A DNA stretch of 41,114 bases, from assembly GCA_029864335.1 (NCBI GenBank), contig JAOTTS010000019.1:1-41114 (forward strand). Reading direction: 5' to 3'. Source of the stretch: Candidatus Nitrosopumilus sp. Its GTDB lineage: Archaea; Thermoproteota; Nitrososphaeria; Nitrososphaerales; Nitrosopumilaceae. A program made the translations under genes and the position numbers. Of this stretch, positions 1-41,114 are shown in pieces. Within the stretch, counting starts at the first letter, position 1, and each line of letters starts with the position of its first letter. The notes under the pieces are model-generated. The model was given only the letters and a program-made list of their open reading frames with translations. It searched no databases and was not told the origin of the DNA.

Positions 1-289
1 TTTTTGTAAAACATGCCAATCGAGGTTTTCCATTAATTATCATTCCACATGAACCACATGTGGCTTGTCTACATGAATAACGTACTGCTACTGAATGATC
101 AAAATGTTTTTTGACTTCAAGAATTGCCTCCAAAACAGTTGTCCATCGTTCATAAGGAATTGTAAATTCCATGAATTGACTTGAATCATCATGTTCTGGA
201 TTGTATCTTGCAATTCGAAGTGTAATTGATTTTGATGATGATATTGACGTGGATGATTGTTCATCTGCAATGTGAGATACTTGGGCCAT
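1..289 (-). CDS. sdhB: Succinate dehydrogenase iron-sulfur subunit (N-terminal part)
   Basis: This is the N-terminal 96 residues of the iron-sulfur subunit of complex II, which passes electrons from the flavoprotein to the membrane quinone site. Translation from the ATG at 289 gives MAQVSHIADEQ..., a plant-type ferredoxin fold start (ITLRIARYNPE), then the [2Fe-2S] motif SCRQATCGSCGM near residue 75 followed by INGKPRLACFT. The [4Fe-4S] and [3Fe-4S] domain lies outside the window. The ATG sits two bases after the stop of the upstream membrane subunit, so it is the last visible gene of the sdhA-C-D-B operon. Identity is certain; only the far end is missing. Confidence 0.95.
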   Translation of the reverse strand, partial: MAQVSHIADEQSSTSISSSKSITLRIARYNPEHDDSSQFMEFTIPYERWTTVLEAILEVKKHFDHSVAVRYSCRQATCGSCGMIINGKPRLACFTK

Positions 290-291
290 CT

Positions 292-648
292 CTATATCAT
301 CCCCATATTGGTCATAATAATTGTTCGTGAACCATATGCTATCAAACCAAACATTGCTGCAAGACAACCATATGAAACAGCTTTTTCATAAACTCGTCCT
401 TGTTTTAATTCTAATAAAATAACTCTCAATCCATTAAATCCATGAATAGAAAGTAGGATCAGTATTAATTCCAGCATCGCAGCATATGGAATGAATTTAT
501 AATTTGCAAGAACAGATTCATATTCCAAAGACTCTGCAAATCCCATCGTAAGACGCATTAAAATATGGACTGCAACTAATGCTACGGCTGCCAGAGCAGT
601 TCCATAATGAATTTTCATAATTGTGCTTTCTCTCATTTTATTCACCAA
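292..648 (-). CDS. sdhD: Succinate dehydrogenase membrane anchor subunit (SdhD-like)
   Basis: A 118-residue membrane anchor of complex II with three hydrophobic segments (about residues 12-32, 50-72 and 88-108). The motif SIHGFNGLRVILLE near residue 67 matches the heme/quinone-site helix of SdhC/SdhD proteins, with a His as probable heme b ligand. Its first codons overlap the end of the preceding anchor gene by 11 bases, implying translational coupling; ATGs at codons 5 and 11 are possible alternative starts. The two anchor proteins share the FN/VNG(I/L)RV pattern, so they may be paralogues, and which is called C or D is a convention. Place in the operon makes the role secure. Confidence 0.85.
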   Translation of the reverse strand: MVNKMRESTIMKIHYGTALAAVALVAVHILMRLTMGFAESLEYESVLANYKFIPYAAMLELILILLSIHGFNGLRVILLELKQGRVYEKAVSYGCLAAMFGLIAYGSRTIIMTNMGMI

Positions 649-1069
649 ACATTACCGCTAATCCATACATCATAGCAATTGCTGCAAGAATTATTGCAGA
701 ATAGATGCCTATTTTGTGTCTGTAGTTTTGTGATGCGGGATCATATGGGTAATCAGGTCTTGCAGGTTTTCCTACACCGATTCCTCCATGCCCCAACATT
801 ACTCTAATTCCATTAACAGTATGAAATACACACATCGCAATTACAATTGCCAAAAAAAGATGCCCTTCAGTAGTTTGAGTTAATTCTAGAAATTCATCCC
901 ATCCTACTTGTCCTCTTAAAATGTTACTTGTTTCATAAATATGAGCTACAAAATATGCTAAAAGTCCCAATCCACTTAATCGCATCAGCCAATAGGCAAC
1001 CCTTTCAATTCCGTAACGGCCAGGATTAGCCATTCCTTTTATTCCTTCTTTGTGTTCATCTTGAGTCAT
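638..1069 (-). CDS. sdhC: Succinate dehydrogenase membrane anchor subunit (SdhC-like cytochrome b)
   Basis: A 143-residue membrane anchor of succinate dehydrogenase. After a short polar N terminus there is the SdhC-type motif RLSGLGLLAYFVAHIYETS (about residues 31-49), then the heme-helix motif CVFHTVNGIRVMLGH near residues 80-94, and a third membrane helix at the C terminus. These are the hallmarks of the SdhC cytochrome b556 family; the His in FHTVNG is the likely axial heme ligand. The gene begins at the base directly after the sdhA stop codon and overlaps the next anchor gene by 11 bases, so all four subunits are on one minus-strand mRNA. Confidence 0.88.
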   Translation of the reverse strand: MTQDEHKEGIKGMANPGRYGIERVAYWLMRLSGLGLLAYFVAHIYETSNILRGQVGWDEFLELTQTTEGHLFLAIVIAMCVFHTVNGIRVMLGHGGIGVGKPARPDYPYDPASQNYRHKIGIYSAIILAAIAMMYGLAVMFGE

Positions 1070-2782
1070 CTAATATTTCCTCTCAACTGGTTGATATTTT
1101 GTAATTGTTACAGGATGTGTTTTCATTATTGGTTCATTTGGATCATAGTAAGCAAGTGTATGATGTAAAAAGTTTGCATCATCACGTTTAGTATAATCAG
1201 TTCTTGCATGTGCACCACGAGATTCTTTTCTATTAATTGCACCAAGTAAAACAATCTCAGCTACCCTAAACATAGAATCAAGTTCCATTACATTTGAAAA
1301 GTTGGTATTGTACTCTTTTGCTTTGTCATCAACATGTTTCCAAGTTTGTGTTTTTAGTTCACGAATTTTTTTAAGACCTGCAACAAGATCAGTTTCATTT
1401 CTATAGACATATGCTTTTTCATTCATGGTGTCAGTGAGTTCCTGCCTAATTTCATATGGATTTACATCGCCATTTCCTCTAAAAATTCCATCATAGATTC
1501 TCTTTTCTTCTGCAGATACTAAATGATGGGGCCAAGGATTTGAGGCAGTATTATTCATCGCATATTCTGCGGCCAGTTCACCAGTGATTTTTCCCCAAAC
1601 AATGCATTCAGATGTAGAATTTGCGCCTAATCTATTTGAGCCATGAACACTGTTACATGCAGCCTCTCCGGCAGCCCAAACTCCTTGAATTTCCGTTGCG
1701 CCATCAATATCAGTATGAATGCCTCCCATCATATAATGACAAACAGGTCGAATGTCAAGTAAATCTGTAGCAGGATCAATACCAGAAAATTTTATTGATA
1801 TTTCTCTAATGCCACCTAATTTTTCTTTAATTTTCTCATCACCAATATGCCTCAAATCAAGTTTCATACAATCAACACCTGTTTCATGTTTGAATCCACG
1901 TCCTTCTTGAATTTCTGTCATAATTGATCTAGATACAATATCACGAGGTGCTAATTCCATTTTACCAGCAGCATAAGTTTTCATAAATCGTTCACCTTTG
2001 TTGTTTAGAAGATAACCACCTTCACCTCTTGCACCTTCTGTAATCAAAATTCCAGAGGGCATAATTCCTGTTGGGTGAAATTGTACAAATTCCATGTCTT
2101 TGAGTGCCATACCAGCACGTAATCCCATATCCAAGCCATCAGGAGTTGAAGAAAGTGCATAAGTTGAGAAACTATACAAACGTCCAGCTCCGCCAGTTGC
2201 AATGATAAGAGCTTTTCCTTTAATTGTGTAAAATGTTCCTGAAGATAATTCAATTGCAGTAACACCCATGAATTTTTTTCCATCGTGTATAATTGACGTT
2301 ACAAACCATTCATTGAGATATTCAATATTTTCAAATTTTTGACATGTATCATACAAAGTTTGCATTTCAAAGAAACCAACTTTATCAGATGCATACGTTG
2401 CTCTAGGAAAACTATAACCACCAAAGTTTCGTTGATCAATTCTCCCATCTGATCTTCTAGACCATGGCATTCCCCAATGATCTAACTGACGAATTTGTTG
2501 TGGCATTTCAATACATAGTCTTTCAGCAACATCTTGGTCTGCAAGAAAATCACTTCCTTTAACAGTATCATAAACATGAGATTCAATAGTATCACCTTCA
2601 TCCTCAAAAAGAACTGCTGCAGTTCCTCCTTCTGCAGAGACAGAGTGTGAACGCATTACTTGTACTTTGGAAACAACACCAATTTTGAGATGAGGGCTCT
2701 TTTTGGCTGCAGATATAGCTGCCCTCAATCCAGCAAGACCTGAACCACAAATAATCAAATCAAATTCTAAGAAATCAACCAT
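1070..2782 (-). CDS. sdhA: Succinate dehydrogenase/fumarate reductase flavoprotein subunit
   Basis: The 570-residue catalytic flavoprotein that oxidises succinate to fumarate in the TCA cycle and respiratory chain. It has the FAD-binding GSGLAGLRAA at residues 13-22 and the motif RSHSVSAEGGTAA, in which His46 is the probable covalent FAD attachment site. Further on are HPTGI and ITEGARGEGGYLLN around the active site, the capping domain, and HGSNRLGANSTSE in the FAD domain. Length is normal for the family. The ATG at 2782 lies about 30 bases from a TATA box (minus-strand TTTAAC/ATATTTAA region 2809-2817), so the mRNA has almost no leader. It is the first gene of the sdhA-C-D-B operon and diverges from the PadR regulator. 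Confidence 0.97.
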   Translation of the reverse strand: MVDFLEFDLIICGSGLAGLRAAISAAKKSPHLKIGVVSKVQVMRSHSVSAEGGTAAVLFEDEGDTIESHVYDTVKGSDFLADQDVAERLCIEMPQQIRQLDHWGMPWSRRSDGRIDQRNFGGYSFPRATYASDKVGFFEMQTLYDTCQKFENIEYLNEWFVTSIIHDGKKFMGVTAIELSSGTFYTIKGKALIIATGGAGRLYSFSTYALSSTPDGLDMGLRAGMALKDMEFVQFHPTGIMPSGILITEGARGEGGYLLNNKGERFMKTYAAGKMELAPRDIVSRSIMTEIQEGRGFKHETGVDCMKLDLRHIGDEKIKEKLGGIREISIKFSGIDPATDLLDIRPVCHYMMGGIHTDIDGATEIQGVWAAGEAACNSVHGSNRLGANSTSECIVWGKITGELAAEYAMNNTASNPWPHHLVSAEEKRIYDGIFRGNGDVNPYEIRQELTDTMNEKAYVYRNETDLVAGLKKIRELKTQTWKHVDDKAKEYNTNFSNVMELDSMFRVAEIVLLGAINRKESRGAHARTDYTKRDDANFLHHTLAYYDPNEPIMKTHPVTITKYQPVERKY

Positions 2783-2807
2783 TTTTAGACAGGCTTACTT
2801 AAGGTGG

Positions 2808-2818
2808 GTTAAATATGT
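2808..2818 (-). promoter_or_regulatory. TATA-box promoter of the sdh operon
   Basis: The minus strand reads ACATATTTAAC here, a good archaeal TATA element. Counting about 25 bases downstream predicts a transcript start near 2788, six bases before the sdhA ATG. It is about 30 bases from the PadR promoter on the other strand, so the two promoters are back to back. Confidence 0.6.
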
Positions 2819-2845
2819 AGCAATTGTTAGGCACAGCACAAAAAA

Positions 2846-2878
2846 TTAAAATATATCACTAGTGATATCACTAGTGAT
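2846..2878 (+). promoter_or_regulatory. TATA box plus tandem palindromic operator at the PadR start
   Basis: A TATA element (TTAAAATATA, 2846-2855) is followed directly by two exact head-to-tail copies of the perfect palindrome ATCACTAGTGAT (2855-2866 and 2867-2878). The 24-base block is itself palindromic. The expected transcript start (about 25 bases after the TATA centre) falls at 2876, on the ATG at 2877, so a bound dimer pair would block initiation. The natural reader is the PadR protein encoded here (autoregulation), though this is inferred from position only. Confidence 0.72.
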
Positions 2879-3386
2879 GATTTCTGAATGGTTTCAAAGA
2901 GTTGGAAGTTCAATTCCAAGAGGATTCTCAAGATATTTCATTTTAGAATTATTAAAAAAGAAAGAGCATACTGGTAAGGAGATTATAGATTATGCCGTAG
3001 AACAAAGTAATGGGATTTGGAAACCATCTCCAGGATTAATCTATCCTTTATTGGGTAGATTGCTAGATGAAGGACTGATTGGAGAAACAAAAGATGGAAG
3101 ATACAAACTAACAAAAAAAGGACTTGATACTGCTGAAGATGTAGATAAAATTAACAATATTGTAAAAAAACAATTAGAAGTTCTTTTTAGATTAGGAAAT
3201 GTAGGAAGATTTGTTGCATTAGATTTGTTAGAGAAGATCTCTACAATGGGATCTATTCTTAGTTCTAATTTAGCAAATATGACTGATGATGAAACTCAAA
3301 AGTATAGGAAATTCCTTCAAGATGAACTAAAGAAAATGGATGAAAAAAGTTCAAAGAAGAAAGGAAAAGAGATTAAAATTGAATAA
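2877..3386 (+). CDS. PadR-family transcriptional regulator
   Basis: A 169-residue winged-helix DNA-binding protein of the PadR family. The N-terminal domain (about residues 15-95) has the family pattern: FSRYFILELLKKKEHTGKEI, then SPGLIYPLLGRLLDEGLI as recognition helix, then the wing DGRYKLTKKG. A longer helical C terminus (KYRKFLQDELKKMDEKSSKKK), probably for dimerisation, ends in a Lys-rich tail. A GTG five codons upstream (2862) is in frame, but the TATA spacing predicts a leaderless mRNA starting at the ATG at 2877. PadR proteins usually repress a transporter or stress gene next door and themselves; the neighbour here is a dead MFS transporter, so its present target may be itself or sdh. 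Confidence 0.9.
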   Translation: MISEWFQRVGSSIPRGFSRYFILELLKKKEHTGKEIIDYAVEQSNGIWKPSPGLIYPLLGRLLDEGLIGETKDGRYKLTKKGLDTAEDVDKINNIVKKQLEVLFRLGNVGRFVALDLLEKISTMGSILSSNLANMTDDETQKYRKFLQDELKKMDEKSSKKKGKEIKIE

Positions 3387-3427
3387 TATTTTGAAAAGTA
3401 GAAATTAATCTACCCTTTAGAAAACAT

Positions 3428-4701
3428 ATGACATCACTTAGTAGAGAACAAAAGTCTATAATTTTTGGTTCATGGCTAGGATGGTCACTTGATGGTTATG
3501 ACTTAGTTTTGATGTTATTAGTAATTCCATTAATTAGCATACTATTTTTTCCTGCAGAAGATACAACATTTTCTCTTTTGGCAACATTTGCAGCATATAT
3601 CATAACATTAATCATGCGACCATTTGGAGGAGCTTTTTTTGGAAATTTTGGAGATAAACATGGATGGAAGAAAGCAATGATCATTACAATCATGGGATTT
3701 TCTGGAGCCACGTTTGCAACTGGATTACTACCAACTTGGCAAATGATTGGATTTATGGCACCAATTTTACTAATTGGATTACGATTAACACAGGGATTTT
3801 TTGCTGGAGGAGAATGTGGAAGTGGTGCAGTCATAACTATGGAAACAGCACCAAAAGAAAAGAGAGGAATTCTTTCTGGGTTTTTATAAAGTGGTTTTAA
3901 TTTTGGTTTTGTAATTGCATCGGTAGTATTTTTTGGAGCAGTTTCATTATTTCCAGAAGAGCAATTTGTTGAAATTGGTGGAGAATTATGTTTTTTACAG
4001 GAATCATTCCGGGACTTGTTGCATTATTTGTTCGATTTAGAATGAATCACAAGTATGACTTGCCAAACAAAAACAGAAAAATCACCCCTTAAGAAATTAC
4101 TTTCTAGCAAAGACGGAAGAAATCGATCATCTTTTCCTTGATTTTAATGACAGGACTCATGTATACATATTATACATCAATTGGATTTTACCCAACGTTT
4201 CTACAAAATTATGTAGAAATTGAAAAAACTGAAGTATCATTGTTAATGATTGTTGCAACAACGACGTCATTGTTTGGTCAAATTTTTACAGGTTATCTTA
4301 GTCAAAGAATTGGCAGAAAAAAAGCAATTGGGTATTTTGCTATGGTCGCAATTGCATTTGCAATTCCTGCATTTTATGGATTGTACCAGGCGGAATCAGC
4401 ATTTGAAAGAATTGCATATACTGTAGTTTTGATTGTTGTTGCAACTACAGGATTTGGTCCAATTCCAGCATTTTTGTCTGAGAGATTTCCAACAGAAGTT
4501 AGAAACAGTGCAAGTGGTTTTATCTATAATGGAGGACTAATTTTCGGATCTTGGGCTCCATTAATTGCAGTAACAATGATATCAAAAGGATCAGAGTTAA
4601 TTCTAGTTTTACTTGGAATTAATGTAATAATTGGTTCAATAATTATTTTAATTGGTGTAAAGATTAATCCTGAAACAAGAGACGTTGATATTTCCAAGTG
4701 A
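3428..4701 (+). pseudogene. Broken MFS transporter (metabolite:proton symporter type)
   Basis: Remains of an MFS permease of about 420 residues, of the MHS (ShiA/proline-betaine-like) group. The first part is open for 153 codons (WLGWSLDGYDLVLMLLVIPL; FGDKHGWKKAMIITIMG; RLTQGFFAGGECGSG; APKEKRGILSGFL). A TAA at 3887-3889 then replaces what should be Gln (FL*SGFNFGF). The frame goes on to about 3980, where a lost base breaks IGWRIMFFTG, shifts again near 4070 before SPLKKLLSSKDGRNR, and again near 4133. The last part (from 4138, GLMYTYYTSIGFYPTFLQN to FPTEVRNSASGF) is intact. One stop plus three frameshifts rule out a single sequencing error. It follows PadR by 41 bases and was probably its regulated partner. 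Confidence 0.88.
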
Positions 4702-4745
4702 CATTATTTTTAAAATCATAAATAATTCAGAAAAAGAATAGATTC

Positions 4746-5612
4746 ATGAAAAATTTGCGTAACATGTTAAAATCGAATAAACCCCTTGTAATTCCAGGGG
4801 TTTATGATGCAATTGGTGCAAAGATTGCTGAGAAGGTTGGATTTGATGCAATGTTCCAAACAGGATATGGTACATCTGCAACTCTATTTGGAATGCCAGA
4901 TTATGGATTTATTGGCGCATCTGAAACAGTTGATAATGCAAGAAGAATTTGCAGAACAGTTTCAGTTCCGGTAATTGTTGATTCAGATACAGGTTATGGA
5001 AATGCACTAAGTGTTTGGAAGCTAGTTAAAGAACTAGAGTCTGCAGGAGCATCAGGAATGTTTCTAGAAGATCAAAGATGGCCTAAGAGATGTGGACATA
5101 TGCAAGGAAAAGAAGTAGTACCACAAGAAGAATATACAGAAAAATTGAACGCTGCAATTGATGCTAGAGAAAGTAAAGAGTTCTTTATTGTTGCCAGAAC
5201 AGATGCAAGAGCAACAGAAGGATTAGATGCAGCAATCGAACGAGGAATTCAAAATAAAAAAACAGGAGCTGATGCAGTGTTCATTGAAGCACCAAGATCA
5301 TTGAATGAAATGAAAAAAATTGGAAAGGAAATCAATGCACCTCTTGTTGCAAATATGATTGAGGGAGGAGCAACACCACTTAGTTCCGCTCAAGTATTGA
5401 ACAAAATGGGATTTAAAATAATATTATACCCACTTTCTGTATTATTTGCAAACACATTTGCTACAATGAGTATTTTACAAGAGTTAAAGAAAACTGGAAC
5501 CACTGCAAAATTCAAACAAAAAGTTGTTAATTTTGATCAATTTAATGATCTAGTAGATCTTCCAAAGTTTAGAAAGATGGAAAAGAAGTACAGATTTTCA
5601 AAGAGAGAATAA
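4746..5612 (+). CDS. Isocitrate lyase/PEP mutase family enzyme (2-methylisocitrate lyase-like)
   Basis: A 288-residue TIM-barrel enzyme of the isocitrate lyase/PEP mutase superfamily. It has the substrate-binding start VIPGVYDAIGAKIAEKVGFDA, the metal-site motif VDSDTGYGN (about residues 79-87), and the lyase signature PKRCGHMQGK with catalytic Cys116 in KRCGH (residues 114-118). KRCGH favours C-C bond lyases (methylisocitrate lyase, oxaloacetate hydrolase types) over phosphonate mutases. Length fits PrpB (about 290) rather than isocitrate lyase (above 400). No methylcitrate-cycle genes are nearby, so the true substrate is open. A TATA element near 4717-4725 is 26 bases from the ATG, so it has its own leaderless promoter. 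Confidence 0.85.
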   Translation: MKNLRNMLKSNKPLVIPGVYDAIGAKIAEKVGFDAMFQTGYGTSATLFGMPDYGFIGASETVDNARRICRTVSVPVIVDSDTGYGNALSVWKLVKELESAGASGMFLEDQRWPKRCGHMQGKEVVPQEEYTEKLNAAIDARESKEFFIVARTDARATEGLDAAIERGIQNKKTGADAVFIEAPRSLNEMKKIGKEINAPLVANMIEGGATPLSSAQVLNKMGFKIILYPLSVLFANTFATMSILQELKKTGTTAKFKQKVVNFDQFNDLVDLPKFRKMEKKYRFSKRE

Positions 5613-5631
5613 AAGAAAAAATTTCAAGTAA

Positions 5632-5647
5632 AGCATACAGTTATGCT
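5632..5647. terminator. Hairpin between convergent genes
   Basis: AGCATA-cagt-TATGCT forms a perfect 6-bp stem with a 4-base loop at the meeting point of two convergent genes, overlapping the alba stop codon. On the minus strand it is followed by a T-rich tract (ATTTTTTCTTTTATT), so it may help end the alba transcript. Confidence 0.4.
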
Positions 5648-5928
5648 GTATTTCTCTTTACTTCAATTTCTATTGTTGAAACGTTTCTGGTTCTACCGTC
5701 TTGTGACTCTAGTGATTCTGAGCCAATTTTTATTTCCCCGATAGAGTAGCCTGCATTTTCTGTTTTTCTTGCAATGATTTGAGCTACATCTACAGCACGA
5801 CCTATGCTGAGTCCTCTAGCTTTGATGTTGACGGCCGGTAAGTTTGCCAGTTGAATTAGCGTTGATGTAACATATGCCATCAATGGTTTCTTACCAATGA
5901 ATATGGTGTCTCTGGCTTCATTTGACAT
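5641..5928 (-). CDS. albA: DNA/RNA-binding protein Alba
   Basis: A 95-residue chromatin protein of the Alba (Ssh10b/Sac10b) family that coats DNA and also binds RNA. The sequence has the family layout: N-terminal TIFIGKKPLMAYVTSTLIQL, with the paired lysines (IGKKP) that contact nucleic acid and one of which is acetylated in Sulfolobus Alba. Next come ARGLSIGRAVDVAQIIARK and a C-terminal beta hairpin with the basic turn SQDGRTRNVSTIEIEV. Full length. A TATA-like TTTAAATTA at about 5952-5960 on the minus strand places the transcript start within a few bases of the ATG, and its spacer is shared with the divergent HEAT-repeat gene. Confidence 0.95.
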   Translation of the reverse strand: MSNEARDTIFIGKKPLMAYVTSTLIQLANLPAVNIKARGLSIGRAVDVAQIIARKTENAGYSIGEIKIGSESLESQDGRTRNVSTIEIEVKRNTA

Positions 5929-6041
5929 AGAAAATATACTATTTAACGATAATTTAAAGCTAAAAGGGTTTTTTGAATTTGTTGAAAAAATCTTGAAAAA
6001 TTTTAACTAATATTAACCAGAAGAGAGGATTTCTTGCGAAC

Positions 6042-6575
6042 TTGAAAAACATTTCAAAAGTTTTAGAATCGGGCAGCAGTCAGGAGAAAATTAAAATTTT
6101 AGAAACACTTGATAAAACAGACAATCCAATAATTTTAGAAAAAATAATTTCAAAATTAGACGATGACGATATTCAAGTAAGAGGAGAAGCGTTTAGCTCA
6201 CTTGTATTAAATGAGAATGATATTTCTTATTTTTTAATTAAAAGTTTGAATTCTGGTAGCAAAAATATCAGAAGTTTTGCATCCCTAATTTTAGCAAATA
6301 GAAATGAAAAGGATGCAGTCCCAGAAATAATTAAACTTGCAAATGATGAACGTTCCATGGTTAGATCATGTGCATTAGGTGCATTAGGACATCTTAGAGC
6401 AAAAGGGGCAGAAGAAATTTTCTTACAATCTCTTTTAGATTCAAATTTAGAAGTTAGAAAAAGTGCCCTTCAAGCAATTATTGATCTAAAGATTATAGTT
6501 CCAGAAGATAAAAAAAATAAGATTAATAAACAGAAAGATTCTGAAATTGAAAAGTTACTTTTGAAATTAAAATAG
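6042..6575 (+). CDS. HEAT-repeat protein
   Basis: A 177-residue all-helical protein made of HEAT/PBS-lyase-type repeats of about 30 residues. Units can be aligned at residues 15-45 (DNPIILEKIISKLDDDDIQV), 46-78 (RGEAFSSLVLNENDISYFLI), 80-110 (RSFASLILANRNEKDAVPEI), 111-140 (RSCALGALGHLRAKGAEEIF) and 141-165 (VRKSALQAIIDLK). Such proteins act as protein-protein scaffolds; some help attach bilins or assemble enzymes, but nothing here names a partner. It starts at a TTG (6042), with a purine-rich GAGAGG about 15 bases upstream. Its stop codon directly abuts the tRNA-Ala gene on the opposite strand. There is no signal peptide, so it is cytoplasmic. Confidence 0.8.
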   Translation: MKNISKVLESGSSQEKIKILETLDKTDNPIILEKIISKLDDDDIQVRGEAFSSLVLNENDISYFLIKSLNSGSKNIRSFASLILANRNEKDAVPEIIKLANDERSMVRSCALGALGHLRAKGAEEIFLQSLLDSNLEVRKSALQAIIDLKIIVPEDKKNKINKQKDSEIEKLLLKLK

Positions 6576-6649
6576 TGGACCGGAAGGGATTTGAACCCTT
6601 GATCCGATGCATGCCATGCACCTATCCTACCAGACTAGACGACCGGCCC
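6576..6649 (-). tRNA. tRNA-Ala(GGC)
   Basis: A 74-base tRNA folds cleanly on the minus strand. The acceptor stem is GGGCCGG/CCGGTCC with the G3:U70 wobble that marks alanine tRNAs. The D arm is GTCT/GGAT with GG in the loop; the anticodon arm is GGTGC-ATGGCAT-GCATC with anticodon GGC; the T arm is AAGGG-TTCAAAT-CCCTT; the discriminator is A. No intron, and CCA is not encoded. Its 3' end touches the stop codon of the convergent HEAT-repeat gene. Confidence 0.95.
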
Positions 6650-6773
6650 AATAATCAGAAATCTGATTGAATAAGATTTTTCAAAATGGTTATTAACGTT
6701 TAGCGGTTTTATTGAAATCCCCCTATGAAATTAACACAATATATTTAACCTCGATAATGATGGTTCAATCGTT

Positions 6774-7619
6774 ATGGTAGTAGATAACAAGGCAACTGTC
6801 ACTTATGTGCAATTACTAAAAGAGGATCTTGTAATTATTAGATTAGTTCCAAAAGATGGACCAATCCCAGATTATAAAGTCGGTCAATTTATCACATTAG
6901 GATTACCAAATCCTGCAGAAGGAGGTAAAATTGTTAGACGTGCATATTCAATTGCATCTCATCCAGAAAATAGAGATTACATTGAGCTCGTAATAAGATG
7001 GGTAAGAAAACCACTTCCAGGCAGATTAACTACTCAAATATTTAATGCAAAAGAAGGAGATGAGATTCTCTGGTTAAAACCTACAGGTAGAGCTTTGTTA
7101 ATTAATGAAGAACTTCCAAATGGAGAAAAAGATAACAGAAGAATTGTTTGTATTGGTGGTGGTACAGGTCTTGCACCATTTGTTAGCTATGCACAACATT
7201 TTCATGATGCAGGAGATAAACGTGAAATCATAGTTTTGCATGGTGCAAGTTATGTTGATGAATTAAGTTACAAAGATTTGCTAACTAATCTTGAAAATGA
7301 GAGTATCACAAGAGGCAAGAATGAATGGGATTTTAAATACAGAGCAGCTATCAGTAGACCACAAGAATGGTTTAACAGATCATGGGCTGGTCAAGTTGGA
7401 AGGGTTGAAACATTTCTGAGACCTAGGGATAACGGAAGATCACCACTAGAAGAATTAATAGGAGATGTAATTACAAAAGAAAATACAATGTTCTATGTTT
7501 GTGGTTGGCAAGGAACAATAGATGGAGTAATGGACTTCTTAAAACCAAAAGGTTTTGTCACAGAACATGACAAACGTGAAGATGGAAGCTTTGAAGTCAA
7601 ATACGAATCATACGGATGA
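6774..7619 (+). CDS. Ferredoxin--NADP(+) reductase-like flavoprotein
   Basis: A 281-residue cytoplasmic oxidoreductase of the ferredoxin/flavodoxin-NADP reductase family, moving electrons between NADPH and ferredoxin or flavodoxin. The N-terminal FAD domain carries RRAYSIASH (RAYS at residues 56-59, isoalloxazine and phosphate binding). The NAD(P) domain carries CIGGGTGLAPFVSYA (about residue 125) and ends with FYVCGWQGTIDGVMDFL, which holds the catalytic-site Cys-Gly of the superfamily. Length matches bacterial Fpr (about 250-280). The TATA element ATATATTT at 6739-6747 lies 26-30 bases before the ATG. Stand-alone gene; the twin ferredoxins at 18.2-19.3 kb are plausible partners. Confidence 0.87.
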   Translation: MVVDNKATVTYVQLLKEDLVIIRLVPKDGPIPDYKVGQFITLGLPNPAEGGKIVRRAYSIASHPENRDYIELVIRWVRKPLPGRLTTQIFNAKEGDEILWLKPTGRALLINEELPNGEKDNRRIVCIGGGTGLAPFVSYAQHFHDAGDKREIIVLHGASYVDELSYKDLLTNLENESITRGKNEWDFKYRAAISRPQEWFNRSWAGQVGRVETFLRPRDNGRSPLEELIGDVITKENTMFYVCGWQGTIDGVMDFLKPKGFVTEHDKREDGSFEVKYESYG

Positions 7620-7681
7620 TTTTTAAAAAAATAAGTCAGAAAATCAATCATTGAAATATAGGATTCATCTAATAAAACCAA

Positions 7682-8308
7682 TTGATTACTGCACTATATC
7701 TTGCACATCTAAATCCCGTAACTAATGCACATGTTGAAATAATTTCTGGCCTAAAAAAAGAAGCAGATGTTGTTAAAGTCATGCCAGTAGTTTTCAAAGA
7801 CGGAGAAAAAGAAATCAACAGTAAGAGTTTTCCATTTAATTTTGAAACTAGAAAGAAAATGCTTGTCTCTGTTTTTGGAGATTCAATTCAAATAACTGAT
7901 GATTACGCTTTTTTTGCTCCATTTAAGAAATACCTGCCACCCCTGTTGGCTCCAAAATCATGGCAATTAAGAAAACAAATTCTTAGAGGAGTGGAGGGCG
8001 ATTTTTTTTCATATACGGGTGACAAAGCAGAAGGATACATGCTGAAAATATATAGATTGAAACCCAAGGTAGGAGAGAGAAAAGCTCTTTCTGCAGCATC
8101 GGTCAAAGAAAAATTGTATGATACAGCTCTTAGAAAAGAGTCGTCATGGAAAGACCATGTACCAGAAAGTATTGCCAAGATTATTGAAGAAGAATGGAAA
8201 ACAGTTGAAAAATTTGCAAATACAGAAGATATGACTATTAGAGTAGCAGGAATGAAATTTCCTAAAGAAGGATATAGTCAAAGAACAATCCAAAATAGTA
8301 GAAATTAA
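7682..8308 (+). CDS. Nucleotidyltransferase of the NMN adenylyltransferase/cytidylyltransferase superfamily, diverged motifs
   Basis: A 208-residue protein with the Rossmann-type nucleotidyltransferase fold. The start ALYLAHLNPVTNAHVEIIS corresponds to the phosphate-binding FNPPHxGH segment, but the usual HxGH reads TNAH here. The C-terminal part KALSAASVKEKL matches the ISTxxxR motif with Lys in place of Arg, followed by SSWKDHVPESIAKII, the usual W...VP...I helix. The order and spacing fit NMNAT-like enzymes, yet both catalytic motifs are altered, so the nucleotide or acceptor may differ from NAD synthesis. The last 35 residues are an extra tail. The start is a TTG at 7682; no ATG fits the fold. 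Confidence 0.65.
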   Translation: MITALYLAHLNPVTNAHVEIISGLKKEADVVKVMPVVFKDGEKEINSKSFPFNFETRKKMLVSVFGDSIQITDDYAFFAPFKKYLPPLLAPKSWQLRKQILRGVEGDFFSYTGDKAEGYMLKIYRLKPKVGERKALSAASVKEKLYDTALRKESSWKDHVPESIAKIIEEEWKTVEKFANTEDMTIRVAGMKFPKEGYSQRTIQNSRN

Positions 8309-8346
8309 TTGAAAATAGATTAATACACATCTAGTAAAAATTTCTT

Positions 8347-9264
8347 ATGAAACTTCCACTTTCAAAATATGTCTGGTTTGATGGGAAATATGTCCTTACA
8401 GAAAAGGCACAAGTTTCAATAACTACACACGCAATTCACTATGGAACATCAATCTTTGAAGGAATTAGGGCATACTGGAATGGAAAAAATCTTTACATAT
8501 TTAGACTGGATGAGCATGTTAAACGATTTAGAAGATCAGGACAATTCTATGATATTTCACTTAATTTTTCAGACAAAGAAATCACAGATGCCATCATAGG
8601 AATTTGTAGAAAAAACAAGATTAAAAAATCATGTTACATAAGACCATTTTATTTTGTAGGAGATTATGGAATAAATCTACATGTAACTGAAAACGCGCCA
8701 ACAAATGTTGCAATTTTTACATTTCCTTTTGGAGATTTATTTAACAAAAATGGAATCACAGCGGGAGTTGTATCTTGGAGAAAATTCTCAGATAATTCTA
8801 CACCACCACAAGCAAAAATGGGAGGAAACTATCTCAATTCAATCATAGCAACACAAGAAGCAAAAAGAAATGGTTTTGATGAGGCAATTTTGCTTGATCA
8901 TAACGGAAATGTAAGTGAGGCACCAGGAGAAAATATTTTTATCGTAAGAGAAGGGCAATTGGTTACACCAACATTGTCATCATCTGCACTTGAAGGAATT
9001 ACTCGAGATGCAATAATAAAAATTGCAAAAGATTTGGATATTGGTGTTGTAGAAAGAGAAGTTACAAGAAGTGAATTAATTATTTCAGAGGAAATTTTTC
9101 TTACAGGCACAGCAGCTGAAATTACACCCATCATATCAATGAATTCAAAAAAGATTAGCAATGGTAAACCAGGGAATATCACAAAGAAAATGATGCAAGA
9201 ATACACAAACATTGTTATGAACAAAAATATTGATTATTCTTATTGGTTAACGGAAGTGTATTAG
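8347..9264 (+). CDS. ilvE: Branched-chain amino acid aminotransferase
   Basis: A 305-residue class IV PLP aminotransferase that makes or breaks down Val, Leu and Ile by exchange with glutamate. It begins YVWFDGKYVLTEKAQVSI, has THAIHYGTSIFEGIRAYW with the Arg of the substrate site, and QAKMGGNYLNS in which Lys157 forms the PLP Schiff base. It ends with SEAPGENIFIV and LTGTAAEITPI, the cofactor phosphate and substrate loops of IlvE. Length is typical. A TATA element at 8318-8326 lies 25 bases before the ATG. It leads a four-gene run: the Gfo/Idh gene starts on the very next base after its stop, so it could instead aminate a nucleotide sugar precursor, but the motifs favour BCAT. Confidence 0.9.
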   Translation: MKLPLSKYVWFDGKYVLTEKAQVSITTHAIHYGTSIFEGIRAYWNGKNLYIFRLDEHVKRFRRSGQFYDISLNFSDKEITDAIIGICRKNKIKKSCYIRPFYFVGDYGINLHVTENAPTNVAIFTFPFGDLFNKNGITAGVVSWRKFSDNSTPPQAKMGGNYLNSIIATQEAKRNGFDEAILLDHNGNVSEAPGENIFIVREGQLVTPTLSSSALEGITRDAIIKIAKDLDIGVVEREVTRSELIISEEIFLTGTAAEITPIISMNSKKISNGKPGNITKKMMQEYTNIVMNKNIDYSYWLTEVY

Positions 9265-10200
9265 TTGAAAATTGTTCAGATTGGAACTGGTGGATGGGGT
9301 AAAAACCATACAAGAATTTTATCTGAACTAGGTGTACTTTCAGCAGTATGTGATGTCGATCTTCAAAAAAGTAAAGAATATGGAGAAAAATATTCTGTAA
9401 ATCATTATGAATCATTAGATTCGTTACTAAATTCTGAAGAATTTGACGCAGCGTTTGTAGTAACTCCTACATCAACTCATACCGAAATTGCAAAAAAATT
9501 GTTAGAGGCAAAAAAACATGTGTTTGTGGAAAAACCAATGACTTACAAATCTGAAGATGGCGAGGTACTTGCTAAACTTGCAGAAAAAAATAAAGTAATT
9601 CTTACATGCGGATATATAGAGAGATTTAATCCTGTAGTAGACATAGTAAAAAAATTTGTTAAAGAAAAAAAATTTGGTGATTTGCTAATGTTAGAATTTC
9701 ACCGTGAAAATAGAATGCCGCTTCATATCAAGGATGTCGGAATAATTTATGATACATCAGTTCATGACATTGATACTGCTAATTGGTTGTTTAATGATAT
9801 GCCTCATGTAGTATTTGCAAGGGCAGGCAAAATAAGACACAAACATGAAGATTTTGCAAGTATCATGCTAGGATACAAAGATGATAAGGTTGCAATTATT
9901 TCATCAAATTGGATTACACCAAAAAAAGTCAGAAAATTTAATGCGGTATGTACAGATGCAATTATTTCATCAGATTTTATCACTCAAGAAATTACTGTGG
10001 AAAAAGACGATGAAAATGAAACTGTTCAAAATGAGAAGCAAGAGCCACTACTATTAGAAATTAAGAGTTTCCTTGGAGCCATCGAGGGTAAGAATGAGCA
10101 TATTGTCAAATCACAAGAAGCAGTTAACGTGACAAAAATAGCAGAAGCAGCACTCTTATCTAGTTTAAAGGGAATTCCAATTTATCTGGATTTAAAATGA
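9265..10200 (+). CDS. Gfo/Idh/MocA-family oxidoreductase
   Basis: A 311-residue NAD(P)-dependent oxidoreductase, usually acting on sugars, nucleotide sugars or inositols. The Rossmann motif is QIGTGGWGKNHTRILSELG (residues 5-23), and FVEKPMTY near residue 88 is the family EKP motif with the catalytic Lys. The C-terminal alpha/beta domain includes VHDIDTANWLF, with the conserved His/Asp pair expected at the active site. It starts at TTG 9265 directly after the aminotransferase stop and overlaps the Trm112-like gene by ATGA. The combination with a WlbB/WbpD-type hexapeptide acetyltransferase three genes on recalls pathways making N-acetylated uronic-acid sugars, where a Gfo/Idh enzyme oxidises the UDP sugar. 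That link is inferred. Confidence 0.87.
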   Translation: MKIVQIGTGGWGKNHTRILSELGVLSAVCDVDLQKSKEYGEKYSVNHYESLDSLLNSEEFDAAFVVTPTSTHTEIAKKLLEAKKHVFVEKPMTYKSEDGEVLAKLAEKNKVILTCGYIERFNPVVDIVKKFVKEKKFGDLLMLEFHRENRMPLHIKDVGIIYDTSVHDIDTANWLFNDMPHVVFARAGKIRHKHEDFASIMLGYKDDKVAIISSNWITPKKVRKFNAVCTDAIISSDFITQEITVEKDDENETVQNEKQEPLLLEIKSFLGAIEGKNEHIVKSQEAVNVTKIAEAALLSSLKGIPIYLDLK

Positions 10201-10466
10201 ATAAAACAATGATGGACATCTTGGCATGCCCAATTGATAAAAATCACCCTTTAGAATTATTTGAGATTAAAGAAAAAGATAATGTAATTTCAGAAGGCGC
10301 ATTATTTTGTGAAAAGTGTTCAAGATTTTATCCAATTATAGAAGGAATTCCAATAATGCTCCCAGATGAATTAAGGGACAAAAAACAAGAGATTGATTTT
10401 CTAAAAAATTACAAAGAGGAATTACCTGAAAAAATTATTACACAGGGAAATCCATGGCATTTGTGA
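10197..10466 (+). CDS. Trm112/YcaR-like zinc-binding protein
   Basis: An 89-residue protein of the Trm112 family, small zinc-ribbon partners that activate methyltransferases acting on tRNA, rRNA and release factors. It has the family start MMDILACPIDKNHPLELFEI and the signature ALFCEKCSRFYPIIEGIPIMLPDE. The zinc ligands visible are Cys in ACPID and CEKC; the fourth position of a classic CxxC pair is Asp (CPID), so the site may be three-Cys or metal-free. The gene overlaps the Gfo/Idh stop by four bases and precedes the acyltransferase by four bases. Some family members are carried in glycan clusters; which methyltransferase it serves is unknown. Confidence 0.8.
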   Translation: MNKTMMDILACPIDKNHPLELFEIKEKDNVISEGALFCEKCSRFYPIIEGIPIMLPDELRDKKQEIDFLKNYKEELPEKIITQGNPWHL

Positions 10467-10470
10467 GATA

Positions 10471-10947
10471 ATGGTTACAAATTTTATTTCGGATAAAGCA
10501 AAAATTGGTGAAAATGTTCAGATTTGGCATTTTTCATATATTGGTGACAACGTAGAGATTGGAGATAATGTCAAGATAGGATCTCTTGCACATATTGATT
10601 ATGATGTAAAGATTGGTGAAAATACAAAGATAGAGGGTCAAGTATACATTCCATCTTTATCCAGAATTGGAAAGAATGTTTTCATGGGTCCAGCAGCAGT
10701 TCTTACAAATGATCCTTATCCAATGTGTGACAAAATGATAGGAGTTACCATTGAAGATAATGTAATAATTGGTGCACGTGCAGTTATCAAAGCAGGAGTT
10801 ACTGTAGGAAAAAATAGTGTTGTTGCATTGGGGGCTATCGTAACAAGAGACGTTCCTGAAAATTCCGTGGTAATTGGTTCTCCAGCTACAATAAGATACA
10901 CTAGAAAAGAATACGACAAGAAACAAAGAGAATGGAAAGAAAGTTAA
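10471..10947 (+). CDS. Left-handed beta-helix (hexapeptide-repeat) N-acetyltransferase
   Basis: A 158-residue acyltransferase with about eight hexapeptide turns: AKIGENVQIWHFSYIGDNVE, IGDNVKIGSLAHIDYDVKIG, then VFMGPAAVLTNDPYP, VTIEDNVIIGARAVIKAGVT, VGKNSVVALGAIVTRDVPEN. The order of motifs, especially IWHF near the start and GPxxxxTNDxYP in the middle, is that of WlbB/WbpD/PglD-like sugar N-acetyltransferases, which use acetyl-CoA at the cleft between trimer subunits. It ends in a charged helix (RKEYDKKQREWKES). It is the last gene of the run starting at 8347; its stop overlaps by four bases the convergent small membrane gene. Together with the Gfo/Idh enzyme it suggests an N-acetylated sugar for surface glycans. 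Confidence 0.85.
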   Translation: MVTNFISDKAKIGENVQIWHFSYIGDNVEIGDNVKIGSLAHIDYDVKIGENTKIEGQVYIPSLSRIGKNVFMGPAAVLTNDPYPMCDKMIGVTIEDNVIIGARAVIKAGVTVGKNSVVALGAIVTRDVPENSVVIGSPATIRYTRKEYDKKQREWKES

Positions 10948-11174
10948 GATTTAATCTCTTTTCTAAAAATCCAATTTTTCAATTTTGATAAAATTAAAAT
11001 CCAAATTACAACAAGAATTATTGCAATTATAGCTTTAATGATTGATGCAATGAACATATTAAACTGACCAAATCCAGAAATTGAGATTGGTCCTAAAATT
11101 GTAACAAGAATTCCACCTCCCAGTAGAATCAAAATCCACATGGCAAACAAGAATCCATATAGACCAGATTTCAT
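10944..11174 (-). CDS. Small two-helix membrane protein
   Basis: A 76-residue protein with two strongly hydrophobic helices (about residues 5-30, FLFAMWILILLGGGILVTIL, and 38-63, MFIASIIKAIIAIILVVIWI) joined by a short GPISISGFGQ loop, with a basic C terminus (KLKNWIFRKEIKS). I do not recognise a family. It overlaps the upstream GT4 phosphotransferase by four bases, is last in the replication-linked minus-strand operon and so is probably made with that enzyme in the membrane. A helper or regulator of the lipid-linked sugar enzyme is possible but unproven. Confidence 0.7.
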   Translation of the reverse strand: MKSGLYGFLFAMWILILLGGGILVTILGPISISGFGQFNMFIASIIKAIIAIILVVIWILILSKLKNWIFRKEIKS

Positions 11175-12163
11175 GAATATACTCCCATCAAAAATGTTGT
11201 AATTATTGCCAAGATTCCTGAAAAAATTGCAAGTTTGAAGATTGCAAATCCAACCTGTTTTTCAGTAAGTGGGCCTCCAGCAAGAATCAATCTTACCAAA
11301 GTTACAGGGGCAGTTTTGTCATCAGTTGCTTTGAGTTTAAAATCATTAGTGTGCTCAACAGGTTTACCCTTGACTTGCCTATGTTCCACGATTCGTTTAA
11401 CGCTTGAGAGAAACAAAAATGAGTTGATAACTGCTGGCAATAATGCTACAGCAGCAATAATTTCAACATCACCTACAATAGCAATTGCGCCATACATTGC
11501 ACCTAGAGTTAATGCACCAGAATCTCCAGGAAAAATTTTACTTGGAATTTTATGGTATTTGTAAAATGCCAACGAAACAAATCCTAATGGCAAACTAATA
11601 ATTGCAATCTCATAATTTTGCATCACAAACAAACATATTGATAATGAAAAACTTGCAATCACCGTAAATCCACTAGCAACACCATTCAGAACATCAATTG
11701 AATTAATTATGTTTCCAGTAATTGGAATCATGAAAATTATTAAACCAAGATATAATACTGGAATTTGAACTGTGCCAAATATAGGAAAAGCAAGATCTGA
11801 GTCATATACACCAAATACGATGATTGGAATTGCGGCAATTGCAAGTGCTACAGGTTTAAACCAACCACCCATAACTCTTCTATCATCAACATATCCTATT
11901 AGAAAAGCTGCAAATGTTGTAATAGTTATTGCAAGAATTTCATTTAATTGTAAAAATGTATAAAGTACAATTTCGGATGCAATTATTCCTGCAATAATAG
12001 ATATTCCACCAGGTCTTGCAATCATCACACCTTCTTTTTTATTTATATCCTTGACTACAAAATTTCTTTTTTCAAGAAATTTAATTAGTGGAGGAGTCAG
12101 TGCAAACACTACAAAAAATGCAACAATGCAAGAAACTATTGCTGGAAGTATTAATTCAATCAA
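11171..12163 (-). CDS. GT4 family polyprenyl-phosphate GlcNAc-1-phosphotransferase (MraY/WecA/Alg7-like)
   Basis: A 330-residue integral membrane enzyme that moves a HexNAc-1-phosphate from a UDP-sugar to dolichyl phosphate, the first step of archaeal N-glycan assembly (AglH/Alg7 role). About ten membrane helices are visible. Catalytic motifs are in order: RPGGISIIAG near residue 51, LIGYVDDRRVMGG with the Asp-Asp pair near residue 91, NIINSIDVLNGVASG, and FPGDSGALTLGAMYG near residue 209. The insertion VKGKPVEHTNDFKLKATDDK near residue 270 forms the cytoplasmic substrate loop. It starts on the base next to the Hel308 stop and overlaps the small membrane gene. Substrate sugar is assumed GlcNAc from the family. 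Confidence 0.87.
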   Translation of the reverse strand: MIELILPAIVSCIVAFFVVFALTPPLIKFLEKRNFVVKDINKKEGVMIARPGGISIIAGIIASEIVLYTFLQLNEILAITITTFAAFLIGYVDDRRVMGGWFKPVALAIAAIPIIVFGVYDSDLAFPIFGTVQIPVLYLGLIIFMIPITGNIINSIDVLNGVASGFTVIASFSLSICLFVMQNYEIAIISLPLGFVSLAFYKYHKIPSKIFPGDSGALTLGAMYGAIAIVGDVEIIAAVALLPAVINSFLFLSSVKRIVEHRQVKGKPVEHTNDFKLKATDDKTAPVTLVRLILAGGPLTEKQVGFAIFKLAIFSGILAIITTFLMGVYS

Positions 12164-14290
12164 TTATCTAACCTTTTGTAATTCCGTCTTTATGTTATCC
12201 GCAATGGTTGAACCAATTTTGTCAATCTCTGCCAATTTATTCATCGGAATCTTTGCCAAATCATCTAAATTCTTTATTCCATGTTTGTATAGAATTCTAG
12301 CTCTGACCCTTCCAATACCTTTGACTTTAACCAAGTCAAGTAATTCCCTTCGTATTCCATATACAATTCTTGTTCGTAGATCAGCCAATTCGTTAAGCAA
12401 ATCTGCTCTCTCAACGTGTTTTGAAATCTCTCTTAGGCAATATGTAAGCCAATTAGCATTTTCAGCCATCCTATGCATGTCTCCAGACTCTATTCCAAGG
12501 CTATCAGATAGAGATAATTCTGAAGATTCAGTAATCCAAGACTGCAAAGCCAAAAGGCTTCTTGAGCAATCATATTCAGAAATTGGTTCTAGTAGTTCTG
12601 AAGAATTGTTTTCTATCATTAAACTGGCTGATTCATAGTCTTTTTGCCGTAGTAAAAATTTTGGAAAAAATTCATCACAATTTGAAATCAGATGTAAAAA
12701 TCCAAACGTATGGTTTCTTTCTTTAGATACATTTTCAATTGCATCTCTAAAGTATGTTGCAGTTAAAGGATCAATATACAGAATCGATGTCTTTTTACCA
12801 AATTCAGTAGCTGCATATCTTTCTCCTTTTTTGATTATCAGATATTTACTAGAAAGGAAACGTAGTGATATGTCAATTGCAAATTTTATGGTTGATTTTC
12901 TTGATTGTAATCCCCCCAATGTTTGCAAAAAGAATTCCAAAATTTCTTCTTTTTTAATTCCAGGATGTGTTACTATCACACTAAGAATGTGAGTTCTCAA
13001 AGATTTATCATCAGTGATTTTTGAAACTATTGGTTCTGGTTCCCCGTTAATATAATATTCTATAAGATCTTCAGTATTTCTATTTCCAACAATTATTGAT
13101 TCACCGTAATCATCGTACTGAGGTCGTCCAGCTCTCCCGCATAGTTGTTTGTATTCCAGAATACTAATTGGTCTATTTGCTCCAACCTTTGCATTATATC
13201 GATTAATATTTGAAATTACAACTCTTCTTGCAGGAAGATTAACTCCTGCAGCTAAAGTTGGAGTAGATGATAGTAGTTTTATTGTTCCTTTACGAAATTC
13301 AGTCTCTATGATCTCTCTACATTTTTGATTTAGTCCTGCATGATGAAACGCAACTCCTTTTTTAACTAGAAGTGCCAATGTTTTTACTAGTTCTGTATGT
13401 TCATTTTCAGATAGAATTTTTTTTGATGTTTTTTCTAATTCAGTTAATTCATTTTTTGTTAAAATTTGAAAAATCGCATCTGCAGCTTTTGTTGCAAGAG
13501 ATTTGGAGCGAGTTCTAGTCTCAGCAAATACTAGTGATTGTCCTCCTTGTCGTACAGATTGCACGCCTAAATCAATAGGTGTTCCACATAGACTACGCTC
13601 AACTTCAAAGGTTTTACCATCATTCATAGTAACCTCTCCTCCATCACATACCCCTTCAGAGAGGGGTACTGGTCGCCAGTCATTTTTTACCAGTTTACAA
13701 TTAAGCCAATCTGCAATCTCATCAGAATTGGTAATTGTTGCACTAAGGCCTACGAGTTGAGGTTTTGTATCTAAAAGTTTTAGTTGTGTTAAAATCATTT
13801 CAAGTGTTGGACCTCGACTTTCATCTCCAATCAAATGTACTTCATCTGAAATAACTAATCCAATTTCTTCAACCCACTCAACACCATGTCTAATAATTGA
13901 ATCCATCTTTTCATTTGTTAATATCAATATGTTACTTTTCTCTAGATTTTTTTCAATATTTTCAAAATCGCCAGTTGATATTCCAACTTTGATTTTTTTT
14001 CTCAATGCTACTTTTTCTAATTTTTTAAATTCTGAAAATTTTTCAGCAGCTAATGCACGTAAAGGACTAAGATAAATCACCTTACCGTCATTTTTTGAAA
14101 GATAGCTAATCATTGCAATCATTGCAATCAGAGTCTTTCCACTTGCAGTAGGGGCAGATACTAGAATACTTTTGCCATCTAGCAATCCAGACTTTACACT
14201 ATCAGCTTGTGGTGGGTATAATTTTTCAAAACCTTGTGATTGTAAAAAATCAATTGCTGATTTTGGAAGATCTAGTTGCTCAATTTTCAT
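12164..14290 (-). CDS. hel308: Ski2-like DNA helicase Hel308
   Basis: A 708-residue superfamily 2 helicase of the Hel308/HelQ group, which unwinds lagging-strand DNA at stalled forks (3'-5'). It has a Q-motif region (LYPPQADSV), Walker A SAPTASGKTLIA near residue 48, ISDEVHLIGDESRGP (DEVH box) near 147, LVGLSATITN, AFHHAGLNQKCREIIE, PTLAAGVNLPARRVVI, and motif VI LCGRAGRPQYDDYG near 385. Winged helix and ratchet domains follow, then a C-terminal helix-hairpin-helix VKGIGRVRARILYKHGIKN. Length is typical (700-720). Its ATG overlaps the mcm stop by four bases. The order MCM then Hel308 in one operon ties fork unwinding to fork repair. Confidence 0.94.
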   Translation of the reverse strand: MKIEQLDLPKSAIDFLQSQGFEKLYPPQADSVKSGLLDGKSILVSAPTASGKTLIAMIAMISYLSKNDGKVIYLSPLRALAAEKFSEFKKLEKVALRKKIKVGISTGDFENIEKNLEKSNILILTNEKMDSIIRHGVEWVEEIGLVISDEVHLIGDESRGPTLEMILTQLKLLDTKPQLVGLSATITNSDEIADWLNCKLVKNDWRPVPLSEGVCDGGEVTMNDGKTFEVERSLCGTPIDLGVQSVRQGGQSLVFAETRTRSKSLATKAADAIFQILTKNELTELEKTSKKILSENEHTELVKTLALLVKKGVAFHHAGLNQKCREIIETEFRKGTIKLLSSTPTLAAGVNLPARRVVISNINRYNAKVGANRPISILEYKQLCGRAGRPQYDDYGESIIVGNRNTEDLIEYYINGEPEPIVSKITDDKSLRTHILSVIVTHPGIKKEEILEFFLQTLGGLQSRKSTIKFAIDISLRFLSSKYLIIKKGERYAATEFGKKTSILYIDPLTATYFRDAIENVSKERNHTFGFLHLISNCDEFFPKFLLRQKDYESASLMIENNSSELLEPISEYDCSRSLLALQSWITESSELSLSDSLGIESGDMHRMAENANWLTYCLREISKHVERADLLNELADLRTRIVYGIRRELLDLVKVKGIGRVRARILYKHGIKNLDDLAKIPMNKLAEIDKIGSTIADNIKTELQKVR

Positions 14291-16374
14291 ACTCGGTTAT
14301 AGTGACCGGGTTTTGATTCATAAATAGATGCTTCTCTGAGCATTCTTCTGATATAGTTTCTTGCTTCCTCTTCTGTGAATTTTTCACTCTTTTCAAGTTC
14401 TTTGACAAATGTTCTTTCTTCTACTGGAACTTTATTGTCACCTTCTAGACTTTTTAGGACATCCATGAATAGTTGCATCTTAGAGACTTCACTTCTCGGC
14501 TTTCCTTGTAATACTCCAAGATCTACCTTTCCAGTATTGACATCAACTCCTGCATCTTGAAGCATGCTCTGAATTAGAAATATTGCACGGTCAGCATCTT
14601 CTTCTTCCACTTTGTCTTTCATGAGTAATCTTGCTCTTGCAGTAGAAAGTCTAATAATTCCTTCTAATTGTCTTGGAGTTACAGTGATCATTTCTTCAGA
14701 TTCCACATTTCTCATTTGGAGATAATAAGATAGAATTTTCTCTTCTGCTTCTTTTGTCAATTCAGGAATGCCACGTTTTGCATATGATAAATATTTTGTA
14801 AGCAAATCAACTTCAATAACAGATTTTTTATCTGTTCCCTGAGTGGTATTTCTTTGAATTATGTGTCTTGCAATCTTTTCATCTCGTTCTTTTGTTGGAA
14901 TATCTCTAACAACAAAGATCAAATCAAATCTAGTAAGTAATGGAATTGGCAAGTTTACGTTTTCTGTAATATTTTTGAATGGATCATATTTTCCATACAT
15001 AGGGTTTGCTGCAGCTAAAATTGAAGTTCGAGCATTTAGTGTGGCAACAATACCACCCTTTGCAATACTTGCAGATTGTTGTTCCATAACTTCGTGTAAA
15101 GCACTTCTATCTTCAGGCTTCATCTTGTCAAATTCGTCTATACTTACAAGACCTTGATCACCAAGTACTACTGCACCAGCTTCTAACATCATAATTCCTG
15201 TTTTATCTCTAACTACAGCAGCTGTAAGTCCTGCAGCAGTTGAACCTCTACCAGAAGTGTACAACCCCCTTGGTGCAATTCTTGCACAGAATTTTAGCAT
15301 CTCACTTTTTGCAGTACCAGGATCTCCAACTAGAAATACGTTAATGTCTCCTCTAATCTTACTTCCATCACCAAGTAATCTCTGATTGGAACCTACAATG
15401 AGTAACAAAATTGCTTCTTTGATTAATGATTGTCCTTGGATATGTGGTGCAAATGAATCAATCAGTCTTTGATAAACATCAGAGCTTTGACTAAGTGATT
15501 TGATCATTTTTTCTTCTTCAGGTGAAATTTCCTCTCTTCCAATTTTTCTATCAGTTTTAGAACCACGACCACTCAAAAATTCAATATTATTTCCCTCAAT
15601 TCTTAATCTATATAATCCACTATGACCTCTTTGAATTCCTGCAACTGATTCTTGTTCTACTCTAACAACACCTGTAAGAATAATTCTATCACCAGGCCTT
15701 GAATTATCTACCAAATCCTGCCTAATTGTGACATCAATATAGTGAGGAAGTTGTCCTGGAGGCAAATCCTCAGGAAGTTCTTGTAATCTAAGAATCTGAA
15801 AATCAATAAACTTGCTTGCTTCTGGTTTTAACTCGAAATCACGCTGTTTACAATTTGGATTATCACAGACAACTGGAATTTTTACATCCATTCCTTTTAG
15901 TTGAATTACTTTAGTTGTATGCTCATCAGGACATACAAAGACTAGTTCTTTTGCAAGAGGTTTTACTTCTGATGCTCTAACTACCATTCCTGAAACACTT
16001 GTAATATGTCCGATTGTTTCAGCATTGATTTGTCTTAGACTTCGCTCAAGTGGAAAATTAATTAATCTTACACGAACTTCATCTTTTATTTTTTCAGCAT
16101 AATCAGGAAATCTTGTTTGTAGTGCTTCTTTGATTGCTCTAGAAAATGCATCAAATATCCTGTCAGGATTTGTAGAAAATATTACCACAATTTGTGGTTC
16201 TACTATTAAATCATTATAATCAACGATGATGTATTTTGCATTCTTTGGCATCATCTCATCGATTGCATCTACATACTTGTAGTTGCCATTTTTATCTTTG
16301 AATCTAGTTAGAAATTCTTTTACTTTATCAGATAAAGCAGAATCGGTAAAAGTACTAGCTTGTTTGGCGCTCAT
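14287..16374 (-). CDS. mcm: Replicative minichromosome maintenance helicase MCM
   Basis: The 695-residue hexameric replicative helicase. The N-terminal domain has an OB fold and a zinc site (VFVCPDEH near residue 146, then CDNPNCKQRDF). The AAA+ core has Walker A GDPGTAKSEMLKF near 350, GRGSTAAGLTAAVVRDK (presensor hairpin region), Walker B VSIDEFDKMKPEDRSALHE near 412, sensor 1 AAANPMYGKYDP and the arginine finger LLTRFDLIFVV near 481. The C-terminal winged helix is after RTFVKELEKSEKFTEEEARN. Length and motif order are standard for archaeal MCM. The first 20 bases overlap the GINS gene and the last four overlap Hel308, so GINS, MCM and Hel308 are made from one mRNA. Confidence 0.97.
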   Translation of the reverse strand: MSAKQASTFTDSALSDKVKEFLTRFKDKNGNYKYVDAIDEMMPKNAKYIIVDYNDLIVEPQIVVIFSTNPDRIFDAFSRAIKEALQTRFPDYAEKIKDEVRVRLINFPLERSLRQINAETIGHITSVSGMVVRASEVKPLAKELVFVCPDEHTTKVIQLKGMDVKIPVVCDNPNCKQRDFELKPEASKFIDFQILRLQELPEDLPPGQLPHYIDVTIRQDLVDNSRPGDRIILTGVVRVEQESVAGIQRGHSGLYRLRIEGNNIEFLSGRGSKTDRKIGREEISPEEEKMIKSLSQSSDVYQRLIDSFAPHIQGQSLIKEAILLLIVGSNQRLLGDGSKIRGDINVFLVGDPGTAKSEMLKFCARIAPRGLYTSGRGSTAAGLTAAVVRDKTGIMMLEAGAVVLGDQGLVSIDEFDKMKPEDRSALHEVMEQQSASIAKGGIVATLNARTSILAAANPMYGKYDPFKNITENVNLPIPLLTRFDLIFVVRDIPTKERDEKIARHIIQRNTTQGTDKKSVIEVDLLTKYLSYAKRGIPELTKEAEEKILSYYLQMRNVESEEMITVTPRQLEGIIRLSTARARLLMKDKVEEEDADRAIFLIQSMLQDAGVDVNTGKVDLGVLQGKPRSEVSKMQLFMDVLKSLEGDNKVPVEERTFVKELEKSEKFTEEEARNYIRRMLREASIYESKPGHYNRV

Positions 16375-16885
16375 TTAAGCCTCCTGTAATTTGTTTTTCA
16401 AATTCTTTGCTGTTATCATAGATAGTTTTGTAAAAGATATTTTCCTCAACAGTGAGTTTATTGTATAAATCTGAATTTAGTTTGATAGAGTCAGCCATCT
16501 TTACTAGTTTACCTCTTCTCATTCTAAATAATTCAAGCATCATACTTTCAACTTTATCAAAATCATCGCGGTTCAATTCTTTCATGGATTCTCTTAATTT
16601 TATGTAAAAATGCGGATCAAGTGTAGATATTTGATATTCTCCAACCATCTTTTCTTTTGAGAGTGCTTGTTTTAATTCAGTAATCATATCTGGAGAGTCT
16701 AATATTCCCAAGTTATTATCAGACAGAATCTTTCCTATCCATTGAGGAATGTTGTTAGTGTCACCTTGAGTTGCTTCAATTTTTACTCCTGCCACATTGA
16801 ATTTAAAATCTTGATTTACTGTAAATTTCGTATCCTTTAGGCGGTATCCAATTGAATGCACTTTTTCTACTTTATCAATTTCCAT
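16355..16885 (-). CDS. GINS complex subunit (probably Gins23 type)
   Basis: A 176-residue GINS-family protein, part of the CMG-like replicative helicase with MCM and GAN/Cdc45. The small beta-rich B domain appears to come first (residues 8-60, ending NIPQWIGKILSDNNLG) and the helical A domain second (HFYIKLRESMKELN, then KVESMMLELFRMRRGKLVKM), the order of Psf2/Psf3-type (Gins23) rather than Psf1/Sld5-type subunits. I assign the subtype only on this order. It overlaps mcm by 20 bases, a classic GINS-MCM pairing. It is the first gene of the five-gene minus-strand operon; a GAGGAT sequence lies about 17 bases before the ATG, and no strong TATA box is evident at the leaderless distance. Confidence 0.8.
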   Translation of the reverse strand: MEIDKVEKVHSIGYRLKDTKFTVNQDFKFNVAGVKIEATQGDTNNIPQWIGKILSDNNLGILDSPDMITELKQALSKEKMVGEYQISTLDPHFYIKLRESMKELNRDDFDKVESMMLELFRMRRGKLVKMADSIKLNSDLYNKLTVEENIFYKTIYDNSKEFEKQITGGLNERQTS

Positions 16886-17077
16886 GCGAGATCACTTATC
16901 CTCTTTTAGATCCTCAAGTATCGGATCGATCAATTCTGTTAACAATTTAGTGAGATCAATTGATCCTAATTAATCTCAGGCTGATCGCAATGAGATTAGG
17001 AGAAATTTTGATTTTAAGATGTGGTATGATACAATAACCAATTCGGATTTATTAATGGGGATTAGGCTTTAGGACTC
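16886..17077. promoter_or_regulatory. Divergent GATC-rich spacer between GINS-MCM operon and RFC
   Basis: This 192-base spacer separates the divergent replication genes. Seven GATC sites lie within 16890-16986, including the perfect palindrome GATCAATTGATC (16954-16965). An inverted repeat TAATCTCA (16971-16978) / TGAGATTA (16991-16998) flanks the last GATC. For the rfcS side a TTTATTA TATA element at 17048-17054 sits about 27 bases before the ATG. The repeats may be a shared operator or an origin-like element. Confidence 0.5.
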
Positions 17078-18028
17078 ATGTTGGGAAGTGGTATGTGGGT
17101 AGAAAAGTATCGACCAACAAAGCTCTCAGAAATTGTAAACCAAACTGAAATTATCGGTAGTTTGGAGGCATTAATCAAAGATCCAACAGATATGCCACAT
17201 CTGATGTTTTCAGGTTCTGCAGGAGTTGGAAAGACAACTGCTGCATTATGTATTGCAAATCAAATCTTGGGAGAAAATTTCAAAGATTACACACTTGAGC
17301 TAAACGCATCTGATGAGAGAGGAATTGGCATGGTTAGAGAGAAAGTTAAGAAATTTTCAAGATTTGCTGGAATGGGAGAGATTCCATTCAAGATTATCAT
17401 TTTAGATGAAGCAGATGAGATGACTGCAGATGCTCAAACAGCACTAAGGAGAATTATCGAAGACACTGCAAAAATTTGTAGATTTATTTTCATTGCAAAC
17501 AATATTTCAAAAATTATTGACCCAATTCAAAGTAGATGTGCAACCTTCAAGTTCACAACAATTCCAGAAGGGGATCTCATTAAAAGACTAGAAGAGATTG
17601 CTAAAAATGAGAAAGTCAAATTCGATAAAAAAGGTCTCAAGGCAATTTATGATTATTCTGAAGGAGATATGAGACATGCAATTAACCTAATGCAGGCAAC
17701 TGCAAGCCTTGGTGGAATTACTGAAGAGCATGTAAAGGGATCAGCTGGACTTACTAAAACCAGTGATGTGTATGAAGTTCTAAAAATTGCATTATCAGGT
17801 AAAGTTACAGAAGCAAGAGAGAAGATGATAGAACTAATCAAAGTGTATGGAATGTCTGAATCTGATTTCCTAAAATATCTCAACTCAGCAGTATTCAAAT
17901 CAAAGCATGAAAAGTTATCAGACATTTTAGAGATTATTGCAAAATATGATTATAGAGTTCTTGTTGGGGCAAATTCTGAAATTCAGCTATCTGCAATGCT
18001 GGCAGAACTTGGAAAAATAGAAAATTAA
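17078..18028 (+). CDS. rfcS: Replication factor C small subunit (clamp loader)
   Basis: A 316-residue AAA+ clamp-loader subunit that, with RFC large subunit, opens and loads PCNA. RFC boxes are plain: MWVEKYRPTKLSEIVNQ (box II, from residue 6), Walker A SGSAGVGKTTAALCIA near residue 46, LNASDERGIGMVREKVK, Walker B IILDEADEMTADAQTALRR near 109 and the arginine-finger SRC motif IQSRCATFKF, followed by the collar domain. Length is normal (315-330). The transcript probably starts at the first ATG (17078), giving five residues before the usual MWVEKYRP start; TATA spacing supports this over the ATG at 17093. Divergent from the GINS-MCM operon. Confidence 0.96.
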   Translation: MLGSGMWVEKYRPTKLSEIVNQTEIIGSLEALIKDPTDMPHLMFSGSAGVGKTTAALCIANQILGENFKDYTLELNASDERGIGMVREKVKKFSRFAGMGEIPFKIIILDEADEMTADAQTALRRIIEDTAKICRFIFIANNISKIIDPIQSRCATFKFTTIPEGDLIKRLEEIAKNEKVKFDKKGLKAIYDYSEGDMRHAINLMQATASLGGITEEHVKGSAGLTKTSDVYEVLKIALSGKVTEAREKMIELIKVYGMSESDFLKYLNSAVFKSKHEKLSDILEIIAKYDYRVLVGANSEIQLSAMLAELGKIEN

Positions 18029-18030
18029 AA

Positions 18031-18114
18031 CGCAGAGAGAGGGATTTGAACCCCCGTATGCTTGCGCACACAGGCTCTCAAGGCCCGCGCCCTACCGAGC
18101 TAGGCGACCTCTGC
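18031..18114 (-). tRNA. tRNA-Ser(TGA)
   Basis: An 84-base class II tRNA on the minus strand. Acceptor GCAGAGG/TCTCTGC with discriminator G73 (seryl type); D arm with GG in the loop; anticodon arm CGGGC-CTTGAGA-GCCTG with anticodon TGA; a long variable arm (about TGTGCGCAAGCATAC, a small hairpin) and T arm with TTCAAAT loop. No intron and no encoded CCA. It converges on rfcS with a two-base gap. Confidence 0.95.
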
Positions 18115-18188
18115 GAAAATTCTTTGATAGAAGTGATTAAAATTTGTTGGTGTGAAATAGAAAAATAAGAAAAAAGAAAAAAGTTTCT

Positions 18189-18734
18189 TTAATCGTGTGC
18201 GTGTGGGTTTTCTGAGCCAGATTTCATAAGTACATATGTACCGGCTGCTTTCTCATGCCATTCTTGGTTAGCTGATTCAATTCGAATAGCTCCTTCAGGA
18301 CAGATTTCTTGACATGCCATGCAAACAGTGCAATCATGTTCTCTGATTGGTTGTGATTTGTCTGTATAGTCTAATCTTTCATCTTGTTCTGTAAGGCCAG
18401 TTCCTTCAAAAGTTTCACCCAGACATTTTTCTGCTTGAATATCTTTTTCAGTTCTGAACCATTGGAATGTTTGAACTGGGCATACACTCATGCATGCACC
18501 TGCTGCAACACATGAATCCCAATCGACTGCGACAGTTGTTCCATGAATTCCAAGAGGAACTTGTGTTTCTCCTCTTGCTTCATAAGCTGCCTTTACGTCG
18601 TCGTTTTTGAATGCTGCACCATCTGGATTTCCGTCTCCCCAGATCCAGTGAAAGTTTTCGCCATCTGCATGACTAGTCTTTCCCTTTGGTTCTTTATCAA
18701 CACAGAAATCTTCTGGTATAACTAATTCTGCCAT
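18189..18734 (-). CDS. Two-cluster ferredoxin with N-terminal extension (zinc-ferredoxin type), copy A
   Basis: A 181-residue electron carrier with two Fe-S binding motifs: [19 protein letters not shown] and, 60 residues on, EHDCTVCMACQEICPEGA (CxxCxxCxxxCP, [4Fe-4S]). The first motif has a wide gap between its first two Cys (CxxxxxCxxxCP), as in seven-iron ferredoxins where one cluster may be [3Fe-4S]. The long N-terminal extension and the GNFHW-like stretch resemble the Sulfolobus/Thermoplasma zinc-ferredoxin layout. A TATA box (TTTAAATAAT, 18754-18765 minus) points to a transcript start at 18734-18736, so I take the second ATG (18734) over 18740. The C terminus is His-rich (SENPHAHD). It is a paralogue of the gene upstream at 18836; both have their own promoter. 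Confidence 0.88.
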   Translation of the reverse strand: MAELVIPEDFCVDKEPKGKTSHADGENFHWIWGDGNPDGAAFKNDDVKAAYEARGETQVPLGIHGTTVAVDWDSCVAAGACMSVCPVQTFQWFRTEKDIQAEKCLGETFEGTGLTEQDERLDYTDKSQPIREHDCTVCMACQEICPEGAIRIESANQEWHEKAAGTYVLMKSGSENPHAHD

Positions 18735-18835
18735 ATTCATGTTACCCCAAAATATTATTTAAATCTAGATATAATTAGTCGAGACTAAATAAAAAAGAAA
18801 ATAAAAATTTCTAGATATATTTGGGTTTTGAAATT

Positions 18836-19369
<534 letters not shown>

Positions 19370-19436
19370 TTAAAGCTAGATAAGGTAAATTACGAATAGA
19401 TTAGTAATAATCGATCTTTCAGGAATGAATTCCTTA

Positions 19437-19454
19437 CGTTCATAACGTTGAACG
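19437..19454. repeat. Inverted repeat before aIF6
   Basis: CGTTCA and TGAACG lie six bases apart, 16 bases before the aIF6 ATG; the spacer repeats ACGTT. It could be an operator or a weak hairpin in a short leader. I see no clear TATA box at leaderless distance for this gene. Confidence 0.3.
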
Positions 19455-19469
19455 ATAAATTCTCCGGAT

Positions 19470-20135
19470 ATGGATATTATCAAGTACGATGTATATCGTG
19501 GTCCAAACATTGGAGTTTACACTAAAGTAAACGATAGTGTGATTTTACTTCCAATGGGATATGCACAATCAAAAGCAGAAAAACTTGCAAAATATCTTGA
19601 TGTAGAATATCTATTCATGTCAATTGCAAACACAAGACTAATTGGAGCATTATGTGTAATGAATAACAAAGGAATACTTATTCCAAAAACTGCATACCAA
19701 GATGAATTTGATTTTCTCAAAAATGAAACAGAATTAGAAGTAGGTGTTCTTGATTCAAAATTATCTGCTTTAGGAAATGTAATTTGTACTAATGATAAAG
19801 GAGCAGTTGTATCTCCATGGTTATCACTCCAAGACTGCAAAAATATTTCAGATGTTTTGGGAGTAGAGGTAATTCAGAAAAAAATTGCTGGTTTTAATCA
19901 GACAGGAGCTGTTATGGTTGCCAATAATTATGGTGCGGCTATTCATCCAGAAGCAGATGAAGAGGATATGAAGACATTTTCTAATTTATTAGGCGTAAAA
20001 ATTGAGCAGTGCTCCATTAATAATGGCATCCCATATGTTGCATCAGGAATTCTGGCAAATAATCATTCTATTATTGTAGGATCACTAACTACTGGCCCTG
20101 AAATTATGATGTTAACTAGGGCTTTTCTAAATTAA
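19470..20135 (+). CDS. eif6: Translation initiation factor aIF6
   Basis: A 221-residue ribosome anti-association factor that binds the large subunit and stops early joining. The pentein fold is five repeats of about 45 residues, each with pattern like NDSVILLPMGYAQSKAEKLA, NNKGILIPKTAYQDEFDFLK, NDKGAVVSPWLSLQDCKNIS, NNYGAAIHPEADEEDMKTFS and ANNHSIIVGSLTTGPEIMML. Repeated N-D/N-G turns at 45-residue steps confirm the family. Full length. Its 3' end overlaps the convergent hisS gene by 20 bases, so both stop codons lie in the other gene's coding sequence. Confidence 0.96.
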   Translation: MDIIKYDVYRGPNIGVYTKVNDSVILLPMGYAQSKAEKLAKYLDVEYLFMSIANTRLIGALCVMNNKGILIPKTAYQDEFDFLKNETELEVGVLDSKLSALGNVICTNDKGAVVSPWLSLQDCKNISDVLGVEVIQKKIAGFNQTGAVMVANNYGAAIHPEADEEDMKTFSNLLGVKIEQCSINNGIPYVASGILANNHSIIVGSLTTGPEIMMLTRAFLN

Positions 20136-21399
20136 GAATAGATTTTGGATCATCAGTTAATTTCTCTAGTGGAATAGTTCCTTCAGTTCCATTAACCATA
20201 TCTTTGAGTACAACATTTCCTTCTTCAAGTTCATCAGGTCCCACTATAATTGAGAACTGGGCATTGTTTGCAATATCCATTTGTTTTTTCAGGTTTCTTC
20301 CTGCTAAGTCAATGTCAGTTGGAATGTTATTGAGTCTTAATAGTGAAGCAATTGAATGAGCAACTTTTTGCATCTCGTCATTGATATACAACACTGCAAT
20401 TCGTTTTTGTAAAACTTCTGGAATTATTTTTTGCTCTTGCATTGTAAGAATAATTCTCTCAACACCACCTGCAACTCCAGTTGCACCAATGTCTTCCCTG
20501 CCAAATGCTTTAGTCAGGGCATCATATCGACCACCACCAGCTAGTGCACCTAGTGTAGAATTTTTATCAAAGACTTCAAAGACAATTCCTGAATAGTAAT
20601 CCAATCCTCTAACTATACCAAAATTAATTCTAACATTAGATACACCTCTATTTTCAAGTGAATCAAATAGTTGTTTTAGTTCACTCCATGATTCTAACTG
20701 GGTAGAATCAAATATTTTTTCAACTTCTGAAATTGTTCCTTTAATTTGTGAGAACTCTAGAATCTTTTCTATCTTTTTTGTTTCGTATCCTTTTGTTTGA
20801 AATTCTTTTAGGATTTCATCTTTTGATTTTTTTGCAATTTTATCTACTGCTCTTAAAATATCAGCTACTAATTCTGGATCTTTTGAATTGAAAATTTTGT
20901 TAATGTAAGACTCTACTAGATGTCTATGATTAATGTCAATTGTAATTCCTTTGAGTAAAAGCGAATCAAATAATCTAGATGTCAATTCGATGATTTCAGC
21001 CTCTGATTCAATGGATGGTTTTCCATACACTTCGATATCCCATTGGTGAAAGTATCGATATCTGCCCTTTTGTGGCTCATCATATCTGAATACACCACCA
21101 AAACTAGAGAGTTTTGCTGGCAGTTTCATGGATTTTTGGGAAGCAGCATATCTTGTTAGGCCCATTGTAAAATCAAATCTTAATGCAACTTCTCTGTCTC
21201 CTTTATCTTTGAAATAGTAAATTTCATCTTTAATTCCCGGACCTGACTTTGTTTCTAAAGTTGACAGTAATTCAATTGGAGATGGATCCATAAATGAAAA
21301 ACCGTACAGATTGGATATTTGCTTGAAATGATATCGGATGTGCTCAATATTTGTATTTTCTGCACCCTCAAAATCTTTCATTCCTCGTGGTAGTTCCAA
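20116..21399 (-). CDS. hisS: Histidyl-tRNA synthetase
   Basis: A 427-residue class II aminoacyl-tRNA synthetase charging tRNA-His. It starts MELPRGMKDFEG (the usual PRGTxD start). Motif 2 is FRYDEPQKGRYRYFHQWDIE near residue 107, followed by the histidine-specific RGLDYYSGIVFEVF and GGGRYDALTKAFG, and motif 3 GATGVAGGVERIIL. The C-terminal anticodon-binding domain runs IAVLYINDEMQKVA to the end. Length is normal. It converges on aIF6 with a 20-base coding overlap. Confidence 0.96.
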   Translation of the reverse strand: MELPRGMKDFEGAENTNIEHIRYHFKQISNLYGFSFMDPSPIELLSTLETKSGPGIKDEIYYFKDKGDREVALRFDFTMGLTRYAASQKSMKLPAKLSSFGGVFRYDEPQKGRYRYFHQWDIEVYGKPSIESEAEIIELTSRLFDSLLLKGITIDINHRHLVESYINKIFNSKDPELVADILRAVDKIAKKSKDEILKEFQTKGYETKKIEKILEFSQIKGTISEVEKIFDSTQLESWSELKQLFDSLENRGVSNVRINFGIVRGLDYYSGIVFEVFDKNSTLGALAGGGRYDALTKAFGREDIGATGVAGGVERIILTMQEQKIIPEVLQKRIAVLYINDEMQKVAHSIASLLRLNNIPTDIDLAGRNLKKQMDIANNAQFSIIVGPDELEEGNVVLKDMVNGTEGTIPLEKLTDDPKSILNLEKP

Positions 21400-21557
21400 G
21401 ATGATTATTTCTTTGATGGTAGTGATTTAGATATTTCTGTAAGAACTATGCCATTTTTTGAAAATAAAATTAGGGATTATTTGAGGTTCATGATATCTTA
21501 TTGATTCAAAATGTGATAAATGATCATACTTTTGAATGATTAAGACGTATACTAGAT

Positions 21558-22232
21558 ATGGAAAAGGTTTTTGCAACAAAAGAAGAACTATTGAGCGTAA
21601 TTGAAAATGAAGCTCATATCAGAGTAGATAGTTTTGTTCAAAATGCTATAGATTTAGCTGAGGAAGCACATTCAGATCTTAAACGAGATGATGGAAAAAC
21701 CTCTTTTCTTGAAACTCATATTTGGCCTGTAACAATTGATGTAATTCGCCATTATAATTCAAATAATAAATTTCTTACATCTCTTCAAATTGTTTCATCT
21801 ATCTTACATGATATCATGGAAGATGATGAGAAAATTTTAGACTTGTATGCATCCAAATCTTATGGTTTTGATGCTTACTTTAGACACAGATTTGGAGAAT
21901 ACGTATTCAATGTAGGTTATACTTTAAAAACCAAACCATTAGAAAACTATCATGGTAAGAATGAAGCTGAAAGGTATACTGCAAGATTTTTAGATTATTG
22001 TGTTACACTTACAAAATCAGATTATGATGTCAAGATCATAAAACTCTGTGATAGATTAAACAACATGAAATTTATTTCTCAAAATCCAAACACCGTAAAA
22101 ATTTCCAGATATATTAGTGAAGCTGAGGACTTTTACATTGCATTTTCTATTTTCCCTCCAACTGTAAAAGATTTTTACACCAAAATGAAAGAAGCTTATA
22201 ACGAGTTAAAAACGATAAAAATTAAAATTTAG
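21558..22232 (+). CDS. RelA/SpoT-type HD-domain phosphohydrolase
   Basis: A 224-residue stand-alone HD hydrolase of the SpoT/MESH1 type. The metal ligands can be placed: His in FLETHIWPVTIDVIRHY, the His-Asp pair in SSILHDIMEDDE, and the Asp in IIKLCDRLNNMKF, a near-perfect match to the KLADRLHNM motif of (p)ppGpp hydrolases. There is no synthetase, TGS or ACT domain. Stand-alone enzymes of this family hydrolyse (p)ppGpp or NADPH; substrate here is unknown. A segment around residues 80-115 (YGFDAYFRHRFGEYVFNVGY) is longer than in MESH1. It is transcribed alone, divergent from hisS. A second, broken gene of this family lies at 39129. Confidence 0.82.
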   Translation: MEKVFATKEELLSVIENEAHIRVDSFVQNAIDLAEEAHSDLKRDDGKTSFLETHIWPVTIDVIRHYNSNNKFLTSLQIVSSILHDIMEDDEKILDLYASKSYGFDAYFRHRFGEYVFNVGYTLKTKPLENYHGKNEAERYTARFLDYCVTLTKSDYDVKIIKLCDRLNNMKFISQNPNTVKISRYISEAEDFYIAFSIFPPTVKDFYTKMKEAYNELKTIKIKI

Positions 22233-22233
22233 A

Positions 22234-24120
22234 TTAACCGTATTTGTAATGAATTCCTTTTTCACCACGAGGATGTCTCCACTCTGTTTCTTGTGAGCAG
22301 GTTCCACAATCTACACATCCTTCATGTTGTATGATAACATTTCCACCCTCTTCACTGTAACATTTTGCAGGACAAAGAGTTACCATCTTTTTCATAAATT
22401 CGCTGTTAGGATTTAGAACCTTGATGTGAGAAGAATTATCATCATTATAACTGAGATTTCCAATTCTATCTGCAATTGATGGAATGCTTGGAGAATAGGA
22501 TTGAGATACAATTTCCCCTAAACGTTCAGCTAATTGAATTGGAATTTTTACGTATGTATCCTCTGATTCAATCATTGGAAGTAGTTTCTCATAACCTAAA
22601 ATATTTGCAAACTTTACTGCAATGCCTCTGAGTTTTTCATTTGACATCATTTTCAAGATTGGGCCATAGCGTGCACCAATGAGATCTTTTGGAACATCTT
22701 TCGTTGCATCAAGGAAAATCTTTAGGTAATTCTTGTCAATTTGCTTCATATCAGTAGTATATGGACTATTTTCTGTCTCTTTGGAATAATACTCACCAAG
22801 AGAATTAGCTGAGAAATCATTTTTGTCAATTGCTTTTGCTACTGCATTGGCAGCTCTTACACCATCATCAATTCCAACATTAAGACCCTCAATTCTTGGA
22901 CCAACAAAAATACCTCTTCCTGCTGCATCTCCTACAAATAGGATATTTTTGAAGAATGGTTTTTGCATTCTACATCTCTTTCCATCTGGAACTAACTTTG
23001 CACCATATTCTGCTTCAACATAATCAGAGCCAAAAGTGACTCCTAACTTTGTTAATTGATTTTCAATTCCATCTAGTCTGGTTTTGATATCCTCATCAAT
23101 TTTGTATTTACCTGAATCAATTAGCCGTTGTCTTCCACTTGATGAAAGATATGATGAACGGATTTCATTCCAGTTTTTAATTTGCTTAGCTACTGCAAAA
23201 CGAATTCGGAGTTGTTCTTCTTGGGGTAAGCTTTTATCAATTTTTGATTTTATTGGAACATCATCTTTGATGAATTCACTGATCATTGGATTTTTCAATA
23301 ATGCATCAATTAATGCAGATGGTTCAGTGGGATTTTCTAATTGAGAATGATAATGATATACTGCCCCTACTGAAAGGGTATCAGAATTTGTATAGAGGAA
23401 TCCACCACCAATATGATTTAGTGTAACGTCTCCTGCAAAGAGATGTGCTGCACCTTCATCCGATGAAATTCCAAATCTTTTTTCAATAATTTCTTCAGGT
23501 AATTTTACAATAACTTTTACTCCTTGATACAATTGTGTTGGTGTGAACTTTGGTCTTGCACCTACCATATCTGCAATTTCTGAATTTACACCATCAGCTG
23601 CAATAACTGCCTTTACTTCAAATTCATCTAATTCGTCAGTTTGAATTATTGCATTGCCTGATTCATTCCAAGTAATTGATTTGACATGTACACCAGGAAT
23701 AATTCCACCACCAAGTTTCTCAGCGGATTCAATTGCTTGTTTTGCAAACCATGAGTTGAGTTTGTTTAGTAAAACAGAATATCCGAAATTTGATTGGTAT
23801 TCATGAGCTGCTGTAAGATCCATAGAGTAGACCTTGTCTTTTGATGTTGAATGTAAAATGTATTTTGTAATTTTACGCTCAAAAGGTGCATCATCTAGAA
23901 AATTTTCGTAAATTTTTTCGACGTTTGATACTTGGCCTTTTTGAGGCTTTTTTGAATACAGAATACCTCCAGAGAGATTTTTTGCGCCAATTTCTGAACC
24001 TGCTTCTAACAGAATTGCCTGCTTGCCAAGATTTGACAACTGTTTTAGTGCAGCTAGTCCTGCAGAGCCTCCACCAATAATTGCTACATCATATTTTTCC
24101 AAATTATACTGTCTCCACAA
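22234..24120 (-). CDS. ETF:quinone oxidoreductase, FixC-FixX fusion
   Basis: A 628-residue flavoprotein that moves electrons from electron transfer flavoprotein to the quinone pool. The FAD motif DVAIIGGGSAGLAALKQL is at residues 11-28 and EIGAKNLSGGILY follows, as in FixC/ETF-QO. FVGDAAGRGIFVGPRIEG is the second FAD motif. The last 70 residues are a FixX-like ferredoxin, CPAKCYSEEGG then HEGCVDCGTCSQE, binding one [4Fe-4S]. Bacterial FixC and FixX are separate; here they are one chain, as in mitochondrial ETF-QO, though longer between domains. The start overlaps the ETF-alpha end by 17 bases, so the ETF-beta, ETF-alpha and FixCX genes form one operon. Confidence 0.88.
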   Translation of the reverse strand: MWRQYNLEKYDVAIIGGGSAGLAALKQLSNLGKQAILLEAGSEIGAKNLSGGILYSKKPQKGQVSNVEKIYENFLDDAPFERKITKYILHSTSKDKVYSMDLTAAHEYQSNFGYSVLLNKLNSWFAKQAIESAEKLGGGIIPGVHVKSITWNESGNAIIQTDELDEFEVKAVIAADGVNSEIADMVGARPKFTPTQLYQGVKVIVKLPEEIIEKRFGISSDEGAAHLFAGDVTLNHIGGGFLYTNSDTLSVGAVYHYHSQLENPTEPSALIDALLKNPMISEFIKDDVPIKSKIDKSLPQEEQLRIRFAVAKQIKNWNEIRSSYLSSSGRQRLIDSGKYKIDEDIKTRLDGIENQLTKLGVTFGSDYVEAEYGAKLVPDGKRCRMQKPFFKNILFVGDAAGRGIFVGPRIEGLNVGIDDGVRAANAVAKAIDKNDFSANSLGEYYSKETENSPYTTDMKQIDKNYLKIFLDATKDVPKDLIGARYGPILKMMSNEKLRGIAVKFANILGYEKLLPMIESEDTYVKIPIQLAERLGEIVSQSYSPSIPSIADRIGNLSYNDDNSSHIKVLNPNSEFMKKMVTLCPAKCYSEEGGNVIIQHEGCVDCGTCSQETEWRHPRGEKGIHYKYG

Positions 24121-25288
24121 TTTGTATCTGTTTTTTTATCTCCTCAATTAATAGGGGAATTACATCTTCCATTCTTCCTTTAATGAAAATATCACATTCA
24201 TCTTTTATTGGAGAATTTTCATCAGGATTAATAGCTACAACAAATCCAGAATCTTTCATTCCCCAGACATGTTGCATCGCACCACTAACTCCTGCAGCAA
24301 CATATAGCATTGCACTAGTTTTGTGACCGCTAGTTCCAATTACTCTGTCTGGAATCATGTATTTTTCATCCAATCTTGAACTGATAGGATATGGTTTCTT
24401 TGAAATTGGCAAAGTGATTCCAACTTCTGCATTTAGTTCTTTTGCTAGTTGTTCTACGAGCTTGATGTTTTCTTCTGGTTCTTCTTTAATTCCTCTACCA
24501 AAACTTACAATAGTTCTTGGAGTCTCAAAATCAACGGTACTTTCAATTACTTTACGGCTAAGTATCTTAACTTTGAGATCTCTTTGATCAATTCTAGGAA
24601 TAAATTCAATTATTTTTCCTTCTCTTGTTGAGTCCGGTTTACGTGGTTCAAAAACTCCTGGAATAATACTACATGCTTGTGGATGATAATCTCTTTTGAA
24701 TGCTGGATTTCGGTTATCAAGACAAAGAATGGTAGTCCATAAGAATCCGGAAAAGTCTGGTCTATACATCTCTAAAGTTTTTTCATAAATTTCTTTTTTA
24801 CCTGCAGTTTTTTGTTGATGGGACATTTCAATGTCTTCAATCACTAGTTGATTAATGTCTGAAGCCAGTCCAGAATTCAGACCAGCTAAAACAGTTGAAG
24901 AGAGATGTCTTCCAATACTATCTGCTGCAAAGAACATATATCTTGGTCGTTTGAAATCTTGAGCATATTTTGATTCTATCTGTCCACCAATTTTTTTATT
25001 AATTGCAATTTGGCAAATAACTTTGGTGTAAATAATATTCGTTACTTCTTCTAATTGTGGGTTATCACAATAAATTACCGCATCCGCACCTGATTCTATT
25101 AATTCTTTAGATAAATCCTTGATGTCACTTCCTAAAACTATGGCTACAACTTTTTCATCAGAAGAGTATTTTTGATTAAACCCATCCATCAACCTTCTTG
25201 CTTCACCTATCATTTCTTTACTAATAGGAATTAACTTTCCATTTTGAATCTCAACTACTACATACAGATGTCTATATTTTTCCACCAT
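24104..25288 (-). CDS. fixB: Electron transfer flavoprotein alpha subunit (FixB-like)
   Basis: A 394-residue ETF alpha subunit. The N-terminal part (HLYVVVEIQNGKLIPISKEM) is the ETF/USP-like domain; the C-terminal FAD domain has SFGRGIKEEPENIKLVEQLA, RVIGTSGHKTSAMLYVAAGV and VWGMKDSGFVVAINPDENSP, the diagnostic FAD-binding block. It is longer than typical ETF-alpha (about 320), mainly between residues 110 and 240. The start codon ATG shares its A with the stop of ETF-beta (TAATG), so translation is coupled. The likely task is carrying electrons from a flavin dehydrogenase to the FixCX protein. Confidence 0.92.
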   Translation of the reverse strand: MVEKYRHLYVVVEIQNGKLIPISKEMIGEARRLMDGFNQKYSSDEKVVAIVLGSDIKDLSKELIESGADAVIYCDNPQLEEVTNIIYTKVICQIAINKKIGGQIESKYAQDFKRPRYMFFAADSIGRHLSSTVLAGLNSGLASDINQLVIEDIEMSHQQKTAGKKEIYEKTLEMYRPDFSGFLWTTILCLDNRNPAFKRDYHPQACSIIPGVFEPRKPDSTREGKIIEFIPRIDQRDLKVKILSRKVIESTVDFETPRTIVSFGRGIKEEPEENIKLVEQLAKELNAEVGITLPISKKPYPISSRLDEKYMIPDRVIGTSGHKTSAMLYVAAGVSGAMQHVWGMKDSGFVVAINPDENSPIKDECDIFIKGRMEDVIPLLIEEIKKQIQIVETV

Positions 25289-26166
25289 TATTTTATCACC
25301 ATTGCATCTAGTGCTTCTTTCATTTTTCCTACAGCTTTACGAATTGCTTCAGGATCTGAGCCATCAATTACTTCGGCTTTTCTTGTAGCAGTTGACTTTG
25401 GAACTCTTTCAACTTTGTAAACAATTGTAGGTGAACCTGGAAGCCCAACAAGACTTTTAGCAACACCAATTTCATCTGCATTAAACATTGTAAAATAATC
25501 TTTATAGTTATCAGCTCGCTTTTCTGCTTCTTTTTTATATTTTTGAAATGCAAGTCTTTGAGATACTTTATCAAAACTAGATTTGTATGTTGGATCAATG
25601 GATATGAATACTGGGAGAGGTGCCTCAATTTCTTCAAGTACATCCGGAGTTCCTTGTAAACTAATCAAACGTTTTGCACGAATTGTTCTAGTTTCCATAT
25701 CTACAGTATAGCTAACTACATTTCCAAGAAAAGTAAATCCTAGTTTCCATGCAGTTTGTGGTCCTGTTTGTCCTGTTTCTCCATCAGATGCTCTGTGTCC
25801 TGAAAAAACAATATCCATTTTTTCTTTCATCTTATGGATTCCAGTTTTTAGAACTTCTGCAGTTCCTAAAGTATCAGCTCCTGCAAATAATCTGTCGCTA
25901 TACAAATGAAGTTCTTCAGCATCAGAGATTTGTTGAGCTTGTTGTAGTGCTAAATCAGCAATTGGTGGACCCATCGTTCCAATTGAAACCTTTGCATCAT
26001 ACATTACCTTTGCAAAGAAAGCTGCATGAGCTGCAATTCCACTATGTGGGCCCAGAGTATTTTTTGTCTCCGCCCGATTTAATGTACCATCTGGATTGTA
26101 ACTAACATTACCTTCAGAAAAATCTGGTTCTAGTTTTATAATTACAGCAACGTTTAGCTGTCCCAT
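25288..26166 (-). CDS. fixA: Electron transfer flavoprotein beta subunit (FixA-like)
   Basis: A 292-residue ETF beta subunit. It has VAVIIKLEPD at the start, and the ETF-beta signature region around VKTLGPHSGIAAHAAFFAKV (here NTLGPHSGIAAHAAF) and DIVFSGHRASDGETGQTGPQ, the adenine-nucleotide site. ISLQGTPDVLEEIEAPLPVF marks the C-terminal half. I prefer the ATG at 26166 (MGQLNVAVII) to the TTG two codons upstream. A minus-strand TATA element TTTAAATTAT at about 26198-26207 puts the transcript start near 26175. First gene of the ETF-FixCX operon; the acyl-CoA or other dehydrogenase that feeds it is not in this window. Confidence 0.92.
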   Translation of the reverse strand: MGQLNVAVIIKLEPDFSEGNVSYNPDGTLNRAETKNTLGPHSGIAAHAAFFAKVMYDAKVSIGTMGPPIADLALQQAQQISDAEELHLYSDRLFAGADTLGTAEVLKTGIHKMKEKMDIVFSGHRASDGETGQTGPQTAWKLGFTFLGNVVSYTVDMETRTIRAKRLISLQGTPDVLEEIEAPLPVFISIDPTYKSSFDKVSQRLAFQKYKKEAEKRADNYKDYFTMFNADEIGVAKSLVGLPGSPTIVYKVERVPKSTATRKAEVIDGSDPEAIRKAVGKMKEALDAMVIK

Positions 26167-26355
26167 AATCAAGCCAGATTCAATTCACACTTAAAGTTAT
26201 AATTTAAAGACTAAAGACACATCTTGTGAAATATTCTCTGAAATTATTTCATAGTACATGATTTGAGATTGATCTTAAATTTGCATAATAATTGAGAAAA
26301 AAATTCATATGTATTTGATAATTCATCAAAAATCAAATGAATTTTTACAATTTTT

Positions 26356-26538
26356 TTGTTACAGTTAAGTTTCATAACAGTAGTAATTTATTGGGTAAAT
26401 GGTTTGAGAGATGACTTTGCAGAATATACACAATGTCCTGAATGCAATATTCCATTACTAAATTGTGATTGCAACTGTCCTAGATGTGGCAAAAGAGAAG
26501 AATGTATTTGTGAATTAAGTGTCATTACTGTTTCCTAG
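26356..26538 (+). CDS. Small Cys-rich zinc-binding protein
   Basis: At most 60 residues. The C-terminal part is a dense metal-binding stretch: CPECNIPLLNCDCNCPRCGK followed by REECICEL, nine Cys in 34 residues, enough for two zinc sites. The N-terminal 16 residues from the TTG at 26356 are hydrophobic and may not be translated; a TTG at 26404 (LRDDFAEYTQ) gives a 44-residue protein that starts better. No family name is known to me; tiny zinc-ribbon proteins of unknown role are common in this window. It sits between the divergent ETF operon and the aldo/keto reductase. Confidence 0.6.
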   Translation: MLQLSFITVVIYWVNGLRDDFAEYTQCPECNIPLLNCDCNCPRCGKREECICELSVITVS

Positions 26539-26595
26539 CATATAGGATTAGATACAAAAAACAACTTATTTTTAAAGAGGTTTTTTAGGATATTT

Positions 26596-27582
26596 GTGTC
26601 AATTGAGAAAATTACTCTTGCAAAAGATTTGGAAATTTGTAGAATTCTAAATGGTATGTGGCAAGTTGCAGGAGGCCATGGCCAAATTGAAAAGGATTTG
26701 GCAATTGCAGATATGATAGAATATCATAATTTAGGATTTACAACTTGGGATTTGGCAGACATTTATGGCCCTGCAGAATCATTGGTTGGGGAATTTAGAG
26801 AAAAAATAGACAAAACTCAATCACAAGCACTTACTAAATTTGTTCCAAATCCTGGTCCAATGAGCAACAGTATTGTTACTTACTATATTGAACAATCATT
26901 GAAAAAAATGAATACTGATTGTATTGATCTTCTCCAATTTCACTGGTGGGATTATAATGATTCTAATTATCTTGATGCATTACACCACTTGTCAAAATTG
27001 CAAAGCGAGCAAAAAATAAAACATTTGGGATTGACAAACTTTGATAGTGAGCAAGTTAAAATAATTATAGAAAATGGATTTCAAATAGTATCAAACCAAG
27101 TTCAGTTTTCTATTTTGGATCAAAGACCAAAAAAACTTATGATTCCATTTTTTGCAAAAAATGGAATAAAGATTCTAACATATGGAACATTGTTAGGAGG
27201 ATTCTTTTCTGAAAAGTATTTGGGTTTAGATGAACCACATAGAGAAGAATTAACAACTTCTAGCCTGCAAAAATACAAAAACATGATCGATATTTGGGGA
27301 GGATGGCAATTATTTCAAGAATTACTTTGTAATTTGGATGAAATTGCAAAAAAACATCAATGCAGCATTGCAAATGTTGCTACTAGATTTGTTTTGGACA
27401 AACCTCAAGTTGCAGGAGTAATTATTGGGTCAAGGCTTGGAATTGCTAACCATAGAAATGATAATGCCAAAGTTTTTGATGTGAAATTAGATAAAGAAGA
27501 TATTTCATTGATCAATACAATTACTGCAAAATCAAATGATTTGTTTGAGACAATTGGTGATTGTGGAGACGAATATAGATAG
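26596..27582 (+). CDS. Aldo/keto reductase
   Basis: A 328-residue NAD(P)H-dependent TIM-barrel oxidoreductase. The family pattern is clear: GMWQVAGGHGQIEKDLAIAD, then FTTWDLADIYGPAESLVGEF, where Asp and Tyr are catalytic, and QALTKFV, whose Lys is the third catalytic residue. The C-terminal cofactor region includes VAGVIIGSRLGIANHRND. The usual active-site His is in LLQFHWWDYND. The start is a GTG (26596) about 25 bases after the TATA element TATTTTTAAAG (26567-26576), so it is leaderless and alone. The physiological substrate cannot be told from sequence. Confidence 0.88.
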   Translation: MSIEKITLAKDLEICRILNGMWQVAGGHGQIEKDLAIADMIEYHNLGFTTWDLADIYGPAESLVGEFREKIDKTQSQALTKFVPNPGPMSNSIVTYYIEQSLKKMNTDCIDLLQFHWWDYNDSNYLDALHHLSKLQSEQKIKHLGLTNFDSEQVKIIIENGFQIVSNQVQFSILDQRPKKLMIPFFAKNGIKILTYGTLLGGFFSEKYLGLDEPHREELTTSSLQKYKNMIDIWGGWQLFQELLCNLDEIAKKHQCSIANVATRFVLDKPQVAGVIIGSRLGIANHRNDNAKVFDVKLDKEDISLINTITAKSNDLFETIGDCGDEYR

Positions 27583-27984
27583 AAATTAAGTAAAATTGAT
27601 TTGAAACTATGCAGAACTAGGCAATTTTAGAAAATGTGTGGATTGGATATAGGCAGTAAAATGGAATCTCATAATACAAACTATCTTTAGAGCAGATAAC
27701 AAATTTCTCTAAATTGCGGATTCGTCTTTTCATCATTCCAAGAGTGCGACCGGATTAGAGTAGTAATATCTCGCTAGAAAAGTTCCAATGAAATAAAATC
27801 TAACTGGTTTTTGGAATTTTTTACAAGAATTTTTAAACAATGATACTAACGATATCGGGAAATAAGAACATCTTTATCAACTAGTTTAGGTTTCTGTTTT
27901 TTTGTGGAAGGTTTTCTCTAGAAATTGTTTAGAACTAAAACTACCTATGTCTCAAATTCAAGTAATTTTTTCGAGATTCAGAAT
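27583..27984. other. Intergenic region, possible short transcript
   Basis: No convincing gene. A TATA-like TTTTTAAAC at 27830-27838 would start transcription near 27859, and the sequence reaches a T-run (TGTTTTTTT, 27896-27903) soon after. This could be a 45-base RNA or the leader of the zinc-ribbon gene at 27985. The rest (27583-27829) shows nothing recognisable. Confidence 0.3.
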
Positions 27985-28305
27985 ATGAAAGTTGCTTACT
28001 GTATACGTTGCCAAGAGCTATTTGAGGAAAATAACGTAATTGCAACTTCTACTACCAATCGCAGATACTGTTACAAATGTGCTTCAACAATAAATTTAGT
28101 TTTTGCAAATATGACTAAAGATCTTCACCTGCACACATCATGTAAAGAGATAGATATAAACATCAAAGAAATTTCAAGAAAAATTCATTTGGATAAATCA
28201 ATTGAAATTTTGACAAAAGAAATAATTCAGAGAAATTTTCGGACATTACAATATTTTTTAACCAATTCGAAATTATTGGGAGGATTAGATGGGAACTTCA
28301 TGTAA
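27985..28305 (+). CDS. Small zinc-ribbon protein of unknown function
   Basis: A 106-residue protein starting MKVAYCIRCQELFEENN. Two CxxC pairs (CIRC near residue 6 and CYKCA near residue 31) make one treble-clef-like zinc site at the N terminus; the rest is helical (KEIDINIKEISRKIHLDK, KEIIQRNFRTLQYFLTNSK). An in-frame TTG 20 codons upstream (27925) extends the ORF, but those residues are low-complexity Ser/Asn and I discount them. The end overlaps the next small zinc gene by 17 bases, suggesting co-translation of three adjacent zinc proteins. I do not recognise a family. Confidence 0.6.
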   Translation: MKVAYCIRCQELFEENNVIATSTTNRRYCYKCASTINLVFANMTKDLHLHTSCKEIDINIKEISRKIHLDKSIEILTKEIIQRNFRTLQYFLTNSKLLGGLDGNFM

Positions 28306-28510
28306 TGGGATTTGTAATAGATATAAAATAAGAAAACCAAACGGCACTGGAAGATACAGTGCTGGTCAAAAACGATGTAATCTTTGTGATGTATTTATAC
28401 AATGGGAAGGCATTTTTTGCCCTTGCTGTGGTTATAGATTACGACTTAAACCCAGAAGTGGAAAATACAAAGAAAAGATTATGAAGCCGTTAGAAAAAAT
28501 GATGGTGTAA
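28289..28510 (+). CDS. Small CxxC/CPCCG zinc-ribbon protein, tandem copy 1
   Basis: A 73-residue protein with the pattern CNGICNRYK, then GTGRYSAGQKRCNLCDVFIQ, then GIFCPCCGYRLRLKPRSGKY. Six to seven Cys in three groups suggest two zinc sites, followed by a basic tail. It is a close paralogue of the next gene (28527), sharing GQKRCN-C--FI-W-G---CPCCG--LR-KPR. I know proteins of this appearance as recurrent, uncharacterised families in ammonia-oxidising archaea. The basic tail and ribbon fit nucleic-acid binding, but no function is shown. Confidence 0.75.
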   Translation: MGTSCNGICNRYKIRKPNGTGRYSAGQKRCNLCDVFIQWEGIFCPCCGYRLRLKPRSGKYKEKIMKPLEKMMV

Positions 28511-28526
28511 TTATAGGGAGATTGTA

Positions 28527-28733
28527 ATGTGTCGAGGAATTTGTGAGAGGTTTAAAGCTAAATGGTTTTTGCATACCGATAGATATGCTAACGGTCAAAA
28601 ACGATGTAATGAATGTGGTATTTTCATTTCTTGGGATGGGCGACATTGTCCTTGTTGTGGAATGATGTTAAGAACAAAACCAAGAAACAAAGATAACAAA
28701 CAAAAATATAATTTGAAACTTAAAAATAAATAG
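28527..28733 (+). CDS. Small CxxC/CPCCG zinc-ribbon protein, tandem copy 2
   Basis: A 68-residue paralogue of the preceding gene, 16 bases downstream, with MCRGICERFKAKW, DRYANGQKRCNECGIFISW and RHCPCCGMMLRTKPRNK. Cys positions match copy 1; the N terminus is five residues shorter and the tail is a Lys/Asn-rich string (NKDNKQKYNLKLKNK). A purine-rich GGGAG about 10 bases before the ATG is a plausible ribosome-binding site, as expected for an internal gene of an operon. The pair looks like a recent tandem duplication. Confidence 0.75.
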   Translation: MCRGICERFKAKWFLHTDRYANGQKRCNECGIFISWDGRHCPCCGMMLRTKPRNKDNKQKYNLKLKNK

Positions 28734-28903
28734 AAAATATATGTTAAGAGGAATCCTTTTAGTTCCAGTAATCATTGTGGTTTCAATTAGTTCCAAAAGA
28801 AAGGTTCGAATCTCTTAAGACTATAACTTTCTTTGAACATTTAATCCATCATATAGATTCATCATTAAGGTTTGAACAACTAAAGATAAATAAAAAAGAA
28901 TGA

Positions 28904-29248
28904 TTAGTTAGCAGGAACTACTAGTCCTCTATCTATCATCTTAAGAGCAGTCTCTGCTTTGAGACAAATTGGTACTTCGTTTGATTCTTTCATTACAAGA
29001 CTGAATCCTTCACGATACTCAACTTCTGCAGCATCAATGCCGGCAGTAATTTGTGTACGTGGGGAAATCCACGCTAATTGCATGTCTTTTGCCTTTTGAA
29101 TGAATTCTTCTCTTAGTTGTTGTTTTTCATTGTCTGTCATTTCAGATGCTCGCTCACGGAGTTCTGCTTTGAATGCTTTCATGTCAGATAATCTGTCATG
29201 AATTGCAGATCTTCGCTCATCAGACATTTTGATTTTGATTTTTGTCAT
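28904..29248 (-). CDS. Helical protein of unknown function, coupled to the acidic repeat protein
   Basis: A 114-residue protein. Its first half is charged helix (MSDERRSAIHDRLSDMKAFK, then ELRERASEMTDNEKQQLREE), resembling the DERK/EDER-type helices of the gene upstream. The second half (LAWISPRTQITAGIDAAEVE and PICLKAETALKMIDRGLVVP) looks like a small globular domain. There is no signal peptide or membrane segment. The ATG overlaps (ATGA) the stop that the upstream gene would have if a single frameshift near 29309 were undone, which suggests the two were translationally coupled. Family unknown to me. Confidence 0.65.
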   Translation of the reverse strand: MTKIKIKMSDERRSAIHDRLSDMKAFKAELRERASEMTDNEKQQLREEFIQKAKDMQLAWISPRTQITAGIDAAEVEYREGFSLVMKESNEVPICLKAETALKMIDRGLVVPAN

Positions 29249-29305
29249 GTGATCTTTATCTTTAATTCTGATTTTCTCTCATCAGTTAGATCATCATATT
29301 TTTCT

Positions 29306-30136
29306 CTAATATTTCATCTTGATTTCTTCATGTTTCTCATCAGAAATGCCATGTTTGTCCATGATCATTGCCTTGAGTCGTGAAGACATGTCAGACATTC
29401 TGATTCTATCAGAGACCTTGTCTTTGATGTCATCATGATGCTCTTTCTTGTAGTCTTTTCTTTTTTCAGGTGTCATATTACACCATTTTGAGATTCTATC
29501 AAGTTTTGCAACATCGGTAATTTCTGATGCTCTGTTAGATTCTGTCATTGAGCACAATCTATCATAGTTCATGTGGATATCTGTCATTTTGTCATGAATT
29601 TTGTCTGTAACTTTATCATGAATTTTCTCATTCATATAATCACGGATGACATCTTTATGTTCTGCAATAAATTTGTCAATTGCATCTTCTCTTTCATCTT
29701 CAGACAAATCACAATAGTTTGCTAATCTGCCAGAAAATTGTTCAAGTCTGGGATGGTCTTCAAAGAATTGACGTTTTTCATCTGTAATCATATCACAGAA
29801 GTGCTCTAGTCTATCATCAAGGTCTGCATATCGGTCATATTTGTCATCTCTGTCGTCAGTTTCGTCTCTATCGTCTTCTTTAGTATCGTCTTCATTAGCC
29901 TCATCTTCGAGTTCATCTTCATCTGCTATCTCACAAATTATAGAAAGTTTTCCATTGTATTCTACCATATCTGGATAATCAGCAAAAAAGTCGCTTTGTT
30001 CCTCGAGGCTCATTTCACAAAAGTCTTCCATCATATCTTCAAGATCATCACTATCAGCAAATGCTGTACTACCTGCAGTAACTCCAGTAAACATGATCAG
30101 TGAAAAAACAACGCTTAGAAGTTGTGTGCTTTTCAT
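29306..30136 (-). CDS. Secreted acidic repeat protein with three Cys pairs
   Basis: A 276-residue exported protein. The signal peptide is MKSTQLLSVVFSLIMFTGVT to about Ala27 (TAFA cleavage); the upstream in-frame ATG at 30226 would bury it, so I start at 30136. Three units, each opening (F/L)C-x-M and closing with a second Cys, place cysteines at 40/68, 114/142 and 195/219 (spacing 28, 28, 24), as if each unit holds one disulfide. Units contain EEQSDFFADYPDMVEYNGKL and DEKRQFFEDHPRLEQFSGRL. Residues 71-110 are an Asp/Glu-rich linker, a possible cation-binding stretch. The C terminus is rich in Asp/Lys/His/Met helices. After the stop, a +1 frame continues 21 codons of similar sequence (REKYDDLTDERKSELK), so the gene may be frameshifted. 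Function unknown. Confidence 0.78.
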   Translation of the reverse strand: MKSTQLLSVVFSLIMFTGVTAGSTAFADSDDLEDMMEDFCEMSLEEQSDFFADYPDMVEYNGKLSIICEIADEDELEDEANEDDTKEDDRDETDDRDDKYDRYADLDDRLEHFCDMITDEKRQFFEDHPRLEQFSGRLANYCDLSEDEREDAIDKFIAEHKDVIRDYMNEKIHDKVTDKIHDKMTDIHMNYDRLCSMTESNRASEITDVAKLDRISKWCNMTPEKRKDYKKEHHDDIKDKVSDRIRMSDMSSRLKAMIMDKHGISDEKHEEIKMKY

Positions 30137-30349
30137 TATGCAAATTCTTGATTTTTGTATATAATGAATGTCGGTTAATATCATGGTAAGTATTATTACA
30201 AATGAGGCAATTTTTGAATAATTCATGCCTAGAAGGTAGGGACTAGATTTTGTAAGTGTTAATCAGGATAATTTTGAAATCAAATCAATTTCATGAATTA
30301 AAGATAAGTTAGTAGTAATTTCTTTTATTGTTTTTAGGATAATTTTTTT

Positions 30350-30445
30350 ATGTTTACACAAAAAGAAAACGGGTTTGTAGAAGAGATAACAAAGTGGGCT
30401 CAATCAATTGGAATTAATCTAGATAGGGATCACGAACAGGTGTAG
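30350..30445 (+). CDS. Possible small ORF (31 residues)
   Basis: ATG to TAG with sequence MFTQKENGFVEEITKWAQSI and then GINLDRDHEQV, an amphipathic helix pattern. The composition looks protein-like rather than random, but it is short and I see no family. It could be a fragment of a larger dead gene; downstream the frame is closed. Confidence 0.3.
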   Translation: MFTQKENGFVEEITKWAQSIGINLDRDHEQV

Positions 30446-30491
30446 TTTTTAACATGAATTTTGTTAAGCAAAAAAATTTTAAGGAAGCATC

Positions 30492-30605
30492 ATGAAATTA
30501 ATCGGACAAACAAAACTATCACATGGAATTGTTTATCACTATTCAAACAGTAGGGGAAACATAGAATCTTATTTTATTGAACATAATTCCAAAGATTTCA
30601 ATTAG
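30492..30605 (+). CDS. Possible small protein (37 residues)
   Basis: ATG to TAG giving MKLIGQTKLSHGIVYHYSNS followed by RGNIESYFIEHNSKDFN. A GGAAGCATC purine-rich stretch lies just upstream. The alternating pattern (GQTKLSHGIVYHYSN) could form a beta hairpin. It converges on the 30626 gene with a 20-base gap. Function unknown; translation uncertain. Confidence 0.4.
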   Translation: MKLIGQTKLSHGIVYHYSNSRGNIESYFIEHNSKDFN

Positions 30606-30625
30606 AAAAAAATTAGCAATAAAAT

Positions 30626-30946
30626 CTATTGAGGATTTACTTTTTTGACAGTCTCAATTACCTGATCAAATGTAATCAAGGGGATAATCTTTACAGCATT
30701 AAAGCTAGCAATTCCTGCATCAATGCAAAACTGCTGGATCATATGTGAATCTTCAGCATCTATAATCCATAGAAATGTGTGTTCTAGAGCAGAGTGATAT
30801 TGCCCTATGATTTTTTGAATTTTGTAGTTTTTGGCAATTTCCTCAACATTCATTTTTTCTGCTTGAATGACCAGTTTTGCACTTGAATCACTGTTTAATG
30901 GACACGCTTCAGTCGTATGACTGCCAGATATGCCATACAGTGCCAT
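30626..30946 (-). CDS. Dimeric alpha-beta barrel-like small protein of unknown function
   Basis: A 106-residue cytoplasmic protein. It starts MALYGISGSHTTEACPLNSD, has a central beta-alpha block KIIGQYHSALEHTFLWIIDA, then the helix HMIQQFCIDAGIASFNAVKI and ends FDQVIETVKKV. The HTFLWIIDAEDSxMIQQF pattern is reminiscent of DUF3303/GYD-type ferredoxin-fold proteins, where a strand, helix, strand follow a His. I am fairly sure of the fold type, not of a function. A minus-strand TATA-like CTATAATTAAAT lies about 25 bases upstream of the ATG, and the gene diverges from the uracil-DNA glycosylase. Confidence 0.65.
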   Translation of the reverse strand: MALYGISGSHTTEACPLNSDSSAKLVIQAEKMNVEEIAKNYKIQKIIGQYHSALEHTFLWIIDAEDSHMIQQFCIDAGIASFNAVKIIPLITFDQVIETVKKVNPQ

Positions 30947-31017
30947 ATTCCTAATTGATTTAATTATAGATAAATGATGTTGTAGTATTATAGAATTATA
31001 TCATTATGGTGTTATAG

Positions 31018-31677
31018 TTGAAGTCAATTAAATCACTAAACAAAAAGATTGCAAGCTGCAAAAAATGTCCAAGATTAGCAGCCTACATCAGAGATGTTGC
31101 AAAAAACAAGGTAAGACGATTCAAAGATGAGAAATATTATGGCAAACCTCTTTCAGGATTTGGTGATGTCAATGCTAAATTACTCATTGTAGGTTTAGCT
31201 CCAGCTGCACATGGTGGAAATAGAACAGGGAGAATGTTTACAGGGGATTCATCAGGGGACTGGCTGGCAAAAGTAATGCACAAACATGGATTTGCATCAA
31301 TTTCTACTAGTCAGAACATTAATGATGGAATGATCCTCAAAAATGCCTACATTACTGCAGCAGTTAGGTGTGCACCACCTCAAAATAAACCAACCCGAGA
31401 AGAGAAGGACACTTGTTTTGGATTCTTGGAGCAAGAAAGAAAGATTCTAGAAAACATCACAATAGTTCTTTGCCTTGGAAAAATAGCATATGATACCGTT
31501 TGTAAATTGTATAAGGTAAAACCAGAAAAATTTGGGCATAACAAACTATTCGAATATGATACAATTCGGATCCTCACATCATATCACCCTTCAAAACAAA
31601 ATACACAGACTGGACGATTAACTTGGATACAATGGTCCGCAGTGTTTGCAAAGGCCAAAAAATTAACTCTAACTTGA
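31018..31677 (+). CDS. Uracil-DNA glycosylase, family 5 (UDGb)
   Basis: A 219-residue DNA repair enzyme that removes uracil from DNA. Motif A is VGLAPAAHGGNRTGRMFTGD at about residues 58-77, the family 5 version in which the usual catalytic Asp/Asn is absent. Motif C is TSYHPSKQNTQTGRL near residue 184. N-terminal CKKCPRL and later Cys (VRCAPP, DTCFGF) supply the [4Fe-4S] ligands. The start is a TTG (31018), and the fold begins at once (KSIKSLNKKIASCKKCPRLA), so no upstream start is needed. Length is typical for UDGb (200-230). Transcribed alone. Confidence 0.92.
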   Translation: MKSIKSLNKKIASCKKCPRLAAYIRDVAKNKVRRFKDEKYYGKPLSGFGDVNAKLLIVGLAPAAHGGNRTGRMFTGDSSGDWLAKVMHKHGFASISTSQNINDGMILKNAYITAAVRCAPPQNKPTREEKDTCFGFLEQERKILENITIVLCLGKIAYDTVCKLYKVKPEKFGHNKLFEYDTIRILTSYHPSKQNTQTGRLTWIQWSAVFAKAKKLTLT

Positions 31678-31713
31678 ATTAATGAGTTCTAGCGAAAAAT
31701 AAAAATATTGAAA

Positions 31714-31840
31714 ATGTCCATACTACTAAATTGCTGCAGGTAATGGCTGTTCAATATGCAATTTAGAACATGATGGAGATTTTTACAGTTTTTGTAAGTG
31801 TTCTTGTCATGATAGAATTGCAAGGGAAATTGTAGACTAG
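31714..31840 (+). pseudogene. Broken small Cys-rich zinc protein
   Basis: One frame encodes a convincing Cys-rich tail (GNGCSICNLEHDGDFYSFCK then CSCHDRIAREIVD, ending TAG at 31838-31840) but has no start codon: upstream it is closed by TAA at 31728. In another frame ATG at 31714 reads MSILLNCC before a stop. Joining the two with a one-base change at about 31736 gives a small zinc protein similar in style to those at 26356 and 32867. Either a frameshifted gene or a sequence error. Confidence 0.4.
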
Positions 31841-31877
31841 AAATACTTCAAATTAAAATCTTAAACTCAGATTTTTT

Positions 31878-31988
31878 TTAATCAGTATTCTCATACAGTT
31901 TTTGAATTTGTTCAATAGTTTTGGGGTCTAATTTCTCAAATAACTGTTGTAACTCTTTTTCATCTAATTCCTCATCATGAAACAGCAT
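31878..31988 (-). CDS. Small acidic helical protein, possibly frameshifted
   Basis: A 36-residue ORF, MLFHDEELDEKELQQLFEKL then DPKTIEQIQKLYENTD, strongly coding-like (amphipathic, regular leucines). An ATG further upstream (32013) in a neighbouring frame gives MSKLMQNIDAVS and then a stop; removing one T near 31979 would fuse it to DEELDEKELQQ as a 44-residue protein. So the intact gene is probably 31878-32013 with a one-base insertion. Function unknown. Confidence 0.45.
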   Translation of the reverse strand: MLFHDEELDEKELQQLFEKLDPKTIEQIQKLYENTD

Positions 31989-32081
31989 CTATGTTCTGCA
32001 TTAATTTTGACATTAACCATGATTATCATAGTAGATTGCAAACAATGTACAAAAGACTCAAAAAATAGTCATTGTTATACT

Positions 32082-32477
32082 TTACAATCCATAAAATTCA
32101 GACCACTGGTGCTCTAGCTTATAAATTATTTTCCAACCAAGCCTATCAATGTTTACACTTGGTTCTGCAATAACCATTAAGATGTACCTTCCAAAAGGAA
32201 AACTCATCATTACGACCTTTTCTCTCCTAGAAGAAGAATATTTGACTCTGCCCAAATTTGCATCAAACCCTTTTCTATTTGCAACTCTGTGTGCTAATTC
32301 TTGAAATGTTTGCCTTCGTCTTGCATCATTTTCAAAAGGAATAACATCATCCTTGAAATCACCTGCAATTAATTCCCCCTTGCAATCAATCAAACCACAA
32401 TATCGAATTTCAGGTTCGGCCAAAATATCTTTGATTTTATTTTTGATATCTTCAATTGAAAATTTCTCTTTAGACAT
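32082..32477 (-). CDS. Conserved-looking protein of unknown function, Roadblock-like
   Basis: A 131-residue cytoplasmic protein. It begins with a charged helix (MSKEKFSIEDIKNKIKDILA), then strand-turn-strand RYCGLIDCKGELIAGDFKDD, a helix ARRRQTFQELAHRVANRKGF, and strands KYSSSRREKVVMMSFPFGRY and ILMVIAEPSVN. The (I/V)D-x-x-G-E(L)-(I/V)AG strand pair followed by FxFxxYxLMV is the layout of Roadblock/LC7-type alpha-beta-alpha domains, but I assign that only by eye. Such domains in archaea are often partners of small GTPases; none is adjacent. Alone, ATG at 32477. Confidence 0.6.
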   Translation of the reverse strand: MSKEKFSIEDIKNKIKDILAEPEIRYCGLIDCKGELIAGDFKDDVIPFENDARRRQTFQELAHRVANRKGFDANLGRVKYSSSRREKVVMMSFPFGRYILMVIAEPSVNIDRLGWKIIYKLEHQWSEFYGL

Positions 32478-32664
32478 ATGAGATTAGATGTTTTTTTGTG
32501 TATTTAACACAAGTATCCAATCGATGAAATTGTTTGGTTAAATCGATGTTAGAAAACAATCTAAATCATAAATCAATATACATTTGTATTGTTATATCAT
32601 AAATAATAAATGAATGTTAAGATTTTTCTCAGAATACTTTAAATTTCATTTTCACAAAAGTGTT

Positions 32665-32829
32665 ATGACGAGGTCTATCATATCTGCCGAAATTCAAAAG
32701 GATAGATTTGAGGAGGTGGACAGATAGAAAAAAAGGAAAACACGAAAAAAGATGGAAGCATCTAGAATTCGTAGTTTTTCAGTATACCTCGTTTCCTATT
32801 TTGTTACAAATCAATCTTATAGATTTTGA
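32665..32829 (+). pseudogene. Leaderless mini-ORF interrupted by TAG
   Basis: A TATA element (CTTTAAATTT, about 32637-32646) lies 25 bases before an ATG at 32665, the exact leaderless distance. The ORF reads MTRSIISAEIQKDRFEEVDR then TAG (32725-32727). The same frame continues as a highly basic stretch (KKRKTRKKMEASRIRSF) to TGA at 32827-32829. This looks like a small basic protein gene broken by one point mutation, or a 20-residue peptide. Otherwise the 389-base region between the genes at 32477 and 32867 shows no gene. Confidence 0.35.
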
Positions 32830-32866
32830 AGCAAATACTTAGATTAGTTGCAGCATCCAAAAAAAT

Positions 32867-33055
32867 GTGAAGAAATGTCAATGTAACAAATGTGATTGTC
32901 CAAATGAAATAAGAGAATTTGGTCACAGATATGAAGAAGAAAATGCCATAGTAGAAGCTGAATTTGAAAATGATGCAGATAAAGTCGAATCAATTATCAA
33001 AGAGATTTGTGATTTTTGTGAGAAAGGTCAACACCAAGGTCAGCCAAATGCCTAA
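32867..33055 (+). CDS. Small zinc-binding protein
   Basis: A 62-residue protein starting at GTG 32867: MKKCQCNKCDCPNEIREFGH, an acidic helix (EEENAIVEAEFENDADKVES), then KEICDFCEKGQHQGQ. Four Cys in the first eleven residues and a CxxC-x(3)-H at the end suggest two metal sites bracketing an acidic helix. A TATA-like AAATACTTAGA at 32833-32843 is about 25-30 bases upstream. Family unknown; small proteins like this recur in ammonia-oxidising archaea. Confidence 0.7.
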   Translation: MKKCQCNKCDCPNEIREFGHRYEEENAIVEAEFENDADKVESIIKEICDFCEKGQHQGQPNA

Positions 33056-33096
33056 AGAATGTCTAATTATTTATCTACATTCATTATAAAAGTAAT

Positions 33097-34569
33097 ATGC
33101 AATCTCCCATGAAAGAGTTAATTTTTGTTATTTTTTTGTTTACAATTCCTGCAGCATTTGCTCAAGAGTATCAAGAGCTTGGAGTTGAAGTGGAGACAGT
33201 AGCTGATAACCTCACTATTCCATGGAGTATTGATTGGTTACCTGATGGAACGATATTATTTACAGAAAGAAACGGACACCTCAGGATAATTCAAAATGGA
33301 GAATTATTAGAAGAACCATTATTGTCACTTGAAGTTAGTGGAGTAGAAGGTGGAATGCTAGGAATTGCAGTGGATCCAAAATTTGAAGAAAATAATTTCA
33401 TATATCTCTATTATACATACAATGAATTTTTATCAACAATAAACAAACTTGTTAGATTCCAACTTGTTGAGGGAATATTAACAGAAGATAAAATATTACT
33501 TGATGGAATCCCTGGTGGACCATTTCATGACGGTGGAAGAATTCAGTTTGGACCAGATGAAAAATTATACATCACAACAGGAGAAGCTGGAGATCCAAGA
33601 CTTGCACAGGATCTGAATTCGTTGGGTGGAAAGATTCTCAGAATTAATTCTGATGGAACGATACCTGTAGATAACCCATTGCAGGATTCTCCAATTTATT
33701 CAATAGGTCATAGAAATCCTCAAGGAATTGATTGGGACAAATCTGGAAATCTGGTTGCAACAGAGCATGGTCCATCAGGATGGAGAGGAATAGCACATGA
33801 TGAAATCAATGTGATAATTCCAGGCACAAATTATGGATGGCCTGACATTATTGGTGATGAGACAGCAGAAGGTTTGCAAAAACCAATCCTGCATACAGGT
33901 GATGATACATGGGCACCATCAGGTGCAGAATTCTACTATGGAGACAAAATTCTTAACTGGACTGGAAAATATTTTGTTGCAACACTCAGAGGCAGTCATC
34001 TTCACATGGTAGAGTTTGATTTAGAAAATAATTTGGTGCTGTCTCACGAAAAACTATTCCAAGATGAATTTGGAAGACTACGAGATGTACAAACAGGACC
34101 TGATGGATTATTGTATATTCTTACAAGCAATCAGGATAGCAGAGGATTTCCAAATCCTAATGATGATAAAATTCTCAGAATCATGCCAATATATGAAATT
34201 AATAGTTTTGAGGAGTGTGTTGAATCTGGAAATCCAATAATGGAATCATATCCAAGGCAATGTAAAACTGGAGATGGGAAACATTTCGTTGAAGTGAGTT
34301 CTAAAATTCCTGAATGGATTAGAAAAACTGCAAAGTGGTGGTCATTAAATCAAATTTCAAATAAAGACTACTCATTAGGTCTTCAATATCTTATAGAAAA
34401 GGACATCATTACAATTCCATTCGGAACAACATCTGAAGGGGATTCTGAGGAGCAATTACCATCATGGTTACGAAAAGATGCAGGATGGTGGAGTCAGGGG
34501 TTAATATCAGATGAAGAGTATTTCAAAAGTATTCAATGGATGATAAATAATGAATTTATCAAAATCTAG
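33097..34569 (+). CDS. Secreted PQQ-type sugar dehydrogenase (GdhB/Asd-like) with thaumarchaeal C-terminal repeats
   Basis: A 490-residue exported protein. The signal peptide is MQSPMKELIFVIFLFTIPAA up to about AFAQ. Residues 25-365 are a six-bladed propeller of the soluble glucose/aldose sugar dehydrogenase family: NLTIPWSIDWLPDGTILFTE, GGMLGIAVDPKFEENNFIYL, GGPFHDGGRIQFGPDEKLYI with the catalytic-type His, and SIGHRNPQGIDWDKSGNLVA. A small Cys-pair module follows (EECVESGNPIMESYPRQCKT, about 369-400). Two tandem C-terminal repeats come last, IPEWIRKTAKWWSLNQISNK (from 404) and LPSWLRKDAGWWSQGLISDE (from 453). These repeats recur on secreted thaumarchaeal proteins and may tether it to the cell surface. 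TATA (ATTATTTATC, 33064-33073) is 27 bases upstream. Confidence 0.87.
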   Translation: MQSPMKELIFVIFLFTIPAAFAQEYQELGVEVETVADNLTIPWSIDWLPDGTILFTERNGHLRIIQNGELLEEPLLSLEVSGVEGGMLGIAVDPKFEENNFIYLYYTYNEFLSTINKLVRFQLVEGILTEDKILLDGIPGGPFHDGGRIQFGPDEKLYITTGEAGDPRLAQDLNSLGGKILRINSDGTIPVDNPLQDSPIYSIGHRNPQGIDWDKSGNLVATEHGPSGWRGIAHDEINVIIPGTNYGWPDIIGDETAEGLQKPILHTGDDTWAPSGAEFYYGDKILNWTGKYFVATLRGSHLHMVEFDLENNLVLSHEKLFQDEFGRLRDVQTGPDGLLYILTSNQDSRGFPNPNDDKILRIMPIYEINSFEECVESGNPIMESYPRQCKTGDGKHFVEVSSKIPEWIRKTAKWWSLNQISNKDYSLGLQYLIEKDIITIPFGTTSEGDSEEQLPSWLRKDAGWWSQGLISDEEYFKSIQWMINNEFIKI

Positions 34570-34584
34570 TAAATGCTTAAAAAG

Positions 34585-34821
34585 CTAATTTTTGTTTAGA
34601 TTTTCAAGCGATTCAGGTTTTTCTAAAAGTTGAGAATTAAAATCATAATCACGAATGTGCAACATGGTATTGACAGTCAAAAATCTGTTTAGTCCTGTAT
34701 AGTCAATCGTATTTCCAATTTCAAGTCACTCAGATTCAAGATATACTAGTGTCAAAAAGATACTAATTATTAGAATAATTTGGAATCCCACAATAAATGA
34801 AATTTTTTGTTTTGCTGTCAA
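34585..34821 (-). pseudogene. Broken fragment of a membrane-anchored (sensor-like) protein
   Basis: One frame of 79 codons reads MTAKQKISFIVGFQIILIIS, a basic start plus a membrane helix (IFLTLVYLES), then TGA at 34726-34728. It goes on as LEIGNTIDYTGLNRFLTVNT and HIRDYDFNSQLLEKPESLEN before a TAG. A helix followed by an extracytoplasmic stretch resembles the N terminus of sensor histidine kinases, but no kinase part remains. Start is a TTG. Most likely a decaying gene end; could also be a small secreted protein with one nonsense codon. Confidence 0.45.
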
Positions 34822-35040
34822 TGACGGATTAGACTAGTTTCAGTCTTTTTACTCTTTATTAGAATCTAGTTTTGAGAAATTTCATTTTTTGATACAGGTG
34901 GAATGTAAATAAATTTTGATTCTCTTTTCTTCTTCAGACTAAACATAAGTTAGTTTTTCAGAATTTTGATATAAACTTCAAGTAGAAATTATCCATTTGA
35001 TTTTGAAATTGCAAGAATTCTCAGAATATTCCAAATGCCT

Positions 35041-35070
35041 AAAAATCAGTGGTAGACTTTACTGATTTTT
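35041..35070. repeat. Perfect 10-bp inverted repeat
   Basis: AAAAATCAGT (35041-35050) and ACTGATTTTT (35061-35070) form a perfect 10-bp stem with a 10-base loop and T-run on either strand. It could be a terminator for the fragment or a remnant of a mobile element end. No gene is adjacent. Confidence 0.45.
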
Positions 35071-35206
35071 AAAATTGTTTTGAGTTGGAATTTTACCAAT
35101 TTGCCAATCATTGGTTTAAAGTTAAAAATATCCGTAATCAATTGAAATTTGGCTAGAATACTTCTGATCGCATCTAATTAGCAGTATTTGAGATTTGGGA
35201 TCTACT

Positions 35207-35218
35207 TTTTATTTAATA
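35207..35218 (+). promoter_or_regulatory. TATA box of the candidate structured RNA
   Basis: TTTTATTTAATA centred near 35212 is followed, 25 bases later (35237), by the first base of the RNA's closing stem. This is the usual archaeal TATA-to-start distance. Confidence 0.5.
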
Positions 35219-35236
35219 ACTGCATATAGTAATTCA

Positions 35237-35338
35237 GGAAGCTGGCACAATATCCTCTTGTCTGAATGCTGGTAATTGTTTACCGGTCTATGCATACAGC
35301 AGGGCTGTGTAAAGATTAGTCCGCAATGGTCAGCTTTC
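35237..35338 (+). ncRNA. Candidate structured RNA of about 102 bases
   Basis: The transcript predicted from the TATA box would begin with GGAAGCTG (35237-35244), which pairs with CAGCTTTC (35331-35338), extended by G45-T30 and C46-G29 to about ten pairs. Inside are three hairpins: ACAA-tatcctc-TTGT (35247-35261, weak), CTGGTAA-ttgt-TTACCGG (35269-35286), and ATACAGC-agg-GCTGTGT (35294-35310). A single-stranded stretch (AAAGATTAGTCCGCAAT) precedes the closing strand. The segment is more GC-rich than its surroundings. It matches no RNA I know: it is not a tRNA, and lacks C/D or H/ACA boxes. It may be an independent RNA, or a structured leader of the DUF72 gene whose first possible ATG (35326) lies inside the stem. 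Confidence 0.5.
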
Positions 35339-36163
35339 AAATTTTTAAAAACAGAATCGAATCAAGCAATAGAGTGAATATCAAAATAGGGTGTACTGGG
35401 TGGAGATATCAAGGATGGTCTGGGACATTTTATCCCAGAAATCTCAAGAGCCAAGATTGGCTCAGATACTATTCACAGATTTTTGAAATTACTGAAATTA
35501 ATTCTACATTTTACGGGATTCCTTCTCAAGAGATTGTAAGGAGGTGGAATGCTGACACTCCAAGGCATTTCAGATTTACAGCCAAATTTCCATGTAATTA
35601 CGCATGAAAAGAGGCTGGAAAGGGTAAATTCTGAAATATTTTCATTCTTGTCATCTCTTGTTCCAATTCACGAAAAGGTTTCAGCACTTGTTTTGCAATT
35701 GCCCCCATCATTATCATTTGATGAGGCAAAACCAAGACTAGAAGAATTGTTTGATATTTTGCCTGATGATTTTTTGTATCCAATTGAAGGAAGACATGAA
35801 TCGTGGTTTTCAGATGATGCTTTAACATATCTAAAACAAAACAAACATTGTCTTGTATGGAATGATGTTGCAGGAGTTGACAATCCAATGCGAGTTACTG
35901 CAAATTTTCTTTATGTTAGATTGATTGGAGATCGTTCTATTCTCGATTCAAAATTTGGAAAAGTTATAAAAGATAAAAAAGAACTGATCAAAAACTGGGC
36001 AAAGAAACTACAAAACATTCAAGACATTCCACTTGCCATGATATTGACAAATAATCATTATGAATGATTTAGTCCTGCAACTGCAAATTCTTTGAGAATG
36101 CAGCTTGGAATGCGGGAATTAATGTGGGAAGAAAAAAGACAAAAGACATTAGGTAATTTTTAA
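35326..36163 (+). pseudogene. Broken DUF72 family gene
   Basis: A DUF72 (YecE-like TIM-barrel) gene of about 240-265 codons in pieces. The first part has KIGCTGWRYQGWSGTFYPRN and EITEINSTFYGIPSQEIVRR up to FTAKFPCN; then a frameshift near 35600 is needed to reach VITHEKRLERVNSEIFSFLS. That frame runs through LQLPPSLSFDEAKPRLEELF and YPIEGRHESWFSDDALTYLK to NNHYE, where TGA (36065-36067) replaces the Gly codon of the family motif NNHYEGFSPATANSL. Downstream FSPATANSLRMQLGMRELMW continues in frame to TAA at 36161. One frameshift plus one nonsense codon mean no full protein. DUF72 proteins have no established role. The family start fits a GTG at 35374 better than the ATG at 35326. Confidence 0.85.
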
Positions 36164-36260
36164 ACAGAAATTCTTCAATAACTAGGAGAGCATTGAAGAA
36201 TTTCTGCCAAATATCCAACCAAACAATAGGATGGTAATATTCATAGAACGTTTTCAATAT

Positions 36261-36821
36261 TTAAGGTAATAATGCAATTGTGTTAGTGCCAAGTCCAATA
36301 GCTTCGCCAAAGTAATATCCAGATAAAATTGTTCCAGTAGACCAAACACATGATCCTGCAAATGTGTAAGTAACAAATTTTGGAATTCTCATTTTTAATA
36401 ATCCAGCTGGAACTGAAATCATTTCTCTCATAACTGGAACCATCCTACCCAAAAATACAGCCTTGTCTCCATATTTTTCAAACCAAATCTCTACTCGCTC
36501 TAATTTTTTTTCAGATAATCTGACATATAGAAGATAACGAATTAGAACAACTCGACCAAGCTTTAACGCAATTAGGTATATCGCAGATGTACCAAGAGTG
36601 GCACCACCCGCTCCAAGTAAAATCATCGGGATGAGATCAACAATTGACATACCATGTTGGAATGCCAAGAATCCTGCAGTAGGAAATACGGCAAGTGTAG
36701 GAATAGGCGGAACTATAGTCTCAAGTAAGGCTGCTAGAAATATTCCTTCATAGAGATGGTCTCCTAGAAACTCTGTAATCCAAACAAGAAATGAATCAAA
36801 TGGCTCCAATTGCTTCTGCAA
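36261..36821 (-). CDS. DedA/SNARE-associated family membrane protein, probably truncated
   Basis: A 186-residue DedA-family membrane protein; family members move undecaprenyl/phospholipid headgroups or help membrane homeostasis. It shows FLAALLETIVPPIPTLAVFP, GGATLGTSAIYLIALKLGRV, and the signature VFLGRMVPVMREMISVPAGL followed by SCVWSTGTILSGYYFGEAIG. The start is a TTG at 36821. The usual last membrane helix after GYYxGE is missing: a TAA (36261-36263) stops the protein, while the same frame stays open for 64 more codons (YEYYHPIVWLDIWQKFFNAL, 36069-36257). I think it is a recent truncation, but the shorter protein may still insert in the membrane. Confidence 0.75.
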   Translation of the reverse strand: MQKQLEPFDSFLVWITEFLGDHLYEGIFLAALLETIVPPIPTLAVFPTAGFLAFQHGMSIVDLIPMILLGAGGATLGTSAIYLIALKLGRVVLIRYLLYVRLSEKKLERVEIWFEKYGDKAVFLGRMVPVMREMISVPAGLLKMRIPKFVTYTFAGSCVWSTGTILSGYYFGEAIGLGTNTIALLP

Positions 36822-37238
36822 ATGAAATCTTACTAAATTACTTTACGAGTGCAAACTCAGACAGATTTGACACTTTGACATGACAATTTTAGAAAATGTA
36901 TCAAAATTACGGCATAATTGATTATTTGATAGTTATGTATTCCAACAAACTAACAATTCATTTGGAGAATACTAGAAATTTAAGTTACAAAGATCTTGTT
37001 TTTTTAATCTTGTGAAAAAATATTAGATGAATTTTATAAAAAAATTATGATCGATCTTTTCAAAAATTATTTTTAGAAATTTTGATCATTTAATTTTCAG
37101 GTTTAAATTTGTAAAATGAATAATATTAGTCCATAATAATTTAGAACCATCATGATCCACCAAATGAAAAATTACAAAATAGGAGATTTATACTAAAAAT
37201 ATTTTTGTATGATAGAGGAACAAAAGGAATTTTAGATT
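36822..37238. other. AT-rich intergenic region without genes
   Basis: No ORF of protein-like composition on either strand and no tRNA-like fold. Several TATA-like words occur; ATTTATACT at 37186-37194 may serve the small ORF at 37239. Confidence 0.4.
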
Positions 37239-37352
37239 ATGGTAGACATGAAAAAAACTGTAATTAAACAAGAAAAAGAAATTACAAAAGATGAGTTGAG
37301 AAAAATCGATGACTTGTTTGAAAAAATTATAGATATTAAAGTATTAGAATAG
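37239..37352 (+). CDS. Possible small helical protein (37 residues)
   Basis: ATG to TAG: MVDMKKTVIKQEKEITKDEL then RKIDDLFEKIIDIKVLE, a clean amphipathic two-helix pattern. It is followed by a T-run (ATTTTTTTATTTTATT) that could end transcription. An in-frame ATG at 37209 reads only eight codons before TAG. Function unknown. Confidence 0.45.
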   Translation: MVDMKKTVIKQEKEITKDELRKIDDLFEKIIDIKVLE

Positions 37353-37516
37353 ATTTTTTTATTTTATTAGTTCTCTTAATTTTAACTAATTCATTTATCG
37401 GTTCATATTTTCAAGGGATTGTTGAAAATTCTATAAATCACAAAAATTGTTGTTGGGTTAGAATTCATGTCACGTACTAGTAATATGGATAAAAGCGATG
37501 AACAGTATCTATCTGT

Positions 37517-37648
37517 GTGGAAGAGCAAGATGAGGATGAAATAACTTGTTGGGTATGCAGTGCTGAAATTATTGAATATTTTGAAGAGCGATACCAAGGT
37601 CAAAGAGGCAAATGCACTTTCTGTGAGATTGATTTTCCCTTAGAATAA
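37517..37648 (+). CDS. Tiny zinc-ribbon protein (43 residues)
   Basis: GTG start, TAA stop: MEEQDEDEITCWVCSAEIIE, then YFEERYQGQRGKCTFCEIDFPLE. CWVC and CTFC are two CxxC knuckles 20 residues apart, a minimal zinc ribbon with acidic ends. A competing minus-strand ORF over the same bases (37403-37603) has random composition and I reject it. Same class as the zinc proteins at 26356-28733 and 32867. Confidence 0.6.
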   Translation: MEEQDEDEITCWVCSAEIIEYFEERYQGQRGKCTFCEIDFPLE

Positions 37649-37678
37649 AATCAATTTTAGATGAAACTATAATTCAAA

Positions 37679-38629
37679 TTATGGTTTTAGAAATACCTTT
37701 AACGTATCAGGCTTTTTTGCATGAATAATTGCTTCTTGGAATTTCTCAAGAGGAAATGTGGAATCGATCATATCATCAACTGTAATCATTCCAGTAGCTA
37801 ATGCATCAATTGCTGGTTTAAACAACCCACAACGAGAGCCAATTAACGTTATTTCATTGACTACTATAGGAGTCAAATCGAGATTTTCCCTTGATGCAAT
37901 AGTTGATTTTAAAATAACAATTCCACGTGGTCTTGTTAATTTCATAGTGTCAGAAAATCCAGAATTGCTTCCAGTAGCCTCTACCACTAAATCAAAAGTG
38001 GATTCGTCTGAGGATTTAATTCCAATCTTTGTTTTTATTCCTAGTTTATCTAAACTTTGTAGTTTGTTTGTGTGTCTACCAAAACATATGATATCGTTAC
38101 ATGATAATTTCAATACTCGTACAATTAATTGTGCCAGTCTCCCATCACCTATCACTGCAACATTCCATTTAGGATCAAGTTTTACTTGTTCTTTGATTTC
38201 AAATGCAGCTGCTAGTGGTTCGATAAACACAGCTTGTTCATCGCTAATTGAATCAGGTAAAACGTGTAAGTTTTTTTCAGGAAGTGAGACAAATTCTGCA
38301 AATACCCCATTTCTTTTTAAAATTCCAAGAACTGTTCTGTTAGGACAATGTCGAGACATTCCATTTTTACAAGAATTACAAAATCCACATCCAGCATTAA
38401 TTTCACCCACGACTCTTTTTCCAATTAGTTCAGAATTTTCAGATTTTTCTACAGTTCCAACAAATTCATGACCCAAGATTCCATTATATTTCATGTATCC
38501 GTCTAGAATCTCCAAGTCAGTTCCACAAATTCCTGCCAAGTTTACTCTGACTAATGTTTCAGCAGAATGTGGTTCTGGATAGTTTTGATCAAAAGTCACT
38601 TTTTCTCCATCAAAATAAGCAGCTTTCAT
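37679..38629 (-). CDS. Zinc-dependent alcohol/polyol dehydrogenase (MDR family)
   Basis: A 316-residue medium-chain dehydrogenase. Catalytic zinc ligands are Cys35 (GICGTD) and His54-Glu55 (GILGHEFVG); structural zinc ligands are Cys81, Cys84, Cys87 and Cys95 (CGFCNSCKNGMSRHC). The NAD(P) domain begins about residue 155 (WNVAVIGDGRLAQLIVRVLK); the usual GxGxxG reads GDGRLA, so cofactor binding may be slightly unusual. DLVVEATGSNSGF is the following family motif. The protein is shorter than typical ADH (340-350), mostly in the second half. Related to sorbitol/threonine dehydrogenases; the substrate is not clear. Single gene. Confidence 0.88.
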   Translation of the reverse strand: MKAAYFDGEKVTFDQNYPEPHSAETLVRVNLAGICGTDLEILDGYMKYNGILGHEFVGTVEKSENSELIGKRVVGEINAGCGFCNSCKNGMSRHCPNRTVLGILKRNGVFAEFVSLPEKNLHVLPDSISDEQAVFIEPLAAAFEIKEQVKLDPKWNVAVIGDGRLAQLIVRVLKLSCNDIICFGRHTNKLQSLDKLGIKTKIGIKSSDESTFDLVVEATGSNSGFSDTMKLTRPRGIVILKSTIASRENLDLTPIVVNEITLIGSRCGLFKPAIDALATGMITVDDMIDSTFPLEKFQEAIIHAKKPDTLKVFLKP

Positions 38630-38689
38630 AAAATCATTTCAATAGGTATCCAATTTTAAAATACTGAAATTTTTCAAAATGAAAAGCTC

Positions 38690-38700
38690 AGTTTTAAATA
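38690..38700 (+). promoter_or_regulatory. TATA box deciding the VOC start
   Basis: GTTTTAAATAA, centred at 38696, is 25 bases before the ATG at 38721, so the upstream in-frame ATG at 38679 lies outside the mRNA. Confidence 0.6.
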
Positions 38701-38720
38701 ATTTAGCGAGATGGAAAGTT

Positions 38721-39086
38721 ATGCCAAGAATTTCTCATTTTGACATACCGGCAGATGATCCTGAGAGAGCACAAAAATTCTACAGGGAAGTGTTTGATTG
38801 GAAGTTTGAGAAATGGGATGGGCCAATGGACTATTGGATGGCTATAACAGGAACAGAAGAACCTGGAATTAATGGAGGATTATCAAAGAGAATGTCAGGA
38901 CAGATAGGAATCTCAAATACCATCAATGTTCCATCACTTGATAACTATTCTAAAAAGATTATAGAAAAAGGAGGACAATTAATTGTTCCAAAAATGGCAA
39001 TTCCAAAAATTGGATGGTTTGCACAATGTACTGATACTGAGGGCAATATGTTTGGAATTATAGAGATGGATGAGAAAGCACAATAA
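38721..39086 (+). CDS. VOC (glyoxalase/bleomycin-resistance) family protein
   Basis: A 121-residue protein of the vicinal oxygen chelate superfamily. Two beta-alpha-beta-beta-beta modules: MPRISHFDIPADDPERAQKF with YREVFDWKFEKWDGPMDYW, and GISNTINVPSLDNYSKKIIE with TDTEGNMFGIIEMDE. Metal ligands His5 and the Glu near the end (GIIEMDE) can be proposed. Such small members close to CFP-30/PhnB-like proteins often lack a known reaction. The longer reading from 38679 adds a 14-residue segment before the fold starts and precedes the TATA-predicted start, so I use 38721. Leaderless, alone. Confidence 0.82.
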   Translation: MPRISHFDIPADDPERAQKFYREVFDWKFEKWDGPMDYWMAITGTEEPGINGGLSKRMSGQIGISNTINVPSLDNYSKKIIEKGGQLIVPKMAIPKIGWFAQCTDTEGNMFGIIEMDEKAQ

Positions 39087-39128
39087 TCAATACCAATAAT
39101 ACAAATTTTGCTACATGAGGAATAAATC

Positions 39129-39677
39129 TTGGAATTAGTAAAAAGTGCAGAATTGCTTGCAAAAAAGAAACATGCAGGGTAGTATAGAAAAGATGGCAAT
39201 ACTCCTTACTCAAAACACTTAGAAGATGTAGTTAACAGACTCAAGAGTTTGGGTGTAATTGACGAAGAACTTCTAAGTGCAGGATGGCTTCACGATATTA
39301 TTAAAGACACTGACACTAATTTTGATAATTTGTATGAGCAGTTTGGAAACATGATTGCAGTTATTGTATCATCTTTGACTAAAGACAAAACATTACCAAG
39401 AAAACAAAGAGAAAAAGCATACAACATACAACTCAAAGAAGCGTCATTTGATGCAAAACTAATCAAACTTTGTGATATTTCTGCAAACTTGAGTGATTTA
39501 AAAAATTATGATGCATCAAAATCAAAAAAACTACGTGAAATAAAACAAAAAAGGCATTATCTAACTATCATTAAAAAGAATTTGATAAATACAAATTATC
39601 CTAAAATTGTTACATTACTAGAACCAATAAATCAGATCCTAAAACGATACGGTCAAAGGACTATTACTTTCAAGTAG
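39129..39677 (+). pseudogene. HD-domain (RelA/SpoT-type) hydrolase with an in-frame TAG
   Basis: A TTG at 39129 opens MELVKSAELLAKKKHAG, then TAG (39180-39182), then YRKDGNTPYSKHLEDVVNRL in the same frame. The HD family has HAGQxRxxGxPYxxH at this place, so a CAG Gln codon became TAG. The rest is intact: GWLHDIIKDTDTNFDNLYEQ (His-Asp pair), KLIKLCDISANLSDLKNY (third Asp) and a basic C terminus. A 142-residue product from the TTG at 39249 would lack the first metal His (SKHLEDV) and so should be inactive. No other damage is visible, so the loss is recent, or the stop is read through, or it is a sequence error. Related to the intact gene at 21558. Confidence 0.78.
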
Positions 39678-39761
39678 AATCATGAGAAATTATTTTTCTC
39701 TGACCATATATTGTAAAATATAGGCTAGATTAATAATCAGAAAGTTTTCTAAAAAATACAA

Positions 39762-40178
39762 GTGAGTTACAAATTTTTAGATCATGCAACTGATGCAATA
39801 ATTGAGGTTACTGCAAAAGACATCAAAGAAGCTTTTGCTGTAGCAGCCGAAGCAGAAATTAATCTTACACTTGATCAAGATAAAGTTGAAGAAAAAGACA
39901 AAAAAGAATTCACTGCCAATGGAAAAGATTTGCGTTATCTTCTTTTCAGCTGGCTTGAAGAGATTCCATTTCTTCTAATTACTGAAGGATTTGCAATCAA
40001 GAGAATTGAGTTTAATATTGAGGAAAATAATGGTTATAAAATCAAAGCAACAGCATATGGGGAGCCACTTGATGTTCATAAGCATAATTTCAAAGTTGAG
40101 ATAAAGGCTCCAACATTTTATGACATGGAAATTAAGATAAATGGTTGTGTCTATATGAGATTTCTGCTTGATTTGTGA
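39762..40178 (+). CDS. Archease
   Basis: A 138-residue archease, the small protein that helps RtcB-type RNA ligase with guanylylation and turnover in tRNA splicing and repair. Family blocks are in order: YKFLDHATDAIIEVTAKDIK (metal-binding Asp/His near the start), EAFAVAAEAEINLTLDQDKV, DLRYLLFSWLEEIPFLLITE and GEPLDVHKHNFKVEIKAPTF, ending FLLDL as the family does (vxxDI). The start is GTG at 39762. Length is typical (about 140). RtcB itself is not in this window. Confidence 0.92.
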   Translation: MSYKFLDHATDAIIEVTAKDIKEAFAVAAEAEINLTLDQDKVEEKDKKEFTANGKDLRYLLFSWLEEIPFLLITEGFAIKRIEFNIEENNGYKIKATAYGEPLDVHKHNFKVEIKAPTFYDMEIKINGCVYMRFLLDL

Positions 40179-40256
40179 GTTTGGTGAAGATTTCTTTGCA
40201 CAAAACAAGAAGAAATTATACGTGTTTTTTAAAAATAAACTCTTGATATCATCATT

Positions 40257-41114
40257 GTGTACATTAAATTTGTAGGATTCTCAGTATTGATGTTATTTGT
40301 AGTCGTAATGACACCAGCTTATGCAAATGTGACATCATTATCATTAGAAAGGAGTCTTTACACAGAGGATGAGAATTTTGCTTTTATTGGAAATCAGGAA
40401 GGGAAAGAACAAGTCTTTGTAATAATTCGTGATGAAGGAGGGGACTATATCGGAATGTTATCAGATGTTAATCCAGGCAAAGGAGAGTATTCGGTAATTC
40501 CTAGGCAAGTATCATTATTCTTTAAAGATGACGGAATTTACAAAGCAACGGCTTTTACTAATGATCAAGCAGAAAAGAACGGAATTACAATAGAATTGGA
40601 ATTTAAGGATGAAAAATTATTTGAAGTTCCTGATTTTGTATTACAATTAAAAACAATTGGAGATAAAGAGGTTGAAGTACAAAAAACAATTACATTTACA
40701 GCTAGTCTTATTGATAGTTCTATTACTGATGTAGCATATAGTTTGAAAAATGCGCCTTCTGGTGCCACAATAGATGCCAACACAGGAAAATTTGTTTGGA
40801 CTCCGTCAAAATTTCATGGAAACATCCAAGATGTGTCTTATAATTTCGATGTAATTGTAAATAAGGGAGGTCAAGAAGATAGAGAGAAAATTACAATAAC
40901 CGTAAAGCAAGCATATCAAGAACCTAAACCAAAACAAACTATGCCAGAACCAAAACAAACTACGCCAGAACCCAAGGAGCTTGGACTAGCTTCATTTGTA
41001 GATGAAACAAAAGATCCACAGAGTTATGTTGACAGATATAACAATGAGATAACTTACAAAAAATGGTTTGATGAGAACTTTTCAGAGTATGATTCAATTT
41101 ATCAGGCAGTAGGT
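40257..41114 (+). CDS. Secreted surface protein with Ig/cadherin-like domain (partial)
   Basis: The first 286 codons of an exported protein cut by the window end. Signal peptide VYIKFVGFSVLMLFVVVMTP with cleavage after about AYA. Then a beta-rich region (VTSLSLERSLYTEDENFAFI), a putative Ig-like domain (about 125-220) ending IDANTGKFVWTPSKFHGN, a Pro-rich linker with direct repeats PEPKQTMPEPKQTTPEPKE, and DPQSYVDRYNNEITYKKWFD leading to FSEYDSIYQAVG. That last module recurs at the C terminus of secreted thaumarchaeal proteins. TATA TTTTTAAAAATAA (40225-40238) is 25 bases from the GTG, so the mRNA is leaderless. Probably cell-envelope or adhesion-type; no enzymatic motif seen. Confidence 0.8.
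   Translation, partial: MYIKFVGFSVLMLFVVVMTPAYANVTSLSLERSLYTEDENFAFIGNQEGKEQVFVIIRDEGGDYIGMLSDVNPGKGEYSVIPRQVSLFFKDDGIYKATAFTNDQAEKNGITIELEFKDEKLFEVPDFVLQLKTIGDKEVEVQKTITFTASLIDSSITDVAYSLKNAPSGATIDANTGKFVWTPSKFHGNIQDVSYNFDVIVNKGGQEDREKITITVKQAYQEPKPKQTMPEPKQTTPEPKELGLASFVDETKDPQSYVDRYNNEITYKKWFDENFSEYDSIYQAVG

Follow-up and report, generated by a model that had tools for sequence, protein, structure and literature searches.

In the window (the whole 41,114-nucleotide stretch of DNA that was analysed), a 102-base element on the plus strand runs from P1 to P1', the two halves of a closing stem, with promoter-like signals before it and a T-run and a broken DUF72 gene behind it (Table 1). The sequence-only reading had proposed this segment as a candidate structured RNA preceded by a TATA box of its own, a proposal now upheld by covariation, by a promoter common to copies in unrelated contexts, and by the absence of an Rfam match. 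The covariance model scores the window copy at 78.8 bits on the plus strand versus 6.9 bits on the minus strand. As had been noticed from the letters, the segment is less AT-rich than its surroundings (G+C 0.46, versus 0.25–0.31 just upstream), and it folds to -34 kcal/mol compared with -25.0±3.0 kcal/mol for shuffles (z -3.0; 1 of 200 as good). No reading frame is conserved, with at most 12 of 89 copies open in any frame. The region at 34570–35190 is gene-poor, and 444 of its bases are missing from the close relative G013; it may hold remnants of a lost gene.

Table 1. Features of the RNA element and its immediate surroundings (positions in the window)
Feature	Positions	Strand	Observation
GATC promoter element, BRE-like position	35199–35202	+	GATC at -36 to -38 in 61/88 relatives
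TATA-like box TTTTTATTT	35206–35214	+	TTTTA at -28 to -30 in 75/88 relatives
Whole RNA element	35237–35338	+	115.2, 78.9 and 80.1 bits with models R1, R2 and R3
P1, 5' strand GGAAGCTGGC	35237–35246	+	96.0% of cells paired; two-sided changes in 9/10 pairs
P2 hairpin ACAAT-ATCCT-CTTGT	35247–35261	+	94.4% paired; two-sided changes in 3/5 pairs; sequence nearly constant
J2/3, variable single strand, possible pairing region	35262–35272	+	Most variable stretch of the family
P3a, 5' strand TAAT	35273–35276	+	97.2% paired; two-sided changes in 3/4 pairs
Internal loop, 5' side TGT	35277–35279	+	TGT or GTG type among relatives
P3b/P3c, 5' strand TTAC CGGTCT	35280–35289	+	98.6% paired; two-sided changes in 10/12 pairs (apex included)
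Apical loop AT-GC-ATACA-GC-A	35290–35301	+	Invariant UA at 35295–35296 (U 100%, A 99%)
P3c' GGGCTG, one-base bulge T, P3b' GTAA	35302–35312	+	Covariation
Internal loop, invariant AG	35313–35314	+	A 100%, G 98%
P3a, 3' strand ATTA	35315–35318	+	Covariation in 89 copies
P1, 3' strand GTCAGCTTTC	35329–35338	+	Covariation in 89 copies
T-run, likely archaeal terminator	35342–35346	+	TTTT at most 15 nt from the RNA 3' end in 62/88 relatives
DUF72 pseudogene (frameshift and stop)	35374–36163	+	Neighbour, outside the RNA unit; intact homologue PF01904

Promoter and terminator signals

The TATA box read from the window recurs in its relatives, whose consensus promoter consists of GATC at about -37 and TTTTA at about -29, usually with a T-run after the closing stem (counts in Table 1 are for the 88 copies with enough upstream DNA, and distances are taken from the first base of the RNA). 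Between loci of the window's own type (subtype A), upstream identity is 0.28–0.33 beyond -60 and 0.59 at -40 to -20. The pattern alone is not rarer than chance, GATCn3-6TTTTAT matching once in the window, at the RNA, with about 1.7 matches expected, and the combined promoter and RNA-start pattern matches once in the genome, equal to its backward control; the promoter argument thus derives from a spacing that is fixed across relatives rather than from rarity in the window or genome. The GATC–TATA pair was not found upstream of either tRNA in the window (two regions checked). Judging by these signals, transcription would begin no more than a few bases from 35237 and stop in the T-run after 35338, and the paired ends together with a short U-tail would stabilise the RNA.

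Consensus fold and covariation

The consensus fold is a three-way arrangement in which the ends are paired in P1 (10 bp), followed by a short P2 hairpin (five pairs around a UCC loop) and a long P3 arm. The latter is built of P3a (4 bp), P3b (4 bp) and P3c (6 bp), with an internal loop of three bases opposite AG, a one-base bulge between P3b and P3c, a two-pair GC clamp and a UA-containing loop. Among 89 distinct copies from six genera, a set that was aligned to the model and is therefore biased towards its fold, 96.9% of cells pair, two-sided changes occur in 25 of 31 pairs, and double-change cells number 322 versus 109±11 in shuffles; sliding the partner by 1–3 columns in these copies brings pairing down to 29–47%. 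A smaller set of 28 hand-checked sequences also pairs in 96.9% of cells, with 99 two-sided cells versus 35±6 in shuffles, and when members of subtypes B and C are folded one at a time, independently of the model, P1 and P3 come out again (z -2.7 to -5.5). Pairing in P2 has less support because its sequence is nearly constant, and its innermost pair is broken in the window copy.

Conservation of the stems originally drawn in the window is divided. The closing stem, placed from the letters alone at 35237–35246/35329–35338, corresponds to P1 and covaries among the 89 relatives, but the two inner hairpins (CTGGTAA/TTACCGG and ATACAGC/GCTGTGT) give way to the P3 arm: although they appear in the minimum-energy fold of the window, neither shows a two-sided change in 12 close relatives, and the second is broken in 4–8 of these at three positions. 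The same bases form the supported P3 pairing, TTAC CGGTCT with GGGCTG (T) GTAA, which is 100% paired with two two-sided pairs in the 12 relatives. The window copy is atypical in this respect, its consensus fold lying 11 kcal/mol above its own minimum. Pairing of the P2 loop (AUCC) with GGAU in P3 as a pseudoknot was considered and set aside, being feasible in subtypes B and C, not in A, and involving a GGAU already paired in P3a.

Distribution, subtypes and neighbouring genes

A nucleotide search of 61 genomes located the element in 12 (the window's own included) at 77–100% identity, and model R1, built from those 12 sequences, gave matches in 49 of the 95 genomes of the genus, up to five in one genome and some of them diverged copies of full length. 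R2, built from 28 hand-segmented copies, found the RNA in 95 of the 250 genomes from the archaeal family to which the window belongs, in six of 22 genera, with 1–5 copies per genome; named contigs with matches belong to Nitrosopumilus and to unclassified Thaumarchaeota/Nitrososphaerota. Samples of the order, class and phylum gave no match outside the window's taxonomic family, so that the search doubles as a specificity control of the covariance models. A deep rescan with a third model, R3, of 24 genomes, most of them previously matchless, left 22 without a copy, several of these complete; in the complete genomes of the same genus that have none, the RNA is dispensable or has diverged. The window's genome holds a single copy by the deeper scan, and no other match above 10 bits, such as one of subtype C near the UDG gene, occurs at 31500–35500.

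Three subtypes can be distinguished. Subtype A, that of the window, lies just before DUF72, which usually starts 28–52 bases downstream on the same strand. Subtype B, which shares about 64% identity with the window copy, is dispersed, with several copies in some genomes. Subtype C is found between DUF72 and a UDG gene in several genomes, and differs in the sequence of P1 and in the P2 hairpin while carrying the same P3 arm. Subtype C copies near UDG/DUF72 were recorded at L013:1007-1114 (minus strand), L062, L072, L076, L101 and L113–L116, with a P2 of GGATATT/AATATCC. The two copies in genome G069 are 94% alike, whereas one of them and its counterpart at the orthologous G086 locus are 79% alike, a pattern suggesting gene conversion or recent duplication and a shared partner. 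The G069 copies L051 and L052 have an identical core and different P1 stems, each compensated. In another genome, G092, copies L055 and L057 have identical downstream and different upstream flanks, as by recombination or a chimeric assembly.

Neighbouring genes change from one subtype to the next. A conserved membrane/zinc-ribbon gene begins 16–61 bases after several copies in genus g31, and the gene for TFIIE-alpha 46 bases after one in g36, while subtype B copies and those of other genera adjoin varied genes in either orientation, among them genes for an Lrp/AsnC-type protein, TFIIE-alpha, an arginase-family protein, a cupredoxin-like protein and a histidine kinase. No constant neighbour emerged across subtypes; the recurring DUF6659 and sensor proteins are probably just large families. 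The window's DUF72 gene had been called dead, and its frameshift and stop bear this out, although it is 95.9% identical to the intact gene of G013 (whose RNA is 94.1% identical), so that the breakage is of recent date or may even be an artefact of assembly. As the loss is recent, the window alone could not settle whether the RNA is a leader of DUF72, and the argument is carried by other genomes, where the gene beside the RNA has acquired eight stops (G018), shrunk to a 50-residue remnant (G015), been partly deleted (G107) or was not found (G088). In genomes with a broken or missing DUF72, the window's included, the RNA still scores 79–92 bits, and 83–92 bits in the four others.

Function and alternative readings

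Retention of the RNA independently of its neighbour, together with the mixture of neighbouring genes and orientations, argues for an autonomous gene rather than a DUF72 leader, as does the presence of several copies in some genomes. The fixed promoter distance and the compensatory change in secondary structure are what an autonomous small RNA should display, and from comparative evidence the element is very probably a structured RNA in its own right. Our preferred reading goes further and holds that it is an autonomous RNA gene acting in trans, whatever its exact partner, to which we assign a probability of roughly 0.75. How it would act is a more tentative matter. The RNA would function as a ribonucleoprotein, with the invariant unpaired bases serving as a protein-binding site and, in the simplest version, J2/3 pairing with target RNAs. 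This strand is the natural candidate for target pairing because it is exposed and is the most variable part of the molecule; against this, it is partly conserved within subtypes. Regulation in trans by such pairing is a working idea that we hold at somewhat less than even odds. A broader and rather doubtful proposal is that the family represents a new class of archaeal ribonucleoprotein RNA, in which the fold and a protein-binding core (putatively the AG internal loop, the UA apical loop and the UCC hairpin loop) do not change, while copy-specific exposed strands direct the RNA to different targets.

The main rival concerns mechanism and not autonomy. The same RNA might act in trans as a housekeeping scaffold, either as part of a protein complex or by sequestering a protein through the invariant AG, UA and UCC, with J2/3 as a mere spacer. 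The constancy of unpaired AG and UA across subtypes despite extensive change in the stems is in keeping with such a role, as is the closer likeness of the G069 copies to each other than to the orthologous copy elsewhere, as if one partner had been kept. Its absence from several complete genomes, however, would be unusual for a housekeeping part, and no candidate protein has come forward, Ro60/TROVE being absent from the 21 genomes searched. We regard the scaffold as possible, if on the unlikely side.

A structured leader of DUF72, possibly regulatory, had been suggested from the letters. As a cis-regulatory, riboswitch-like element it would read a signal and end or allow transcription into the downstream gene (DUF72 here), and the same-strand placement before DUF72 in most subtype A loci, as well as the short distances to downstream genes in g31 and g36, would suit it. 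A leader or riboswitch should nonetheless precede a constant gene on its own strand, whereas the genes downstream of this RNA vary between subtypes and often lie on the opposite strand. The suggestion fares no better at DUF72 itself, where the RNA outlives its supposed target. Furthermore, the T-run at the end of the RNA may, from its spacing, double as a TATA box for DUF72 transcribed as a leaderless mRNA, in which case the gene would have a TATA-like run of its own. The leader is very improbable and is rejected.

About as improbable is that the RNA belongs to a mobile or viral element and was spread by transposition. Patchy occurrence and variable copy number and location could be taken to favour such an origin, but no recurrent transposase or integrase gene was found beside the copies, three exact patterns had no match in 2.9 million viral contigs, and the long-term covariation reflects selection on the RNA itself.

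That a known stable RNA (box C/D, H/ACA, 5S-like, tRNA-like or Y RNA) is concealed here is the least credible alternative, since the likeness to 5S rRNA and Y RNA is confined to a general outline of paired ends and a three-way shape, and model searches contradict it. As had been stated without a database at hand, the segment fits no known family: in Rfam 15 no family reached its curated threshold and the window's sole matches were two tRNAs, nothing matched the segment even at E up to 5, and the window scanned together with 17 subtype B/C loci gave only tRNAs, permissive scans adding only chance matches. Archaeal box C/D and H/ACA guides fall in the same size class of stable small RNAs; here, however, a C box is present in only one of 89 copies and never followed by a D box, the order RUGAUGA to CUGA occurs in 0/89, ACA (the box by which H/ACA was judged) follows just 3' of P1 in only 2/89, and no K-turn motif was recognised. 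Y RNAs and other Ro60 partners likewise close a structured RNA of about 100 nt with a terminal stem, but a Ro60/TROVE partner was detected in 0/21 genomes, in which the positive control was detected, and no model matched. The resemblance to 5S rRNA ends with a terminal stem of about 10 bp and two arms: the first arm here is a 15-nt hairpin, neither sequence nor model matches, and genomes carry several diverged copies or none. Closest in kind are the archaeal intergenic trans-acting small RNAs, which have their own promoter, an intergenic location, a length of about 100 nt, a U-rich end and variable neighbours; the present family differs in that its multi-helix fold is strongly conserved from genus to genus and in having paralogous copies, and is known from sequence alone.

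The evidence is of the same type as that for earlier candidate structured RNAs, namely covariation without a known function (Weinberg et al. 2010, PMC2864571), and the text of that study names no Nitrosopumilus or Cenarchaeum motif. A search of the open literature returned nothing on small RNAs of ammonia-oxidising archaea and, for Nitrosopumilus or thaumarchaeal small RNAs, nothing on this RNA family. To the extent of these searches, the family is new, as are its fold and promoter signature, although an autonomous small RNA is of a known kind, and on present genomes the family appears confined to one family of ammonia-oxidising archaea and lies outside Rfam. It may have been detected earlier as an unnamed transcript: Shi and co-workers reportedly described, in Nature in 2009, marine small-RNA clusters from metatranscriptomes, some of them perhaps archaeal.

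Few cells in the ocean are as abundant as ammonia-oxidising archaea. A clear structure, a common promoter, distinct subtypes, and carriers and non-carriers within a single genus make the function testable by comparison, and the covariance model can be applied at once to existing marine metatranscriptomes. Two exact-pattern matches were met in contigs labelled bacterial, neither of them counted in the distribution. One (L128) looks like a chance match; the other (L129, JAJCYI010000158.1) was probably misbinned, an archaeal contig now placed in a Saprospiraceae genome, and carries the RNA pattern together with an intact DUF72 gene that is 81% identical to the archaeal one.
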